64,000 nt of DNA from Alphaproteobacteria bacterium. GTDB lineage: Bacteria > Pseudomonadota > Alphaproteobacteria > UBA8366 > Aestuariispiraceae. Where the stretch lies: the NCBI GenBank assembly GCA_030065235.1, contig JASJDC010000008.1, positions 124,001-188,000 of the forward strand, written 5' to 3'. The position numbers and the translations under genes were made by a program. This document shows, in pieces, positions 1 through 64,000 of the stretch (its first letter is position 1; every line of letters begins with the position of its first letter). A model generated the notes under the pieces. The model saw only the letters and a program-made list of their open reading frames with translations, was not told the DNA's origin and did not search any database.

Positions 1-342
1 ACGGTCGAACGGAATGTCCGGCGAGGTGTTGCGCGCGATCACCGTCCGCGCGCTGTCCACGCCCAGGACCGTGCGCAGCTTCGGCGGCCCCTCCTCCGCC
101 GCGATGTCGAGCCCGTCCGCATCCGCACTCTCGCCGTCGGCTTCCGGCGCCGCCGCGCCGCGCCGCGCCGGGGAGATTTGCTTGGCCGGCATCGGCGGTT
201 CATGCACGCCCCAGCCGTCATCCGCCAAGACCCGCCGATGCCGCTCAAACCGCCCCGCCCGATTGCTCGCCGCCCCCCGCCCCTTCACAGCGGCGATATT
301 AAGCGGGTCGGCGTCCAGGCTAATGTTCGGCTCCTGTTCCAT
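1..342 (-). CDS. PA0069-family radical SAM protein, N-terminal part (runs off window)
   Basis: Partial gene on the minus strand; only the first 114 codons are inside the window. The reading frame is open from the ATG at 342 to the edge. It carries the family's typical N-terminal block AVKGRGAASNRAGRFERHRR, followed by a variable acidic linker and then RTVIARNTSPDIPFDR, which precedes the radical-SAM cysteine cluster in this family. The CxxxCxxC motif itself lies outside the window. An in-frame ATG at 360 is an alternative start; neither ATG has a clear Shine-Dalgarno. The family is related to spore-photolyase-like radical SAM enzymes and its substrate is unknown. A fragment of this gene is copied at 2623-2670. 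Confidence 0.8.
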   Translation of the reverse strand, partial: MEQEPNISLDADPLNIAAVKGRGAASNRAGRFERHRRVLADDGWGVHEPPMPAKQISPARRGAAAPEADGESADADGLDIAAEEGPPKLRTVLGVDSARTVIARNTSPDIPFDR

Positions 343-394
343 TTCAGAAAAATAGAACATAAAGAGAACATTTGCAAGCGCCAAACAGCTAGAA

Positions 395-513
395 CCACGC
401 CATCCTCCTGCCGATCGAAACCATCACCGAGGTGACGCCGGCGGCGTTGCCCGATATGGTTCAGCTTCCGGGGGAGTGAGGGAGCGGACATCAGGCCGTG
501 AAAGATGAAGCGA
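395..513 (+). repeat. Copy A of a ~120-bp duplicated segment (other copy 2667-2786)
   Basis: About 119 bases just upstream of the radical SAM gene match 2667-2786 at roughly 85-90% identity by eye, including the exact core GAGGTGACGCCGGCGGCGTT. In copy B the segment ends with the start codon of the gene at 2770 (ATGAATGACAAAGCGA). Here the matching place reads GTGAAAGATGAAGCGA, so a translation start region appears to have been duplicated along with its upstream DNA. Confidence 0.8.
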
Positions 514-629
514 AAGACGTGCAGCAATGCCTGTGTTTGATTCGCCGACCTGACGGCCGCAAACGTCCCATTCGGCTGCGACAGTTCACCCGTGTAAAGA
601 AATTGAAGCAGTATCAATGTAGGCCATGA
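498..629 (+). CDS. 43-residue ORF, possible remnant of a paralogue of the gene at 2770
   Basis: It starts with GTG at 498, inside duplicated copy A. Its first residues (VKDEAKDVQQ) align with the first residues of the protein at 2770 (MNDKATDASQ) and then the sequences diverge. It is rich in Arg and Lys and has no recognisable domain. The stop TGA (627-629) overlaps the ATG of the DUF2927 gene (626-628) in an ATGA arrangement, so translational coupling is possible. It could equally be a decayed 5' fragment left by the duplication. I would not call it a functional gene without expression evidence. Confidence 0.25.
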   Translation: MKDEAKDVQQCLCLIRRPDGRKRPIRLRQFTRVKKLKQYQCRP

Positions 630-1456
630 CAATAGGACAGTATTTCAAGAGCCGATGGTCGTGCGTTCATCATCCAAGGGCGGTACTTTTCGCATTGGTC
701 GGGCTGCTCGTATGCGGCTTTCACATCGATGTCTCCGCAAGTGAGCCGGCCGCTGACGACAGCTTCACCAAACAGGAATTGATAGAGCATTTCATTGGGA
801 CTGCTTTTGGGGCGGAGTATTTTGAATCGTTTTCCGACGATGCGGACGCAGGAACTCTTAAGCGTTGGGAGAAGCCGTTGCGCGTTCTCACAATAGCCTC
901 ACAAGAAGACGGTAAGGTTCTATTCGAAAAGCTTAATGAAATATCGAAACTAACTGGAGTTCAGTGGCGCCCTATCGGCCTAGAGTCTCCAGAGACTTTC
1001 AACTATTTAGTGGCAATTGCGGATCGCAACGAGTTGAGAGAGGTTCTTACAGGACTTGCCAAGAGACGCCAACATGTTCGGCAGTTCGTAGATCTTATCT
1101 TCAAAGGCTTCTACGAAAAAGCTCGCTTTATTTGTTTAGGTTGGGTGGAATTCAATCAGAAAACGGAACTATACTTTGCGTTTGTGTTGGTGGAAAGCCC
1201 GGCCCCGTCGGGACTGCCGGGCCCTGTGGTGAGCGTTGCTGATTGTTTGGAAGAAGAATTGGCTCAAAGCATGGGCTTGGCCAATGACTTCCCGAATAAG
1301 CCCGGAACGGTGTTTTCCGACGATCCTTTGCAGGTTCAAAGGCAATTGACAGAAATCGACAAGGCGGCCTTGCGGCTTCTGTATCATCCCAAACTTCAAG
1401 CGGGCATGACTGAGTCGGAGGTCCGACGCACGCTTGATAGGATATTGGAGGATTGA
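626..1456 (+). CDS. DUF2927 family exported protein
   Basis: 276 residues. An N-terminal hydrophobic segment at about 18-38 (FALVGLLVCGFHIDVSA) looks like a signal peptide or anchor. The remainder fits DUF2927: the opening RWEKPLRVL at about 80, the central CLEEELAQSMGLANDF around 207-222, and the C-terminal LLYHPKLQAGMTESE. DUF2927 proteins are predicted secreted proteins with a metallopeptidase-like fold, but the EELAQ stretch here is not an HExxH zinc motif and the function is unknown. Base composition is visibly more AT-rich than in the housekeeping neighbours, consistent with acquisition. The ATG at 626 overlaps the stop of a small upstream ORF, and the RBS is weak. Confidence 0.65.
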   Translation: MTIGQYFKSRWSCVHHPRAVLFALVGLLVCGFHIDVSASEPAADDSFTKQELIEHFIGTAFGAEYFESFSDDADAGTLKRWEKPLRVLTIASQEDGKVLFEKLNEISKLTGVQWRPIGLESPETFNYLVAIADRNELREVLTGLAKRRQHVRQFVDLIFKGFYEKARFICLGWVEFNQKTELYFAFVLVESPAPSGLPGPVVSVADCLEEELAQSMGLANDFPNKPGTVFSDDPLQVQRQLTEIDKAALRLLYHPKLQAGMTESEVRRTLDRILED

Positions 1457-1535
1457 GGTCGGCGATTGCGATCCACGCGGGGTCGGGAATGCTATAATCA
1501 GAGGTGTCAATCCTCATCGAATCGGTATCAGCGGT

Positions 1536-2081
1536 CTAGGACACCGGCTGGGGACCGTCGCTGGCCTCCAAAAGCCCCATGCTCTTCTTGAGCTGTTCAA
1601 CGATCTCTTCGGCGCCGCTTTCAAAAATCGAGCGCCATGCTCCAATCGTATAGGCCCCGCCAGCGTAGATAGTGTTCGTTGTCTCAATGGTGGCGACCGG
1701 CGCCTTATCGGGTGTTTGAATGTCACTGCTGACTTTCAGTATCGTAGAGCCCGCGCCGGGCAAGAGCCAACGGGCGAACGCGTTGCCGGGCTCATATTCA
1801 TTGATCGTTGGGTTGATGGCGTAGCCAGCGTCGTCGCCGGTCGCCAACAGCCCTTCTTCCGTCAACTGTTCTGTCAAAGCCGCTTCCATTGACACCGGGA
1901 TATCCAGCGATTCCTCGTCCTGCGAGAAAACAAAGCCGGAATTGTCCGTGACGTCGCCGACCACGAACTTGGCGTCGATGGGGATGGAATTGCGGTCTTT
2001 AGAGAAATCGATGCTGTGTCGGTCCGTGCCACAAGCCGCGACGCCGAGGACGACAAAAAGAAGGACTATTGCGTGTTTCAT
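1536..2081 (-). CDS. DUF4410-like lipoprotein
   Basis: 181 residues. The start MKHAIVLLFVVLGVAACG is a signal peptide ending in a lipobox (VAAC), so the mature protein should be a lipid-anchored periplasmic protein. The central segment NEYEPGNAFARWLLPGAGST followed by a Gly/Ala-rich stretch near 145-150 resembles DUF4410/DUF3313-type lipoproteins; the family call is tentative. The gene is convergent with the DUF2927 gene, leaving 79 bases between the stops. No partner gene for envelope assembly is nearby, and the function is unknown. Confidence 0.6.
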   Translation of the reverse strand: MKHAIVLLFVVLGVAACGTDRHSIDFSKDRNSIPIDAKFVVGDVTDNSGFVFSQDEESLDIPVSMEAALTEQLTEEGLLATGDDAGYAINPTINEYEPGNAFARWLLPGAGSTILKVSSDIQTPDKAPVATIETTNTIYAGGAYTIGAWRSIFESGAEEIVEQLKKSMGLLEASDGPQPVS

Positions 2082-2531
2082 GATCGACTCGCGTGTTTCG
2101 TTGGACCGTTTTAGTGATGCATGTTGCGTACGAACCCGTTGATATAGGCTAAAGATTAAGAATTAGTTTCGTCCAACCAAAGCGGTCCCGTGCAAAAGCT
2201 GCGGGTCCCTTCAGAGGTCGACGGCGCGCTGACATGCATGCGGCGCCGTCCGCATTGAAGGATATGATTCAAAGCTCCGCGATGGTCTCGGAATGGACAC
2301 CGAGCCATGCAGGATCAAACGATCGACGCGCTGCCCCGTTTAGGCTGCTCGCCGCCCGGTTTTTGCTGGGCCAATTGCTAAGAGCGTTTGACGCGGCATG
2401 ATAGACGTAGCGCCTGTAATCCAGAGGCATCTCGAATGTCGCATCCGAGAGGTCATCGTCAGGCAAAGCCCCCGCTTTGGTGATCCGCAAACGGCCCCCG
2501 GCTTGAAGCCTTAAGCCCATTGAACCGACCA
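2082..2531. other. Intergenic stretch without a convincing gene
   Basis: 450 bases between the lipoprotein start and the chimeric duplicated segment. One minus-strand frame is open from TTG 2532 (or ATG 2520) to 2269, giving at most 87 residues with no recognised family and no good RBS. It may be the tail of a decayed gene. The promoter of the lipoprotein at 2081 should lie here, but I see no consensus boxes. Confidence 0.4.
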
Positions 2532-2786
2532 ACGCGCCACCCCTACTCTCGTAGCCGCGGCATCAATTCAACGAAGCTGCAGGGGCGGAAGCGGCTGTCG
2601 AGTTGGGTTTTGAGGATGTCGTCCCAGCCGTCATCGGCCAAGACCCGTCGATGCCGCTCAAACCGCCACGCCATCCTCCTGGCGATCGAAACCACGACCG
2701 AGGTGACGCCGGCGGCGTTGCACGATATGGTTTGCCATTCTGGGGGAGTGAAGGGGCGGATATCAGGCCATGAATGACAAAGCGAC
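2532..2786. repeat. Chimeric duplicated segment: moaB 3' end + radical SAM gene fragment + copy B of upstream region
   Basis: Three pieces join here. Bases 2532-2632 match 4902-5003, the moaB 3' end including its stop codon. Bases 2623-2670 match 210-258, codons of the radical SAM gene that encode RFERHRRVLADDGW. Bases 2667-2786 match 395-513. The first junction falls in CCCAGCCGTC, which both parent genes share. The second skips bases 259-394 of the parent locus. On the minus strand this gives a 114-residue chimeric frame (2543-2887) ending in the MoaB C-terminus; it is not expected to be functional. Confidence 0.85.
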
Positions 2787-3885
2787 TGATGCGTCGCAAC
2801 GCCCGCGCCGGCTGTGGACGTGCCTCCTCGCAGCGGTCGCGGCGCTTCTGGCAGGCTGGCTGGTATGGAGCCAATGGCTGAACCCATCGGGCGTTCGGCA
2901 TGTATTCTTCGATCCGCAAGATGAGAGCTTCCCGGTCGAGGTGACCGGCTATTACGGCTATAACGGCGAACGGGTCGAGTTCCGCCATATCATCGAATGC
3001 CGCAAGGCGATCTATCGCGGCGCCAACCGCGCCGGGGCGGTGACCTGGACGCCGAATACGAAGTTATTCGTCCAGCACAACCCAGACGGGTCGACCCTGA
3101 TCTACGGTTTTCACGCTGGTAGACAAGACAAGTTTGCGGCTGCCGATTTCCACTGCAGCGATTTTCACGACGACCCGGATTTGGAGATCGAACGGTATCT
3201 GCAAATCGCCTGGATTGACGATATCAAGACGTTCGGCAGCGTCTATTACGCGCGCAGCCGGTGGAACCCGCCGACGGATTTTTCCGGCCTGATCACGCGC
3301 GGTCGAATTTCGGCCCGCCGCATCGCTACGGGCGCGCCGGACCCGGTCAACCCGATGGTGCATTGGGCCTATCCGATGATGAACCTGCGCGACACGGATG
3401 CGCTGGGTTTCGACCATGCGGAACACGCCAAACATGCGATTGTTCGAGAAGGGTTTTATTATGTTTGTGTACCTTGGGTGGCCTTCGAACAAAGATACCG
3501 CGAGTCCGGGCGTGCACTCCCGCGAATCAACCCGGCGCCACCGGGTTTTGTTGAGGACCTCTGCGGGATGCTCAAAGAGGCCGGCGCCAACTACCTGCCC
3601 CTGATTCCGATTGGCGACGATGCCTATCTGGTGACCGTCGACCCGATCGGCCCGAACCTTTGGCACTACCACACCAGCCCGGAGGTGGTGGGCGAAGTCG
3701 TCAACGGTCTGCAGCCGCTGATGCTGCAAACCGAACTCGGGACAGTACCGCTCCGGTCTTGGCCTAAGAACCTCGGCAAGGTGTTGGCTTGCACCGATGC
3801 GGAAGAGCCTAACTGTATGAGCGTCCTGCGAACTTTTCTAACCGTTTCTGCAAGCGCCGCCGCGCGTCTTGTAAAGGGGGAATGA
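2770..3885 (+). CDS. Unrecognised membrane-anchored extracytoplasmic protein
   Basis: 371 residues, not assigned to a family. A short basic N-terminus (RPRR) is followed by one hydrophobic segment at about 14-35 (LWTCLLAAVAALLAGWLVW). The rest is hydrophilic and aromatic-rich, with scattered cysteines that could form disulfides outside the cytoplasm, so a single-pass anchored periplasmic protein is likely. The start region lies in duplicated copy B. A second small ORF and a membrane protein follow closely, suggesting one transcript. Codon use is close to the surrounding chromosome. A role as an immunity or envelope-stress protein is only a guess. Confidence 0.6.
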   Translation: MNDKATDASQRPRRLWTCLLAAVAALLAGWLVWSQWLNPSGVRHVFFDPQDESFPVEVTGYYGYNGERVEFRHIIECRKAIYRGANRAGAVTWTPNTKLFVQHNPDGSTLIYGFHAGRQDKFAAADFHCSDFHDDPDLEIERYLQIAWIDDIKTFGSVYYARSRWNPPTDFSGLITRGRISARRIATGAPDPVNPMVHWAYPMMNLRDTDALGFDHAEHAKHAIVREGFYYVCVPWVAFEQRYRESGRALPRINPAPPGFVEDLCGMLKEAGANYLPLIPIGDDAYLVTVDPIGPNLWHYHTSPEVVGEVVNGLQPLMLQTELGTVPLRSWPKNLGKVLACTDAEEPNCMSVLRTFLTVSASAAARLVKGE

Positions 3886-3886
3886 C

Positions 3887-3982
3887 ATGACAACCAGCAT
3901 TCAAAAGCGTGATCTGTCGGATTACGCCTACGCGCATCGGGCGGACGCGGGTGTGACGCTTGGCGGTTGGAGCGGCCGGTGA
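3887..3982 (+). CDS. 31-residue ORF coupled to the downstream membrane protein
   Basis: It starts at ATG 3887, six bases after a strong Shine-Dalgarno (AAAGGGGG, 3873-3880), the best ribosome-binding site in this patch. The product begins MTTSIQKRDLSDYAYAHRAD and ends after GGWSGR. Its stop TGA (3980-3982) overlaps a GTG (3979) that is in frame with the next gene, giving a GTGA overlap. It may be a true short leader peptide, or the 5' remnant of a larger gene whose ribosome-binding site now drives the membrane protein. Confidence 0.35.
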   Translation: MTTSIQKRDLSDYAYAHRADAGVTLGGWSGR

Positions 3983-4785
3983 CACATGAGCCGGTACGGT
4001 GGACGGGGTGTGGAGCCTATATTTTGGGTTTGGTCACCGCGCCGGTTTTGCTGGCCGTCATACTCGAACTGCCAGGGTTCGTGCTGCCCTTTATTGTGTT
4101 CGGCGTGTATCTGGCGGTGAAGCATGCGTTTTACGCGAGTTGGCGGCTCACGGCGCTGGGCTCCGCTTTGATCTGGGGCCTGTTGTTCTGGGACTACCCG
4201 CTGCGGCAACTGCAATATCACTATATCTGTAACTACTTGGAGATCGACAATCCGATCACCAATACCGAGCCACTGGACCAGTTCTATTTCTCCAAACCGC
4301 GTGCCGGCTGCGACGCCCTATGCCAGCGCGCGTTGATCGAGTACGGCATTGGCGAGGTCATCCTGGAGTCGGACCTCCCTGGACCCGATGGGGCCTCGGA
4401 AGGATGGGTTCGCTATGCGCTGGCCGAACCGGGCGCGGTCTGCGAACCGGCCGCCCATGGCCGCTGTATCACCGCCACGCCGATGCCTGAGATAACAACT
4501 AGAGAAGAGGCTTTGAATCTCCTTGGGGATTGGGATGATCGGCAGTCCCACTCAGAGTTCCTCTACGATTTATGGTTTCCGTATCGAGTCACAACCACTG
4601 AATATAGTGAAAAATCAAGTGGTTTGGTTTTCATACGGAGTGTGAGTCTAGACATGTATACGGGCGATCGGGTCTCAGCGGCCTTGGACCGCGCGATAAG
4701 CGGCTATATGGGCGGTGGCAGAAAATGCAAAGAGTGGTCGATCTTCGACAAATACCCAGACTTTTACCAACGAAAAGCGGAATAG
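3979..4785 (+). CDS. Unrecognised multi-pass membrane protein with cysteine-rich C-terminal domain
   Basis: 268 residues from GTG 3979; an in-frame TTG at 3967 is an alternative. Three hydrophobic segments occupy about residues 10-80 (GLVTAPVLLAVILELPGFVL, then LPFIVFGVYLAV, then LGSALIWGLLFW). A soluble domain of about 180 residues follows with several cysteines (CDALCQ, VCEP, GRCI, KCKEW). No family was recognised. GTG 3979 overlaps the stop of the preceding short ORF, so translation may be coupled. The gene is the last of the accessory patch before moaB. Confidence 0.55.
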   Translation: MTHEPVRWTGCGAYILGLVTAPVLLAVILELPGFVLPFIVFGVYLAVKHAFYASWRLTALGSALIWGLLFWDYPLRQLQYHYICNYLEIDNPITNTEPLDQFYFSKPRAGCDALCQRALIEYGIGEVILESDLPGPDGASEGWVRYALAEPGAVCEPAAHGRCITATPMPEITTREEALNLLGDWDDRQSHSEFLYDLWFPYRVTTTEYSEKSSGLVFIRSVSLDMYTGDRVSAALDRAISGYMGGGRKCKEWSIFDKYPDFYQRKAE

Positions 4786-4911
4786 GTAGTCGCTACGACT
4801 AAAGTCGAAATAGAGCCGATCAATGATCCATGCTTTCAGGAGAATATCGACCTACTCCATGATGCACCTATCGGCTGACGCGCGCTTCGCCAATATGGGC
4901 TACGCGCCACT

Positions 4912-5436
4912 CTACTCCCGTAACCGCGGCATCAGTTCGACGAAGTTGCAGGGGCGGAACCGGCTGTCGAGTTGGGTTTTGAGGATGTCGTCCCAGCCGT
5001 CCTTGCAGGCGCCGGTGGAGCCCGGCAGGCCGAAGAGATAGGTTCCGTTGGCGACGCCGGCCAGGGCGCGGCTTTGCACGGTGGACGTGCCGATCTTCTG
5101 ATAGCTGAGCATGCGGAACAGTTCGCCGAAACCGGGGATGTCCTTCTCGCAGACCTGCTCGAAAGCTTCCGGCGTCACATCGCGGCCGGTGACGCCGGTG
5201 CCGCCGGTGGTGATGACGCAATCGACCATCGGATCGGCGACCCAGCGGTTGAGAGTCTTGACGATGGCCGGGACGTCATCCTTGACGATCGCACGGTCGG
5301 CCAGGATATGGCCGGCCTCGGTCAAGCGATCGACCAGCGTCTGGCCCGACCGGTCATCCGCCAGCGTGCGCGTGTCGGACACGGTCAGGACCGCGATCCG
5401 CACCGGCTTGAACGGCCTGCTCTCATCGATCGGCAT
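4912..5436 (-). CDS. moaB: Molybdenum cofactor biosynthesis protein B
   Basis: 174 residues from ATG 5436. MoaB/MogA-fold proteins bind molybdopterin and adenylylate it ahead of metal insertion. Visible signatures are [17 protein letters not shown] near the N-terminus, the molybdopterin-binding loop [17 protein letters not shown] at about 85-101, and [15 protein letters not shown] near the end. The frame continues upstream of 5436, but the family alignment begins at IAVLTVSD, so the short start is chosen. It lies 13 bases after the lytic transglycosylase stop, on the same strand and probably the same transcript. A copy of its 3' end lies at 2532-2632. Confidence 0.9.
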
Positions 5437-5449
5437 TGCCGGGCGCGCC

Positions 5450-7474
5450 CTATTGCGCCGCCTGTGTCGCGCGGGCCTGTCGGATTTGGCGCGCGTCGTC
5501 GCCGCCGAGCCCGTCTTGCGCGATATAGATCGGCCAGCGGCCGGCCAACAGCGCGTCCTTGGACGGCGCCTCCTGGCCCATCTTGTGCCGATAGATCCAG
5601 AGATTGGCGAGGACATGCTCGACATAGTTGCGGGTCTCGCGCGAGGGAATGCTCTCGATGAAGAGCAGCGGATCGCCGGTATCGTCGACCTTTTTGAGCC
5701 ATTTCTGAAGATTGCCCGGACCGCCATTATAGGCGGTCATGGTGTAGAACAGGTTCTGGCCCGCCAGCGGCTCGGATTTCAGGATGCCGAGATAGTCCTG
5801 CCCCAGTTTCAGGTTCAGGCCCGGATCGAGCAATTGATCGCGCGCCGCGCCGCGGAACCGCTTCTTGGCGACAAAGCCCGCCGTCGCCGGCATCAGCTGC
5901 ATCAGGCCGCGCGCGCCGGCCCGGCTCTTGGCGTTGGGCCGGAATCGGGATTCCTGCCGGATCAGCGCGTAAACCAGCGCCCGGTCGATGGTGAAGCCGC
6001 CATCGGGCGCCCAACCGGGCGAGGGGTAGAGCGCAGCGTCCAGCTTCAAGCCATGCCGGCGCTCCAGATCGGCGCCGAGCCGGTAGGATAGATCGGCAAG
6101 ACCGGCCCGGTCCGCCATGGTCAACAGCATCTGCGCCGCAGACGGCGGCAAATGGCGGGCGAAGCGCCGCAATTCACTTTCGGCGCGCGTCTGCTGGCCG
6201 GCCTGGATCAGCGCCAGCGCCCGGCGCGCGGCTGGGATCCGGCGCAGCAGATCGGCTTGATCGCGGCTCAGGCGCGGCAATTCCCAGTCGAAGCTCGGCT
6301 CCAAGCCCAGGGCGCGGATCGATAGCAGGCCGTAGAAGCTGCGTTGATGCTCGGCCGCCTGCCGCAGCATGCCGTTGACCCGCTGCGGCTGACCGCCGAT
6401 CAGATAGGCGCGCGAGGCCCAATAGGCGCCGGCGGCGCGGTCTTCGCCTTTGGCGTAGGGCGACTGCGCCAGAACGGAGAAGAACCTGGCGGCTTGGTCG
6501 AAGCGATCCGCCCGAAATGCGGCCAAGCCGCCCCACCAGGCCGCGTTGGTCGCCGTCTCGCCAGCGCGTTTCAGCGCGTCCTCGGCGGCCGCGATCGCCT
6601 CCGCGTCCTTGTGATAGCGGAAATAGCCGCGCGCGATGACGCCCAGGCTCTCGGCGTAGCTGACGGGATCAAGCAGTCGCTGGAACCGGCGCTGCGAGAG
6701 ATAGTCGAGCGACTTCGTCACCGAGCCGCGCTGCACCCAGCGCCGGACCGAGCGTTGAACCTGACGGATTTCAGACCTTTGCGCCCGGCTGCGAGCCTCT
6801 TTCTTGGGCTTCAGCGCTTTGCCGGTCCGCTTGTCGGCGCTCTCTTGGCCGTCGCTCAGGGTGGCCAGTTCCGCCGGCAGCGCCCGCTGCGGCTCGATCG
6901 GGTATTTCCAATTGCTCGGCCGCCGCTTCAGGGCCAGCCGATAGATCCGGTCCGCCCCGGGATGGTCAGCGTAATGCGCCATCCAATCCTTCAGCTCCCG
7001 ATAGCGCGAGCGGTAGGCGGTCGGATGCATCAGGCGCTGATACAGGACATGGCCCATCAGCAGCCGATCCTCCAAGGACGCGATCAGGGCGTCCGCCCGG
7101 CCCCAATCACCGGATTTTTGGACCGCGAAGATTTGCGCATAAAGACCGGCGTCCCGGTCGCTTAGCGGCCGCGGCAGCATGGCCGTGTCGCGCGCGCCCG
7201 ACAGGGACCAGTCGGTCCCGAAACTATCCGGCATGCCCGGCGTCAGGGCCGCCGTGTCGCGGCCGCGAACGGCCGGGTTCTGAGGCGCCTGAGCCTGGAT
7301 CTGGGTTCTGACGTTGGGCGGGATCGGCGCGCGGATCGCGGATTGCGCCCACGCGGAGCCGCCGCCGAGACTCGTGGCGATACCGGCCCCGACGGCGATC
7401 GGCGTCAAACCGATGGCCACCCTGACCAGGGATGCGCAAAGAATTCGTATTGCGGTCGGCCAATCCGGTCGCAT
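5450..7474 (-). CDS. slt: Soluble lytic murein transglycosylase (Slt-like)
   Basis: 674 residues from ATG 7474. It cleaves peptidoglycan glycan strands to 1,6-anhydromuropeptides in the periplasm. The N-terminal hydrophobic segment ending SAWAQ (about residues 10-45) looks like a signal peptide. The middle is a long alpha-helical superhelical region typical of Slt70. The C-terminal SLT domain contains the catalytic Glu at about 508 in ALIRQESRF, followed by [13 protein letters not shown] and [10 protein letters not shown] longer frame reaches 7564, but ATG 7474 directly precedes the signal peptide. moaB follows 13 bases downstream. Confidence 0.9.
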
Positions 7475-7627
7475 GCGGCGCCCCTTACTGAAAATCCCCC
7501 TCGACCGGATCGTCGGCGAACCGAAAACGCCCGGCGTCGTCCATCCCACGATCCTCTTCGTCACTCTCCCGTTCGAGTGACGCCCGAAGGATCGAGACGA
7601 ACGACGTAGTATACGCGAGATTCCCGA

Positions 7628-7665
7628 AAGGTCGAGTTCGCGCCTGAAGGTCGAGTTCGCGCCTG
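7628..7665. repeat. Perfect 19-bp tandem duplication
   Basis: The unit AAGGTCGAGTTCGCGCCTG occurs twice without a gap (7628-7646 and 7647-7665) between the divergently placed slt start and uracil-DNA glycosylase stop. It has no coding role. Confidence 0.9.
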
Positions 7666-7688
7666 GATGCTACGGCGGGGGTGTATGT

Positions 7689-8579
7689 TCAGACCAAAGG
7701 ATCCGTCGCCAGTCCCAATTCATCCAAGCGTTCGCGCAGCGTCAGCGCATCGCGCCAGGCCAGACGTTTCTGAGCTGGGCTGCGCAACAGATAGGCCGGA
7801 TGCAGCATCGGCAGGGCCGGGATTGGCGTTGTCAGATTCGGAAAATGCGGATGTCGGCCGCCGATCTCGGCCCAGCGGCCGCGCAGCTTGGTCACCCCGT
7901 CGGACGTGTTCAGCAGCGTCTTCGACGCCGGGCCGCCGACCGGGATGATGACCTTTGGATCAACCAGTTGGATCATGCGCTCCAGAAAGGGCGCGCAGGT
8001 CGCGATTTCTCCGTCGGTCGGGGTGCGGTTCCCGGGCGGTCGCCAGAAGACCATATTGGTGATGAAAAACCGGCCACGGTCGAGCTGGATGAAACGCAGA
8101 ATCTTGTCGAGCAGCTGGCCGCTGACGCCGACGAAGGGCTTGCCCTGGCGGTCTTCATCGGCGCCCGGCGCCTCGCCAATGAACAGGATGTCAGCCTGCG
8201 CGTTCCCGTCCCCGAAGACGAGATTATGCGCGTGTTTCTTCAAGGGGCAGCCTTCGAACTCTTGCAAGGCCTGGCGCAACGCCGCCATGCTGTCGCAGGA
8301 CGCGGCGACCCGTCGCGCATCGTTTGCGGCTTCGTCTGCGCCTAAGGGCGTTGCTTTTTGGGGCGGCGGTTTAGGGAGCGAAGCGGCGGCGGGAAGGGGG
8401 GTCGGCTCCGACGGCGTCGCCAACCGGTCGATCGGGGCTTCGGCGATACACTCATCCGCGCCCATGGCCGCCTGCCATGCCAAGGCGGCCGCCAGCGTGG
8501 CCCGGTCGTCACCGGCGCCCGCGCCCAGCCTCTCGGACCCGGCTCCGTCGTCGGAAGGATTGGCGTCGTCGCCGGTCAT
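7689..8579 (-). CDS. Uracil-DNA glycosylase, family 4/5-like
   Basis: 296 residues from ATG 8579, preceded by AGGAC on the minus strand. It removes uracil from DNA at the start of base-excision repair. Motif 1 is FIGEAPGADEDRQGKPFVG at about 165-185. FITNMVFWRPPGNRTPT follows, and motif 2 is PMLHPAYLLR near the C-terminus. A Pro/Ala-rich N-terminal extension of about 100 residues precedes the domain, as in many alphaproteobacterial members. The usual N-terminal CxxC of the iron-sulfur ligands appears as a single cysteine (FEGCPLKK), so cluster coordination may differ. It is divergent from ETF-QO. Confidence 0.88.
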   Translation of the reverse strand: MTGDDANPSDDGAGSERLGAGAGDDRATLAAALAWQAAMGADECIAEAPIDRLATPSEPTPLPAAASLPKPPPQKATPLGADEAANDARRVAASCDSMAALRQALQEFEGCPLKKHAHNLVFGDGNAQADILFIGEAPGADEDRQGKPFVGVSGQLLDKILRFIQLDRGRFFITNMVFWRPPGNRTPTDGEIATCAPFLERMIQLVDPKVIIPVGGPASKTLLNTSDGVTKLRGRWAEIGGRHPHFPNLTTPIPALPMLHPAYLLRSPAQKRLAWRDALTLRERLDELGLATDPLV

Positions 8580-8721
8580 ATCAGTCCTGCGTGTCTCTTC
8601 GCCGCTTGTCAGGGTCGAGGCGCTTGCCTTAACTGTCCCGAAGCATGGTCCCGTGTCCATGGTTTACGCGAGACCCCGTGGCGGGAAAAGACGCCGGGCG
8701 CCCTGAGAGAAAGAGAGGACG

Positions 8722-10383
8722 ATGTCCCAAGAAAGTGACGCGGTCGAACGCGAATCCATGGAATATGACATCTTGATCGTCGGCGCCGGCCCGTCGGGCC
8801 TCAGCGCCGCGATCCGGATCCGGCAATTGGCGCAGGAGACGGGCAAAGAGCTGAGCGTCTGCGTCCTCGAGAAGGGCAGCGAGGTCGGCGCGCATATCCT
8901 CTCCGGCGCTGTATTGGAGCCGCGGGCGCTGAACGAACTGATCCCGGATTGGGCGGAGAAGGGCGCGCCGCTGGATACGCCGGCCGAGGAAGACTCGCTG
9001 CTGTTCCTGACCCACAGCAACCATATCAAGCTTCCGACCCCGCCGCCGATGAGAAATCACGGCAATTACATCATCAGCCTCGGCTCCTTCACCCGCTGGC
9101 TGGGCGAGCAGGCTGAGGCTTTGGGGGTCGAGATCTATCCGGGCTTTGCCGCGGCGGAAGTGCTCTATCACGAAGACGGTTCGGTCAAAGGTGTCGCGAC
9201 CGGCGATATGGGGATCACCAAATCCGGCGAGCGCGGCCCGAACCACCAGCCGGGCATGGAACTGCACGCCAAACAGACGATCTTCGCCGAAGGCTGCCGC
9301 GGCTCGCTCGGCAAACAATTGATGGAGCGGTTCGGCCTACGTGAGAACGCCGATGTCCAGACCTATGCGATTGGCATCAAGGAGCTTTGGGACGTTGCGC
9401 CGGAGAAGTCCCAGCCGGGCAAGATCGTCCATACGACCGGCTGGCCATTAGATATGAAGACCTATGGCGGCTCGTTCCTGTATCACTTGAAAGGCAATCA
9501 GGTTGCGGTCGGCTTCGTGATCGGGCTCGATTATCAGAACCCGTATCTGTCGCCCTATCACGAGTTTCAGCGTTTCAAGCATCACCCCTCGATCCAGGAT
9601 GTGTTCGAAGGCGGCCGCCGGGTCTCCTACGGCGCGCGGGCGCTGAACGAAGGCGGCTTCCAATCGATCCCGAAGCTGACCTTCCCCGGCGGCATGATGG
9701 TCGGCTGCGAGGCCGGCTTCCTCAACGTGCCGAAGATCAAGGGCACGCATCTGGCGATGAAGACCGGCATGACCGCCGCCGAGGCCTGTTTCGACGCCTT
9801 GACCGGCGAAGGCGAAGCGGCGCGGGAGATAACCGACTACGCGGAACGCCTAAAAGAGACCTGGGTCTGGGACGAACTCCACAAAGTCCGCAATATCCGG
9901 CCGTCCTTCAAATGGGGTTTCCTGGGCGGTTTCCTCTATAGCGGCTTGGACACCTATATCCTGCGCGGCCGCGCGCCCTGGACCCTGGCGCATCACGGGC
10001 CGGACCATGAATCGCTGAAGAAGAAGTCCGCCTGTAAGCCAATCGATTATCCGAAACCGGATGGGGTGATCAGCTTCGATCGGCTGACCAATGTCGCCTT
10101 CTCGAGCACCTATCATGAGGAGGATCAGCCGGCGCATCTGACTTTGAAAGACGACAGCGTGCCGATCGCGATCAATCTGGCGGACTATGACGCGCCGGAG
10201 CAACGCTATTGCCCCGCCGGCGTTTATGAAATCGTGCGCGAGGAGGACGGTTCGAACCCACGGCTGCAGATCAACGCGCAGAACTGCGTCCACTGCAAAA
10301 CCTGCGACATCAAGGACCCAACCCAGAATATCAATTGGGTGACGCCGGAAGGCGGCGGCGGCCCATCCTATCCGAATATGTAG
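8722..10383 (+). CDS. Electron transfer flavoprotein-ubiquinone oxidoreductase
   Basis: 553 residues. It passes electrons from ETF (fatty-acid and amino-acid dehydrogenases) to ubiquinone at the inner membrane. The FAD-binding GAGPSG motif is at about 21-26 within [17 protein letters not shown]. Family signatures include [20 protein letters not shown] and the C-terminal 4Fe-4S ligands in [17 protein letters not shown]. The length matches bacterial and mitochondrial homologues. The start ATG 8722 follows a purine-rich RBS (AGAGAGGACG). The etfAB genes are not in the window. Confidence 0.96.
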
Positions 10384-10513
10384 CCGGATCGTCTCGGGGC
10401 TGTGTTTCTCGCCGCGGGCGAGCAACGCTCGTCTCTATGGCGCTGCCCGGTCCCAGCCGTTACAGTCGCAGCCGCAAGAAATGTCTATCGACCCAAACAG
10501 CCAGGAGTCCCGC

Positions 10514-12319
10514 GTGACCAGCCGAGCCGACCGACCGATCCGACGGCAGCAGAAGGAACGCCAAAGCCGCCCGATGGCTCGTCTGGCGCTGGCCGGTTTC
10601 GGCCGCCGCTCCATCAAGGGCGCGCTGGCCGCGGGTGCGATGGCCCTGGTCGTTGCGGGATTTCCGGGCCTCGGCGCTGCGGAGGGCGAGGCCGCAGACC
10701 TGCCCAAGGCGGAAAGCCTGGCGGGCGCTTATCTGGCGGGCGGCTTTGCCGAGGCGCTGGGCGATTACGGCGCCGCGGCGGTTTTGTTGGACGATGTCTT
10801 GTCAGCCGACCCGGAGAATCCGCGCATTCTCAGGCGCGCATTCCTCGCTAATTTGCGCGCCGGCGACAAGGCGCGGGCGGTTGAACTGGCGAAACAGGTG
10901 ATCGAACGGTTCGATCCGGCCCCGCCGGCGGCGATGATGACCGCAGTGATCGACGCGATCGATCAGGAGGATTGGCCGACTGCGCTCGACCGGATCGATA
11001 CGATCCCAATGGCGGGTCTGGCGCGCTATGCGAAGCCGCTGCTTGAAGCCTGGACGCATGCCGGCGCCGGCGACACGGATAGAGCGCTCGCGGCGCTGGA
11101 GCCTTTGCGAAACCAGGGCGGATTCGAGCAAATCCTGGCCTTGAACGAAGGTCTGATTCTGGTCGACGCTGAACGGTTCGAGACCGCCGCTTTGGTCCTG
11201 GAGGGCGCCAATGACGAGATCACACAGGCGCCGGTGCGGGTTGTCGTGGCGCTGTCTCGCGCCTATCGCGGCATGGGTCGGGTCGAAGAGGCGCGCGCGC
11301 TGCTCGCAGATTATGTGGAGGCCTATCCGACCGCCGCCACGGTCTTGACGGAACAGGAAGCGCTGGCCGCCGGCGCCCCGTTGACGACCCGGACGGCCCC
11401 GTCAGAGGGCATCGCAGAAGGCTTGTACCAGCTCGCTTCGGGCGTCCAGCGGCAAAGCGCCGAGATCGCTCTGATCTATGGCCGGCTGGCCGGCTTCATC
11501 GAGCCGGAGTTCGACCTGCCGCATCTGTTGGTGGGCGGCATTCTCGAAGGGCAAGAACGCTATCGGGACGCGATCCTGACGTTGGAGAAGGTTCCCGCCT
11601 CGTCGGCTTTTTATTGGCAGGCGCGGCTGGCGATCGCCGACAATCTTGCCGAGCTGGACGAAGACGAGCAGGCCATCGCGCTGTTGCAGGCGATGGCGGA
11701 GGAACGGCCCGACAGCACCGACCCGTTGGTCGAACTGGGCTATATCTATCGCGGCCAGGAGCGCTACCTGGACGAGGCGGCAGTTTACGACAGGGCGATC
11801 GGACGGATCGAGGGCGAACCGGAGGGGGCGCACTGGCTGCTTTTCTACAATCGCGGGATCGCCCATGAACGCGCCAAGCTATGGGACGAGGCGGAGCCGG
11901 ACTTCTTGAAAGCGCTCGAACTGAAGCCGGACGATCCGTTTGTCTTGAATTATCTCGGCTATTCCTGGATCGAAATGGGCCGGAATGTCGCCGAGGCGAA
12001 AGAGATGATCAAAAAGGCCGTCGCCCAGCGCCAAAGCGACGGTTATATCGTCGATAGTCTCGGTTGGGTCCTCTACAAGATCGGCGATTTCGAGGGGGCG
12101 GTCGGTCATCTGGAGCGGGCGGTTCAATTGCGTCCGCACGATCCGATCATCAATGATCATTTAGGCGACGCCTATTGGCGCGTGGGCCGCAAACGCGAAG
12201 CGCGCTTTCAATGGGAACGGGCGCTGAATTTGGAGCCGGAGGCGGATCTCACGCCGCTGATTGAAGAAAAACTGCGGTCGGGCATGGGCGCGCCGGAGGT
12301 GATCGACATATCGCAATAG
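10514..12319 (+). CDS. TPR-repeat protein with N-terminal export signal
   Basis: 601 residues from GTG 10514, which has AGGAG six bases upstream; ATG 10481 is in frame but lacks an RBS. A basic N-terminus is followed by a hydrophobic segment at about 35-55 (GALAAGAMALVVAGFPGLGA), consistent with export or anchoring. The rest is helical tetratricopeptide repeats, clearest from about residue 380, for example LNYLGYSWIEMGRNVAEA and YIVDSLGWVLYKIGDFEGA. Such proteins scaffold envelope complexes; the partner is unknown. It lies 80 bases upstream of ispE on the same strand. Confidence 0.82.
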   Translation: MTSRADRPIRRQQKERQSRPMARLALAGFGRRSIKGALAAGAMALVVAGFPGLGAAEGEAADLPKAESLAGAYLAGGFAEALGDYGAAAVLLDDVLSADPENPRILRRAFLANLRAGDKARAVELAKQVIERFDPAPPAAMMTAVIDAIDQEDWPTALDRIDTIPMAGLARYAKPLLEAWTHAGAGDTDRALAALEPLRNQGGFEQILALNEGLILVDAERFETAALVLEGANDEITQAPVRVVVALSRAYRGMGRVEEARALLADYVEAYPTAATVLTEQEALAAGAPLTTRTAPSEGIAEGLYQLASGVQRQSAEIALIYGRLAGFIEPEFDLPHLLVGGILEGQERYRDAILTLEKVPASSAFYWQARLAIADNLAELDEDEQAIALLQAMAEERPDSTDPLVELGYIYRGQERYLDEAAVYDRAIGRIEGEPEGAHWLLFYNRGIAHERAKLWDEAEPDFLKALELKPDDPFVLNYLGYSWIEMGRNVAEAKEMIKKAVAQRQSDGYIVDSLGWVLYKIGDFEGAVGHLERAVQLRPHDPIINDHLGDAYWRVGRKREARFQWERALNLEPEADLTPLIEEKLRSGMGAPEVIDISQ

Positions 12320-12399
12320 CGTCTGGCGATGAGTTAAGAGTCCGATAAGGGACCTGAAATACGCCCCGCGAGAAGGGCGGCGCGGAATGGGAGGATCGT

Positions 12400-13272
12400 A
12401 TGACGGGCGTCGTGATCGATGCGCCGGTGAAGCTGAACCTGTATCTGCACGTCACCGGACGGCGGGAGGACGGCTATCATCTGGTCGATACGCTGATCGC
12501 CTTCTGCGCCTTCGGCGATCGCGTCACTGCGACGCCGGCGGACACCCTCACCCTGGATGCGACAGGCCCGTTCGCCGACGACCTGCCGCCGGGCGACAGC
12601 AATCTGGCGCTGCGCGCGGTGAAGCGCCTGAAACAGGCGTCGCAGGCGCTGACCGGCGCTCATATCCAGCTTGAGAAATTCATCCCGCCCGCGGCGGGCG
12701 TGGGCGGCGGTTCGACCGACGCCGCCTCGGCCATGTTGGCGGTGAACAAGATTTGGGGGGATCAGGCCTTGGACGAAGCGGTGCTCTATGAAGCCGCGCG
12801 CGGCCTTGGGGCCGATCTGCCGGTCTGCCTTTACCGGCGTCCGGCCTTCGCTTCCGGGATCGGGCAAGATCTGGTCGCCGCGCCGATCCTGCCGGAAGCG
12901 GGCGTGCTTTTGGTCAATCCGCGGGTGCGCCTGTCGACGCCATCGGTCTTCGGCGCACGGGACGGCGGCTTCCAACCGGAAAGCGCCGATCCGTCGGTGA
13001 AACTGTCCACGGTCGCGGACCTGACGGCCTATCTCCAGGAACGCGGCAACGATCTGACGGACGCCGCGATCAAGCTCTGCCCGGCGATCGAAGATATTTT
13101 GGAGGCCTTGGCGGCGACGCCAGGATGCCGTCTCGCCCGAATGTCCGGCAGCGGCGCCACCTGTTTCGGCCTTTACGACACGCAAGCAGACGCGGAAGCT
13201 GCGGCGGCGCATTTGGACGCGCCTTTCTGGTGGATTCAGCCGACCCGACTGGCCATTCCCGCGCCGCTTTAG
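12400..13272 (+). CDS. ispE: 4-diphosphocytidyl-2-C-methyl-D-erythritol kinase
   Basis: 290 residues. A GHMP kinase of the non-mevalonate (MEP) isoprenoid pathway that phosphorylates CDP-methylerythritol. The N-terminal APVKLNLYLHVTGRREDGYH and the ATP-binding glycine loop PAAGVGGGSTDAASA (about 95-110) are diagnostic, with a C-terminal SGSGATCFGLY. The start ATG 12400 follows GGGAGGATCGT. Length is typical for the family. Confidence 0.95.
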   Translation: MTGVVIDAPVKLNLYLHVTGRREDGYHLVDTLIAFCAFGDRVTATPADTLTLDATGPFADDLPPGDSNLALRAVKRLKQASQALTGAHIQLEKFIPPAAGVGGGSTDAASAMLAVNKIWGDQALDEAVLYEAARGLGADLPVCLYRRPAFASGIGQDLVAAPILPEAGVLLVNPRVRLSTPSVFGARDGGFQPESADPSVKLSTVADLTAYLQERGNDLTDAAIKLCPAIEDILEALAATPGCRLARMSGSGATCFGLYDTQADAEAAAAHLDAPFWWIQPTRLAIPAPL

Positions 13273-13362
13273 CTCTGTCTCACCTCTCGGCGGTCGCGCC
13301 GCAGCGCCGATCTCAGTAGCCTCGCGGGGTCAAAAAAGAGTCTGTTTGCGATCAAAGCCGGC

Positions 13363-13390
13363 TTGCACTGCGGCCCGAAATGCCTAAATT
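13363..13390 (+). promoter_or_regulatory. Candidate promoter of tRNA-Gln
   Basis: TTGCAC (13363-13368) and TAAATT (13385-13390) are separated by 16 bases, about 47 bases before the tRNA. The match to sigma-70 boxes is moderate. Confidence 0.35.
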
Positions 13391-13437
13391 CCCGCCAGCC
13401 GACGGGCGCTGGGCGACCGTTGGCGAGATCATCATGA

Positions 13438-13511
13438 TGGGGCGTGGCCAAGCGGTAAGGCATCGGTTTTTGGTATCGTGATCCCTGGTTCGAATCCAGG
13501 CGCCCCAGCCA
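13438..13511 (+). tRNA. tRNA-Gln (anticodon TTG)
   Basis: 74 nt with encoded CCA. The acceptor stem TGGGGCG pairs with CGCCCCA. The D arm is GCCAAGCGGTAAGGC, the T arm CCTGGTTCGAATCCAGG. The anticodon loop TTTTGGT places TTG at 34-36, decoding CAA/CAG. The anticodon stem is slightly irregular: in my fold position 27 (T) faces 43 (T), with one G-U pair and a 4-nt variable loop. A strong terminator follows immediately. Confidence 0.95.
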
Positions 13512-13514
13512 AAG

Positions 13515-13545
13515 AAAGGGCCCTCGCAAGAGGGCCCTTTTTCTT
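13515..13545 (+). terminator. Intrinsic terminator of tRNA-Gln
   Basis: Perfect 11-bp stem AAAGGGCCCTC/GAGGGCCCTTT with a GCAA tetraloop, followed by TTCTT. The A-rich start gives some bidirectional potential toward the convergent gene at 13569. Confidence 0.92.
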
Positions 13546-13568
13546 GCGCCGTGTTTGCGCCAGCCGCG

Positions 13569-14267
13569 CTAAACGATCTCGACATGCAGTTCCGGCAGAC
13601 CGTCGACGCCGCACACGATCCGGTCGCCGCGTTGGACCGGTCCGACGCCGGCGGGAGTCCCGGTCATGATCATATCTCCCGGGGCCAAGGTGAAATAGCG
13701 CGAGAGATAGGCGATGATCTCGGGCGTCTTCCAGATCATCTGATTGACGTCGCCCTGTTGCCGCGTCTCGCCATTCACCGTCAGCCAGATCGCGCCGGTT
13801 GACAGATGGAAGTCCTCATCCGCTGCGATCAGGCTCGTGACCGGCGCTGATTTCTCGAAGGCCTTGCCGATCTCCCAGGGCCTGCCGGCCTTTTTCGCCT
13901 CGCCCTGCAAGTCGCGCCGGGTCAGATCGACGCCGACTCCGTAGCCTAAGACATGATCCAGCGCATCCCCCACCGCGATGTCCGATCCGCCGGATTTCAG
14001 CATCACGACCAATTCAACCTCATGGTGGACATCGTCGGATTGCGGCGGGTAGGGGATGGGGCCGCCGCCACGAACCACATTGTCCGGGTTCTTTTGAAAG
14101 AAGAACGGGCTCTCCCGATTGGGATCGTGGCCCATCTCGACCGCATGCGCCGCGTAATTGCGCCCGACGCAATAGACCCGCCGGATCGGGGCCGCGCCCA
14201 ACGCGCCGCCATCCCGCGACAGCACCGGGATCACGGTCGGCTCGGCCGTCGGAAAGAGAAGATCCAT
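13569..14267 (-). CDS. Fumarylacetoacetate hydrolase family protein
   Basis: 232 residues. FAH-fold hydrolases or decarboxylases cleave C-C bonds in aromatic catabolism or act on oxaloacetate. Metal-binding acidic residues are visible in DVHHEVELVV and GVGVDLTRRDLQ, and the active-site region in VYCVGRNYAAHAVEMG. The C-terminal MTGTPAGVGPVQRGD is typical of the family. The exact substrate cannot be read from sequence. It is convergent with tRNA-Gln. Confidence 0.9.
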   Translation of the reverse strand: MDLLFPTAEPTVIPVLSRDGGALGAAPIRRVYCVGRNYAAHAVEMGHDPNRESPFFFQKNPDNVVRGGGPIPYPPQSDDVHHEVELVVMLKSGGSDIAVGDALDHVLGYGVGVDLTRRDLQGEAKKAGRPWEIGKAFEKSAPVTSLIAADEDFHLSTGAIWLTVNGETRQQGDVNQMIWKTPEIIAYLSRYFTLAPGDMIMTGTPAGVGPVQRGDRIVCGVDGLPELHVEIV

Positions 14268-14488
14268 TCGTTGGTCCTTTCAGAAGATTAGAGAGAAGCG
14301 CTGGGACGCACGGCTTTCCTCGGAGCCCAGCACACGCTCTGAGAAGGATGTATCCAGCGCCTTCGCCGGGGGTCAAATACTTCAACGATCGCTGCGGACG
14401 CGTCCAGCAAACACGGACATATGCAAATCAAGAAGGGCGAAAGCGCCGGAGGGTGAAACGAGTACCCAGAAAAATTATCAGTGAATGC

Positions 14489-14516
14489 TTGAATTGCGAA
14501 TTATTCTCATTATAAT
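14489..14516 (+). promoter_or_regulatory. Promoter with embedded Fur-like 7-1-7 box upstream of the DUF2061 gene
   Basis: TTGAAT (14489-14494), a 16-base spacer and a perfect TATAAT (14511-14516). The spacer holds TGCGAAT-T-ATTCTCA (14495-14509), a 7-1-7 inverted repeat with one mismatch, the arrangement typical of ferric-uptake-regulator boxes. Iron-responsive repression of the DUF2061 gene is inferred. Confidence 0.6.
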
Positions 14517-14549
14517 CTACGAAAGCATAGAGAATGCGGGAGAAACACT

Positions 14550-14840
14550 ATGTCGTATGTTCAATTGGTCAAACGCGCCTCGATCGAAAAAGCGAAAGCA
14601 ATCGCCACCTCGCGAGAAGCTCGGAAATCCAGCACCTACGCGGTCATGCACATGGTCGTGGCGATGGCTGTGGCCTTCGCCCTAAGCGGCGACTGGCGCA
14701 TTGCGCTGGGTATCGGCCTCATTGAACCGATGGTTCAAACGGTCGCCTATGCGGTGCATGAACGTTTCTGGGCGCGGCGCTCGAGCAAAACAGACATCGA
14801 AGACACGGTAGCGGCCGCCGCCGTTCCGGTTCGGGCTTAG
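14550..14840 (+). CDS. DUF2061 membrane protein
   Basis: 96 residues. DUF2061 proteins are small membrane proteins of unknown function. The protein has a basic N-terminal third, then TYAVMHMVVAMAVAFALSGD and the family-typical segment ALGIGLIEPMVQTVAYAVHE with a conserved tail HERFW, giving two membrane helices at about 33-50 and 55-72. The start ATG 14550 is 34 bases after the -10 box, so the leader is short. The Fur-like box suggests expression under iron limitation. Confidence 0.85.
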   Translation: MSYVQLVKRASIEKAKAIATSREARKSSTYAVMHMVVAMAVAFALSGDWRIALGIGLIEPMVQTVAYAVHERFWARRSSKTDIEDTVAAAAVPVRA

Positions 14841-14927
14841 TGCATTAGCATGCTCTTGAAATAGCTGAGTGACAGCCCCGGACCGGGGGGCTAGGTTCGA
14901 CCCCGCCATAGCGGTATCGAGGTGGCC

Positions 14928-17246
14928 ATGTCCGGCGTTCTCAGCAGATTTCTTTGCGTCGCCGTTTTTTCGGCGGCGCTTTTCCTTTTCAGTGCTTTTC
15001 AGCCGTTGCAGGCCCAGACTGGGGCGCTGCCGGGCGGGGGGTCGGAGGATGCCGCGGCGGAAGCCGTACTGCCAGACCCTCTGACAAAAGAGGCCGTACG
15101 CGCACTGGTCTCTGAGCTTTCCGACGAGGAGGTCCGGTCGCTGTTGCTGCAGCGCTTGGACGCGGTCGCGGAGTCTGCAGAGCCGGCCGCCCCGGAAGGC
15201 GGCGCTCTGCATACCTTTATCGCCTCCAGCGCGCTCGGCGTCGCCCGCAGCGTCGGTGACGCCTTCATCAGCGTCCCAGAAATCCCGGGCGGGATCGCAA
15301 CGGCGCTCTCCACCTTCGCCGAGCGGCGCACCGCTACCGAGATCTGGAGCTGGTTCGCGTTCCTATTAGGCGCGCTGGCGGCTGCGCAGGCGGCGCAATC
15401 CGCCTTCAATCGCCTGACTGCACGCTATTGGGACCAGGTGCCGGCCGATGGCGCGCCGACCTTAGCGCAATCGATGATCATGCTGACGCGCCGGGTGGTC
15501 CTGGATTTCGGCGGCATCGCGCTTTTCATGGCGGTCGCGGCGGTGATCATCTGGCGGATCATGCCGGCCGGCCCGCCTTTCCAACAGGAAACGGCCTGGA
15601 GTTTCATCGTCGCCTTCTTCCTGTTCCCGAAAGTGGCGGCGGCCTTGGCGCGGTTCCTGTTCGCGCCGAACAGGCCGCAGATGCGGCTGATGAACACCGA
15701 TGACGATACGGCGCGCTATCTCTTCCGTTGGCTGATCATCCTGGCGGCCCTGCGCGGATCGCTTGATTTCGTCGTCCCCTTCGTCATCACGCATGGCGTC
15801 AATTTCGGCGAAATTCGCATCGCCTTCTGGATCAATACATCCTTCTACGCCTTGATGATTTGGGTCTTCTGGAGCGCGCGCGAGGGCTTCAAGACGATGC
15901 TGTTGGGCAAGGACGAGCAACCGCCCAAGTTCGAACGTATGGCCAGCAACGCCTACCCGACCTTCGCCATCACGATCATCGCCCTGAATTGGCTGCTGAT
16001 CGAGTTGTTGCTGGCCGCCGAACGCTACGACCTGTTGAACTGGCGCCGGGAAGTCACCCTATTCCTGCTGCTGTTCCTGCCGGTTTTCGACACGGCGATC
16101 CGCGGCTCCGTGCGCCATCTGGCGGCCCCGATGATCGGAACCGGCCACGTCGCCGAGAAGGCCTACGCGGCGACGCGGCGCTGCTACATCCGCATGGGGC
16201 GCATCCTGGTGCTGGGCGCAATCCTGTATATCACCGCGAAAATCTGGGGCTTGGATGTCAGCAACATCGCGGCCGCCGGCGTCGGCGTCCAACTGGCGGC
16301 CGGTCTGGTCGAACTGATCGGGGTTCTGGCGACCGGTTATCTGGTTTGGGAGCTGGTCACGCTGTTGATCAACACCAAACTCGCCAAGGAACAGACGGCG
16401 GCGGGCTTCGACCTGAACGCCGAGGAGCCGGGCGGCGGAGAAGGGGGCGGCGCCGGCGGCTCGCGCCTCGCGACCGTCCTGCCGCTGATGCGCTGGATGG
16501 CGCAGGCGGCGATTGTCATCCTGACCGTGCTGATCGCCTTGGGCAATCTGGGGATCGACATCACCCCGCTTCTGGCCGGCGCCGGGATTGTCGGCCTGGC
16601 CATCGGTTTCGGGGCGCAGAAACTGGTGACCGACATTGTCTCCGGGATTTTCTTCCTGATCGACGACGCGTTTCGCACCGGCGAATATCTGCAGATCGAC
16701 GGGACCGGCGGCACGGTCGAGAAAATCTCGATTCGCTCGCTGCAGCTCCGCCATCACCGGGGCGCCGTTCACACGCTGCCCTTCGGCGAAATTCCGAAGA
16801 TCACCAACTTCTCCCGCGATTGGGCGATCATGAAACTGCGCTTCACCGTGCCCTTCGACACCGACCTCACCAAGGTGAAAAAGATTTTCAAGCAGATCGG
16901 CGCGGAAATGATGGAGATACCGGAATATGCGGATGACTTCCTGCAGCCCTTCAAGTCCCAGGGCGTCTTGGAAGTCGACGATGTCGGGATCGTCGTGCGC
17001 GGCAAGTTCATGGCCAAGCCAGGCAAGCAATTCACCTTGCGCAAAGAAATCTATGGCCGAATTCAAAAAGCGTTCGACGCGAATGGGATCCAGTTCGCCC
17101 GCAAGGAGGTGCGCGTCAAACTGGACGAAGCCGATCACGCCGAACATGTCGATGGGTTGACCGAGCAGCAGAAGACTCAAATCGGCGCCGCCGCCGCCCA
17201 GGCTGTTGGCGAGGAAGCCCAGTCCGACGCCACGAAACCGGCCTAG
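14928..17246 (+). CDS. Mechanosensitive ion channel (MscS family), long form
   Basis: 772 residues from ATG 14928, with GAGG just upstream; GTG 14922 is in frame. A signal peptide (about 1-27, ending QPLQAQT) is followed by a periplasmic region and roughly ten hydrophobic segments. The MscS core starts at about residue 535: the pore helix region LAGAGIVGLAIGFGAQKLV, then GIFFLIDDAFRTGEYLQI and the beta domain with IPKITNFSRDW. The length, about 2.7 times that of E. coli MscS, matches larger YbdG/YnaI/MscM-like members with extra N-terminal helices. It should protect against hypo-osmotic shock. Confidence 0.92.
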   Translation: MSGVLSRFLCVAVFSAALFLFSAFQPLQAQTGALPGGGSEDAAAEAVLPDPLTKEAVRALVSELSDEEVRSLLLQRLDAVAESAEPAAPEGGALHTFIASSALGVARSVGDAFISVPEIPGGIATALSTFAERRTATEIWSWFAFLLGALAAAQAAQSAFNRLTARYWDQVPADGAPTLAQSMIMLTRRVVLDFGGIALFMAVAAVIIWRIMPAGPPFQQETAWSFIVAFFLFPKVAAALARFLFAPNRPQMRLMNTDDDTARYLFRWLIILAALRGSLDFVVPFVITHGVNFGEIRIAFWINTSFYALMIWVFWSAREGFKTMLLGKDEQPPKFERMASNAYPTFAITIIALNWLLIELLLAAERYDLLNWRREVTLFLLLFLPVFDTAIRGSVRHLAAPMIGTGHVAEKAYAATRRCYIRMGRILVLGAILYITAKIWGLDVSNIAAAGVGVQLAAGLVELIGVLATGYLVWELVTLLINTKLAKEQTAAGFDLNAEEPGGGEGGGAGGSRLATVLPLMRWMAQAAIVILTVLIALGNLGIDITPLLAGAGIVGLAIGFGAQKLVTDIVSGIFFLIDDAFRTGEYLQIDGTGGTVEKISIRSLQLRHHRGAVHTLPFGEIPKITNFSRDWAIMKLRFTVPFDTDLTKVKKIFKQIGAEMMEIPEYADDFLQPFKSQGVLEVDDVGIVVRGKFMAKPGKQFTLRKEIYGRIQKAFDANGIQFARKEVRVKLDEADHAEHVDGLTEQQKTQIGAAAAQAVGEEAQSDATKPA

Positions 17247-17362
17247 TCGCCCTTTCGGGAGGCCGCTTTTCGCCGATCGTCCGCATCTTGAAGCTAAGCG
17301 TTGTGTGACTATCTAATATTGACATTGGAAAGTTAAGGTCCTTTTTCAGGGAAACCGCCCAG

Positions 17363-18229
17363 ATGGCCAGTATCGGCGATAGCGCCGCCCAGCTGCGCGC
17401 CCGTATCGCGGACGCCAGAGGCAAAGACGGCGACCGGCTGTTCGCGCGCGGTACGGAGCGGGTCTGGATCGCCGGCATCCTTTTGGTCGCCGGGCTGATC
17501 CCCTTCACCCTGGCGGGGATGATGTGGGACGACCGCCTGCATAACGGCGTCAGCATCTGGATCAAACCGCTGAAATTCCAGATCGCGACCGTCACCTATT
17601 TGCTCACCTTGTTCCTCGTCGCCCGGCTGCTTGACGAGGCCGTGAGGGCTGGGTGGCTGTTGCGCCTGACCGCTTTGGCCGCCTTCGTGACGGCCGGTTT
17701 CGAAATTCTGTATATCAGCGGGCAGGCTTTGCGCGGGCGCGCCTCGCATTTCAATTCGGAGACGGCGTTCGAGGCTGCAATGTACGGCTTGATGGGCACA
17801 TTCGCCGTCGTGTTGATCGCCTGCGCCTTGGTCATCGCAGGCCTGATCGCGCTGCGCGCCAAACCGTCCGTCGGGTTGGGGGTGAGAGGGGGCTCGGCGC
17901 TTGGATTGAGCCTCGGCTTCCTCGCGACCCTGCTTGTGGCCAGCCATCTTGGCGAGTCGGGCGGACCCTGGATCGGCGGCGAGCGAAGCGACGTGAACGG
18001 CCTGTTTTTCTTCGGTTGGTCGACGACCGGCGGCGACCTGCGGGTGTCGCATTTCTTCGCGACCCACATGATGCAGGCGCTGCCGCTGCTTGGACTGGCG
18101 TTGGATAGAAGCGGCGCCCGACCGGCCGTCGCTGTCTCAGGCGTTGCCGTCGGCGCCGTTTTATGGGGCGTGCTGATCGCCGGGACCTTTCAGCAAGCGC
18201 TGAACGGCGCGCCCTTTATCGCCCTCTAA
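17363..18229 (+). CDS. Conserved multi-pass membrane protein of unknown function
   Basis: 288 residues. About seven hydrophobic segments are visible, for example WIAGILLVAGLIPFTLAGMM, YLLTLFLVAR, LALDRSG-flanked helices and AVAVSGVAVGAVLWGVLIAG. Charged or polar motifs include HNGVSIWIKPLKFQ near residue 60 and SHFFATHMMQALPL near 230. No family name recognised. Its stop lies within an 18-bp tandem duplication shared with the convergent prs gene. Confidence 0.7.
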   Translation: MASIGDSAAQLRARIADARGKDGDRLFARGTERVWIAGILLVAGLIPFTLAGMMWDDRLHNGVSIWIKPLKFQIATVTYLLTLFLVARLLDEAVRAGWLLRLTALAAFVTAGFEILYISGQALRGRASHFNSETAFEAAMYGLMGTFAVVLIACALVIAGLIALRAKPSVGLGVRGGSALGLSLGFLATLLVASHLGESGGPWIGGERSDVNGLFFFGWSTTGGDLRVSHFFATHMMQALPLLGLALDRSGARPAVAVSGVAVGAVLWGVLIAGTFQQALNGAPFIAL

Positions 18230-18256
18230 TCGACCAGGGCCCTCTAATCGAACAGG
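18221..18256. repeat. 18-bp tandem duplication spanning the stop codons of two convergent genes
   Basis: GCCCTCTAATCGACCAGG (18221-18238) is followed at once by the same sequence with one change (18239-18256). The left unit holds the TAA of the membrane protein gene; the right unit holds the TAG of prs on the other strand. Confidence 0.9.
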
Positions 18257-19176
18257 CTGGAGACCGATCGCTCTTCGGAGATCCGCCGAATCGCCTCGGC
18301 CAAGAGCGGCGCGATGCTGACCTGGCGGACCGTCTCGCTGACGCGGACCGCTTCCGTCGCCATGATGCTGTCGGTGACGACGAGGTCTGTCAGCGGCGAA
18401 GCGGAGACGCGGGCCACGGCGCCGCCTGACAGGACGCCGTGGGTGACATAGGCGCGCACCGAAGCGGCGCCGGCTTCCGCCAAAGCGACCGACGCGTTGC
18501 ACAGCGTGCCGGCGCTGTCGACGATATCGTCGATCAAGACGCAATGCTTGCCGTGCGGTTCGCCGATGATGTTCATGACCTCCGACACGCCGGCGCGTTC
18601 CCGACGCTTGTCGATGATCGCCAGCTCAGCGTCCATGCGTTTGGCGAGCGACCGGGCGCGCAGCACCCCGCCGACATCCGGCGAAACCACCACCACCTCG
18701 CCTTCCGGCAGTTTTTCGGTCAGGTCCGTATGCAACACGGGCAAGGCGAACAGATTGTCCGTCGGCGCGTCGAAGAAGCCTTGAATCTGGCCCGCATGCA
18801 GATCGATCGTCAGCACCCGGTCGGCGCCCGCCTTCTCGATCAGGTTGGCGACCAGCTTCGCCGAGATCGGCGTCCGCGGGCCGGTCTTCCGATCCTGCCG
18901 CGCATAACCGAAATAGGGCATCACCGCCGTCACGCGCCGCGCCGACCCGCGCTTGAGGGCGTCGATCATGATCAACAGCTCCATCAAGTTGTCATTGGTC
19001 GGATAGTTGGTCGACTGCACGACGAAAACGTCCTCGCCGCGGACGTTTTCCTGGATCTCGACGAAGATCTCCATGTCGGAGAAACGTCGGATCGCCGCCT
19101 TGGTCAGCGGAACATTGAGATAGGCTGAAATGGCCTCGGCAATGGGCCTGTTCGAATTGCCGGCGAGGATTTTCAT
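18244..19176 (-). CDS. prs: Ribose-phosphate pyrophosphokinase
   Basis: 310 residues from ATG 19176; a longer frame exists but [17 protein letters not shown] is the family start. It makes PRPP from ribose 5-phosphate and ATP for nucleotide, histidine and tryptophan synthesis. Signatures are [20 protein letters not shown], the Mg/ATP region [24 protein letters not shown] and the PRPP loop [10 protein letters not shown]. Length is standard. It is convergent with the upstream membrane protein. Confidence 0.96.
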
Positions 19177-19416
19177 GGGCGGGCGACGCGTCAGAGACCG
19201 GAAGGACGAAAACAGAAGTTCGTATCGCCCGATTCTCTCGAGAGTCCCATTGCTGCTGATTCCCCAACCACAGAGCCCACCGACAGAAGCCAAAGACGGC
19301 GACCGGCTCAAGCCCGCCGGCGCGTCCGGGACGACCAAACCCCGGGGCCGACATGTTCGAACCGCGGCCTCTATACCAAGGGGCCCGGGCGCTGTAAACG
19401 ATCCGCGCCGGCGCTT

Positions 19417-20304
19417 TTATTCCGGCGGCGGGGTCTGCGAATAAGCGTCGATCACGTCCAACACGCCCGGCGTTGCGGCATAGGCCACATCCCAAGCCAG
19501 CGGCCCCCAGGGGCCGTCCAAATAGTCGCTGGCGACGGGGTTTTCTTGCGCCAGATCAGCGACATGATCGCCGGACGCCGTTTCGACCCGCCAGACGATC
19601 CGCAAGGCCACGACGCCTTGGCGAATTTCACGGGTCGACACCTCGCCGATCAGGTTCAGGTCGGCTTCCCCGTTCTCTTCCACCGCAGCCCCGTTCTGGC
19701 GTAGGGTCTCCTGCATCGCTGTCGCGAGCGTGCGTTCTCCGTCGCCGCGGGCGCCGGTGACTCGCGCCACCGCGATGGTCGTCGGTCCAATGGCGATGTC
19801 AGTCGGCTCGACATTGACGCCGATCGCTTTCGGCACCCCGTCTGCGAGCGGTGCGAATGTCTGCATGGCGAGGTCAAACTCGCCGGCCCGCGCGGACTCC
19901 AACGCTTGGTTCGACAGTGTCGGCGTCAAGAACGCCTCGATCAGCGCGCCGCTCGGTCCGAACAGGGTCCAAAGGTCGCCCGCCGCCGACGGCGCGGTCA
20001 GCCGCAACAAATGGCCGTTTTCGCGGCCGCGGCGGCTGCTTGCGATCACGCCCGTCTCGCGCAGCAGAGCGGCGGCCGCGTCCGCCTTCACCCAAGCGTC
20101 CGCGTCTTCGGTATCCAGCGGCGCCACATAAACCAGCGTATCCGCCCGCTGATGCACTAGGGACAGTTCCGCCTTTTCGTCCGCGGAGGTGCGAAACGGT
20201 TTCGGAACCGGTCCACAGGCCTGCAGCAATCCGGCGATGAGCAAGAGGAGGCACAGGCCGCCTCTTTTCGCCAAGCCGGGCCGCGTAAGGGTCCGCCCCT
20301 TCAT
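19417..20304 (-). CDS. Putative lipoprotein of unknown function
   Basis: 295 residues from ATG 20304; ATG 20322 is an in-frame alternative. The N-terminus is a classical lipoprotein signal (GGLCLLLLIAGLLQACGP, lipobox LQAC). The mature part has a repeated alpha/beta character with LNLIGEVSTREIRQGVVALR and IVWRVETASGDHVA in the C-terminal half, but no family was recognised. Its ATG sits two bases after the stop of a 22-residue hydrophobic ORF, suggesting coupled translation. It is 110 bases upstream of the next gene on the opposite side (pgeF, same strand). Confidence 0.65.
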   Translation of the reverse strand: MKGRTLTRPGLAKRGGLCLLLLIAGLLQACGPVPKPFRTSADEKAELSLVHQRADTLVYVAPLDTEDADAWVKADAAAALLRETGVIASSRRGRENGHLLRLTAPSAAGDLWTLFGPSGALIEAFLTPTLSNQALESARAGEFDLAMQTFAPLADGVPKAIGVNVEPTDIAIGPTTIAVARVTGARGDGERTLATAMQETLRQNGAAVEENGEADLNLIGEVSTREIRQGVVALRIVWRVETASGDHVADLAQENPVASDYLDGPWGPLAWDVAYAATPGVLDVIDAYSQTPPPE

Positions 20305-20306
20305 CG

Positions 20307-20375
20307 CTAGATCAAAAAACATCCGACGACCGTCGCGGCCAGCATCAGCGCGATCAGTTGGATCAGCCAGGGCAT
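20307..20375 (-). CDS. 22-residue single-helix membrane peptide, coupled to the lipoprotein
   Basis: ATG 20375 to TAG 20307. The product begins MPWLIQLIALMLAATVVG and is hydrophobic throughout, enough for one membrane helix. A GAGGG sits about eight bases upstream of the ATG. The TAG is separated by only two bases from the lipoprotein ATG at 20304. The composition and spacing favour a real small protein, but the length is too short to be sure. Confidence 0.42.
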   Translation of the reverse strand: MPWLIQLIALMLAATVVGCFLI

Positions 20376-20414
20376 TGCGCAACCCTCACATCGTCTCTCC
20401 CGCCGGCCGCCATG

Positions 20415-21197
20415 CTAACCGTTGAGCGCAATGACCGACAACAGGCGGCCATAGTCCGCTTCCCCTTGGATCGTGGCGCGGCGATAGCTGAAAAACAAAT
20501 CCGATTCCGCGCGTGTGTCGCGTGCGACCCATTGCGCGTTGGCGAGGCCGGCCTTTTCGGTAGCGCGCAATACGAACCCCGGCAGGTTGAACTGCCGCTT
20601 GTGCGGCGCCGCGCCAGCGGTGAAATACGTCCGCGCTGACGGATCGTGCGCGATGAAGGCGGCTTCGAAGTCATCCCCGACCTCATACGATTCCTGCGCG
20701 ATGCATGGACCTATCGCCGCCTGAATGTCCGCGCGGCGCGCGCCCAACCCTTCCATCGCCGCGACGGTGGCCTCGACGATCCCGTTCAACGCGCCTTTCC
20801 AGCCGGCGTGACAGGCGCCGACCACGCCGGCCGTCGCATCGGCGAACAGGACAGGCGCGCAGTCGGCCGTCAGAACGCCCAGCGCCACGCCCGGGCTGTT
20901 CGACACCATGCCGTCCGCCTTCGGCGCCTCGGCCGGAGCCCAAGGCGACGCGACCTTGACCACCGTCGTTCCATGAACCTGATAGACTGTTGAGAGCGCC
21001 TCGGGCCCGGCGCCGATCGCCGCCGTCGCGCGCCGCCGGTTCTCAACCACGTTATTCGGCGCGTCGCCCGACCCGAAGCCTGTGTTCAGCGAGGCATAGA
21101 GCCCGTCGCTGACGCCGCCGCGCTTTGTGAAGAAGGCGTGACGGATCTCGTCGCGCGCCGCCAGGCCCGGGTCGCGAATGATTGATGGCTGCGTCAT
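20415..21197 (-). CDS. pgeF: Peptidoglycan editing factor / multicopper polyphenol oxidase-fold protein (YfiH)
   Basis: 260 residues. The YfiH/LACC1-fold family edits muropeptides or acts on purine nucleosides. Metal-site residues are visible in GVLTADCAPVLFAD (Cys), ACHAGWKGALNGIVEAT (His) and GPCIAQESYEVGDDF. TKRGGVSDGLYASLNTG near the N-terminus is diagnostic. The start ATG 21197 overlaps the stop of the methyltransferase gene by four bases, so the two are co-translated. Confidence 0.92.
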   Translation of the reverse strand: MTQPSIIRDPGLAARDEIRHAFFTKRGGVSDGLYASLNTGFGSGDAPNNVVENRRRATAAIGAGPEALSTVYQVHGTTVVKVASPWAPAEAPKADGMVSNSPGVALGVLTADCAPVLFADATAGVVGACHAGWKGALNGIVEATVAAMEGLGARRADIQAAIGPCIAQESYEVGDDFEAAFIAHDPSARTYFTAGAAPHKRQFNLPGFVLRATEKAGLANAQWVARDTRAESDLFFSYRRATIQGEADYGRLLSVIALNG

Positions 21198-22318
21198 GGT
21201 TCGCTACTTCCATTGGGCGCCGGCGTAGTATCGGCTGTGGCAAAGCCCGCCGGGGTCACGCCTCCGGTCACCGCCAGCACTTTGAAGAGAACGCCCATTT
21301 GGTCCGGCTCGGTCAAGCGCGCCACCCCTTGCGCCAAGGCGCGAGCCTGTCGCGGATCGGAACGGTCGGTCAAGCGTTCCAGCCTTTCCCGGGCGCCGAG
21401 GCGGTTCAGGAACGCGCCCTGTCTGATCGGCCCATATGCCGCCGCTCCCGCCTCACGCGCGCATCGAGCCAGGGCGTGGAAATCGACATGCGCGGTCAGG
21501 TCCGCCGCGCCGGGCGTCTCGAAGGCCGACACCGGTCGATGCGCCTTGACCGCCTGCAGCGTGTCGCCGAAAGCCTGTGCGCGATCGTAGCCGTAATCGA
21601 CGATCAGGGCGGCGCCGCCTTGCGCGGCGATCCGTTCGGCGAGGCTGTTCATGACGGATAGCGACAACGGCGACGCTTCAAAGACGGACCCTTCGGGCGC
21701 GTTCGCAGCCGACAGTCCGAGCGCCAGACGGTCAGCCGGGGCCGAGCCTGTTGAGAGCGTGAAGCCGAATTCAGCCGCTTCATCAGACCAGGTCACAAGA
21801 CGCTCGCGCCAGCCGTCCGGCGTCTTCTCCCATTGCCGGATCGGTAAAGCGTCGAAAAATTCGTTCGCGACCAGCAACAAGGGCCCGTCCGGGATTTCCG
21901 CGACGCGCGCCGCCCAACGCGGCGCGTGCGCCTTCAGCCGTTCGGCCTGCGCTTGCCGCAGGACGGGACTGGTCTCCACCAAGGTAAGCTCGATCGCGTC
22001 AAGGAAGCCCGGCGCCATCGCGCCGGCGCGCAGCAGGTCCGCCATCAAGACGCCGCGGCCGGGTCCAAGTTCGACCAACTGGATAGGGGCGGGCCGACCC
22101 AGATCGATCCAGGCCTGGGCCAGCCAAAGGCCGATCAGTTCGCCGAAGATCTGGCTGATTTCCGGGGCCGTCGTGAAATCGCCGCCAGCCCCGATTGGAT
22201 CGCGGCTGGTATAGTATCCCCAACGCGGATGGCCCAGCGCATCCCCCATATAGTCGGCGACGGTTATCGGCCCCTCCAGCGCGATCCGGCGCCTCAGATG
22301 CTCGGCCAAAGCCGTCAT
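21194..22318 (-). CDS. SAM-dependent methyltransferase, NDUFAF7/MidA family (DUF185)
   Basis: 374 residues from ATG 22318. The mitochondrial homologue NDUFAF7 dimethylates an arginine of complex I subunit NDUFS2 during assembly, so a role in NADH dehydrogenase assembly is plausible. Signatures are GYYTSRDPIGAGGDFTTAPE, QIFGELIGLWLAQAW and the SAM loop VELGPGRGVLMADLLRA. The start lies five bases after the lgt stop, and the end overlaps pgeF: lgt-midA-pgeF form one operon. Confidence 0.93.
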   Translation of the reverse strand: MTALAEHLRRRIALEGPITVADYMGDALGHPRWGYYTSRDPIGAGGDFTTAPEISQIFGELIGLWLAQAWIDLGRPAPIQLVELGPGRGVLMADLLRAGAMAPGFLDAIELTLVETSPVLRQAQAERLKAHAPRWAARVAEIPDGPLLLVANEFFDALPIRQWEKTPDGWRERLVTWSDEAAEFGFTLSTGSAPADRLALGLSAANAPEGSVFEASPLSLSVMNSLAERIAAQGGAALIVDYGYDRAQAFGDTLQAVKAHRPVSAFETPGAADLTAHVDFHALARCAREAGAAAYGPIRQGAFLNRLGARERLERLTDRSDPRQARALAQGVARLTEPDQMGVLFKVLAVTGGVTPAGFATADTTPAPNGSSEP

Positions 22319-22322
22319 CGTC

Positions 22323-23114
22323 TCAGCGCGCGGGGCGGCGCGCGGCAAGGACAATGACATAGGCGCCGGCCAGGATCATCGGCAGGGTCAACCACTGGCC
22401 CCAAGTGGTCGCAAAGGGCAAGGCGCCGACAAGCACTTCTGGATCCCGGAAAAACTCGGAAACACCGCGCGCCAGCCCGTAACCGATCAGGAAGAGTCCA
22501 GTGACCATGCCGGGCCGCTTCATCTGTCCCAACCCGTGCGCCGCGATCGCCACCAGCAGATACAGCGCCAGGCCCTCCAACGCCGCCTCGTAGAGCTGGC
22601 TCGGGTGGCGCGGGACCTGATCCGGGTCGCGGGGAAAGACCATGCCGACCGCCGCGTCGGTCGGCCGGCCCCAATGTTCCTGATTGATGAAATTCGCAAT
22701 CCGCCCGAAACAGATCCCGATTGGCGCGACCAGTGCGATCAGGTCGGTGAAGGCGAAGAACGGCAAACCGCGCCGCCGCGTATAGATCGCTATCGCCGCG
22801 ATCACGCCCAACAGCCCGCCATGAAAGGCCATGCCGCCTTGCCAGATCTTCAGGATCTCAATCGGGTTCGAGAAATAATAGCCGGGCTGGTAGAACAGGA
22901 CCTGACCCAACCGGCCGCCGATCACCACGCCCAGAACGGCCCAGATCAGGAAATCGTCCATGTCTCGCGCGGTGACCCCGGTGGACAGACGCTGGGCGTA
23001 GGCCATCGTGTAGCGCCAGCCGATCACCAAACCGGCGAGATAGGCCAGCCCATACCAACGGATGGCCAGCGGCCCCAATTGCAGGGCGATCGGGTCAATG
23101 TCGGGAAAGTTCAC
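22323..23114 (-). CDS. lgt: Prolipoprotein diacylglyceryl transferase
   Basis: 263 residues, multi-pass inner-membrane enzyme that transfers diacylglycerol from phosphatidylglycerol to the lipobox cysteine. The Lgt signature GRIANFINQEHWGRPTD lies at about 138-155. The catalytic His motif MAFHGGLLG precedes it and RHPSQLYEAALEG follows. Length is normal. First gene of the lgt-midA-pgeF operon; it serves the several lipoproteins in this window. Confidence 0.95.
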   Translation of the reverse strand: MNFPDIDPIALQLGPLAIRWYGLAYLAGLVIGWRYTMAYAQRLSTGVTARDMDDFLIWAVLGVVIGGRLGQVLFYQPGYYFSNPIEILKIWQGGMAFHGGLLGVIAAIAIYTRRRGLPFFAFTDLIALVAPIGICFGRIANFINQEHWGRPTDAAVGMVFPRDPDQVPRHPSQLYEAALEGLALYLLVAIAAHGLGQMKRPGMVTGLFLIGYGLARGVSEFFRDPEVLVGALPFATTWGQWLTLPMILAGAYVIVLAARRPAR

Positions 23115-23248
23115 GGGCGGCTCCGAATTACCGCGCCGGTTATAGGCACGGCGCGGCGTTGCGGCAACTTGCGCGCTAGGCCGCGAGACCTTTTATTACG
23201 GGTAGCGTAAACGCTGAAACTGCGCCCAGCAGATGAGAGGATCGCATC

Positions 23249-23533
23249 ATGCAAACCACCGGACGCCTGTTCGACGATATCGCCCGGGTCGCCAATGGCG
23301 CGGCCGGCGCCTTGCACGGGGTGCGGGAAGAGGTCGAAAGCCTGGTGAAGGCGCGGCTTGAACGGGTGCTCGCGGATATGGACTTGGTCAGCCGCGACGA
23401 GTTCGAAGCGGTGAAAGCCGTCGCCGCCAAGGCGCGCGAGGAGCAGGAAATCCTCTCCGAACAGGTTGCCGCGCTGCAGGCCGAACTGAAGGCGGCCAAG
23501 TCGTCCAAGAAGGCGGCTGCGAAGAAGGCCTGA
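23249..23533 (+). CDS. ubiK: UbiK family ubiquinone biosynthesis accessory factor
   Basis: 94 residues. UbiK/BMFP proteins are small trimeric coiled-coil factors that assist aerobic ubiquinone synthesis and bind lipids. The N-terminal amphipathic LFDDIARVANGAAGALHGVR and the central MDLVSRDEFEAVKAVAAKAR followed by a heptad coiled coil (EEQEILSEQVAALQAELKA) fit the family. The C-terminus is Lys/Ala-rich. Divergent from lgt. Confidence 0.88.
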   Translation: MQTTGRLFDDIARVANGAAGALHGVREEVESLVKARLERVLADMDLVSRDEFEAVKAVAAKAREEQEILSEQVAALQAELKAAKSSKKAAAKKA

Positions 23534-23840
23534 CCAGAGCCGCGCGGTGGTTCAGGGCCTGTGGATAACGTCCCCTCCGCCCCGCTGCGCAAATCACTTT
23601 GTTAAAAATCGGCGGGTTGCGATTCCTCAGCTTGAGTCAACGGGCTCGGAAAATCCCTATATTACACAGACTTAGCCATTTCGATTTCTCGTCGCTTGCG
23701 GCGCGAGAATCCGGCATGGCAGTCTAACCCTGGTGGATGCGCTGGCCGGGGACGCTAGATTTGGCGCCTGCACCAAGATGTTGAATCTCGATTAGCATGA
23801 CCCAGCGCCCCGCGCGCGTCCGGGTCGGGGGATTTCGCCG
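23534..23840. other. Intergenic region with one DnaA-box match
   Basis: 307 bases between ubiK and ybjN. TGTGGATAA (23560-23568) is the exact complement of the DnaA consensus TTATCCACA; a single box is not an origin. An AT-rich TATATT near 23660 may be the -10 of the ybjN promoter, but I find no well-spaced -35. No gene is seen. Confidence 0.4.
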
Positions 23841-24344
23841 ATGGTCGCCGCCGCACAACTCAGTGAAATGCAGTTCCCCAATCCACTGGACATCTTGGAA
23901 GCGATGTTCACCGAGAATGAATGGCCTTTCGAGCGGCATGGGGATGATGAAATCCTGGTCGAGACGACCGGCGGCTGGTGTGACTACCGGCTCTATTTCG
24001 TCTGGCGCGAGGATATGCACGCGCTGTATTTCACCTGTTCATTCGATCTTAAGATCCCGGGCGATTCCAGGCATGGCGTGAATGACCTGCTGGCGCTGGT
24101 CAATCAACGCATGTGGATGGGGCATTTCGATCTGTGCAGCGAGGACGGCACGCCGACCTATCGCCATACAATCCCGACGCGCGGCATGTCCCATATCTCA
24201 GTCGAAACCTTGGAAGACATGATGGATATCGCGCTGGCCGAGTGTGAGCGCTTCTTCCCCGCCTTCCAATTCCTGCTCTGGGGCGGCTATTCGCCGGAGG
24301 AAGCGGTCGGCGCGGCGTTGCTGGATTGCCAAGGCGAGGCCTAA
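23841..24344 (+). CDS. YbjN domain protein
   Basis: 167 residues. YbjN-fold proteins resemble type III secretion chaperones and are linked to stress tolerance in enterobacteria; the alphaproteobacterial subgroup has no fixed role. Signatures are NPLDILEAMFTENEWPFERH, YFTCSFDLKIPG, LLALVNQRMWMGHFDL and a C-terminal FQFLLWGGYSPEEAVGAA. The gene sits 61 bases before proC, a common alphaproteobacterial neighbourhood. Confidence 0.88.
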   Translation: MVAAAQLSEMQFPNPLDILEAMFTENEWPFERHGDDEILVETTGGWCDYRLYFVWREDMHALYFTCSFDLKIPGDSRHGVNDLLALVNQRMWMGHFDLCSEDGTPTYRHTIPTRGMSHISVETLEDMMDIALAECERFFPAFQFLLWGGYSPEEAVGAALLDCQGEA

Positions 24345-24405
24345 ACTTTCTCCCGATATCTGTCTCTTGGCGCCGTCGCGGCGCTGTTTACGTATTGGGA
24401 ACGTC

Positions 24406-25248
24406 ATGACCGACAAGACTGATCAAACCCTGTCGGGTCCGCTGCTGTTGGTCGGCTGCGGCAAGATGGGCGGCGCGATGCTGTCAGGCTGGCTCGCGTC
24501 CGGCGTCTGCCAAGGCGGCGTACATATCATCGAACCTTTGGGCGCGCCGGAATTCGAGAACGCCGAAGGCGTGACGCTGCATGCGGGACCGGAAACGCTG
24601 CCCGAAACCCTCGACCCGGATTTCATCGTGCTCGCCGTGAAGCCGCAGTTGATGGCGGCGGTGATCGGCGATTATGCGCGCTTCGCTCATGGCGGGGCTT
24701 GTTTCCTGTCTATCGCCGCAGGCACGACCATCGGGTTTTTCGAGGATGCGCTGGGCGCGACCGCGTCGATCGTGCGCGCCATGCCGAATACGCCGGCGGC
24801 GATCGGCCAGGGAATCACCGTTCTCTGCCCGAACGACGCCTGCAGCGAGGCTCAAGCCAAGACCGCGGCCATGCTGCTTCAGGCGGTAGGCGAGACGGTG
24901 CTGGTCGAGGATGAGGCGCTGATGGATGCGGTGACCGCCGTTTCCGGCAGCGGCCCGGCCTATGTCTTCCTGTTGATCGAGACGCTTGCAGAAGCAGGGG
25001 TCGCGGCCGGCCTGCCGCCGGACCTTTCCGCCCGGCTGGCACTCACGACCGTCGCCGGCGCCGGCGCCTTGGCGGAGCATGAGGCTGAAACCGCGCCCGC
25101 CACGCTGCGTGAAAACGTGACCAGTCCGAACGGCACGACGCACGCGGCGCTGCAGGTCTTGATGCAGGAAAAAGACGGCCTGGCCGACCTGATGCGCGCG
25201 GCGGTCGCGGCCGCGACGAACCGGTCGCGCGAATTGGCCGGCGGTTGA
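24406..25248 (+). CDS. proC: Pyrroline-5-carboxylate reductase
   Basis: 280 residues from ATG 24406. Last step of proline synthesis: P5C + NAD(P)H to proline. The N-terminal Rossmann loop is LLLVGCGKMGGAMLSGW. RAMPNTPAAIGQG and the signature AVSGSGPAYVFLLIETLAEA (about 175-195) are typical, as is the C-terminal TSPNGTTHAAL. The frame extends further upstream, but this ATG begins the family alignment. Confidence 0.95.
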   Translation: MTDKTDQTLSGPLLLVGCGKMGGAMLSGWLASGVCQGGVHIIEPLGAPEFENAEGVTLHAGPETLPETLDPDFIVLAVKPQLMAAVIGDYARFAHGGACFLSIAAGTTIGFFEDALGATASIVRAMPNTPAAIGQGITVLCPNDACSEAQAKTAAMLLQAVGETVLVEDEALMDAVTAVSGSGPAYVFLLIETLAEAGVAAGLPPDLSARLALTTVAGAGALAEHEAETAPATLRENVTSPNGTTHAALQVLMQEKDGLADLMRAAVAAATNRSRELAGG

Positions 25249-25278
25249 ATTTCAGGCGCGGGCGCCAAGGTAACAGTC

Positions 25279-26001
25279 ATGGCCCAATCTCCTTCAAAGA
25301 AAACGCCGTCCAGAAAGGCCGCCGCCCAAAAAGCAGCTGCGAAAAAGAGCGCGGGGAAGAAGGCGGGCGCGAAGAAGACCCGCGCCAAGAAGGCCGCGCC
25401 GCTACCGCCGCCGCCCTTCCCGGAAGCGGCGGTTCTGCAAGCCTTTATGGATGAGATCGCATCCGCTGGCTGGACCGATCTCAACCTCGCCGCCGTGGCT
25501 GGCCGCGCCAAGGTCGACCCGTCGGAGCTTGAGCGTCGGTACGCCACCAAGACCAGTCTGTTGCGCGCCTTTCAAGACATGGTGGATGAGCAGGTGATGG
25601 CCGCGGTTGATCCTGAGGATCAGGACGAGAGCACCCGTGACCGTCTGTTCGACCTGTTGATGCAGCGCTTCGATGTCCTAGCGCCCTACAAAGCGGGCCT
25701 GGCGCGCCTGAGCCGCGAATTGATCGGCGATCCGATCGCCTTGGTCGTTTGGGGCGCGCGGCTGAAACGCTCGATGGCCTGGATCCTGTCGGCCAGCGGC
25801 GGCCCGTCCGACTCTTGCCTCGGAAGGGTGCATACGGACGGCTTGACGGCCCTGTGGCTGGCGACCGCGCGGGTCTGGCTGCAGGATGATACGCCCGACC
25901 TGACCAAGACCATGGCGGCTTTGGATAAGAATCTCGCGCGCGCCGAGCAGGCGGCCAATCAACTGGCGCAACTTCTGTGGCGGCGCGGGGCGGCCGCCTG
26001 A
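25279..26001 (+). CDS. COQ9/TetR-like protein with a histone-like Lys/Ala-rich tail
   Basis: 240 residues. Residues 1-40 are dominated by Lys and Ala (KKTPSRKAAAQKAAAKKSAG and more), like histone H1 or HC1 tails. From about 50 there is a TetR-type helix-turn-helix (LNLAAVAGRAKVDPSELERR, then YATKTSLLRAFQD). The C-terminal half, with AWILSASGGPSD and ARVWLQDDTPDLTKTMAALD, resembles the COQ9 domain. COQ9 proteins bind lipids and support ubiquinone synthesis, whereas TetR proteins repress transcription. Its place just before the phasin gene leaves both roles open. Confidence 0.7.
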   Translation: MAQSPSKKTPSRKAAAQKAAAKKSAGKKAGAKKTRAKKAAPLPPPPFPEAAVLQAFMDEIASAGWTDLNLAAVAGRAKVDPSELERRYATKTSLLRAFQDMVDEQVMAAVDPEDQDESTRDRLFDLLMQRFDVLAPYKAGLARLSRELIGDPIALVVWGARLKRSMAWILSASGGPSDSCLGRVHTDGLTALWLATARVWLQDDTPDLTKTMAALDKNLARAEQAANQLAQLLWRRGAAA

Positions 26002-26036
26002 AAGACGCTGCTGTTGCGGATCGGATCTTAGTGTTT

Positions 26037-26084
26037 TTGCAGTGCAACATAGTCATTGACGCACTGCAGCATTATCCCTATATA
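26037..26084 (+). promoter_or_regulatory. Phasin promoter with PhaR-type palindromes
   Basis: TTGACG (26056-26061), a 17-base spacer and TATATA (26079-26084) form a sigma-70-like promoter. TTGCAGTGCAA (26037-26047), an exact palindrome, lies just upstream of the -35. TGCAGTGC (26039-26046) is mirrored by GCACTGCA (26061-26068) inside the spacer. TGC/GCA-rich palindromes are the targets of PhaR, the repressor of phasin genes, so PhaR control is likely. Confidence 0.6.
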
Positions 26085-26219
26085 CGATCCATAGTGATCA
26101 ACGGCGTGACAAGGCTCCATCCAGTTGGACCGCGATCACGCCAATGACCGGCGGCGGCCTTAAACCCATGGTTCGGCCGGCCCGGAGGGAAACGCCAAAG
26201 GCAGATTTGGAGCAGACTC

Positions 26220-26717
26220 ATGACCAACAATCTTTTTTTCGACTTCAACAACAACCCGTTTCTAGATCCCAAGAACAACCCGTTCCTGGACGCTTCTAAG
26301 AACCCGTTTCTGAATAAAGACCTGTCGGAAGCCTTCTCCGGCCTGAAAGCGCCGGGTATGGATTTCGCCGGCATCGCCGAGTCTCAGAAGAAAAACTTCG
26401 AAGCCATCGCCGAGGCGAACAAGACCGCTGTTGAAGGCGTTCAAGCGGTGATGAAGCGTCAGGCCGAGATCTTGAAGGAAATCACCGATGAAGCGAGCGC
26501 GCTGGCCCATGAAGCCACCGCCGCCGGCGGCCCGGAAGAACATGCGGCGCGCAATCTCGACGCGGTGAAGGTCTCGATCGAAGAAGCCGTCGCCAATATC
26601 CGCGAGTTGAGCGAAATGGTCGCCAAGTCGCAGGCCGAAGCTTTCGACATCCTGAACCAGCGCGTGACCGAAAGCCTGGATGAGGTGAAGTCCGCGATCG
26701 CCAAAGCGAAACGCTAA
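26220..26717 (+). CDS. Phasin family protein
   Basis: 165 residues. Phasins coat polyhydroxyalkanoate granules; the family is predominantly alpha-helical. The central and C-terminal parts show the phasin pattern NFEAIAEANKTAVEGVQAVM, LKEITDEASAL and EMVAKSQAEAFDILNQRVTE. The N-terminus has a short repeated motif NNPFLD, NNPFLD, KNPFLN between residues 11 and 37, unusual and possibly a granule-binding segment. TTGGAG precedes the ATG. A strong terminator follows. Confidence 0.9.
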   Translation: MTNNLFFDFNNNPFLDPKNNPFLDASKNPFLNKDLSEAFSGLKAPGMDFAGIAESQKKNFEAIAEANKTAVEGVQAVMKRQAEILKEITDEASALAHEATAAGGPEEHAARNLDAVKVSIEEAVANIRELSEMVAKSQAEAFDILNQRVTESLDEVKSAIAKAKR

Positions 26718-26748
26718 ACACGTCTGATACCGATCCGTCGGTTTCAAG

Positions 26749-26782
26749 AACCGCTTCGCCCGGAAGGGCGGGGCGGTTTTTT
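26749..26782 (+). terminator. Intrinsic terminator after the phasin gene
   Basis: A 13-bp stem AACCGCTTCGCCC/GGGCGGGGCGGTT, with two G-U pairs and a GGAA loop, is followed by a T run. Confidence 0.88.
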
Positions 26783-26795
26783 CATGCGCGGGCGC

Positions 26796-27125
26796 CTACG
26801 CAGCGAACGGATTCGCGCCGGTCTTGTCTTCCACTTCAACGGCCCAAAGGTCGGGATCGCGTTCGATGGCGCGCGCGATATAGCCGTCTACCTTGGCGTC
26901 CGGGAGCGGGTCGGGGCCGAGCGGCGCCATCCAGTCGAGCGCGCCGTCAAGATCGCGGGCCTCGGTGACGAGCAGGCTCGTGCCATCCAACAGGGCGATA
27001 CGCACGATCAGGACGCCGCTTTCGGCCTCGCCCTTATGCAGGATAGCGGCGAATCCGCCCGCGGCGTTCACCCGGCGCAGCGTCGCGCCGACCCATAGGG
27101 CGGTCTGTAATCTGTCCCTAGGCAT
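26796..27125 (-). CDS. DUF1491 family protein
   Basis: 109 residues. DUF1491 is a small, mostly alphaproteobacterial family of unknown function. The opening LQTALWVGATLRRVNAAGGF, the central HKGEAESGVLIVRIALLDG and the ending DPDLWAVEVEDKTGANPF fit the family. Encoded on the strand opposite to the flanking phasin and malonyl-CoA decarboxylase genes. Confidence 0.85.
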   Translation of the reverse strand: MPRDRLQTALWVGATLRRVNAAGGFAAILHKGEAESGVLIVRIALLDGTSLLVTEARDLDGALDWMAPLGPDPLPDAKVDGYIARAIERDPDLWAVEVEDKTGANPFAA

Positions 27126-27235
27126 GAATTTTCCTGTCGCCTGCGCGATTCCGCCTCGGCGCGGCCGTACGCTTCTCTGTTCCCATTGAAATCCACACCG
27201 GCTAAAACGCGGAACGCCACGACGATCGGAAAATC

Positions 27236-28762
27236 ATGAGCGAGCCGGAAGCCACTATCACCGATACGCCCGATAGCGCCAACCAGAGCGCCGATCGGGT
27301 CGCCAATCGGGGCGCCAACGGAAACGCGGCGCCGCACCGAAACCTGCGAGAGACGCCGGATCAGAGCGAATCCTTTTGGCACCGCACGCTGCGCGGCGCG
27401 CGCCGGGTCTGGTCCGACTGGGCCGGGTCGCTGGAGGCGGATCTGGTCGGCCCGACCCTCAGCGAGGCGGACGCCGAAATCTTGCTGCGCCATATGCGCG
27501 ACTGCATCGCCGGCGAAGGCGGCGAGGTCAGTGCGCGAGCCCGCGCCGCTCGGCTCGGCGAAATCTATTGGGGGCTGGACGATCAGGGCCGGCGCCGATT
27601 CCTGACCTTGATCGTCGAGAATTTCGGTCCCGACGAGGCGGTGATCGAAAAAGCGATCGAGGCCTATCGCGCCGCGCCCCCCAAAGCCTCCCCAGAGGAC
27701 AGGGCGGCCCGGATCGGCGACTTGCGCGCGGCGCTGGACAACCCCTGGATCGAACTTCTCACCCAATTCAACGCCTTGCCTCAGGGGGTCAAGTTCCTGG
27801 TCGATATGCGCGCCGATATTCTGGGGTTCCTGAAGGAAGAACCGAGCCTAGCGCCGCTGGATCGAGACATGCAGCGGCTGCTCGCCTCCTGGTTCGATAT
27901 CGGATTCCTGTCGCTGACGCGGATCACCTGGGAAAGCCCCGCCGCGCTTTTGGAGAAGCTGATCGAATATGAGGCGGTGCATGAAATCCGCTCCTGGACC
28001 GATCTGCGCAATCGGCTCGATTCCGATCGGCGGTTGTTCGCCTTCTTCCATCCGCGGATGCCCATGGAGCCCTTGATCTTCGTCGAAGTCGCGCTGGTGA
28101 AAGGGATCGCCGGTTCGGTTCAGGCCTTGCTGGACGAGGACGCGCCGGTGCTGGCGCCCGACGTGGCGGACACTGCGATCTTCTATTCGATCTCAAACTC
28201 GCAGGCCGGGTTGAAAGGCGTCTCGTTCGGCAATTTCCTGATCAAACGCGTGGTCGAGGAGTTGAAGAACGAATCGCCTAATCTGCGCGCTTTTGCGACG
28301 CTTTCCCCAATTCCGGGATTCAAGCGCTGGTTGGACCGGGCGATCGCGGAGGGACTCTCCGGGATGATGTCGGCGTCGGAGCGCAGATTATTGAAATCCG
28401 CGTTGGGCGATGCGTTTAAGAAAGGTGATCTGCCCCGCCTCCTGGCCGGGCCCGACTGGCGGGCCAAGCCGGAAACCGCTGATGCGCTGCGCCCGATGTT
28501 GATGCGGCTCTGCGCCCGCTATCTGTTGCAAGAGAAACGCGGGGCCGAACCGCTCGACCCGGTCGCGCGCTTCCACCTCAATAACGGCGCCCAGCTAGAC
28601 CGAATCAACTGGCTCGGCGATGTCAGCGACAAGGGCATGCGCGAATCCGCCGGCATGATGGTCAACTATCTCTACAAGCTGAGCGAGATTGAACGAAACC
28701 ACGAACGCTACGCCAAGAACGCTTTCATCACCGCGTCTTCTCAGGTGAAAGACCTGCTGTAG
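27236..28762 (+). CDS. Malonyl-CoA decarboxylase
   Basis: 508 residues. Decarboxylates malonyl-CoA to acetyl-CoA, either to relieve malonyl-CoA or in malonate use. After a disordered N-terminal 40 residues come the helical domain and the catalytic GNAT-like domain with RLFAFFHPRMPMEPLIFVEV (about 265-285), FATLSPIPGFKRWL and VARFHLNNGAQLDRINWLGD, all diagnostic. No matB or malonate transporter is adjacent. Convergent with the LysR gene, 18 bases between stops. Confidence 0.93.
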   Translation: MSEPEATITDTPDSANQSADRVANRGANGNAAPHRNLRETPDQSESFWHRTLRGARRVWSDWAGSLEADLVGPTLSEADAEILLRHMRDCIAGEGGEVSARARAARLGEIYWGLDDQGRRRFLTLIVENFGPDEAVIEKAIEAYRAAPPKASPEDRAARIGDLRAALDNPWIELLTQFNALPQGVKFLVDMRADILGFLKEEPSLAPLDRDMQRLLASWFDIGFLSLTRITWESPAALLEKLIEYEAVHEIRSWTDLRNRLDSDRRLFAFFHPRMPMEPLIFVEVALVKGIAGSVQALLDEDAPVLAPDVADTAIFYSISNSQAGLKGVSFGNFLIKRVVEELKNESPNLRAFATLSPIPGFKRWLDRAIAEGLSGMMSASERRLLKSALGDAFKKGDLPRLLAGPDWRAKPETADALRPMLMRLCARYLLQEKRGAEPLDPVARFHLNNGAQLDRINWLGDVSDKGMRESAGMMVNYLYKLSEIERNHERYAKNAFITASSQVKDLL

Positions 28763-28780
28763 TCGCACGCGGCGGCCGGT

Positions 28781-29683
28781 TCACGCGCGATTCGGCAAGA
28801 GTTCGGCCAAGAAGTCGATGAAGACACGGACTTTGGTTGATAAATGCCGGGCGTGGGGAAAGACGGCGTAAACGCCAATCGGCTCGGCCTCGTATTCCTC
28901 CAGCACGACGGTGAGATCGCCGCGCGCGATCTCCTCCTGGCAGAAAAAGTCCGGCAGCCAGGCGAGACCCAGACCGGCGCGGACAGCGTCGAGCAGGACA
29001 TCGCCGTTGTTGCTGGTCAGCGAGCCCTCGACCCGCAGATCGAACTCCCCATTGTGCGCGCCGGGATCGCTCGAAAACCGCCAGGTCCGGCCGGCGTTCA
29101 GATAGGCGTAGGTCAGGCAATTATGGTTCGCGAGATCTTGCGGCGTTTCGATCGGCGGCGCGGCGGCGAGATAGGTCGGCGCGGCGACGACCATGCGGCG
29201 GCAGGTTAGAAGCCGGCGCGCCACCAGCGAACTGTCCTCCAACCGGCCAATCCGGATTGCGAGATCCAGCCCCTCTTCGATCAGATCGACGCGGCGGTCG
29301 ATCACCGTCATCTCGACCGTCAGGTCAGGATAGCGCGCCATGAAGTCGGGCAAGACCGGCGCGATATGGCGCACGCCGTAGGATAGGGGCGCGTTGACCC
29401 GCAACACGCCGCTGGGCGCCTGTTGCAACTGCGTGGCGGCCAGGCGCGCCTCCTCAACCGTCTCGGCGATCCGGATGCAACGCTCGTTGAACGCGGCGCC
29501 GGCCTCCGTCAGGCTCATGCGCCGTGTCGTCCGGTTCAACAGCCGAACGCCCAGATCGTCCTCGAGCCGGGCGATCTGCTTGCTGACTGCGGATTTCGAT
29601 TCGCCCAACGCAGCGGCGGCGGCGGTGAATCCGCCCAGTTCAACCACCTTCGCAAAAACGATATAGGCGTTTACGTCGCGCAT
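28781..29683 (-). CDS. LysR-type transcriptional regulator
   Basis: 300 residues. The N-terminal winged HTH is FTAAAAALGESKSAVSKQIA then RLEDDLGVRLLNRTTRRMSL; the rest is the effector-binding domain. It is divergent from the glutathionyl-hydroquinone reductase gene, and an inverted repeat lies between them, so it probably controls that gene in response to a quinone or aromatic compound (inference from arrangement). Confidence 0.93.
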   Translation of the reverse strand: MRDVNAYIVFAKVVELGGFTAAAAALGESKSAVSKQIARLEDDLGVRLLNRTTRRMSLTEAGAAFNERCIRIAETVEEARLAATQLQQAPSGVLRVNAPLSYGVRHIAPVLPDFMARYPDLTVEMTVIDRRVDLIEEGLDLAIRIGRLEDSSLVARRLLTCRRMVVAAPTYLAAAPPIETPQDLANHNCLTYAYLNAGRTWRFSSDPGAHNGEFDLRVEGSLTSNNGDVLLDAVRAGLGLAWLPDFFCQEEIARGDLTVVLEEYEAEPIGVYAVFPHARHLSTKVRVFIDFLAELLPNRA

Positions 29684-29737
29684 CGGGGTCGATCTTCCTC
29701 TCGCTGATCACGCCGTTACGCCGTGCATTGTAGATCA

Positions 29738-29756
29738 GTGGAAACAATCATTCCAC
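29738..29756. promoter_or_regulatory. Candidate LysR operator between divergent genes
   Basis: GTGGAA-N7-TTCCAC is an exact inverted repeat in the 155-base region between the LysR gene and the reductase gene. TATATG at 29773-29778 may be the -10 of the reductase promoter, with the right half-site overlapping its -35. Confidence 0.45.
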
Positions 29757-29838
29757 ACCTGCCTCGATTGTCTATATGTATCGCCGACCCCACATACGGC
29801 TCTCAAACGGCGTGGACGTAGACTGAAAGGATAAGATC

Positions 29839-30828
29839 ATGGGCAAGCTTGTGGACGGCGTCTGGCATGACGTCTGGTACGACACGAAATCGACTGGCGG
29901 GAAATTCGTCCGAAAGGATTCCGCTTTCCGAAACTGGGTCACGCCGGACGGCGCGCCGGGCCCGTCCGGCGACGGCGAGTTCGAGGCCGAAGCCGGGCGC
30001 TATCATCTCTATGTCAGCTTCGCCTGCCCCTGGGCGCACCGGACCCTGATCTTTCGCGCCTTGAAAGGGCTGGCGGGCATGATCGACGTCTCGGTCGTCA
30101 GCCCCTACATGTTCGACCAGGGCTGGACCTTCAAACAGGATTTCCCCGGCGTCGTCGCGGATCCGATCCACGGCGCCGACCTCATGCATCAAATATACAC
30201 AAAGGCCGACCCGACCTATACCGGGCGCGTGACGGTGCCGGTCCTGTGGGACAAGAAACGCGGGACGATCGTCAGCAACGAATCCTCCGAGATCATCCGC
30301 ATGTTCAACGCGGCCTTCGACGGCGTCGGCGCCAAGCCGGGCGACTATTGGCCCGAGGGTTTGCGCGACGAGATCGAGAGTGTGAACACGCGGATCTATG
30401 ATTCGATCAACAACGGCGTCTACAAAAGCGGCTTCGCCACCAGCCAGGAAGCCTATGATGAAGCGGTCGCCGCTCTGTTCGACGGCCTGGATTGGGTCGA
30501 GGCGCTTCTGTCGCGCCAACGCTATCTGGTCGGCGACCGGATCACCGAGGCGGATTGGCGCCTGTTTACGACCCTGATCCGCTTCGATCCGGTCTATGTC
30601 GGTCATTTCAAGTGCGATAAGCGGCGGATCGTCGATTATCCGAACCTCTGGGCCTACACCCGCGAACTGTACCAGACCCCCGGGGTCGCGGAGACGGTGA
30701 ACATGGATCATATCCGGGCGCACTATTACGCCAGCCACGAGACGATCAACCCGACCCGGATCGTGCCGATCGGATCCGATCTCGACTATTGGGCCCCCCA
30801 TGGCAGAGACCGGCTGGCCGCCGCTTGA
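29839..30828 (+). CDS. Glutathionyl-hydroquinone reductase (ECM4/YqjG-type glutathione transferase)
   Basis: 329 residues. These Xi-class glutathione transferases reduce glutathionyl-hydroquinones using a catalytic cysteine. The active-site motif is SFACPWAHRTLIF at about 61-73. The N-terminal KFVRKDSAFRNWV and RVTVPVLWDKKRGTIVSNES are family signatures, as is the C-terminal ITEADWRLFTTLIRFDPVYV. Length matches E. coli YqjG. Divergent LysR neighbour. Confidence 0.94.
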   Translation: MGKLVDGVWHDVWYDTKSTGGKFVRKDSAFRNWVTPDGAPGPSGDGEFEAEAGRYHLYVSFACPWAHRTLIFRALKGLAGMIDVSVVSPYMFDQGWTFKQDFPGVVADPIHGADLMHQIYTKADPTYTGRVTVPVLWDKKRGTIVSNESSEIIRMFNAAFDGVGAKPGDYWPEGLRDEIESVNTRIYDSINNGVYKSGFATSQEAYDEAVAALFDGLDWVEALLSRQRYLVGDRITEADWRLFTTLIRFDPVYVGHFKCDKRRIVDYPNLWAYTRELYQTPGVAETVNMDHIRAHYYASHETINPTRIVPIGSDLDYWAPHGRDRLAAA

Positions 30829-30846
30829 TCCTGACATCGCTGCTTC

Positions 30847-30884
30847 CGCCGACACGCGTCGCGCTGCGCGCGTGTCGGCGTCTT
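30847..30884 (+). terminator. Possible terminator after the reductase gene
   Basis: A 12-bp stem CGCCGACACGCG/CGCGTGTCGGCG with a 10-base loop; the trailing T tract (TCTT) is weak. Confidence 0.55.
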
Positions 30885-30952
30885 GACCGATCGTCTCATT
30901 CTTCGCAAACCTAACGACTGATAACGGTTCTGGGCGGAGCGAGTGCGATCCC

Positions 30953-31621
30953 GTGGTTCTATCGCGCGAATCCATAAGAGACGGTCTGGTCGACCAAATT
31001 ATGCAAGAGGCGGCGCGCCAAGGGCTGATCGTGCCTTGGACCGAGGACCAGCGCGCGCGCTGCCGCGCCGAAACTCTGGCGCAAAATCCGTCCGACGAGG
31101 TCTGGGTCTTCGCCTATGGCTCGCTGATGTGGAACCCGGCCTTTCATTTCGAAGAACGCATAGCCTGCCGGCTTTACGGCTATCACCGATCCTTTTGTCT
31201 CTGGACGCCGATCGGCCGCGGCACGCCCGACAACCCGGGCCTGATCCTGGGATTGGAGCGCGGCGGCTCCTGCAACGGCGTCGCCTTCCGAATCCATCCC
31301 GACCATGTCGAAGAAGAGCTTCGGGTGGTGTGGACACGCGAGATGCCGACCGGCGCGTACCGGCCGACCTGGGTGCATCTGAAAACCGAGCGCGGCGTGA
31401 TCCACGGCATCGCCTTCGTGATCGACCCGAGCCAGCCGCGCTACGCCAGCAAATTGAGCGTCGACCACGCGGCGCGCAGCATCGCCACCGCCGCCGGCAA
31501 GCTCGGCAGTTGCTCTGAATATTTGGAGAACACCGTCAAGGCGCTCGACGACCTTGGCATCGTCGATGGCGGCATGCATCGGATCCTCGATCGGGTCCGC
31601 GAAATTCAAGCCGCGCAGTGA
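30953..31621 (+). CDS. Gamma-glutamylcyclotransferase, ChaC family
   Basis: 222 residues from GTG 30953. ChaC enzymes degrade cytosolic glutathione to 5-oxoproline and Cys-Gly. The substrate loop VFAYGSLMWNPAF is at about 50-62. RLYGYHRSFCLWTPIGRGT follows, and the catalytic Glu is probably in VVWTREMPTGAY. An ATG at 31004 is an alternative, but the segment LSRESIRDGLV is typical of the family N-terminus. Next to msrB and peroxiredoxin, it is part of a thiol-redox group. Confidence 0.92.
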   Translation: MVLSRESIRDGLVDQIMQEAARQGLIVPWTEDQRARCRAETLAQNPSDEVWVFAYGSLMWNPAFHFEERIACRLYGYHRSFCLWTPIGRGTPDNPGLILGLERGGSCNGVAFRIHPDHVEEELRVVWTREMPTGAYRPTWVHLKTERGVIHGIAFVIDPSQPRYASKLSVDHAARSIATAAGKLGSCSEYLENTVKALDDLGIVDGGMHRILDRVREIQAAQ

Positions 31622-31673
31622 CGCCGCCTGATCCGGCGCGACACCGCCTATTTCGAACCACTCAAGAGAGGAC

Positions 31674-32108
31674 ATGCCCATGTTTGGCAAACGCAAAGTC
31701 GCCGCGCCAGCCAGCGGTAAACTGGCTAAATCGGACGCCGAATGGCGAGCCCAGTTGACGTCCCTGCAATACAAGGTGACGCGCCAGGCGGGCACGGAGC
31801 GGGCCTTCAGCGGCGAATACTGGAATACCAAAACACAGGGACTGTATTCTTGCATCTGTTGCGGCCAGCCCTTGTTCCGATCGGAAACGAAATACGATTC
31901 CGGCACCGGCTGGCCGAGCTATTTCGCCCCCGTCGCGGCCGAGGCGGTCGAGGAGCATGAGGACAACAGCCTTTTCATGCGGCGGACCGAAGTCGTCTGC
32001 AGCGGCTGCGACGCGCATTTGGGACATGTCTTCCCGGACGGGCCGGATCCGACCGGCCAGCGTTATTGCATGAATTCGGCCTCCCTGACATTCACGCCGG
32101 ACGACTGA
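31674..32108 (+). CDS. msrB: Peptide methionine-R-sulfoxide reductase
   Basis: 144 residues. Repairs methionine-R-sulfoxide. Structural zinc cysteines are in CICCGQPLF and [13 protein letters not shown]. The catalytic cysteine is in [11 protein letters not shown] near the C-terminus. [10 protein letters not shown] is the substrate-binding signature. No signal peptide, so cytosolic. Confidence 0.96.
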
Positions 32109-32255
32109 GCTCATCCAGTCCGCGCCCGGCTCAATGAGAAAGGCGTTGACGGTTGTTCCGCGCTGCAATTATCTGAGTATGGTATACGGGTATTCATTGA
32201 AGCGATGTTCGTTGCGGGGCGCGCGGTCGGGCGCATCCGCACTGGGAGAGCATGT

Positions 32256-32798
32256 TTGATTAAGGCTGGCGACAAGATCCCCGCCGTCACCTTTCATACA
32301 AGGCAAGACCTTGGCGCCGGTGACGAGTGGGTGGATGTCACAACGGCCGAATTGTTCGATGGCAGAACTGTTGTGCTGTTTGCGCTTCCCGGCGCCTTTA
32401 CGCCGATCTGTTCATCGACGCATCTCCCCGGATTCGCGGCGCAGTCCGCCGCCATTCGCGCCGAAGGCGTCGACGGGATCTATTGCCTCTCGGTGAATGA
32501 CGCCTTTGTCATGAACGCCTGGGCGAAGCATCAAAAGATCCAAGGCGAGGTCACGATGTTGCCCGACGGCAACGCCGACTTCACCAGCGCGGCGGGCATG
32601 CTGGTCGACAAATCCAATATCGGGCTCAGGCGACGCTCCTGGCGATACGCCGCGGTGATCGTGGATGGCGTGGTCGAGCGGCTGTTCATCGAAGACATGT
32701 CGCATCTCGACGATCCGTTCGAGGTCTCCGACGCGGGCACGGTGCTGGCCTATTTGCGCGCACGCCGCGAGAAAGCCGAAGCGTCCGGCGGCGCCTAA
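32256..32798 (+). CDS. Peroxiredoxin, Prx5/PrxII type
   Basis: 180 residues from TTG 32256, preceded by GGGAGAG at good spacing; the frame extends to 32205, but LIKAGDKIPAVTF matches the family start. Reduces H2O2 and organic peroxides, usually with glutaredoxin/GSH. The peroxidatic cysteine is in LPGAFTPICSSTHLPGF at about 42-58. CLSVNDAFVMNAWAKHQ is typical. The 3' end overlaps the convergent gene by four bases. Confidence 0.92.
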   Translation: MIKAGDKIPAVTFHTRQDLGAGDEWVDVTTAELFDGRTVVLFALPGAFTPICSSTHLPGFAAQSAAIRAEGVDGIYCLSVNDAFVMNAWAKHQKIQGEVTMLPDGNADFTSAAGMLVDKSNIGLRRRSWRYAAVIVDGVVERLFIEDMSHLDDPFEVSDAGTVLAYLRARREKAEASGGA

Positions 32799-33178
32799 CG
32801 CAAGGCGTCGAGATCCAGATCGAGCCGCTCGCCCAGCCAGACCGCGTGATCGCGATGGTCGGGGACCGCATCGCCGGTCTCCGGGTGAATGAAGACGATC
32901 AGCCCTTCCCGGTTCAGCGCCATCCAGGGCAGCAGCCGGGCGAATTCCGCCGGCGCCGCCGCGATCTGATAGCTCCACATCGGATGCGGCCCGACCGGTT
33001 TCTCATGCCAGCGCCCCATGACGATGTCGAATTCCCGCTCGACCGCCTCGCGCACCCGTTGCGCCGATGCGCGCGTTTCCGCATCGAAATAGACATGCAG
33101 ATGCCAGCCGGTGATCGCGGCCGAGGCGCTCTCTACTGACGCCGCGTCGCCGGCGCTATCCGAGGTTTGATTCATCAT
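32795..33178 (-). CDS. DOPA 4,5-dioxygenase family protein
   Basis: 127 residues. Small aromatic extradiol dioxygenase-like fold. The family signatures are WHLHVYFD (putative metal His-x-His) near 25-32, GPHPMWSYQI, and LIVFIHPETGDAVPDHRDHA with further histidines. The natural substrate in bacteria is not established. Convergent with the peroxiredoxin gene and divergent from the candidate small RNA. Confidence 0.88.
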   Translation of the reverse strand: MMNQTSDSAGDAASVESASAAITGWHLHVYFDAETRASAQRVREAVEREFDIVMGRWHEKPVGPHPMWSYQIAAAPAEFARLLPWMALNREGLIVFIHPETGDAVPDHRDHAVWLGERLDLDLDALR

Positions 33179-33271
33179 CGAAGCTCCCTGATACGCAAGC
33201 CGCCACTATGACGCCGCCGCGCAGGGGACGCCAGTGTAGGCGGCATCGCAAACACAAACAAAACGAAATGT

Positions 33272-33300
33272 TTGACAAAGTGAGACGATTGAAGTATGAA
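33272..33300 (+). promoter_or_regulatory. Near-consensus sigma-70 promoter of the candidate sRNA
   Basis: TTGACA (33272-33277) exactly, a 17-base spacer, and TATGAA (33295-33300). The predicted start of transcription is about 33307. Confidence 0.75.
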
Positions 33301-33306
33301 TCGCTA

Positions 33307-33407
33307 ATTGAGAGTCAGGAAGTGTGTCAGGGGCGCAACTGCGATCGGCGTCGCGCCTCTTTCAGCCAGGCTCCACCGGGCCGCCTTTATCGGGGTGGCC
33401 TTTTTTT
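33307..33407 (+). ncRNA. Candidate small RNA of about 100 nt
   Basis: Defined by a strong promoter and an intrinsic terminator, with no ORF of note between them. A first hairpin forms by AGGGGCGC (33329-33336) pairing with GCGCCTCT (33353-33360), with a 16-nt loop. A single-stranded linker and then the terminator hairpin follow. I do not recognise SRP RNA, 6S RNA or a known riboswitch. A separate promoter after the terminator serves the downstream gene, which favours an independent sRNA over an attenuator, although a leader role is possible. The transcript start is predicted, not measured. Confidence 0.55.
33379..33407 (+). terminator. Intrinsic terminator of the candidate sRNA
   Basis: The stem GGCCGCC/GGTGGCC (one G-U pair) has an 8-nt loop and is followed by seven T. 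Confidence 0.85.
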
Positions 33408-33412
33408 GCGTC

Positions 33413-33441
33413 TTATCGTCGCCACAAAGCGCGCCTATAAT
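33413..33441 (+). promoter_or_regulatory. Candidate promoter of the lysozyme-like gene cluster
   Basis: A perfect TATAAT (33436-33441) lies 17 bases after TTATCG (33413-33418, weak). It lies directly after the sRNA terminator and about 140 bases before the next start codon. Confidence 0.5.
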
Positions 33442-33578
33442 CGTGTTGGTTCCAAGACCGCGCCCTGGCGTGGGGTCGAAGGGCCGGCCGATGGGACGGC
33501 GGCGATGCGCGATGTCGCTTCACCATCCCGACGCGCGCATTGACCCGCATGGCGTCGCGGAACCGACAGGAGTCTCCT

Positions 33579-34649
33579 ATGAGAAAACCACGTTCCTTTA
33601 GTTTCGGCGGATTCGGATCGTCTCGGAATCCCGTCCCTTGGGCGCGGCAGCCCGGCGCTTTTTTGCCGGTCAACCACGAACCCGGGCGCGCCGCACGCCC
33701 GCCGCTTGGTTCCGGGACGGCTCCGTCCGAGCCGGCGGCGCCGATGGACGGGGACCTTTACGGCTATCGCGGGCGCGCACAGGCGATAAAGGCCGCGCGC
33801 GCCTTGTGGGACGGGGCCGATCCGATGCAGCGGCGCCTGGCGCTGGTCGACGACGCGCGGACCGTGCCCGACGCGCCGCCGATCGAGAAGCGGAACCTGA
33901 CCCAGGAAGCGCAGCTCGCCACCGCGCATGCCCTACTGCAGACAGCGCAAAACGCGGCCGACCAGCCGGCGCAGCAGTTGGCCCAGCAATTGACCCAGAA
34001 CCAAGCCGACCCCGCCCAGAAGCCTATCCGGGCGCCCTGGCCGCTGAGTTCGTTGCCGAGACTTACACCGCCCTCGCCGGCCGCTGCCGCTGCCGCTGCG
34101 GTGGACGCAAACCGCCAGGATGAAGAGCGGACCAGCAACTGGGAGGCGTATCTCAACACCTTGATTGCGCGGGAATCGGACGACGACCCAAGCGCCACGA
34201 ACATGACCGCCGGCGGTATCGGCGCCCACGGCCTCGCGCAATTGCGCGGTCCAGCACTGCAGGACGCCGGCTATATCAATGACAGAGGCGATTGGACCAA
34301 CCTCGATGGGGCCGACAGTTTGGCCACATATCAGGCGCGGGCGGACATCCAACGGCAGTCGGCGGCGCGCTTGGCGCATGTCCAAAATCGATATATCGAA
34401 AATCGCGAATTGGACAAATATATTGGCGCGACGATGAATATCGGCGGACACCCCGTTACATTGAGCAGGGCGGCTCTCTTCGCTGCGACCCATTATGCCG
34501 GCGCCAAAGGTTTGAAAGAGTATTTCGACTTGATTCAACGTGACGGTGGCTCTGCTGACTTAAAGCTGAACGCGCACCACCAGGAGATCGAGAAAAGGAT
34601 TGAGCTTTTTGAGAACGTTCCCTTCGATCTGCCGATCTTGCCGGACTGA
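33579..34649 (+). CDS. Lysozyme/transglycosylase-like protein, possible secreted effector
   Basis: 356 residues from ATG 33579, preceded by AGGAG seven bases upstream. Residues 1-180 are low-complexity, rich in Pro, Ala and Gln (for example QPAQQLAQQLTQNQ and an Ala run). The C-terminal half starts WEAYLNTLIARESDDDPSAT, where the Glu in the RES motif aligns with the catalytic Glu of lysozyme-like folds (HESGG in relatives). HGLAQLRGPALQDAGYIND matches the GxYQxGxxALxDxGY pattern of phage and secretion-associated muramidases. There is no signal peptide or membrane helix, so a dedicated export route or phage-like release is needed. Two exported paralogues follow. The family call is by pattern only. 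Confidence 0.6.
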   Translation: MRKPRSFSFGGFGSSRNPVPWARQPGAFLPVNHEPGRAARPPLGSGTAPSEPAAPMDGDLYGYRGRAQAIKAARALWDGADPMQRRLALVDDARTVPDAPPIEKRNLTQEAQLATAHALLQTAQNAADQPAQQLAQQLTQNQADPAQKPIRAPWPLSSLPRLTPPSPAAAAAAAVDANRQDEERTSNWEAYLNTLIARESDDDPSATNMTAGGIGAHGLAQLRGPALQDAGYINDRGDWTNLDGADSLATYQARADIQRQSAARLAHVQNRYIENRELDKYIGATMNIGGHPVTLSRAALFAATHYAGAKGLKEYFDLIQRDGGSADLKLNAHHQEIEKRIELFENVPFDLPILPD

Positions 34650-34662
34650 CCTGGAGGCGATC

Positions 34663-35436
34663 ATGCTACGCATACAGTCCATAGCCGCCGCTGGGCTCCT
34701 TTCGATCATGAGCCTCGGCCAAACACTGTCGGTCGCTTCGGCCGAGGCTCACCCATCCGATACAGAGGGTTGGATCAGTTTCCGACCAGAAGACACGATG
34801 ACGGTTGACCCGGCCTACAGTGACGAAGCACAGGATGCGTTTCGCAAACATCGGTCAAAGGCTGTCGATAGAATCTGGAAATACTATCGAACAATCTTCG
34901 GTCTAGGGGATCATTTCAAAATCTGGAATACCTGGGACGGAGACTACGATCTGAATGGAGATGGCGATTTCGAGATCCTCTATCAGGTTCGATACAACCA
35001 TGAGATGGGTTTCCCCTGCCGCCCGTTGTGCAACACGCCGGTGCTGATTATCGAAGTGGTCTGGGGCGAGAACGGCCCTGACCCGGACCCGGAGGACTAC
35101 AGGCTGGTCTATCGCGGCACCGTCTTTTCCGTCAGAACTCCGGCGGTTCGGGACAGCCCCACGGACATGGTTCTCTTCGCCGAGCCGAACCCGCACAGCG
35201 AATGGAAGTCGTTGACGACCGGGCCTCGACAGGTTCATCCGACGGAGACGCATCTTGGTCGGTCGGCGGCGTTTGGCGGGGACCGATACTGCTGGACCGA
35301 CCGGCCGCAGGCGATCGATCTCAGCCGCTTCAACTGGCGAATGAGCCAAGAGCATATCCGCTTCGGCTTCGACTATGAGGAAGGCCAGGAAGGCTATTTC
35401 CTCCGCATCCCCTACGACCAGGAGTGTCCCGAGTGA
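34663..35436 (+). CDS. Exported protein, first of two tandem paralogues
   Basis: 257 residues from ATG 34663, with CTGGAGG upstream. The signal peptide is about residues 1-27 (SIAAAGLLSIMSLGQTLSVA). The mature protein has a calcium-loop-like DLNGDGDFEIL near 97, then MGFPCRPLCNTPVLIIEV, a YC pair (GGDRYCWTD), and the C-terminal EGYFLRIPYDQEC. These elements recur in the same order in the next gene, so both are one fold, probably with two disulfides. No family recognised. It starts 13 bases after the lysozyme-like gene. Confidence 0.65.
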   Translation: MLRIQSIAAAGLLSIMSLGQTLSVASAEAHPSDTEGWISFRPEDTMTVDPAYSDEAQDAFRKHRSKAVDRIWKYYRTIFGLGDHFKIWNTWDGDYDLNGDGDFEILYQVRYNHEMGFPCRPLCNTPVLIIEVVWGENGPDPDPEDYRLVYRGTVFSVRTPAVRDSPTDMVLFAEPNPHSEWKSLTTGPRQVHPTETHLGRSAAFGGDRYCWTDRPQAIDLSRFNWRMSQEHIRFGFDYEEGQEGYFLRIPYDQECPE

Positions 35437-36215
35437 GTCTTAGCCGGAAACGAAAGTGTAGCCTTAGGGTGTTTGGCGTCATCCACATGGCGGCAGTGCT
35501 TGCGGCGTTCCTCTGCATTTGGGCGCCGGCGTCCAGCCTCGCCCATCCGTTGGAGCCCGCCGGGTTCGATAGAGAAGAAGGTTATTACGAAGACCGGCTA
35601 AAATTCGAACCGATGTCGAAGGCGATCGCGCGTGGTTTTCTCAATCAGCAAGAGGCGGATATCATTACTGAAACGGTGTCGGCGCATCTGGAAAGAGCCT
35701 TCTGGTTCAGCTCCGCCATGCGTCCAGCGCTTCTGGCGGTCTCGGCGATGGATCTGGACGGCGATTGGGAAAGAGAGATCCTGATCTTCCCTCGACGTTG
35801 GCAGAATATGGGCTTCCTCTGCCGGCCGATCTGTCCGCTCCCCATCGTGATCCTGACCCGCGACCAGGAGCAGGAGACAGGGTTTCGCTTCGTCGGGGTC
35901 GTGCCTGCGGCCTCGATCGCCGATTACGACCCCAAGAATGGAACCGTCTTCTTCCTTTATGTCGGGACGTATAACGGAGCGGGCTGGCGGTCGCTCTCGG
36001 ACGGACCGTTGCGCCCATCCAGCCGCACGGTCGGCGGCGAGGCCGTGCCGATGGGCGGCAATCGGTTCTGCTACACCGCCGCCGAACCCCCGCCGAGCGA
36101 CTTCCGCTTCTATGGCGAGCCGTTCACCTTCGCGGAGATGCGGATGGGCTTTCCCTATCAGGAGGGCCATCCGGGCTATTTCCTCACCGTTCCCTATCAT
36201 CAGCTCTGCCCTTAG
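35433..36215 (+). CDS. Exported protein, second of two tandem paralogues
   Basis: 260 residues from GTG 35433. This GTG overlaps the preceding TGA (GTGA) and has AGGAG eight bases upstream; GTG 35424 is an alternative. A long basic N-terminus (SLSRKRKC) and a hydrophobic segment ending SSLAHP form a signal peptide. The mature part mirrors the previous protein: DLDGDWEREIL, MGFLCRPICPLPIVIL, GGNRFCYTA, GYFLTVPYHQLC. Identity by eye is moderate, so the duplication is old. A role as periplasmic immunity protein against the lysozyme-like product is inferred from position and export only. Confidence 0.65.
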   Translation: MSLSRKRKCSLRVFGVIHMAAVLAAFLCIWAPASSLAHPLEPAGFDREEGYYEDRLKFEPMSKAIARGFLNQQEADIITETVSAHLERAFWFSSAMRPALLAVSAMDLDGDWEREILIFPRRWQNMGFLCRPICPLPIVILTRDQEQETGFRFVGVVPAASIADYDPKNGTVFFLYVGTYNGAGWRSLSDGPLRPSSRTVGGEAVPMGGNRFCYTAAEPPPSDFRFYGEPFTFAEMRMGFPYQEGHPGYFLTVPYHQLCP

Positions 36216-36410
36216 ACGCGGACGGGAGCGGCGGCGCATGGCGCGGCCCACTCTTGCGCGCGCAATCCTTGCGCCCCCAATCCTTGCATACAGGGCGCCG
36301 CTGCTTTTCCCCCTCCGACCTTTCTTCCACGCGCGCTTTATGCTCTAGGGAAGCGGCGTCCGGCGAGCGAGCGGGCGCGCATGGGTTGGGAACGGCGTAA
36401 GGGGCGCGCG

Positions 36411-37793
36411 ATGACGGCGGCGAAACCGTTTGGGAATGTCTTGCAGATGATCGGCGACACGCCGATGGTCGAGGTGACGCGGCTCGATACCGGCCCCTGC
36501 CGGCTGTTCCTGAAGCTGGAGAGCCAGAATCCCGGCGGCTCGATCAAGGACCGGATCGGCCTGTCCATGATCGAGGCGGCGGAACGCGACGGGACGCTGA
36601 AGCCCGGCGGCACGCTGATCGAGGCGACCGCCGGCAATACCGGGCTCGGCCTGGCGCTGGTGGCGGCCCAGAAAGGCTATCGCCTGATCCTGATCATCCC
36701 CGACAAGATGAGCCTGGACAAAATCCATCATCTGCGCGCGTTGGGAGTCGAGATCGTCATGACCCGGTCCGATGTCGGCAAGGGCCATCCGGACTATTAT
36801 CAGGATATGGCCGAGCGCATGGCGGCTGAGATTCCCGGCGCCTTCTGGGTCAATCAATTCGCCAATCCCGCCAATCCGGAGGCGCATTTCAAGACGACGG
36901 GACCGGAAATCTGGGAACAGATGGACCATGACGTGGACGCGGTGGTCTGCGGCGTCGGCTCCGGCGGCACGATTACCGGTCTCGGGCGCTATTTCGCCCA
37001 GGTTCAACCGGACCTGAAGATGGTGGTGGCGGATCCGGACGGCTCGGTCGTCGGACACGCGGCGCTCACTGGCGAGGTCAAAGACGAGGTCGGCTCCTGG
37101 CTGGTCGAGGGGATCGGCGAGGATTTCATCCCGCCCAATTGTGATCTTACTATGATCCAAGACGCCGAATATGTCTCCGACAAAGAAGCCTTCGCGGCGG
37201 CGCGCGACCTTCTGCTGCGCGAGGGCCTCCTGGGCGGCAGTTCGACAGGCACGCTGTTGGCCGCCGCCCTCAAATGGTGCCGCAAACAGACCGAGCCGAA
37301 ACGCGTGGTCAGCTTTGTCTGCGACACCGGCAACAAATATCTCGCCAAGGTCTATAACGACGCCTGGATGATCGATAACGGCCTGCTCGACCGTGAGACT
37401 CACGGCGACCTGCGCGACCTGATCACCCGCCGCGCCGACAAGGGCGAGGCGGTCAGCGTCAGCCCGGACGATACGCTGCTGGTCGCCTATGGACGGATGC
37501 GCATGTTCGATGTCTCGCAACTGCCGGTCTTGGATGGCGACGGCGGCATCGCCGGCATTATCGACGAGAGCGATATTCTGTTCGGCGTCAATCGCGACCC
37601 CGCGCTATTCCGCGACACGGTCGGGACGGTGATGACGCGCAACCTGAATACCGTCAGCCCGGACACGCCGGCCGAAGCGCTGATCCCGCTGTTCCGTGAG
37701 GACAAGGTCGCCTTGGTCAAGGATGACGCCGCTTTCTACGGGCTGGTGACCAAGATCGATTTCATCAATCACATGCGCGGCAAGCTGGTCTGA
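36411..37793 (+). CDS. Cystathionine beta-synthase with C-terminal CBS domains
   Basis: 460 residues from ATG 36411, preceded by AAGGGGCG. Condenses serine and homocysteine to cystathionine (reverse transsulfuration). The PLP lysine is K46 in NPGGSIKDR; EATAGNTGLGLA and CGVGSGGTITGLGRY bind the cofactor. Two CBS motifs follow from about 345 (SVSPDDTLLVAYGRMRMFDV and VMTRNLNTVSPDTPAEAL), likely a nucleotide- or SAM-sensing module. No heme-binding N-terminal extension. Operon with the next gene. Confidence 0.93.
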   Translation: MTAAKPFGNVLQMIGDTPMVEVTRLDTGPCRLFLKLESQNPGGSIKDRIGLSMIEAAERDGTLKPGGTLIEATAGNTGLGLALVAAQKGYRLILIIPDKMSLDKIHHLRALGVEIVMTRSDVGKGHPDYYQDMAERMAAEIPGAFWVNQFANPANPEAHFKTTGPEIWEQMDHDVDAVVCGVGSGGTITGLGRYFAQVQPDLKMVVADPDGSVVGHAALTGEVKDEVGSWLVEGIGEDFIPPNCDLTMIQDAEYVSDKEAFAAARDLLLREGLLGGSSTGTLLAAALKWCRKQTEPKRVVSFVCDTGNKYLAKVYNDAWMIDNGLLDRETHGDLRDLITRRADKGEAVSVSPDDTLLVAYGRMRMFDVSQLPVLDGDGGIAGIIDESDILFGVNRDPALFRDTVGTVMTRNLNTVSPDTPAEALIPLFREDKVALVKDDAAFYGLVTKIDFINHMRGKLV

Positions 37794-37844
37794 TCCACCC
37801 GGTCGAACCCGCCGCGCACCCAACGAACACCATTGGAGACAGTC

Positions 37845-39008
37845 ATGAGCCGCAATCGCCAGGGCATTTCGACCCGCGCCATCCATGCGGGGCAGGAACC
37901 CGACCCCACGACCGGCGCGATCATGACGCCGATCTACGCCACCTCGACCTATGTTCAGGACAGCCCTGGCGTCCATAAAGGCTATGAATATTCCCGCAGC
38001 CAGAACCCGACCCGGATGGCGTTCGAGCGCTGCATGGCGGATCTGGAGAACGGCGCGACCGGCTACGCTTTCGCGTCCGGCCTGGCGGCGATGGGAACAA
38101 TCCTCGAACTGCTGGACACCGGCGCGCATATCGTCGCCATGGACGACCTCTATGGCGGCAGCTATCGCTTGTTTGAGAATGTGCGCAAACGCTCCTCGGG
38201 CCTGGATTTCACCTTCACCGACCTGAGCGACCCGGCCAAGCTGGAGGCGGCGATCCGGCCCGAGACTAAGATGGTCTGGGTCGAGACGCCGACGAACCCC
38301 ATGCTGAAACTGGTCGATCTCAGCGCCATCGCCACGGTCGCCAAGAAACACGGGTTGCTTGCGGTCGCCGACAACACCTTCGCCTCGCCCTGCGTACAGA
38401 ACCCGCTGGACCATGGCTTTGACATCGTGATCCACAGCGCCACCAAATACCTCAATGGCCATTCGGACATGGTTGGCGGCGTTGCGATCCTGAAGGCGAA
38501 CAAAGACCTCGAAGAGCGCATGGCCTATCTGCATAACGCGGTCGGCAGCATCCTGGGGCCGTTCGACGCCTTCCTTGCGCTGCGGGGTTTGAAGACCCTG
38601 GCTCTGCGGATGGAGAAACATTGCGAGAGCGCGCTGAAGGTCGCGCAATTCCTGGAAGGCCACGCCAAGGTCGAACGCGTGATCTATCCGGGTCTTGAGA
38701 GCCACCCGCAGCATGAACTGGCGACAAGGCAAATGACCGGTTTCGGCGGCATCGTCACCGCCATCCTGAAAGGCGGATTGGCCGAGTCCCGCCGCTTCCT
38801 GGAACGAACAGAGCTATTCGCGCTGGCGGAGAGCCTAGGCGGCGTCGAGAGCCTGATCGAGCATCCGGCGATCATGACCCACGCCTCGATCCCGCCGGAA
38901 ATCCGCGCCGAACTGGGCATCAGCGACAGCCTGATCCGCCTCTCGGTCGGGGTCGAGAATATCGAGGACCTGATCGCCGAGTTGGACATGGCCCTGGCGG
39001 CGGTCTGA
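37845..39008 (+). CDS. Cystathionine gamma-lyase / gamma-synthase
   Basis: 387 residues from ATG 37845. Cys/Met metabolism PLP enzyme. K201 in HSATKYLNGHSDMVGG is the PLP lysine. RAIHAGQEPDPTTGAIMTPI, EYSRSQNPTR and VETPTNPMLKLVDL are family signatures. Placed 51 bases after cystathionine beta-synthase, it most likely acts as gamma-lyase, releasing cysteine. A gamma-synthase role cannot be excluded from sequence. Confidence 0.92.
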   Translation: MSRNRQGISTRAIHAGQEPDPTTGAIMTPIYATSTYVQDSPGVHKGYEYSRSQNPTRMAFERCMADLENGATGYAFASGLAAMGTILELLDTGAHIVAMDDLYGGSYRLFENVRKRSSGLDFTFTDLSDPAKLEAAIRPETKMVWVETPTNPMLKLVDLSAIATVAKKHGLLAVADNTFASPCVQNPLDHGFDIVIHSATKYLNGHSDMVGGVAILKANKDLEERMAYLHNAVGSILGPFDAFLALRGLKTLALRMEKHCESALKVAQFLEGHAKVERVIYPGLESHPQHELATRQMTGFGGIVTAILKGGLAESRRFLERTELFALAESLGGVESLIEHPAIMTHASIPPEIRAELGISDSLIRLSVGVENIEDLIAELDMALAAV

Positions 39009-39059
39009 CCGCGCTTGGTCCGCAGCTTTTTCTCGCGCTGATTCCCGCACTCTTTCCCT

Positions 39060-39088
39060 TTGACTATAGGCGGCGCGGGGCTTAAAGA
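39060..39088 (+). promoter_or_regulatory. Candidate promoter of rplY-pth-ychF
   Basis: TTGACT (39060-39065), a 17-base spacer and TAAAGA (39083-39088). The -10 is poor. About 120 bases of leader precede rplY. Confidence 0.35.
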
Positions 39089-39214
39089 AGCGCCGCTTTC
39101 ACGGACATCTGTGAAATGAGCGCCCCCGGCACCCCTGGAGGCCGGCGGGTTAATTCGTGTGGCGCGTCGATTTCGGTCGATCCGCCGCGAATGGTCAAAG
39201 CTTAGGAGTTTCAA

Positions 39215-39865
39215 ATGGCTGATGCGACCACATTCTCCGCTGTGAAGCGGGACCGGGCCGGTAAGGGGGCAGCCCGGGCCGTACGCCGCGAAGGGCTGGT
39301 GCCCTGCGTCGTCTATGGCGAAAACAAGGACCCTCTGTCGATTTCGATCGATCCCCGCGTGATCATGAAGGGGCTGGAAGCCGGCCACTTCTTCAACACG
39401 ATCTATACGATCGATGTGGAGGGCTCGAACGAACGCGCCCTGCCGCGTGATGTTCAATTCCATCCGGTTTCCGACGCGCCCTTGCATGTGGACTTCCTGC
39501 GGGTCGGCCGCAAGACGCGGATTTCAGTCAACATTCCGGTCACGTTCCTGAACGAAGAGGCCTCCCCGGGCCTGGATCAAGGCGGCCAGTTGTCGGTGAT
39601 CCGGCACGAGGTCGAGTTGAGCTGTCAGGCCGACGCGATCCCGTCGGAGGTCGAGGCGGATCTGACCGGCCTGGAAATCGGCGACACGGTGCGGATTTCC
39701 AGCATACCGCTGCCGGAAGGCGTGACGCCGGTCATCACCGACCGCGACTTCGTCATCGCCAACATCATCCAGCCGAAGATCGCCGAGGCGGCCGAGACTG
39801 AGGACGAGGCCGAAGAGGGCGAAGCGGAAGCCGAGGGCGAGGCGGAAGCCGCGACCGAAGAGTAG
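39215..39865 (+). CDS. rplY: Ribosomal protein L25 (long CTC form)
   Basis: 216 residues. Binds 5S rRNA. The N-terminal L25 domain (VKRDRAGKGAARAVRREGLV, then CVVYGENKDP) is joined to the TL5/CTC C-terminal domain and ends in a Glu/Ala-rich acidic tail (EDEAEEGEAEAEGEAEAATE). TTAGGAGTTTCAA is a clear RBS. First of a three-gene cluster with pth and ychF; pth starts four bases after the stop. Confidence 0.96.
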   Translation: MADATTFSAVKRDRAGKGAARAVRREGLVPCVVYGENKDPLSISIDPRVIMKGLEAGHFFNTIYTIDVEGSNERALPRDVQFHPVSDAPLHVDFLRVGRKTRISVNIPVTFLNEEASPGLDQGGQLSVIRHEVELSCQADAIPSEVEADLTGLEIGDTVRISSIPLPEGVTPVITDRDFVIANIIQPKIAEAAETEDEAEEGEAEAEGEAEAATEE

Positions 39866-39869
39866 GGCC

Positions 39870-40574
39870 ATGCGCCTGATCGTCGGGCTTGGCAATCCCG
39901 GTCCGAAATACCAGGACAATCGGCACAATGTCGGTTTCATGGCGGTGGACGCGCTCGTCCGCCGCCATTCCTTTGCGCCCTGGCGGGCGCGCTTCCAGGC
40001 GCAGGCGGCCGAAGGCGCGATCGCCGGCGAGAAATGTCTGATCCTGAAACCGACGACCTTCATGAATGAAAGCGGCCGGGCGGTCGGCGAGGCGGCGCGA
40101 TTCTACAAGATAGACGCCGAGGACATTGCCGTCTTCTATGACGAGTTGGACTTGGCCCCGACCAAGGTGAAAGTGAAACAAGGCGGCGGCGCCGCCGGCC
40201 ATAACGGCTTGCGCAGCCTGGACGCGCATCTCGGCAAGGATGTGGGCGCGCACTATCACAAGATCCGTATCGGGATCGGGCATCCGGGCGATAAGTCCAA
40301 GGTGCTGCGGCATGTGCTGGGCGATTTCTCGAAGGCGGAACGGGCCGATGTCGACACGCTGCTGGAGGCGATGGCGGAGGCGTTTCCGAGTTTCATCAAG
40401 CGCGGCGGTCCGGATTTCATGACCAGGCTGGCGCTGCTCAGGAACCCGAAGCCGGAGACGCCGCAGAAGCTGGCGGTGGCGAATACGAGTAAACCTGCTG
40501 CGCCAGATGAACCGCAGACCGCGCTGGCCGCGGCGCTGAAACAGGCGCGGGGATCCACGCCGGACGGAGACTGA
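39870..40574 (+). CDS. pth: Peptidyl-tRNA hydrolase
   Basis: 234 residues. Recycles peptidyl-tRNA released during translation. The N-terminus [20 protein letters not shown] carries the catalytic His (HN). [14 protein letters not shown] and [20 protein letters not shown] follow, with the catalytic Asp. About 40 extra C-terminal residues, rich in Pro and Ala, exceed the E. coli enzyme. Starts four bases after rplY. Confidence 0.96.
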
Positions 40575-40578
40575 ACAC

Positions 40579-41679
40579 ATGGGATTCAACTGCGGCATCG
40601 TCGGATTGCCCAATGTCGGTAAATCTACTCTGTTCAATGCTTTGACCGCGACGCAAGCGGCGGAGTCGGCGAACTACCCGTTCTGTACGATCGAGCCGAA
40701 TGTCGGCCGCGTCGCCGTGCCGGACCCCAGGCTGGATCGGTTGGCGGAGATGGCGAAGTCGGCGAAGGTCATTCCAACTCAGTTGGAATTCGTCGATATC
40801 GCCGGCTTGGTTCGCGGCGCGTCTAAGGGCGAGGGGCTGGGAAACCAGTTTCTCGGCAATATCCGCTCGGTCGACGCGATCGTCCATGTGCTGCGTTGTT
40901 TCGAGTCGGACGATATCACCCATGTCGACGGCTCCGTCGATCCGATCCGCGATGCGGAGACGGTCGAAACTGAACTGATGATCGCCGATATGGAGGCGCT
41001 GGAAAAACGTCTGACCGACCGCGAGAAGCGCGCCAAGGGGGGCGACAAAGAGGCGAAGGCGGAAGTCGCGGTGATCGAAAAGGCCCTGGCCCCCTTGCGG
41101 GACGGCAAACCGGCCCGGCTGGCTGACCTGTCCAAGGAGGAGACGCCGATTTTCCGGCAATTGCAGCTTCTGACCGCAAAGCCGGTGCTCTATGTCTGTA
41201 ATGTCGAAGAGGATGCGGCGGCCGACGGCAACGCCCTCTCCGCGATCGTCGCTGAAAAAGCGGCGGCGGAAGGGGCGGAAGCGGTGGTGATCTCCGCCGC
41301 GATCGAAGCGGAGATTGCGCAGCTTGGATCGCCGGAGGAGAAGGCCGAGTTCCTGGAAAGTCTGGGGCTGGATGAGACCGGTCTCGCCCGTGTTATCCGC
41401 GCCGGCTACACATTGCTGGCGCAAATCACCTTCTTCACCGCCGGGCCGAAAGAGGCGCGCGCTTGGACCGTGTTCGACGGCGCCTCGGCGCCGCAGGCGG
41501 CCGGCGTGATCCATACGGACTTCGAGCGCGGCTTCATCGCCGCCGAGACCATCGCCTATGATGATTATGTCGCGCTCGGCGGCGAAGGCGGGGCCAAGGA
41601 TGCTGGGAAAATGCGGCTCGAAGGGCGCGATTACCCGGTCAAGGATGGCGACGTGATGCATTTCCGCTTTAATGTCTAG
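40579..41679 (+). CDS. ychF: Redox-regulated ATPase YchF
   Basis: 366 residues. Obg-like P-loop protein that prefers ATP and associates with ribosomes. The Walker A is GLPNVGKST; other motifs are [20 protein letters not shown] and a NVEE loop in place of the GTP-specific NKxD. The C-terminal TGS-like domain ends [16 protein letters not shown]. Length is standard, and pth-ychF is a widespread pair. Confidence 0.97.
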
Positions 41680-41732
41680 GCGCGTCCCGTATCCTCGGGC
41701 GCGGCGATGGGCCAATGGGATAGGGAAAGAGC

Positions 41733-42404
41733 ATGGGCGACACTGTGAGCCTGACCGCCGCTGACGGCCATCGCTTGGGCGCCTATGCGGCGACGCCGTC
41801 TGGGGACGTGAAAGGCGCAGTCGTCATCGCTCAGGAAATTTTCGGTGTGAATGCACATATCCGCGCCGTTTGCGACACCTATGCGGCGCAAGGCTATGCG
41901 GCGATTGCGCCGGCCCTGTTCGACCGGATCGAGCGCGACATCGAACTCGGCTACGAGCCGGCGGATGTCGAGAAAGGGCGCGCCTTGAAGGCCGCCGCGT
42001 CGGACGCCGGGGCTCTGGCCGATATCGAAGCGGCGTTGGCGGCGCTGCCGGACGGGCCGAAAGCGGTAATCGGCTATTGCTGGGGCGGCTACATCGCTTG
42101 GCGCGCCGCGCAGACGGTGGAGGGGCTGGCGGCTTCCATCGGCTATTATGGCGGTGGGATCGCGGGCCATCTGGAGGACGCCCCGAAATGCCCGACCATG
42201 CTGCATTTCGGCAATCAGGACGCCGCCATCCCGCTGAGCGATGTCGAGACGGTGAGGGCGCGCTATCCGACTGTGCCGATTCATCTTTATGAAGCCGGTC
42301 ACGGCTTCAACTGCGACCTGCGCGCCAGCTATGATAAGGAAAGCGCAGATACGGCTTTGGAGCGCACGCTGGCGTTCCTCGAGGCCAATTTCGGAAACTC
42401 ATGA
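41733..42404 (+). CDS. Dienelactone hydrolase family protein
   Basis: 223 residues. Alpha/beta hydrolase with a cysteine nucleophile. The triad is visible as Cys in GYCWGGYIA (about 112), Asp in FGNQDAAIP and His in YEAGHGFNCD. VVIAQEIFGVNAHIRAVCD is the family N-terminal signature. The substrate is unknown; no other chlorocatechol gene is nearby. Confidence 0.92.
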   Translation: MGDTVSLTAADGHRLGAYAATPSGDVKGAVVIAQEIFGVNAHIRAVCDTYAAQGYAAIAPALFDRIERDIELGYEPADVEKGRALKAAASDAGALADIEAALAALPDGPKAVIGYCWGGYIAWRAAQTVEGLAASIGYYGGGIAGHLEDAPKCPTMLHFGNQDAAIPLSDVETVRARYPTVPIHLYEAGHGFNCDLRASYDKESADTALERTLAFLEANFGNS

Positions 42405-42442
42405 AGACACGCCATCAAAGCAACGCGTAAGGGAGGGACGAC

Positions 42443-42829
42443 ATGACGAAAGGGTTCAAGGACTATATCGCCGCCGCGAAGGAGGTGGTCGGGGAAGTGG
42501 ACGCGGAGGCGGCGCGGGCGCTGCACCATTCCGCCGATGTCGCCTTTATCGATGTGCGCGAACCAACCGAACTGTCGGCGCAAGGCAAGATCGCCGGAGC
42601 GACGGCGGTTCCCCGCGGCGTGCTTGAGTTCCAGATCGACCCGAGCAGCGGGGCGCATAATCGGGTGTTCTCCAGCGGCCAGAAGCTGATCTTTTATTGC
42701 GCCTCCGGCGGCCGGTCGTTGCTGGCGGCGCAGGTCGCGAAGGAGATGGGCATCGAAGACTCCGTCAGCCTGGCGGGCGGGTACGGCGCCTGGCTGCAGA
42801 TGGACGGGCCGGTCGAATCCGTCGATTGA
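42443..42829 (+). CDS. Rhodanese-like domain protein
   Basis: 128 residues. Single rhodanese domain with the active-site Cys in FYCASGGRSLLAA (about 90). VAFIDVREPTELSAQGKIAG is the N-terminal CH2A-type motif. Cytosolic sulfurtransferase. It follows the hydrolase gene by 38 bases and may be co-transcribed. Confidence 0.92.
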   Translation: MTKGFKDYIAAAKEVVGEVDAEAARALHHSADVAFIDVREPTELSAQGKIAGATAVPRGVLEFQIDPSSGAHNRVFSSGQKLIFYCASGGRSLLAAQVAKEMGIEDSVSLAGGYGAWLQMDGPVESVD

Positions 42830-42850
42830 AGCCCAGTCTCTGCGCCGCCC

Positions 42851-43408
42851 TCAAACGAGGCAGCCGACTTCGTCGCACTTTCCCGCGGGAACCGGGTCTT
42901 TGTCCGGCGCTTGTATCAGAGGCTCGGCTGTTTCCGCTGACAGCGCCATGATTTCAGCGCCAAGCCGCAAGTCCGACACATGGCCAAAGTGGTCGCCCCG
43001 CAATCGCCCGGCCCGATCGATGAGCAGGAGCGAAGGCGTGCCCCGCAACCCATAGGCGGCCATCGTCTGCGGCGTCGAACCCGCCGCGCCGGGGGCGTCG
43101 ATCGCAACGGGAAACCCGATGCGGTATTCGTGGAGAAACGCGGCCAGCGCCTCTTCGGTCCCTTGCGCGGCGTGGTGTTCGAACACCGTGTGTAACCCGA
43201 TAACGACGACATCGTCGGATCGAAAAGTTTCCGCGATCCGTTGGGCCTGCGGCAAGCCGTGACTGACACAGCCCGGGCACAGCATCTGAAAGGCTTCGAT
43301 GACGACGACGCGGCCTCTCAATGCTTCGAGGGAAAGCGGCTCTGAGGTGTTCAGCCAGGTCGATACGCGCAACTCCGGTGCGCGTTGGAAGGCGGGTTCT
43401 TGCATCAT
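42851..43408 (-). CDS. Thioredoxin-like/redoxin protein coupled to HTHP
   Basis: 185 residues. AhpC/TSA-redoxin fold with a CxxC in FQMLCPGCVSHGLPQAQ at about 38-54, and a cis-Pro region YGLRGTPSLLLIDRAG. The C-terminus carries two further cysteines (KCDEVGC), unusual for this fold and a possible second redox or metal site. No signal peptide. The start overlaps the HTHP stop by four bases (ATGA), so the two proteins are made together. Confidence 0.85.
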   Translation of the reverse strand: MMQEPAFQRAPELRVSTWLNTSEPLSLEALRGRVVVIEAFQMLCPGCVSHGLPQAQRIAETFRSDDVVVIGLHTVFEHHAAQGTEEALAAFLHEYRIGFPVAIDAPGAAGSTPQTMAAYGLRGTPSLLLIDRAGRLRGDHFGHVSDLRLGAEIMALSAETAEPLIQAPDKDPVPAGKCDEVGCLV

Positions 43409-43650
43409 GTTTCATCTCCAGTGGCGTCGCGCCAATAGTGGTTCGCCTTTGCGATCGTGCTGAAATGCACGGCGACAACGTGGGAAACAGCGATCAACTG
43501 ACCCGCGTCGTTTTCGTATGCCTCGCGTAGTCTTTCTCGGATATCCGCGTCCGGTTGCGTCTTCTTGACCGCGACGCGCGAAAGTTTGATGGCGAGATCG
43601 TAACCCTGCTCGGGCGTCTCGGTGATCAGGCTGGGCAGCCAGTCGCTCAT
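43405..43650 (-). CDS. Hexameric tyrosine-coordinated heme protein (HTHP)
   Basis: 81 residues. HTHP proteins form hexamers with heme ligated by tyrosine and show catalase/peroxidase activity. The segment LITETPEQGYDLAIKLSRVA and the C-terminal HVVAVHFSTIAKANHYWRD match the family. GGAGACAAATC precedes the ATG. Translation is coupled to the downstream redoxin, which suggests a joint peroxide-defence role. The promoter carries a palindrome. Confidence 0.88.
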   Translation of the reverse strand: MSDWLPSLITETPEQGYDLAIKLSRVAVKKTQPDADIRERLREAYENDAGQLIAVSHVVAVHFSTIAKANHYWRDATGDET

Positions 43651-43698
43651 GATTTGTCTCCTTGCGCGCGATTGCGGTTTTTAGAGAAGCACAAGGAT

Positions 43699-43727
43699 CA
43701 TATAGTTTTTACTCGAAACTATAGCAA
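43699..43727 (-). promoter_or_regulatory. HTHP promoter overlapped by an inverted-repeat operator
   Basis: On the minus strand TTGCTA (43727-43722), a 17-base spacer and TATATG (43704-43699). The exact repeat TATAGTTT-N7-AAACTATA (43701-43723) covers the spacer and touches both boxes, a layout typical of a repressor or redox regulator site. The regulator is unknown; an OxyR- or LysR-type site (ATAG/CTAT ends) is possible. Confidence 0.6.
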
Positions 43728-43867
43728 GTGTTTTTTTAGCGTCTGTCCTTTTTCATGGGGAACCGACCGTCCGGCGCCCCAAAACGACCGGATCTAGAGA
43801 TTGGGACAGTTCAAACCGGACGACAGGACGAGACCCAGGCGCCGGCGCCGCCTGAACGCAAGGCGCT

Positions 43868-45262
43868 TTAAGCCGCCCTGTCCCGGGTGTCGACCGGCGC
43901 GTCCGACACGACGTCCGAAGGGGCGCCGACGCGAGTCGGAAAGCGGATCTCCGCTTCAAGGCCGCCGCCAATCGCCGGCCGTAATGTCAAACGCGCGCCC
44001 ATGATCTCACAAAATGACCGCGTCAGGGTCAGGCCCAGCCCGGTCCCGCTTTGGTTCGCGACATACGGATCCTGGAACTGTTTGAACGGCTGAAAGGATT
44101 GTTCGATCTCAGCTTCGGTCATACCGGGTCCGTGATCGCGGATCGCAACGACCCCAGCGTCGCCGTCGCGCCGGACCGCCACCTCGATCACGCCGTCCTG
44201 CGGGCTGAACTTCGCTGCGTTCGCCATTAGATTGGTGATGCTCTGCAGCGCGAAACGCATGTCCGTACGGATCGCCACCGGACGATCCGGCGCGTCGACC
44301 GCGACCTCGCCGCCGTCCGCGACAAAGGTCGGTTTCAGCATGCGCGCTGCGACCTCGACGATTTCGCACAGATCCTCGGTCTCGATCTGCGGTTCGTGCA
44401 TTTTCGCTTCAAGCTTCGAATAGTCGAGAATATCGCCGATCACGCCCAACAAGACGCGGCCGCTGCTGGCGATGTCCCGGATATATTCTCTCTGGCGCTC
44501 GTTCATCTCCCCCGGAAGTTCGCTCGCCAACAGATCGGAAAAGCCGACGATCGCGTTCAACGGCGTTCGCAACTCGTGGCTCATGGCGGCGATGAACCGG
44601 TCCTGCGCCGAACTGGCGAGTTCCGCCTTGATCCGCGTCTTGCGCTCGGCCAGGGCCAAGGCCCGGTTCGCCAGACTGCGTCGATAGAGGCCATAAATGA
44701 CAACGACGCTGACGATCAGCAAGACGATGTTGGAGAACAGAATCAATCGCTGGTCCTGTTGCAGGCCCAGCCTTTCATCCATCAGCAGCTCGCCGCTGAC
44801 CACCTCGCGGACCCAGCCATGCAAGGGCAGCCAGACGTCCTGCATCGCCGCTACGGCGCGTTGCGCCTCCGCCCCGTGCCGAAAATCCGGGTTTTTCGTC
44901 AACAGGTCCAGTTCCGCCGCCATCGACGCCAGCCGATCAACGATCGAGCCGTGCGAAGACAGGGTCATCAGGCCAGACGCTTCCGGCGACGTCAGGGTGT
45001 CGAACCGGGCGTAAAACAGGTCTAGTCGCCGCCGTACATCCGCGTGGGCTACGGACGGCGCGCCGGCGATGTACAATTCCAGATCCTTGGAAAGCCGCAG
45101 ATAATCTGTTTCAGTTTGGGTCGCGATCCAATGACTGGCGTTTCGGGCGCCGCCCAAAGTATGGATCTGCTTGACCACAAAGACGATCGAGCCGGCGGCC
45201 GTCGCCACAAGCACGGCCGCGGCGATGAAGAACCATTCAATCCTCATCCCGTCTGGTTTCAC
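43868..45262 (-). CDS. Sensor histidine kinase
   Basis: 464 residues from GTG 45262, which overlaps the preceding stop (GTGA) and has GGAG eight bases upstream; ATG 45247 is an alternative. TM1 is at about 10-30 (IAAAVLVATAAGSIVFVV), then a periplasmic region of about 135 residues, and TM2 LILFSNIVLLIVSVVVIYGL. The phospho-acceptor His is in MSHELRTPLNAIVGF. The ATPase domain shows NLMANAAKF (N box), DHGPGM (G1) and GTGLGLT (G2). No response regulator is adjacent. The overlap with the periplasmic partner suggests that protein modulates its signal. Confidence 0.9.
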   Translation of the reverse strand: MKPDGMRIEWFFIAAAVLVATAAGSIVFVVKQIHTLGGARNASHWIATQTETDYLRLSKDLELYIAGAPSVAHADVRRRLDLFYARFDTLTSPEASGLMTLSSHGSIVDRLASMAAELDLLTKNPDFRHGAEAQRAVAAMQDVWLPLHGWVREVVSGELLMDERLGLQQDQRLILFSNIVLLIVSVVVIYGLYRRSLANRALALAERKTRIKAELASSAQDRFIAAMSHELRTPLNAIVGFSDLLASELPGEMNERQREYIRDIASSGRVLLGVIGDILDYSKLEAKMHEPQIETEDLCEIVEVAARMLKPTFVADGGEVAVDAPDRPVAIRTDMRFALQSITNLMANAAKFSPQDGVIEVAVRRDGDAGVVAIRDHGPGMTEAEIEQSFQPFKQFQDPYVANQSGTGLGLTLTRSFCEIMGARLTLRPAIGGGLEAEIRFPTRVGAPSDVVSDAPVDTRDRAA

Positions 45263-45777
45263 GGTAGGATCTCCAATTTCGAGAGTTGCCAAACCATGCG
45301 TTCTTGCGCCCTGGGATTGGATGAGTCGGAAGGATAGATGATCCAGAGAGGTCCCTTGTTCCGGACCGTCATGGTCTCGCCGTTGCGCCGCGTAGCGAGC
45401 AGAACCGGATCGGCGGCGAAGTCTTCGATCGGGATTTCAACGAAATAGTCGTTGAGCGCCGTCGCCTTGACCGCCGTGCCCGACGCCTGCACGGCCTGCA
45501 ACAGATCGCGCATCAGGACGCCGCGAAAGACCTGCAATCCCTCTGTCCATGGGGTGGTGGTTTCCAGCGTGGCGGTGGGCAGCGACTCCAGCAGGGCCAG
45601 GTCGAACTCGGCGGATCCTGTGTTGTTGCCGACCTCGATCGCTCCGCTGATGGTCAGCACCACCGCACCGGTCGGCTTCGTCAAGTCGGTTGCATGGCTA
45701 TGGCGTTCTGGCGCCGCGAACCAGACGCTGAAAAATAATAGGAGAAAACGAATTCCGTAATGCACAGCGGGCTCCAC
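45259..45777 (-). CDS. Periplasmic sulfite-oxidase-fold (molybdopterin-binding-like) protein
   Basis: 172 residues starting with GTG 45777. A signal peptide (FLLLFFSVWFAAPERHSHA) is followed by a reduced oxidoreductase molybdopterin-binding domain: VLTISGAIEVGNN, TPWTEGLQVFRGVLMRDLL and RNKGPLWIIYPSD. The conserved Cys that ligates Mo in true sulfite oxidases is not seen, so it is probably a ligand-binding version. It overlaps the sensor kinase gene; this two-gene pairing recurs in proteobacteria (general knowledge). Confidence 0.82.
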   Translation of the reverse strand: MEPAVHYGIRFLLLFFSVWFAAPERHSHATDLTKPTGAVVLTISGAIEVGNNTGSAEFDLALLESLPTATLETTTPWTEGLQVFRGVLMRDLLQAVQASGTAVKATALNDYFVEIPIEDFAADPVLLATRRNGETMTVRNKGPLWIIYPSDSSNPRAQERMVWQLSKLEILP

Positions 45778-46070
45778 ACAACGTGGAAGGCGGAACCGTC
45801 ACTGTCCGCTCCTGTATCGCACCCCCTCGGAACCAATCCAGACATCACGAATGTGTCATATAAGACATGAAAGGGGGAGTCCTAATCTTGTGACTTTACA
45901 GCGCCGAGGGCTCGATTCGCGCCGGACCAGACGCTCGACGGCGCGCGATCGCTCATTCTCCTGGCGCCGCCGCAGCGCTCTGCGGAAGGGCCGGGCCCGA
46001 CCCTTGCCAGCGACCGCCCACCCCTGCGAAATACGGGCGCGTTGTCGAACGGCGTGCGGAGGAGCGAGGA
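45778..46070. other. Divergent intergenic region
   Basis: No gene seen. TGTC-N6-GACA (45854-45867) is a short inverted repeat overlapping a TATAAG that may be a -10 element. GAGGAGCGAGGA just before 46071 is a strong RBS for the VOC gene. Confidence 0.35.
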
Positions 46071-47012
46071 ATGCCAGCGAGTACAATGCCCGGGCGTGGC
46101 ATCGATCATCTGGTGTTGGCGGTGCACAGGCTTGAGGAGGCGGCGGCGCGCTATCAGAGCCTGGGCTTCACCGTGACGCCCCAAGGCGACCATCCCTGGG
46201 GCACCGCCAACCGGCTGGTTCAGTTGCAGGGATCGTTTCTTGAGATCATTACGGTCTCGGACCCGCCGAAAATCGTTGAACCGGGTCCAAGGCAATTCAG
46301 CTTTGGCATGTATGTTCGCGACACGCTCGCCAAGCGACAAGGCTTGGCGATGTTGGTGTTCGAAAGCGCTGACGCGCGCGCCGACCGGGACGCGTTCGCG
46401 GCGGCTGGCCTGTCAGACTTCGAACCGTTCGATTTCGAGCGCCGCGCGGTTCAGCCGGACGGAAAGGCGGCGACGGTCGGATTCTCGCTCGCCTTTGTGT
46501 ATCGGCCCGAGGCGCCGGACGTCGCTTTCTTCACCTGCCAGCAGCATGCCCCGGCGTATTTCTGGAAGGCCGACTATCAACGTCACCCGAACACCGCGCG
46601 CGGCGTCGGCGAGGTTGTGCTGATCGACCGCGATCCCACCCGCTGGCGCGACTTGATGGCTGGTCTACAGCAACCGGACGCCCTCGAGTCGGACCAAGAG
46701 GCGGGCTGTTTGCGTGTCGCCACCGCCCGTGGCTGGGTGACAATCATGACCCCGGAGGCGGCGGCCGATTGGTTCGGCCCGGACGCCTTTCCCGCCTCGC
46801 GCCCGGACGGCCTGCATTGCGCCGCGTTTCGGGTCATCGTGGACGATGTAGCGAGAACGGAAGCGCTTTTGAAGGCCCGGAACGTGGCGGCGACCTGGTC
46901 GCGCGCCGGTTTAACGGTCGCCGCCGACACGCTCTTCGGAGTCGCGCTGTCATTCGTGCAAGGGGCGGCGAGTGACGCGGCGCCGACGGCCTTGCTGGCG
47001 GCTCCGCCCTGA
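46071..47012 (+). CDS. VOC/glyoxalase-like domain protein
   Basis: 313 residues with GAGGAGCGAGGA before the ATG. Opens GRGIDHLVLAVHRLEEAAAR, then YQSLGFTVTPQGDHPWGTAN, typical of the large glyoxalase-like domain (PF13468 type). A second half with DGLHCAAFRVIVDDVARTEA repeats the fold. Substrate unknown. ATG 46086 is an in-frame alternative. Confidence 0.88.
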   Translation: MPASTMPGRGIDHLVLAVHRLEEAAARYQSLGFTVTPQGDHPWGTANRLVQLQGSFLEIITVSDPPKIVEPGPRQFSFGMYVRDTLAKRQGLAMLVFESADARADRDAFAAAGLSDFEPFDFERRAVQPDGKAATVGFSLAFVYRPEAPDVAFFTCQQHAPAYFWKADYQRHPNTARGVGEVVLIDRDPTRWRDLMAGLQQPDALESDQEAGCLRVATARGWVTIMTPEAAADWFGPDAFPASRPDGLHCAAFRVIVDDVARTEALLKARNVAATWSRAGLTVAADTLFGVALSFVQGAASDAAPTALLAAPP

Positions 47013-47321
47013 GGAAATACTCGTGGTCAGGGTCGGCTTTGACACGATGGTGTTGGACAGCCATTCGACCTGGAATTTATGTCAAATGCGTTTTTGAAAC
47101 TGTAGTCCGCCTTATGCTCTTTTGGTATTAATTCTCAATATGAACAGAAGTGAAGGACGCCGCACGCGCGCCGTATCGATGTAGCTGCGGACCAGCCGTC
47201 GATGTAGCTGCGGACCAGCCGGAATGCGCGCGCTCGAACCGACGGGACAAGGGCGCTTCGGCCCGCGCGCTTGCAGGACGGTTGCAATCAATGGGAAGGG
47301 GACCGCCCTGGCTGGGCGACG
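47013..47321. other. Intergenic region with a tandem duplication
   Basis: 309 bases between the VOC gene and the next ORF. It contains the 23-bp tandem duplication at 47176-47221 and no convincing gene. A short ATG frame at 47140 stops at the first repeat unit (ATGTAG). Confidence 0.4.
47176..47221. repeat. Perfect 23-bp tandem duplication
   Basis: A 23-base unit starting TCGATGTAGCTGCGG and ending ACCAGCCG occurs twice without a gap (47176-47198, 47199-47221). Confidence 0.92.
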
Positions 47322-47795
47322 ATGAGCAGCCCGTATCTTGATAGACCGCGCCGGTCTTTGGCCGATGCGCTTGCTGACACAGGCTGGACGTCTGACGACC
47401 TTGGCTTGCCGCCACGAAGGGAACGCCGACGCGATCGCTGGGTCCCTCCGCTCTTATCGCGTTCGCGCCCCTCTGAAAGACAGATCCAAGCCCAGCGTCG
47501 ATGGGGCGCGGCGGCCTTTGGCGCCTTGATCGTGATCTTGGTCGCGGGCGTCGCCATGGTCGACAGCCAGCGATCTGGTCAACCGGTCGCATTCGATCCG
47601 CAGGGCCCCGCCATGTCGACCGAAGCGCTTTCGGATCCCGCCATGTTGACCGATATCGCCACCGCAGCCGGCCCAAGCAGAGATCGCCTTTTAGGCGCGG
47701 CGTCGGACGATGCGCCAGCGGTTCACTTGCCGCCAGCGCTGACCTTGTTCCGGCCGGACGGCGCGCCCTACCCGATGGGCTATATCGCCCGTTAG
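47322..47795 (+). CDS. Unrecognised single-pass membrane protein
   Basis: 157 residues from ATG 47322; a TTG at 47271 extends the frame. An Arg-rich cytoplasmic part of about 65 residues (LGLPPRRERRRDRW) is followed by one helix AAAFGALIVILVAGVAMV at about 67-84 and a periplasmic tail with PPALTLFRPDGAPYPMGY. No RBS is strong. Convergent with sdhB. Function unknown; moderately confident that it is real from its membrane topology and length. Confidence 0.5.
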   Translation: MSSPYLDRPRRSLADALADTGWTSDDLGLPPRRERRRDRWVPPLLSRSRPSERQIQAQRRWGAAAFGALIVILVAGVAMVDSQRSGQPVAFDPQGPAMSTEALSDPAMLTDIATAAGPSRDRLLGAASDDAPAVHLPPALTLFRPDGAPYPMGYIAR

Positions 47796-47800
47796 GCGCG

Positions 47801-47816
47801 CGAGGGTTTGGTCTCC
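47801..47816 (+). repeat. 16-bp copy of the left edge of the 59.4-kb hairpin element
   Basis: CGAGGGTTTGGTCTCC is identical to 59439-59454, where it begins the first long hairpin. It is followed here by ATGACTTGGAGTG, which can pair weakly with GTCTCC. It may be a truncated copy of the same element. Confidence 0.55.
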
Positions 47817-47838
47817 ATGACTTGGAGTGCCGCCCGCT

Positions 47839-48621
47839 CTAGACTTGCCGTTGGATCATCAGCTTTTTGATTTCGGCGATCGCTTTGCCCGGGTTCAAGC
47901 CCTTGGGGCACGTTTTCGAGCAATTCATGATCGTGTGACAGCGGTACAGCCGAAACGGGTCTTCCAGATTGTCCAATCGCTCGCCGGTATATTCGTCCCG
48001 GCTGTCGGCGATCCAGCGATAGGCCTGTAGCAACACCGCCGGCCCGAGATAGCGGTCGCCGTTCCACCAATAGCTCGGGCAGGAGGTGGAGCAGCAGAAA
48101 CACAGGATGCACTCATAGAGCCCGTCCAGCTTCTTTCGGTCTTCCGGGCTTTGCAGCCGCTCCTGATCCGGCGGCGGCGGGGTCTGCGCCTTCATCCAAG
48201 GCTCGATTGAGGATAATTGGGCGTAGACCGTGTTCAGGTCCGGCACCAGGTCCTTGACCACCTTCATATGCGGCAGCGGATAGACGTTGATGTCGCCCTT
48301 CACGTCGCTGATGAATTTGGTGCAGGCCAACGTGTTGGTCCCATCGATATTCATCGCGCAAGAGCCGCAAATCCCCTCACGGCACGAGCGCCGGAAGGTC
48401 AGCGTCTGATCAGTCTCGTTCTTGATCTTAATCAGCGCGTCCAGCACCATCGGGCCGCATTCGTCGAGATCGACCTGATAGCTGTCCACTTGCGGATTCT
48501 TCCCGTCATCCGGGTTCCAGCGATAGACGTTGAAGGTCTTGGCGCGGGTCGCGCCTTCCGGTTTCGGCCAGGTCTTGCCCTTGCCGATTTTCGAATTCGC
48601 CGGAAGCGTAAATTCCACCAT
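47839..48621 (-). CDS. sdhB: Succinate dehydrogenase iron-sulfur subunit
   Basis: 260 residues. Carries electrons from SdhA to ubiquinone. The 2Fe-2S ligands are in [20 protein letters not shown]. The 4Fe-4S and 3Fe-4S ligands are in [16 protein letters not shown] and [17 protein letters not shown]. Last gene of sdhCDAB; it starts 49 bases after sdhA. Length is of the mitochondrial type. Confidence 0.98.
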
Positions 48622-48670
48622 TCCTGTATTCCCCCGGGGCCGGCCGATCGCGTGCGTGGATACGGTCGTC

Positions 48671-50464
48671 TTAGTAGACCCGCGCTTTCGGCGGGAAGGA
48701 TTGAACCTCGTTCGTCATCGGCTGCATCGAGACCGGGCGATCGTCCAACGTAACCGCGCCTTTCTCGTCGATCCAGGCCAAGGAGTGTTTCATCCAATTT
48801 TCGTCATCGCGGTCCGGATAATCGTCGCGCGCCTGGGCCCCGCGGCTTTCCTTGCGGTCCTCGGCGCAAACGATGGTCAGCATCGCCTGTTCGATCAGAT
48901 TCTCGAATTCGAGCGTTTCGACCAGATCGGAGTTCCAGACCATCGAGGTGTCGGACACCCGGATATCATCCTTGCCGGACCAGATCTGACGCATCTTGCC
49001 GATGCCTTCCTGCAGCGAATCCTCGGTGCGGAACACCGCGCAATGAGACTGCATGGCCTTCTGCATGTCGGTCCGCAGCGCCGCGGTCGGCGTGTCGCCC
49101 TTGGCGAAGCGCGCCTTGTCGAGCCGCGCCAACGCCGCGTCGCCCGCATCCTTGGGCAGCGGCCGGTGCGAGGATTCCTTATCCACCACCTCGGCGCAGC
49201 GCAGGGCCGTCGCCCGCCCAAAGACCACCAGATCGAGCAGCGAGTTCGATCCCAATCGGTTGGCGCCATGGACCGAGACGCAGGCCGCCTCGCCCGCGGC
49301 CATCAGGCCGGGCACCACCGAATTCGCATCGCCGTTCAGCTTGGTCAGCACCTCGCCATGATAGTTCGTTGGGATGCCGCCCATATTATAGTGACAGGTC
49401 GGCACGACCGGGATCGGCTCTTTCGAAACATCGACGCCGGCGAAAATCTTCGCGCTTTCGGAGATGCCCGGCAAACGTTCCTCGATCACCGCCGGATCGA
49501 GATGCTCGATATGAAGGTGAATATGATCGCCGTCGGCGCCGACGCCGCGTCCATCATTGATCTCGATTGTCATCGACCGGCTGACCACGTCGCGCGACGC
49601 CAGATCCTTAGCGGACGGCGCATAGCGCTCCATGAAGCGCTCGCCGGCTGAATTGGTCAGATAACCGCCTTCCCCGCGCACGCCTTCGGTGATCAGGCAA
49701 CCGGCGCCGTAAATGCCGGTCGGATGAAACTGAACGAATTCCATATCCTGCAGTGGCAAGCCGGCGCGCGCGACCATGCCGCCGCCGTCGCCGGTGCAGG
49801 TATGGGCTGAGGTGGCGGAGAAATACACCCTTCCATAACCGCCGGTCGCCAGGATCACCATCTTGGACCGGAAACGATGGATTGTGCCGTCATCCAGGTT
49901 CCAGGCCATGACCCCGCGGCAAACGCCGTCCTCGTCCATGATCAGGTCCATGGCGAAATATTCGATGAAGAATTCGGCCGAATGTTTCAGCGACTGTTGA
50001 TACAGCGTGTGCAGGATCGCATGGCCGGTCCGGTCGGCGGCGGCGCAGGTGCGCTGGGCGGCCGGGCCCTCGCCATATTCGGTGGTCATCCCGCCGAAAG
50101 GCCGTTGATAGATCTTGCCGTCCTCGGTCCGGCTGAAGGGCACGCCGTAATGCTCCAGTTCGACGATCGCCGGGACCGCCTCGCGCACCATATATTCGAT
50201 GCTGTCCTGATCGCCGAGCCAATCCGACCCTTTGATCGTGTCATACATATGCCAGCGCCAGTCGTCCGGCCCCATATTGCCGAGCGAGGCCGAGATGCCG
50301 CCCTGCGCCGCAACCGTGTGGCTGCGGGTCGGGAAGACCTTGGTGACGCACGCGGTCTTCAGCCCCTGTTCCGCAAGACCAAATGTCGCGCGCAGCCCCG
50401 CGCCGCCGGCGCCGACGACGACGACGTCATAGGTGTGATCGACGATCTTATAGGCCTCGGCCAT
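48671..50464 (-). CDS. sdhA: Succinate dehydrogenase flavoprotein subunit
   Basis: 597 residues from ATG 50464; a longer frame reaches 50662 but overlaps sdhD. Oxidises succinate to fumarate. The FAD loop is [20 protein letters not shown]. The covalent-FAD His is in [17 protein letters not shown]. Catalytic [20 protein letters not shown] and substrate-binding [17 protein letters not shown]-type motifs are present (here [18 protein letters not shown]). Two bases separate it from sdhD. Confidence 0.98.
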
Positions 50465-50466
50465 GA

Positions 50467-50847
50467 TTAACCTCCAAAGGCGACTTTCAGAACGGCGTAG
50501 CCGCAAGCGACAGCCAGGATCGCGCTGCCGAATTTCACGGCCAGGATGCCGGCGAATTTCGCCGCCTCGCCGTGGACATAGTCTTCGATCACAACCTGCA
50601 CGCCGAGATGAAGATGGTGAAAGGTCGCGGCGATCAACAGCAGCAGCAGCACTGTGTTCCACGGCGCGGCGACCCAGGCCGCGACAGCCCCGGCGTCAAG
50701 GCCGGCCATCGTCGCGGCGCTGATCGCGAACCAGACGGTCAGCGGGATCAGGGCGATCGAGGTGACGCGCTGGGCCCACCAATGATGAGTCCCGTCTTTG
50801 GCCGATCCGAGGCCCCGCACACGGGCCAAATGGGTCTGCAGTCTCAT
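50467..50847 (-). CDS. sdhD: Succinate dehydrogenase membrane anchor subunit D
   Basis: 126 residues, three helices. The opening [20 protein letters not shown], then [15 protein letters not shown] and [20 protein letters not shown], which carries likely heme- and quinone-site residues, fit the alphaproteobacterial SdhD. Second gene of the operon; 14 bases after sdhC. Confidence 0.95.
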
Positions 50848-50861
50848 GACGCGCCCTCCAT

Positions 50862-51248
50862 TTACAGTACGCTATACGCCACGACCCAGAGGGCCAGCGT
50901 GGCGAGGATGGAGAAGCCGACCACGGCGTGGCCGCTCTTTTCCGCCGTGTCCAACTCGAAACCCATTCCGGCGTCCCAGAACAGGTGCCGAACGCCGGCG
51001 CCGAGATGATAGAACAAGGCCCAGGTCCAGCCGAACAACATCAAACGCCCGAGCCAGCTTCCGGAGAAGCTCTGCACCGTCGCGAACGCCTCCGGGCCGC
51101 TCGCCAAGGCGAGCAGCCACCAGGCGAAGTACAAGGTCCCGACGCCGAGCGCGACCCCGGTAATGCGATGGAAGATGGAGTAGGCCATCGTCCATTGGAA
51201 CCGGTAGACCTGGAGATGCGGCGACAGCGGCCGTTCATCCATGCTCAT
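50862..51248 (-). CDS. sdhC: Succinate dehydrogenase cytochrome b556 subunit
   Basis: 128 residues, three helices. RPLSPHLQVYRFQWTMAYSI, the family signature FHRITGVALGVGTLYFAWW, and the heme-ligand region LFYHLGAGVRHLFWDAG are present. First gene of sdhCDAB. Confidence 0.96.
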   Translation of the reverse strand: MSMDERPLSPHLQVYRFQWTMAYSIFHRITGVALGVGTLYFAWWLLALASGPEAFATVQSFSGSWLGRLMLFGWTWALFYHLGAGVRHLFWDAGMGFELDTAEKSGHAVVGFSILATLALWVVAYSVL

Positions 51249-52591
51249 CGATCATCCCCTCTTTTCACGCGCATCACGCCTGAGCGCAGCCGTCGAAACC
51301 ATGTGCTATATCGTCGCCGACCATGGAGGCGTGGCGTGCTAAACGGCGGGTCTCACGCCTTCTGCTGCGCCGCACTATGCATATCGGTTTACAAAGACCC
51401 TTGTCGAGACTTGTTGAGCGCGTTTGAGCCCAGTGAACCCGCGCCGGGCGATTGCGGACCCCGGCCGGGCAGATCGCGCCGAACCTGTCTTGGTCGCCCC
51501 CAACCGATGCGCACGCCGACCTGAAATTGCAGTCAGGCCAGGGAACAAAATGTCCAGATTCTCATATTGCGCCGCATTCACAAGATCGTGGGGCTGCGAC
51601 GCCGGCAACCCCCAAGATCGAGCGGGTGTGCGTGTTTCTGTGGATAACTTGTGCGCAAATTGTGCGGTAACCATCTGATATTGCACAAAAAAATTCGCCC
51701 CGCCGTCACTTTTTTCTAGACAGGATGCGTCTTCATGGAGGACAGTTTGAGTGCGTTAAGCGCATTCCCAAGACAGCGCGGCGCGAAAAGGCGGTTCGCC
51801 GCTGGATCGACGACCAAACTGTTTTGGGCCAGTCAACCGGCGACGGCCTGAGCGCTTGGATGGGACCTCCGGGTCATGTTCGAGCCGCCGGTCGAAGAGA
51901 TGGGGACTGGGGGCGGCGCGAATGTCGGGCGGGGAGACCTGCCGGACTGAAGCGGCGCCGGAGGCGGTTTCGATGCGCCTGTCGACGTTCTGCCGCGCCT
52001 TTCGAGGTGTTGGCGGCGCGGGGCCGAAAGGCTCAGGCGGGGTGGGGACTGGCGACAGCCCTGGCTCGATTTTCGATGGGAGCCGCTCCACGGACGGTTG
52101 GTTTGCTTCGGCGGCCCAGGCGTTTGAGGAGGGCCGGTTTCGGAATGGTTGGACGGCAGGCGACTGCGGACTGATCGTTGTGAGACTGGGCGGCATGCAG
52201 CGGGTTCTGTCGGCGATTGCTTGCAATGGTCGAGAGCGACTGCGGCGGGTCGTGGCGAAGCAGCGAACGAAGGTGCGTGCGACGGGCGGCGTCTTGCGGG
52301 GCGTCCTCCGGGTGCGGATCGGGAAAGCGGCTTTCACCTCGTCGTCGCGCAAAAGGGCCTTCCGGCCAGCCTTCGGGCTCGATTGGTGGGACCGGCGCGA
52401 CACGGTATGGGGTTCGGCATCAAGGTGCTTTGCCAGGGTGACCGAGACACCGGCCTCATGACGGCCCCCGATCGGGGACGCGAGGGTGTGTTGACGCAGA
52501 GGGGCCTGCCCCTCGAAACGGCGCCCGGGACTTCTTCGGAGGTCCCGGGCGTCTTTTTGTGTCCTGTCGGAGAGTCGTCGCGCCCGGCCGG
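51249..52591. other. 1.34-kb stretch without a convincing gene between sdhC and pgk
   Basis: The first part should hold the sdh promoter. TGTGGATAA at 51639-51647 is an exact DnaA-box complement within an AT-rich area (about 51635-51720). From 51735 a short frame starts MEDSLSALSAFPRQRGAKRR and stops after 38 residues. Longer frames on both strands (51856-52461 plus; 51756-52640 minus) are Arg/Ser/Gly-rich without family features, and I do not accept them. A plus-strand terminator ends the region. It may hold a decayed gene or a non-coding transcript. Confidence 0.4.
52522..52557 (+). terminator. Intrinsic terminator pointing right, without an assigned gene
   Basis: A perfect 10-bp stem CGCCCGGGAC/GTCCCGGGCG with a 10-nt loop is followed by TCTTTTT. 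The orientation does not fit pgk, which runs the other way. Confidence 0.85.
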
Positions 52592-53776
52592 CTATTGCTG
52601 CAAGGCGGCGACGCCCGGCAGTTCGCGGCCTTCCATCCATTCCAGGAAGGCGCCGCCGGCCGTCGAGACATAGGAGAAATCCGCCAAACAGCCGGCATGG
52701 TTCAGGGCCGCGACCGTATCGCCGCCGCCGGCCACCGAGATCAGGTTTCCGGCGCGGCTCAAGGCGGCGGCGGTTTGCGCGACGGCGGTGGTGCCCTGAT
52801 CAAACGGCGCGATTTCGAAGGCGCCCAGCGGGCCGTTCCAGACCAAGGTGGCGCAGTCCTGCAACTGTGCGGCCAGGTCGCGGGCGCTGTCGGGACCGAT
52901 ATCCAGAATCATCTGATCCGCCGGCACGGCGTCGATCGCGACGATCTCGGCGTCGTCGCGGGGTCCGAAATCGGGCGCGATCGAGGCGTCGGTGGGCAAG
53001 GCGATGGCGCAACCCGCCGCCTCGGCTTTGGCGATGATCGCGCGCGCGGTTTCGGCCAGATCGGGTTCGCACAGGCTCTTGCCAATGGCGACGCCTTTCG
53101 CGAACAGGAATGTGTTGGCCATGCCGCCGCCGATGATCAGTAGATCGACCTTGCCCACGAGATTCTCGAGCACGCTGAGTTTCGATGAGACTTTGGCCCC
53201 GCCGACGATCGCCGCGACCGGCCGCTTCGGGGCGCCGAGCGCCGATTCCAGGGCTTCCAGCTCCGCCTGCATGTTGAGGCCCGCGGCGGCGGGCAACAGT
53301 TTCGCTAAACCGTGCGTCGAGGCGTGCGCGCGATGCGCGGCCGAGAAGGCGTCATTGACATAGATCTCGCCCAAGGCGGCGAGGTCGGCGGCGAAACCCG
53401 GATCGTCGGCCTCCTCGCCGGCATGGAACCGCAGATTCTCTAGCAACACCGCGCCTGGGGCCGCCGCAATAACCGACGCCGCCGCCTCGCCAATACAGTC
53501 CGGTGCGAAGCGCACGTCCGAAGCCAGCGCCGCCTGAAGGGCCTCGGTGACGGGCTTCAACGACATCTCCGCGACGCGCCTACCCTTGGGCCGGCCGAAA
53601 TGCGACAGCACGACGGGTTGGCCGCCTTTATCCAGGATCGCTTGCAGTGTGGGGATCAGCCGGTCGATCCGTGTTGAGTCGCTGACCGCGCCGTTCTCCA
53701 TCGGCACGTTCAGGTCGCCGCGAACCAGGACGGTTTTCCCGGCGAGATCTAGACGATCCAGGGTTAGAAAAGACAT
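52592..53776 (-). CDS. pgk: Phosphoglycerate kinase
   Basis: 394 residues. Glycolysis/gluconeogenesis: 1,3-bisphosphoglycerate + ADP to 3-phosphoglycerate + ATP. Opens [60 protein letters not shown] and the nucleotide-binding [13 protein letters not shown] are all present. No gap, tkt or fba gene is adjacent on either side. Confidence 0.97.
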
Positions 53777-54084
53777 GTCTGCGGCTCCAGTGATATCGGG
53801 GACGGCGGCGCGGCCCCTGTGCGTCCGTTGTAACGGCGGTTGCGATATGATTGGTTAGTTCGACGCGTTATATCGTGGGTTGGCGCCGAATGGGAGAGCG
53901 ATTGTCCGGCCAAGCTGGCGGCCGGGTCTGGGCGTCGTTCGGCGATACATCCAAACAAAGGCCGTGCACCAGGGTCGAGAAACGGACGGTGATGGCGGTA
54001 GGTTGCGACATGGATCGAAACAAAAGCGAAAACGCATCGGCCTATGCCGGCCGTATCCTTTCACGGCGGCGGATGTAGCGCGCG
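53777..54084. other. Divergent intergenic region pgk/fcl
   Basis: 308 bases. It should contain both promoters. CCGTTGTAACGG (near 53825-53836) is a perfect short palindrome; no boxes are clear enough to call. No gene seen. Confidence 0.35.
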
Positions 54085-55035
54085 ATGGACCGATCGGCGA
54101 GAGTTTTTGTCGCTGGGCACACCGGGTTGGTGGGTGGGGCGATTGAGCGGCGGCTGCGCGAAGACGGGTACGCCAACCTGATCCTGCGACGCCGGGCCGA
54201 AATGGACCTAACGCGGCAGGCCGAGGTCGACGCTTTTTTCGCAGCCGAACGTCCCGAGGCGGTGATTCTCGCCGCTGCGCGCGTTGGCGGCATTCAGGCG
54301 AATGATCGGTTCAGCGGCGACTTCATCCGCGACAACCTGCTGATTCAGACCCATGTCATCGACGCCGCTTACCGGAACGGCGTGAAGAAGCTGATCTTCA
54401 TGGGGTCGAATTGCATCTATCCGAAACATGCGCCGCAGCCGATCAAGGAAGAGTCCCTGCTGACCGGCCCGTTGGAGCCGACCAACCGGGCTTATGCATT
54501 GGCCAAGATCGCCGGGGTCGAAATGGCCCAGGCCTATGCGAAGCAATTCGGCTTGGATGCGGTCTGTCTGATGCCGACGAACCTTTACGGGCCTCGCGAT
54601 AATTTCCATCTCGAGAACGCCCATGTGCTGCCGGCGCTAATGCACCGCGCGCACTTGGCGAAACAGGCCGGCGCGGATCACCTCACGGTCTGGGGCAGCG
54701 GAACGCCCATTCGGGAGTTCCTGCATGTTGACGATCTCGCGGACGCGGCGGTCTTTGCGCTCGAGAAGATCCAGGGCGGGCCGGACGCGCTCTACAATGT
54801 CGGGACCGGCGAGGAGATGAGCATTCGCGCGCTCGCCGAAGCCATATGCGAGACAGTCGGTTTCTCGGGCGAGTTGCGGTTTGACAGCAGCAAGCCGGAC
54901 GGAACGCCCCGCAAATTCTCGGACGCGTCGCGCCTCAACGCACTGGGTTGGAAAGCGACGATCCCTTTCGAGGAAGGGTTGAAAGCGACCTATCGCTGGT
55001 TCTTGGAAAACCAGAACGCGCTGCGGGCGGCGTGA
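54085..55035 (+). CDS. fcl: GDP-L-fucose synthase
   Basis: 316 residues. Epimerase/reductase that turns GDP-4-keto-6-deoxymannose into GDP-fucose for surface polysaccharide. The NADP loop is VFVAGHTGLVGGAIERRL. GSNCIYPKHAPQPIKEESLL is diagnostic, the catalytic YALAK lies in TNRAYALAKIAG, and LYGPRDNFHLENAHVLPALM follows. The usual partner gmd is not in the window. Confidence 0.95.
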   Translation: MDRSARVFVAGHTGLVGGAIERRLREDGYANLILRRRAEMDLTRQAEVDAFFAAERPEAVILAAARVGGIQANDRFSGDFIRDNLLIQTHVIDAAYRNGVKKLIFMGSNCIYPKHAPQPIKEESLLTGPLEPTNRAYALAKIAGVEMAQAYAKQFGLDAVCLMPTNLYGPRDNFHLENAHVLPALMHRAHLAKQAGADHLTVWGSGTPIREFLHVDDLADAAVFALEKIQGGPDALYNVGTGEEMSIRALAEAICETVGFSGELRFDSSKPDGTPRKFSDASRLNALGWKATIPFEEGLKATYRWFLENQNALRAA

Positions 55036-55050
55036 GGGGCGCGGTGTCGC

Positions 55051-55557
55051 TCACAGCGCCGTCGGTCGCGTGCGACGATAGCGCTGAACCGTCACCGGCG
55101 TCCCGAACATCATATCCGCCGCTGACTCTCGCTCCAGCCTAAATCCGAACGAATCGTAGAGCCGGACGGCGGCGTCCAATCCGACGAACGTGTCCAGGAC
55201 GATTTCGCGATAGCCGGTCCGGTCGGCGAAATCGATCGCCTCGCGCATCATGCCGCCGCCAAGGCCTTGGCCGCGCGTCGCGTCAGACAAGATGAACCAG
55301 CGCAGCTTGGCCTCATTGAAGGAGTCCTTTTGGGCCTGGCCGTCGATGATCAGCGAGCCTTCGACTTGGCCCGTGTCCGAGACGGCGCAGAGCGCCAGAT
55401 CGCGCTTCGGATCATAGCGCTGGGCGAACTCCGCGATCCCCGCGGCGACAAGGCTTTCGAATTCGAGACCGAACCCCCAATTCTCGGCGTAATAGGCGCC
55501 GTGCAGAGCGACAATCCGGCCCAGGGCCCCTGGCCGAAACCCGTGCTCGACGATCAT
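55051..55557 (-). CDS. GNAT family N-acetyltransferase
   Basis: 168 residues from ATG 55557, preceded by GAGGAGAGAGA; the open frame runs further upstream but into the next gene's promoter. The acetyl-CoA loop is DATRGQGLGGGMMREAIDFA. FNEAKLRWFILSD and a C-terminal VRLYDSFGFRLERES are typical. Substrate unknown. Confidence 0.88.
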   Translation of the reverse strand: MIVEHGFRPGALGRIVALHGAYYAENWGFGLEFESLVAAGIAEFAQRYDPKRDLALCAVSDTGQVEGSLIIDGQAQKDSFNEAKLRWFILSDATRGQGLGGGMMREAIDFADRTGYREIVLDTFVGLDAAVRLYDSFGFRLERESAADMMFGTPVTVQRYRRTRPTAL

Positions 55558-55705
55558 GCGTTCTCTCTCCTCGCCGTCTAGGTCAGTTTGATCGAAGTCA
55601 AGGCGATGTGGCGATATTGGTCCCATTGTCGAAGGAAGACAAAATTCCTCTCGCATTCTTTTGCGCCGTCGCACGCGACACTCGGCGCGGGAAAGGACCG
55701 TTGAT

Positions 55706-56545
55706 ATGAGCTTGGCCACCATTCTTGTCCATGTGGACGACACCGATCGCGGCGACCGCTGCGCCGTGCTGGCCGCTGCGCTGGCGGAAACCCATGACGC
55801 CCATCTGACCGGATTGGGGGTCAAGCCGCCAATGTCGATGCCCGGCTATGCGGCCTATCAGATGCCGGCGGAAGTGTTCGAGATCTACGATCAGGATCAG
55901 AATCGGCTGATCGAAGCGGCGAAGGGCGTCTTCGAGCGCGCCGTGGCGAATGCGGGCCGTCAGGCGCGCGCCAACTGGCGGCAGACGACCGGCGATGTCG
56001 CCACCTGTCTCGGCCGCTTCGGCCGGCTCGCTGATTTGATCGTCATCGGACAAGAGGGGCCGGAAGGCGAAAGCGCCTATTACGAGGAAGCGCCGGATCG
56101 GGTCGTGCTGGAAGCCGGCCGTCCGGTCCTGATTGCGCCTCATATCGGGGTCTCCGGCACCGTCGGCAAGCGGGTGATGATCGCCTGGAATGACAGCCGG
56201 GAAGCGGCCCGCGCCGTGTCGGACGCCTTGCCGTTCCTGAAAAAGGCCGAGCATGTCGACGTCTTGACGATCAATCCCGAACCGGCGCCGGAAGGCGAGG
56301 CGGATATCCCCGGCGCGGATATCGGTCGGTATCTGTCCGAACACGGCGTGTCGGCGAATGTTTCGCGCACGGTGACCGATAGCGCCTCGGTCCATGACAC
56401 GCTGCTCAACCACGCAGCCGACACCAAGGCGGATCTGATCGTTATGGGCGGCTACGGCCATTCCCGCTTGCGGGAATTCGTGCTGGGCGGCGTCACCCGC
56501 AGCATCCTGCGCGAGATGACGGCGCCGGTCTTGATGGCGCACTAA
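55706..56545 (+). CDS. Tandem-domain universal stress protein
   Basis: 279 residues from ATG 55706. Two Usp-like domains: the N-terminal one (TILVHVDDTDRGDRCAVLAA) is degenerate. The C-terminal one keeps the ATP-binding pattern GGYGHSRLREFVLGGVTRSI, i.e. G-x2-G-x9-G-T. Stress-linked, nucleotide-binding. Confidence 0.9.
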   Translation: MSLATILVHVDDTDRGDRCAVLAAALAETHDAHLTGLGVKPPMSMPGYAAYQMPAEVFEIYDQDQNRLIEAAKGVFERAVANAGRQARANWRQTTGDVATCLGRFGRLADLIVIGQEGPEGESAYYEEAPDRVVLEAGRPVLIAPHIGVSGTVGKRVMIAWNDSREAARAVSDALPFLKKAEHVDVLTINPEPAPEGEADIPGADIGRYLSEHGVSANVSRTVTDSASVHDTLLNHAADTKADLIVMGGYGHSRLREFVLGGVTRSILREMTAPVLMAH

Positions 56546-56579
56546 AGCTGCGGTTCTCGCTAAGCGATCCGGACAGGGT

Positions 56580-58115
56580 CTAGCTTGCGATGATCTTGAC
56601 CAACTCCCCGATCGGCAGCGGTTGACCGGGCGTCATATCGTTGAGCACGCGGAAGGCGCGCTCGTTGAATTCGCCGAACGGCATGGCCCCGGCCAAGGCG
56701 CGCACCGTGTCGCCTTGTTGAGTGCGCGCTGTGATCAGCCGTTTGCCCCGGATCGCCTCCGCCTCGGCGCGCGACAGCCGTCGAAAGCTGTAAGTCGTGC
56801 GTCGATATGCTTCCGACAAAGCGGCGGTTTGATCCACCGGCGAGATGAATTGCAGCCGGAAGACCCGGTCGCCGTCGCCGCGAATCGCGACGAAGCGCGC
56901 GTCCACCAACTGGCCGTCGCCGCCCCGGCCGCGCGCGGACGCTGTGGCGGCGTCGGCCCCGTTGATCTGCAGCCGCTCCACCTCCGACAGCGATACGCCG
57001 GCCGCCCAATTCCGGGTCAGATAAGCGTCCATCGGGGAACCGGCCCGCGACCGCGCCATATCAAAGACGATCGCGCCGCCATCCCCGTTCGTCGCGATGA
57101 CGCGCTGTGGGCTGTTGCGCAGGACGAAGCCCGACGGCACGTCATAGGCGAATCGCAGATCCGGATGCCGAAAGCTTAACCCGTCGACGACGCCCTCTCG
57201 TGGGTCGTCGCCGTAAAGGACGCCGTTGATGGCGCTCATATGCGCGTCGCGCCCGACCAGTGGGTTGTCGATAACCACCGCGTCCGCCTGCTCCTGTGCG
57301 AGACGTACGCGTTCGATGGTGCGCGGGTGGGTCGCCAGAATATCGAATTCGTCGACCGAGCCGGGCGGCCGCCCATTGAACTCGGCCTGGAACATCGAAT
57401 GTTCGCGCAGCGTCGCCAGGAACGTCACCGACCCGTCCGGATCGTAGCCCGCACGTGTCATATAGCGAATGCCAAGGCGGTCCGCCTCCAGCTCTTGGTC
57501 CCTGGAATGGCCTTGCAGCACGAGCTGCGCGACCTGCCCCGCGCCGCTGGCGAGTTCGCCGCTCCCGGACAAGACACCCAACAGGCCGACCCCAACTTGC
57601 GCCAATTGCGCCTGGCTGATCCGTTCGGCGGTGTGGCGCGCGGTGATATGTCCGATCTCATGGGCGATGACGCTGGCCAGTTCCGCCTCGTTCGAGGCGA
57701 GCGCGATAAGGCCGCGTGAGACATAGACGTACCCGCCGGGAAGGGCGAAGGCGTTCACAATCGGCGAATTCACGATCGTGAACCGGTAGGGGAACTCGTA
57801 CTCTGCGAAGGCGGCGGTTCGGCGACCAATCTCATCGACATAGCGCTGAAGGCGTCGGTCTTCATAGACGCCGCCAAATTGCGCCACCAGCTTCGGGTGT
57901 TCCCGCGTGCCTATTTCGATATCGTCTTCGAGCGAGTAGAAACCGGTGAAGCTCTGCCGGCCGGTCGCGCGGTTCTGGCTTAGGCAACCGGTCGCGGCCC
58001 CGGCGGCGCAAGCGCAGCCCAGACCCGACAGAAAGCGCCGGCGCGTCGGGACAAGCGTGGATCGGGCGCTTTCATCGCTTGACTGAAAAAGAGGGGCCCC
58101 GTCCGCTCTGTCCAT
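56580..58115 (-). CDS. M48 family metalloprotease, probable Tat-exported lipoprotein
   Basis: 511 residues. The N-terminus has a twin-arginine-type signal ending in a lipobox (RRRFLSGLGCACAAGAATGC). The zinc site is AHEIGHITARH at about 155-165, with the third ligand Glu in DQELEADRLGIRYMTRAGYD. The C-terminal part contains a LysM-like segment (RTQQGDTVRALAGAMPF). The layout resembles BepA/YfgC-type periplasmic proteases that survey outer-membrane proteins, without clear TPRs. Divergent from the OmpA-family gene. Confidence 0.9.
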   Translation of the reverse strand: MDRADGAPLFQSSDESARSTLVPTRRRFLSGLGCACAAGAATGCLSQNRATGRQSFTGFYSLEDDIEIGTREHPKLVAQFGGVYEDRRLQRYVDEIGRRTAAFAEYEFPYRFTIVNSPIVNAFALPGGYVYVSRGLIALASNEAELASVIAHEIGHITARHTAERISQAQLAQVGVGLLGVLSGSGELASGAGQVAQLVLQGHSRDQELEADRLGIRYMTRAGYDPDGSVTFLATLREHSMFQAEFNGRPPGSVDEFDILATHPRTIERVRLAQEQADAVVIDNPLVGRDAHMSAINGVLYGDDPREGVVDGLSFRHPDLRFAYDVPSGFVLRNSPQRVIATNGDGGAIVFDMARSRAGSPMDAYLTRNWAAGVSLSEVERLQINGADAATASARGRGGDGQLVDARFVAIRGDGDRVFRLQFISPVDQTAALSEAYRRTTYSFRRLSRAEAEAIRGKRLITARTQQGDTVRALAGAMPFGEFNERAFRVLNDMTPGQPLPIGELVKIIAS

Positions 58116-58526
58116 GTGACCCCCCGTTTTCCTGAACCCTGTGCGTTTTGATCGTCAGCCCGGCGCTTCACCGACGCCCATAGTGCCGCTTTTGCGCCGC
58201 TCATTTCAACTGCGCGCCGGCGTCAGGGGACGGCGGATCAACGGTTGACCGAAATTGCGATTAGCAACCGACGCTTTGCAATTTGCAACGCAAAGAGCAA
58301 CTCTCGAGGCGCTCAAACCGCGTTCTCACAGCGAAAAACAGGGCGGCTGTGAAGATCATCGAGCATTAGAGAAGATAAATAAAAGAGAATTCATACAGTT
58401 ACCGAACTCTACGCCGCCATACTGCGATTAAATGCCGGCTGGCATGGAACTTGTTTTTGTACTGTCGAAGAAAACAGCAGTAGCATGACTGTGCGGGACG
58501 CCGCTTGATTGAATTGGGGGAAAGTC
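58116..58526. other. Divergent intergenic region with an inverted repeat
   Basis: 411 bases between the protease and OmpA-family genes. CTTTGC-N10-GCAAAG (58274-58295) encloses TTGCAATTTGCAA, two TTGCAA palindromes one base apart. The area from 58360 to 58400 is AT-rich (AGATAAATAAAAGAG) and probably holds the OmpA-family promoter. No gene seen. Confidence 0.4.
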
Positions 58527-59408
58527 ATGAAAAAACAACGATCGTCGATGTCGACGCTGGTTATTGCGGGCTTCTTGTTGACGGGTTGCGCTGTGAATAC
58601 GGCCCAATTGCCCGATATTGCTGAGACGGAGTCGTCGGGGACGGCTTTCGACACTTTCTTGCGGAATGAGTATATCGCCTTGTCCAATGTCGAAGCGGAC
58701 GAGTTCGATTGGCGAGACGCCGATACGTTCGCGGCGCGCGCCCTGGCGGCGCATGCGGGCAATTCGCCCGACCCTGAGGAGATTTCCGCCCGTTCGCTGC
58801 CGGAGGACCGCGTCAGATTGATGACGGGCGCACGCGCCCGATTAATGCGCGCTTTCGAAGCGGGCGGACGCGAGGCGAATCCGGCGCAGGCCGCCGGGGC
58901 TCAAGCGGCTTTCGAATGTTGGATGCAGGAGCTGGAGGAGAACCGCCAGCCCGAGGATATCGAAGCCTGTCAAAAGGATTTCATCTTTCACATGGAGGCC
59001 TTGGAAGCGGCCCTGGCGGGCGCGCCGCCGACGGAGCCCGCGCCGGCGGCGGCTCCGGCGCCGGACCCGGATCTGCCAGAGCCGGTGGTGATCTATTTTG
59101 GTTTCGACAGCGCGACCCTGTCGGATGCGGCCGCGGAGAAGGTGCTGGAAGCGGTAAAGGCCTTCGTCCAGGGCGGGGCCAAGACGGCCCGCATCGTCGG
59201 GCACACCGACACGTCCGGAGATCCCGCTTACAACCGCGCGCTTGCTGAACGTCGGGTGACAGCGGTTAGCGAGGAAATGTCGATCAACGGCATCGCCGTC
59301 GATTCGATCAAGACGCTGTCGATGGGCGAGACGCAGCCGGCGGTCGACGCGGGTGAAGACGCAAAAGAGTTTAGGAACAGACGCGTGGTGATCTTCTTCG
59401 AGAGATAA
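58527..59408 (+). CDS. OmpA-family lipoprotein
   Basis: 293 residues. The signal with lipobox is MKKQRSSMSTLVIAGFLLTG then Cys. The middle is helical. The C-terminal OmpA peptidoglycan-binding domain starts at about 190: VIYFGFDSATLSDAAAEKVL, then RIVGHTDTSGDPAYNRALAE and EFRNRRVVIFFE. It should link the outer membrane to the cell wall. GGGGGAAAG is the RBS. Confidence 0.92.
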   Translation: MKKQRSSMSTLVIAGFLLTGCAVNTAQLPDIAETESSGTAFDTFLRNEYIALSNVEADEFDWRDADTFAARALAAHAGNSPDPEEISARSLPEDRVRLMTGARARLMRAFEAGGREANPAQAAGAQAAFECWMQELEENRQPEDIEACQKDFIFHMEALEAALAGAPPTEPAPAAAPAPDPDLPEPVVIYFGFDSATLSDAAAEKVLEAVKAFVQGGAKTARIVGHTDTSGDPAYNRALAERRVTAVSEEMSINGIAVDSIKTLSMGETQPAVDAGEDAKEFRNRRVVIFFER

Positions 59409-59440
59409 CCGCACGGCGAAGCTTCGGACGGCGACGTCCG

Positions 59441-59506
59441 AGGGTTTGGTCTCCGTGGTTCAACGCCTCCCGTACCCCCCAGTTGAGCCACGGGGACCGT
59501 AGCCCT
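59441..59506. repeat. Long hairpin 1 with conserved 17-nt loop
   Basis: GGTCTCCGTGGTTCAAC (59448-59464) pairs with GTTGAGCCACGGGGACC (59482-59498): 17 bp including two G-U pairs. The loop is GCCTCCCGTACCCCCCA (59465-59481). Outer AGGG/CCCT can extend the stem across a small internal loop. It has no T run, so it is not a classical terminator. Confidence 0.9.
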
Positions 59507-59657
59507 CCGTTTCGTAAGACGCGCTCGGCCAGCTTGGTCGGGACTTGCACTGGCGGCGTGCGCCGCCCGATTGAGACGACCCCCCTCCAACCGTGGACAG
59601 GGTCGGGCGGGGACAATCGGAACGAGGTTCGGCGGTCCGTTTTGGTCGCCGTACACT

Positions 59658-59712
59658 GGGCTCCCGCGGTTTCTTCGCCTCCCGTACCCCCCAGAAGAAG
59701 CCGTGGGAGTTC
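59658..59712. repeat. Long hairpin 2 with the same 17-nt loop
   Basis: CTCCCGCGGTTTCTTC (59661-59676) pairs with GAAGAAGCCGTGGGAG (59694-59709): 16 bp including two G-U pairs, extendable by three. The loop GCCTCCCGTACCCCCCA (59677-59693) is identical to hairpin 1 although the stems differ. About 160 bases separate the two; no gene lies between them. Confidence 0.9.
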
Positions 59713-59851
59713 TTTCAATTTGCGCCGGCGGCGGACGCATGAGCACAGGGCCAAAGACGCGGAAATCGCCGAACAACGCCATTGCGGACTGTCGGACAGG
59801 CCGATAGCTTTCTCCTCATACAAACGGGAAAAGCCAAAACGGGGAAAAGCA

Positions 59852-60070
59852 ATGCTGCGTCTCATCCTTGCCCTCTTGCTGCCATGGCTGGTGTTCTTCA
59901 CCATCGGAAAACCGATCCAAGGGATCATTTGTTTGCTGCTACAACTGACGCTGATCGGCTGGATTCCCGCTGCGATTTGGGCGGTCTATGCGCTTAGCCA
60001 GTACAATACCGACAAGAAGATCGCCGAAGCGGGGCTTGGCGGCGGTCTGGGCGGCGGCGGCTCGGAATGA
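59852..60070 (+). CDS. YqaE/Pmp3-family small membrane protein with Gly-rich tail
   Basis: 72 residues. Two helices, LRLILALLLPWLVFFTIGKP and LQLTLIGWIPAAIWAVYALS, match the Pmp3/YqaE pattern. Family members help membrane-potential homeostasis under salt or cold. A tail ending in GLGGGLGGGGSE makes it about 20 residues longer than classical members. GGGGAAAAGCA is the RBS. The two long hairpins lie upstream. Confidence 0.85.
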   Translation: MLRLILALLLPWLVFFTIGKPIQGIICLLLQLTLIGWIPAAIWAVYALSQYNTDKKIAEAGLGGGLGGGGSE

Positions 60071-60092
60071 GAGGCGTTTTCAGACCGGTCGC

Positions 60093-60533
60093 TCAACGGC
60101 GCTCCTGGAAAAAGGCGCGCAGCAAGACACGGCTTTCGCTTTCTCGGACGCCGCCGATGATCTCTGGTCGATGATGGCAGGTCGGTCGGTCGAACACCCG
60201 CGCGCCATGCTCAACGCCGCCGCCTTTCGGGTCATAGGCGCCGAAGATCAGGCGCCTTAGCCGAGCGTGGGCGATGGCCCCGGCGCACATGGCGCAGGGT
60301 TCCAGCGTGACAAACAAGTCGCAACCCGTCAGCCGCGACGAACCCAAGGCCGCACCAGCCGCCCGCATCGCCAGGATTTCAGCGTGTGCCGTGGGGTCCG
60401 AGAGTTCCTCGACCCGGTTGCGCGCCTCGGCGACGACCTCCCCCGACGCGTCAGCGACGACCGCCCCGATCGGCGCCTCGCCGGCGTCGGCGGCCTGGCG
60501 CGCCAAGTCCAAGGCGCGGCTCATCGGTTCCAT
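60093..60533 (-). CDS. tadA: tRNA-specific adenosine deaminase
   Basis: 146 residues. Converts A34 to inosine in tRNA-Arg(ACG). Zinc ligands and the proton shuttle are visible in PTAHAEILAMR (HAE) and LEPCAMCAGAIAHARLRRLI (PCxxC). Length is normal. Convergent with the YqaE gene, divergent from the pseudouridine synthase gene. Confidence 0.95.
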   Translation of the reverse strand: MEPMSRALDLARQAADAGEAPIGAVVADASGEVVAEARNRVEELSDPTAHAEILAMRAAGAALGSSRLTGCDLFVTLEPCAMCAGAIAHARLRRLIFGAYDPKGGGVEHGARVFDRPTCHHRPEIIGGVRESESRVLLRAFFQERR

Positions 60534-60634
60534 AGATTCATCGCTCCATTGCAGTCTGCGCCACAGGGCTTATTCTCGCGCCGCGCTCGTGCTGTAGCGC
60601 AGCCCGACTGATAGCGAAACCGGGAACCGTCCGA

Positions 60635-61495
60635 ATGTCCGACCCTGCCGACCAGACAGCCGGTTCTACACCCACCGAGGCAGGCGAGACGCAGCGAATC
60701 GCCAAACGCATGGCGCGGGCCGGCCTGTGCTCGCGGCGCGAGGCGGAGAAATGGATCGCCGAGGGCCGGGTCTCGGTCAATGGCGTCATCATCGAGACGC
60801 CGGCGACCCTGGTCGGCGACAACGACGCCGTGACCGTGGACGGCAAGCCGCTCCCGGCGCCGGACCGGCCGCGATTGTGGCGCTTCAACAAACCCGCCGG
60901 TCTGTTGACGACGCGCAGCGATCCGCAAGGAAGGCCGACCGTGTTCGACGCCTTGCCTGGCGACCTGCCGCGTTTGGTCAGCGTCGGACGGCTCGACATC
61001 AACTCGGAAGGTCTGCTGCTTTTCACCAATGACGGCGGTCTTGCACGCAAGCTCGAACATCCCAGCACCGGCCTGCGCCGCCGTTACCGCGTACGCGTAC
61101 GGGGGCGCGTCGAGCCGGACAAGCTGGCCGCCTTAGCGGAAGGTGTCACGGTCGAGGGCGTGCAGTATGGCGCGGTCGAAGCCCGTTTGGAGAATCAACA
61201 AAGCAGCAACGCCTGGGTGATCGTCACTTTACGCGAGGGCAAGAACCGGGAGGTGCGTCGGATCATGGAGCATCTCGGCTATCCGGTGAACCGGCTCTCG
61301 CGCACGGCCTACGGACCGATCACGCTGCTCAATCTCAGACGCGGCGAGATCGAGGAAGTGCCGCCGGGGATTGTCCGAAGACTGTTGGGCGAGAGCCATA
61401 AGGGCGCCAAAGCCAAGGCGAAGAAGGTGAAACCGAACCGGCGCAAGAGCCGGCGTGCGGGCGCGGGCGGCGGCGCGCCACGACAGGGGCGGTAG
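60635..61495 (+). CDS. rluB: 23S rRNA pseudouridine synthase, RluB/RsuA family
   Basis: 286 residues. The N-terminal S4 RNA-binding domain is RIAKRMARAGLCSRREAEKW. The catalytic Asp lies in VGRLDINSEGLLLFTND at about 116-132. The basic tail (KAKAKKVKPNRRKSRR) is typical of RluB. Two bases separate its TAG from the rsmD ATG, and the two work on ribosomal RNA. Confidence 0.93.
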   Translation: MSDPADQTAGSTPTEAGETQRIAKRMARAGLCSRREAEKWIAEGRVSVNGVIIETPATLVGDNDAVTVDGKPLPAPDRPRLWRFNKPAGLLTTRSDPQGRPTVFDALPGDLPRLVSVGRLDINSEGLLLFTNDGGLARKLEHPSTGLRRRYRVRVRGRVEPDKLAALAEGVTVEGVQYGAVEARLENQQSSNAWVIVTLREGKNREVRRIMEHLGYPVNRLSRTAYGPITLLNLRRGEIEEVPPGIVRRLLGESHKGAKAKAKKVKPNRRKSRRAGAGGGAPRQGR

Positions 61496-61498
61496 GGC

Positions 61499-62068
61499 AT
61501 GCGCATCGTCGCCGGCCGATATCGCGGGGTGCGGCTGGACGCCCCGGCGGGGACTGTTACACGGCCGACCTCCGACCGCGCTCGCGAGGCGCTGTTCAAC
61601 ATCCTCGCCAACGCGCCCTACAGCGCCGCGCTGCGCGGTGGACGGGTGCTGGATCTTTTCGCCGGCACCGGCGCATTGGGCCTCGAATCGCTCAGCCGCG
61701 GGGCGGCGCTTTGCCATCACTACGAGATCGATCGCGCGGCGCTCGACGCGCTGCGCCGGAACATTGAGAAATGCCAAGCCGGCGATCTCAGCATCATCCG
61801 TTCGGCCGACGCGTACGCGCCCGATAAGCCGCCTGGGAGCGCGGCGCCGTTCGATCTCGCGCTAATCGACCCGCCCTACGCGGAAGGCGCGGTGGAGCGC
61901 GCCCTGGCGGGACTGGCCCGGCCCGGCCTGCTCGACGATCAAGCCTTCGTCGTGGTCCAGACGCATCCGAAGACGCCGGTCTCGCCGCCGAGCGGCTTTA
62001 TCGAGCGGGATGACCGACGCTATGGGGCCGCGCGCTTTCTAATCCTCGAACGCGCGGCGCCCTTTTAG
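61499..62068 (+). CDS. rsmD: 16S rRNA (guanine966-N2)-methyltransferase
   Basis: 189 residues. Opens MRIVAGRYRGVRLDAPAG. The SAM loop is LDLFAGTGALGLESLSRGA and the catalytic motif is IDPPYAEGA. TRPTSDRAREALFNIL is diagnostic. The stop overlaps the stop of the convergent MFS gene. Confidence 0.96.
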   Translation: MRIVAGRYRGVRLDAPAGTVTRPTSDRAREALFNILANAPYSAALRGGRVLDLFAGTGALGLESLSRGAALCHHYEIDRAALDALRRNIEKCQAGDLSIIRSADAYAPDKPPGSAAPFDLALIDPPYAEGAVERALAGLARPGLLDDQAFVVVQTHPKTPVSPPSGFIERDDRRYGAARFLILERAAPF

Positions 62069-63330
62069 CGGCCCGTCTCGCCATCCGCTTTCGCCGTCGC
62101 GGCGCGCTCCACGCCTTGAAAGCGGGTGATCAGATACAGCGCCGGCAGCAGCATGACCGCGCCGATGAAGAATTGCGAGGCGATCCCGATATGCTCCAGC
62201 GCCAATCCTCCGGCGGCGGGTCCGATGATCCGCGCCATGCTGGCCGTCGAATGCGCCGCCCCCATGACGCCGCCGCGCCAAGCGGTCGGCGCCAGGATGC
62301 TCATCATTCCCTGCATGGCCGGGTTATGCAGCCCCATGGCGATCGCCACCAGGGCGATCGGGACAACCACGCCGCCGGGACTCTCAGCGAAACCGAGCCA
62401 GGCCGATCCCAAGCTGAGCGCCGCTGCTCCCACGAAGGCGGTCCGCACCTCGCCGAACTTGGCGACGGCCCGGCCGACTAATCCGCCTTGAACAAGCGCG
62501 TTGCAGATCCCGGCGAAGGCCAGGAAATAACCAACCTCGCGCGGACCCAGCCCCAAGGTCTGTTCGCCCCAGACCGCGAAGGTGCCCTCGACCGCCGTGA
62601 AGACCAGCGAGACCAGAAAGTAGGGCGCGAACAACGCCGCCAATCGGGGCCGCTGTAGAATGGCTGACACCGACAGCCGCATGGCGTCTGGGTCGTCCAC
62701 CGCATGTTTCTTGGGCTCGCGGATGAAAATCGCCGCGACGACCAGCGTCAGTGCGGCGCAGCCAACCGCAATCGACAGCGGAAGCGCGAAATTCGGCGGT
62801 CCGCCGTCCGGACCCGCGCCGCCGACCGTTATGGCGCCGATGGCGGGTCCGATCGTGAAGCCGACGCCGAACGCCGCCCCCAGCATGCCCATCGCCTTGG
62901 CCCGATCCTCCGGCCGGGTCACGTCGGCGGCGAACGCTTGCGACGCGGCCAACCACCCCGCCATGAAGCCGGCGAAGGCTCGGCTGGCGAATAGCTCCCA
63001 CAGGGCGTCCGCCGTCATCAGCCAGAAATAGGCGGCGATGGTCGCCGCCGCCGCGAGGATCATGACCGGACGCCGTCCAACCCGGTCCGATAGGCGGCCC
63101 CAGATCGGCGCGCCGAGAAAGGCGAAGGCGGAAAAGACCGAGAAGATCGCCGCCGCCTGGAAATTGTCGCCGCCATTGGCGATCACCATGAAGGGCAGCA
63201 GCGGGATGACGATGCCTAAGGCGACAATCGATAGGCCGGTTGCGATCGCTACCGGCAACAGCGCCTTGAAATCCGACGGGGGACCGAGACCCGCAGGCTC
63301 GGCCGAACCGGAGGCGGCGCCGTCGATCAC
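62065..63330 (-). CDS. MFS transporter, TetA/TCR-like
   Basis: 421 residues from GTG 63330. Twelve hydrophobic segments; motif A is GRLSDRVGRRPVMILAA between helices 2 and 3, and motif C-like GFTIGPAIGAI in helix 5 marks a proton antiporter of the drug-efflux type. The substrate cannot be told. The GTG is three bases after the mutL stop, so the two are co-transcribed. Confidence 0.9.
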   Translation of the reverse strand: MIDGAASGSAEPAGLGPPSDFKALLPVAIATGLSIVALGIVIPLLPFMVIANGGDNFQAAAIFSVFSAFAFLGAPIWGRLSDRVGRRPVMILAAAATIAAYFWLMTADALWELFASRAFAGFMAGWLAASQAFAADVTRPEDRAKAMGMLGAAFGVGFTIGPAIGAITVGGAGPDGGPPNFALPLSIAVGCAALTLVVAAIFIREPKKHAVDDPDAMRLSVSAILQRPRLAALFAPYFLVSLVFTAVEGTFAVWGEQTLGLGPREVGYFLAFAGICNALVQGGLVGRAVAKFGEVRTAFVGAAALSLGSAWLGFAESPGGVVVPIALVAIAMGLHNPAMQGMMSILAPTAWRGGVMGAAHSTASMARIIGPAAGGLALEHIGIASQFFIGAVMLLPALYLITRFQGVERAATAKADGETGR

Positions 63331-63333
63331 GGC

Positions 63334-64000
63334 CTAGCGCCGCCCGAACAGGCGTTCGATATCGGCCAGTTTCAACTCGACATAGGTCGGCCGACCGTGA
63401 TTGCACTGGCCCGAATGCGGCGTCGCCTCCATCTGGCGCAGGAGCGCGTTCATCTCCTCGCCGGAAAGCCGCCGGCCCGACCGGACCGAGCCGTGACAGG
63501 CCATGGTCCCGCAGACCTCCTCGAGCCTCTCTTTCAGCGTGAACGCGTCGCCGAGATCGCGCAGCTCGTCGGCCAGGTCGCGCACCAGCCCCGCCGCGTT
63601 GGTCTCGCCAAGCAAGGCTGGCGTTTCGCGCACCGCAACGGCGCCGGGCCCGAACCCCTCAACGACGAGCCCGAGCTCCGCCAATTCCTCGGCGCGCGCC
63701 AGCAACCGCGCCGCATCGTCTTCGTCCAACTCGACAATTTCCGGGATCAACAGACCCTGACGCGCCACGCCGGTCTGTTCCAGCGCCTGTTTCATGCGTT
63801 CATAGACCAGACGTTCATGGGCTGCGTGCTGATCGACGATGACCAGACCGTCTGGTGTCTGTGCGACGATGTAAGTCTCGTGCACTTGCGCGCGTGCTGC
63901 GCCCAACGGGAACACGGACCCTTGCGCCTCCGCGTCGGCGGGCGCTTCCGCAAATCCTTCTTCCGGTCCGATCCGCGCGCCCGGCGCAAAGGCCGGATCA
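63334..64000 (-). CDS. mutL: DNA mismatch repair protein MutL, C-terminal part (runs off window)
   Basis: Partial: the 3' 222 codons; the ATPase domain lies beyond the window. The endonuclease motif [12 protein letters not shown] (DQHA-x2-E-x4-E) shows that this is a nicking MutL, as in bacteria lacking Mut[21 protein letters not shown] and [13 protein letters not shown] (C-x-HGRP) complete the metal site. A disordered acidic linker ([13 protein letters not shown]) precedes the dimerisation domain. The frame is open to the window edge. Confidence 0.96.

Follow-up and report, generated by a model that had tools for sequence, protein, structure and literature searches.

A conserved multi-hairpin RNA array with one frozen C-rich loop behind an OmpA-family gene in Hwanghaeella and a related genus, a candidate base-pairing small RNA

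The window, that is, the whole stretch of 64,000 nucleotides of alphaproteobacterial DNA that was analysed, carries on its plus strand two long hairpins in which the same loop, GCCUCCCGUACCCCCCA, is presented. The features of the locus are collected in Table 1. A first-pass annotation had reported twin hairpins with identical 17-nt loops and stems of 16 to 17 bp, situated between an OmpA-family gene and a Pmp3-type gene. The loops were confirmed as identical in their reported places and both stems were long, although the uninterrupted lengths were slightly greater than reported; Pfam analysis upheld the placement between the two genes, which was also kept in two other genomes.

Table 1. Positions of the hairpins, flanking genes and associated motifs (window coordinates unless a locus label is given)
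Feature	Position	Strand	Remarks
TTTGCAATTTGCAA-like words	~58277-58295; L009 ~1140-1180; L010 ~780-820		
Sigma54-like promoter motif	58439-58455	+	CTGGCATGGAACTTGTT; common to the three hairpin genomes
OmpA-family gene	58527-59408	+	PF00691; lipobox-like start by eye
Short hairpin	59422-59443	+	Directly 5' of hairpin 1; counterparts by eye at both Hwanghaeella loci
Hairpin 1	59447-59499	+	18-bp uninterrupted stem, 17-nt loop; with one bulge reaches 59442-59505
Loop 1	59465-59481	+	GCCTCCCGTACCCCCCA
Hairpin 2	59658-59712	+	19-bp uninterrupted stem, 17-nt loop; followed by U-rich TTTCAATTT (by eye)
Loop 2	59677-59693	+	Identical to loop 1
Terminator-like hairpin	59789-59807	+	Followed by CTTTCTCC; possible transcript end, weak
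pmp3	59852-60070	+	PF01679; downstream flank of the array in three genomes
Flagellin-upstream sigma54-like sites	L114 1501-1517; L115 1501-1517		One mismatch to CTGGCAYRRAACTTGTT

The two other genomes were those of Hwanghaeella grinnelliae Gri0909 (G003, array locus L009) and of a Hwanghaeella MAG (G008, array locus L010); the genome of the window (G000) belongs to the same family but to another genus. An array of hairpins lay between an OmpA-family gene and pmp3 in all three genomes with the loop, the OmpA identification being by Pfam in the window and by eye in L009 and L010. The number of hairpins was two in the window, two in H. grinnelliae (L009 2357-2508) and four in the MAG (L010 1960-2423). 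The stems began from about 11 nt (L010) to 38 nt past the ompA stop codon, behind the small hairpin, which in L010 overlapped the stop codon itself. In G001 and G004, two relatives from other genera, a gene read by eye as OmpA-like was followed by a short terminator-like hairpin, a 92-amino-acid protein and pmp3, and no array was present between the OmpA-like gene and pmp3. The 92-amino-acid protein that occupies the place of the array in relatives contained PF20061 (DUF6460; L019 1194-1472 and L024 1195-1473).

Folding analysis of the plus strand gave z-scores of -5.55 for hairpin 1 and -6.15 for hairpin 2, with none of 200 shuffles of either being equally stable, and -4.60 for the region 59409-59730, for which none of 100 shuffles was as stable. 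The corresponding minus-strand z-scores of the hairpins were -0.78 and -0.25. Comparison of the two window hairpins detected agreement at 20 of 36 stem positions.

In order to compare loops with stems, the eight hairpins of the three genomes were aligned with MAFFT and the structure was written by hand. The loops agreed at every shared position in all eight hairpins and conformed to the general form GCCTCCCGTA-C5to7-A. The length of the C run alone differed, with one C more in the second loop of L009 and one C less in the fourth loop of L010, so that six of the eight loops were exact copies. Mean stem identity was 61% over the 28 hairpin pairs, and 145 of 150 stem cells were nevertheless occupied by standard pairs; the five mispaired cells comprised two U·C, one C·U, one A·G and one A·A. 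Changes on both sides were observed at 13 of 19 stem pairs. The covariation score was 0.686, compared to 0.283 in shuffles and at most 0.192 when the partners were slid, and none of 500 shuffles reached any of the five stem measures; given a hand-written structure and related sequences, the sliding control carries most weight. The proposal of the first-pass annotation that the loop is frozen while the stems drift and still pair was thus strongly borne out at the orthologous loci, as was the stem covariation by which it was to be checked. Identity among the three genomes was 65% to 72% for ompA and 74% to 76% for pmp3 at the DNA level, and 70% to 71% for the intergenic stretch in a gap-permissive alignment that included the loops. 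This divergence indicated that complete identity of the loops is not just a product of recent ancestry.

G·U pairs occupied 24 cells of the alignment, and A·C none. As each G·U pair of the plus strand corresponds to an A·C mismatch in the minus strand, this asymmetry points to plus-strand RNA, rather than extruded DNA, as the selected molecule. The earlier suggestion of a presented single-stranded loop, in either RNA or extruded DNA, was therefore sustained for RNA and not for DNA. All eight loops were open in the predicted folds of the three intergenic RNAs. A coding repeat was rejected because the frame of the loop differed between copies (by eye) and because the one-base changes in the C run, in two of the eight copies, would be frameshifts. 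Sequence comparison established the frozen loop, the compensating stems, the selection of plus-strand RNA, the conserved locus and the varying copy number, and it is almost certain that the array is a genuine structured RNA, conserved and under selection in its loop.

The distribution of the loop was narrow. In the genome of the window (4.18 Mb), exact copies of the loop were detected twice, at a single locus, and one further loop-like site with two mismatches was assigned by eye to coding sequence. With up to one mismatch, the loop was present in 3 of 59 genomes, including that of the window, at a single locus in each. The search of relatives that had been proposed at first pass thus yielded orthologous paired hairpins in two other genomes: further copies existed and their stems were paired. 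Among 84,980 species genomes of the GTDB collection, an exact 19-mer consisting of the loop and its closing pair was found in four stretches, namely, the two Hwanghaeella loci and two stretches of other bacteria (L012 and L014) that were read as coding. The latter matches were antisense (L012 5785-5803 and L014 7041-7059), the flanks of both resembled each other, and the gene containing them is presumably carB; chance, by way of a Gly-rich motif conserved in the protein, probably explains them. The IMG/VR viral contigs contained no exact copy of the 19-mer.

A covariance model of the hairpin detected the three array genomes and one marginal match (G013, E = 0.086) among 43 genomes of the order, and the window's own genome and three weak matches (G400, E = 9.9e-4; G164, E = 0.029; G223, E = 0.037) among 385 genomes of the class. 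The E-values are rough, and about 0.4 matches with a value like that of G400 are expected across 385 genomes. Both searches are insensitive to distant relatives, as candidates were scored to a maximum of 130 per genome for the order and 14 for the class, and divergent relatives may be missed. The G400 match (L060 1501-1551), from a distant alphaproteobacterium, is a hairpin that has a long stem and a C-rich loop with UACCCCCCAG at its end, and it lies directly before an ATG.

A dispersed family had been proposed at first pass from a 16-bp copy of the left edge of the array at 47801. The letters of this copy were present, but as the mark of a family it looked like background. It was among 16 maximal direct repeats of at least 16 bases in the window, seven of which were exactly 16 long, and the window contained 70 repeated 16-mers (a count inflated by several long repeats) compared to 1 to 12 in ten order-3 Markov surrogates. 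No third copy of the 16-bp repeat was found in the genome with up to one mismatch, and no hairpin of the array kind was seen by eye at 47801. With a single locus in each of three genomes among the 59 searched, the dispersed family was not upheld. Nor was a nearby transposase or partner gene recognised, either by Pfam analysis of four window proteins or by eye in the open reading frame lists of L009 and L010. Elsewhere in the window (236-2720 and 2592-5000), direct repeats with lengths of 19, 25 and 41 bases were spaced about 2.3 to 2.4 kb apart and probably represent paralogous genes.

The transcript that carries the array was considered from its flanks. None of the three intergenic stretches yielded a sigma70-like promoter. 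A terminator scan, which covers only loops of 3 to 8 nt, found two sites in the window compared to 0.9 in shuffles, a good terminator 3' of the array in L009 (2540-2559) and none between the array and pmp3 in L010. Given the U-rich stretch behind it, hairpin 2 might itself be the transcript end. The simplest reading of these sequences would place the array RNA in the 3' untranslated region (UTR) of ompA, and the OmpA-family gene is its probable host transcript.

The most evident block that all three genomes had in common upstream of ompA was CTGGCAYRRAACTTGTT, with its GG located 86, 115 and 92 nt before the start codon; the ompA-like genes of G001 and G004 showed no such block in about 250 bases of preceding sequence. 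We take CTGGCAYRRAACTTGTT to resemble a sigma54 -24/-12 element with a T for the last C of TTGC. Allowing up to two mismatches, 14 sites were present in the three genomes, including the three ompA sites, compared to 19 for the reversed control. Only two further one-mismatch sites were detected, one in G000 and one in G008, at distances of 109 and 126 nt from the flagellin genes that follow them; G003 had none. The sharing of this sigma54-like motif with flagellin genes suggests that the array may be coexpressed with the flagellum, as a lead rather than proof. Farther upstream of ompA, TTTGCAATTTGCAA-like words (CAAATTGCAA and GCAAAATGCAAAT) were observed by eye in all three genomes and are possibly an operator.

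The architecture of the array was compared with those of known systems. The closest likeness was to the cuckoo RNAs, CcsR1-4 of Rhodobacter sphaeroides (RF02791, CcsR1), which are also alphaproteobacterial and consist of consecutive hairpins with one C-rich, anti-Shine-Dalgarno-like loop on diverged but paired stems; CCUCCC is common to the loops of both systems, and the array, by its position, would likewise lie in a 3' UTR. According to two reports, CcsR1-4 are cut from the ccaF1 3' UTR with the help of RNase E (PMC8625941, PMC10253847), and an RpoHI/RpoHII promoter was reported for ccaF1-CcsR (PMC10253847), whereas a sigma54-like motif was seen upstream of the ompA gene of the array. The two systems also differ in that CCUCCUCCC is the motif of CcsR, while all eight array loops read GCCUCCCGUA-C5to7-A, and in that CcsR has a DUF1127 neighbour (CIN1 locus), while the array is flanked by OmpA and Pmp3. 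No DUF1127 match was found at the array; there were 16 matches in the three genomes, 15 of them over the cut-off, and CCTCCTCCC was present at none of these 16 loci. The Rfam CcsR1 model gave no match in the window region 58400-60700 at E-values up to 10 and none in L009 at E-values up to 1. In L010, it matched the third hairpin (2210-2284) at 18.9 bits (E = 0.68), below the gathering score of 65.3 bits. Rfam as a whole, at E-values up to 10, gave two weak matches for 58400-60700, on the other strand and outside the array. By analogy, the array most likely acts like a cuckoo RNA although it is without the cuckoo motif, neighbour and Rfam score. It could be a distant cuckoo descendant or a convergent design, and the weak L010 score fits either.

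Similar comparisons were made with alpha-r14/NfeR1 (SmelA075 and SmelA099) of the Rhizobiales. According to one paper, these have three hairpins with an identical, ultraconserved CCUCCUCCC anti-Shine-Dalgarno motif, highly different stems and redundant silencing (PMC10746234); according to another, alpha-r14 has three and four hairpins with such loops and a kinship to Rhodobacter RNAs (PMC3927594). One loop motif on different stems in multiple hairpins is common to them and the array, but loop sequence and length differ, CCUCCUCCC is absent from all eight array loops, and the alpha-r14 RNAs are described as trans-encoded, in several copies per genome. The array had no such Rfam match. The siblings SisA-D (alpha-R8) of the alphaproteobacterium Caulobacter, which are sponged by CrfA, have a common 10-mer with an anti-Shine-Dalgarno signature (PMC12559287). 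In this they resemble the array, but they are encoded as four individual RNAs and do not form an array. Neither the loop core CCTCCCGTACCCCCC nor its RNA form was found in the literature searched.

Our preferred reading, at a probability of roughly 0.55, is that a base-pairing small RNA derives from the ompA 3' region. A structured plus-strand RNA would follow the ompA-like gene, with each long stem holding the same loop open. This RNA would belong to the ompA 3' UTR, from which one or more small RNAs would be liberated, probably through RNase E as in the case of CcsR. Their redundant C-rich loops, with GGGAGG and GGGGGG as complements, would then bind G-rich ribosome-binding sites and so repress several mRNAs. 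Expression, the 3'-UTR origin, processing and base-pairing in trans are what we infer for the array from its sequence. The loop contains both CCUCCC and CCCCCC and is able to pair with Shine-Dalgarno sites; loops might also kiss one another through the palindrome GUAC. The pattern CGGGAGGC was found 2 to 9 nt before an ATG at 73 sites in the three genomes, compared to 23 for the reversed pattern, an enrichment of Shine-Dalgarno-like sequence that is expected anyway. Inspection of 30 of the 73 loci detected at least 100 open codons from the ATG in 16, some of them inside longer frames, and no conserved target emerged among these 30, as no two frames were related (blastp, 1e-3). Pairing with flagellin 5' regions was rejected, amounting to at most 7 and 5 consecutive pairs with G·U allowed.

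The loop was kept over 16 to 18 nt, beyond the 6 to 9 nt needed for an anti-Shine-Dalgarno seed. This counts against the preferred reading, as do the lack of an extended complement, the missing terminator before pmp3 in L010 and the occurrence in three genomes only. We tentatively entertain a variant in which a previously undescribed RNA family of Hwanghaeella and a related genus reached the multi-hairpin, one-loop design independently, the loop of 16 to 18 nt would be recognised as a whole by one dedicated partner, either protein or dominant RNA, and the array would be switched on with the flagellum by a sigma54-type promoter shared with flagellin. The main rival, of lower probability than the preferred reading, is the explanation that the loop is a protein-binding site and that its several copies titrate an RNA-binding protein, as repeated sites do in CsrA-binding and Hfq/Crc-binding decoy RNAs. 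The retention of the entire loop together with its C-G closing pair, the copy number of 2 to 4 and the lack of an extended complement are consistent with such a site. For the extended complement, 25 sites with up to three mismatches were found in the three genomes, of which 8 were the loops themselves, compared to 44 for the reversed control, and the closest complementary or equal sites besides the loops had two mismatches. The array also shares with CsrB/RsmZ-type decoys the repeated hairpins that present one loop motif. The loops of those decoys contain GGA, which is the CsrA site, but GGA was present in none of the eight array loops. The C run was off by one in two of the eight loops, and no RNA-binding gene was recognised beside the array (by eye in the L009 and L010 flanks), both of which also argue against a protein-binding site.

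We consider it unlikely that the array acts in cis, by ending or protecting the ompA transcript (as a 3'-end stabiliser or Rho-related site) or by controlling pmp3. A plain terminator-like hairpin takes the place of the array behind the ompA-like gene in G001 and G004, the array is C-rich and close to pmp3, and window hairpin 2 is followed by a U-rich stretch (by eye), all of which would suit a cis role. A stabiliser or rut site, however, needs no letter-for-letter conservation of 16 to 18 nt, no U run was seen by eye after the last L010 hairpin, and the pmp3 starts of the three genomes had no shared loop complement (by eye). There is also little probability that the array RNA sponges another small RNA whose seed is G-rich, in the way that CrfA acts on SisA-D in Caulobacter. 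Repeated identical loops would suit a sponge, and one report provides an alphaproteobacterial precedent for the sponging of a small RNA family (PMC12559287); against this, loop complements with up to three mismatches were not above control in the three genomes, and SisA has an anti-Shine-Dalgarno motif and hence the same polarity as the loop rather than that of its complement.

Pairing of the loop with 16S rRNA is very improbable. The first ten bases of the loop, GCCUCCCGUA, complement UACGGGAGGC (E. coli rrsB 343-352) without a mismatch, but an E. coli rRNA match of at least 10 nt was obtained for 348 of 5,000 loop shuffles (7%) and for 255 of 9,141 window 17-mers, so that the match is within chance; the site is itself paired within 16S. 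No 16S rRNA gene was found in G000, G003 or G008 by model (control positive in 9 of 14 genomes) or by pattern. A DNA element, either an extruded or single-stranded hairpin or a mobile REP, attC or IS200/605 end, to which the long inverted repeats and varying copy number might have pointed, is scarcely credible in view of the G·U/A·C asymmetry, the one locus per genome where mobile hairpins have dispersed copies, the absence of the 19-mer from viral contigs and the lack of a recognised transposase in the surrounding open reading frame list.

Judged by its sequence, the array appears to combine a known architecture with a loop for which no precedent was found in the literature searched, and it has no Rfam family match at threshold. 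The known alphaproteobacterial multi-hairpin, frozen-loop RNAs have CCUCCUCCC as their motif. Should the array be a further instance of that architecture, with a different loop and an envelope-protein gene in place of DUF1127 as neighbour, then either the design has evolved repeatedly or its seed is exchangeable; in both cases, comparison of the array with the CCUCCUCCC RNAs would separate the needs of the architecture from those of specificity. The copy number of two to four in relatives makes dose and redundancy testable. The alpha-r14 authors described covariance models as inadequate where the stems of an RNA have diverged and its loop is fixed (PMC3927594), so that other families of this type may have escaped notice.
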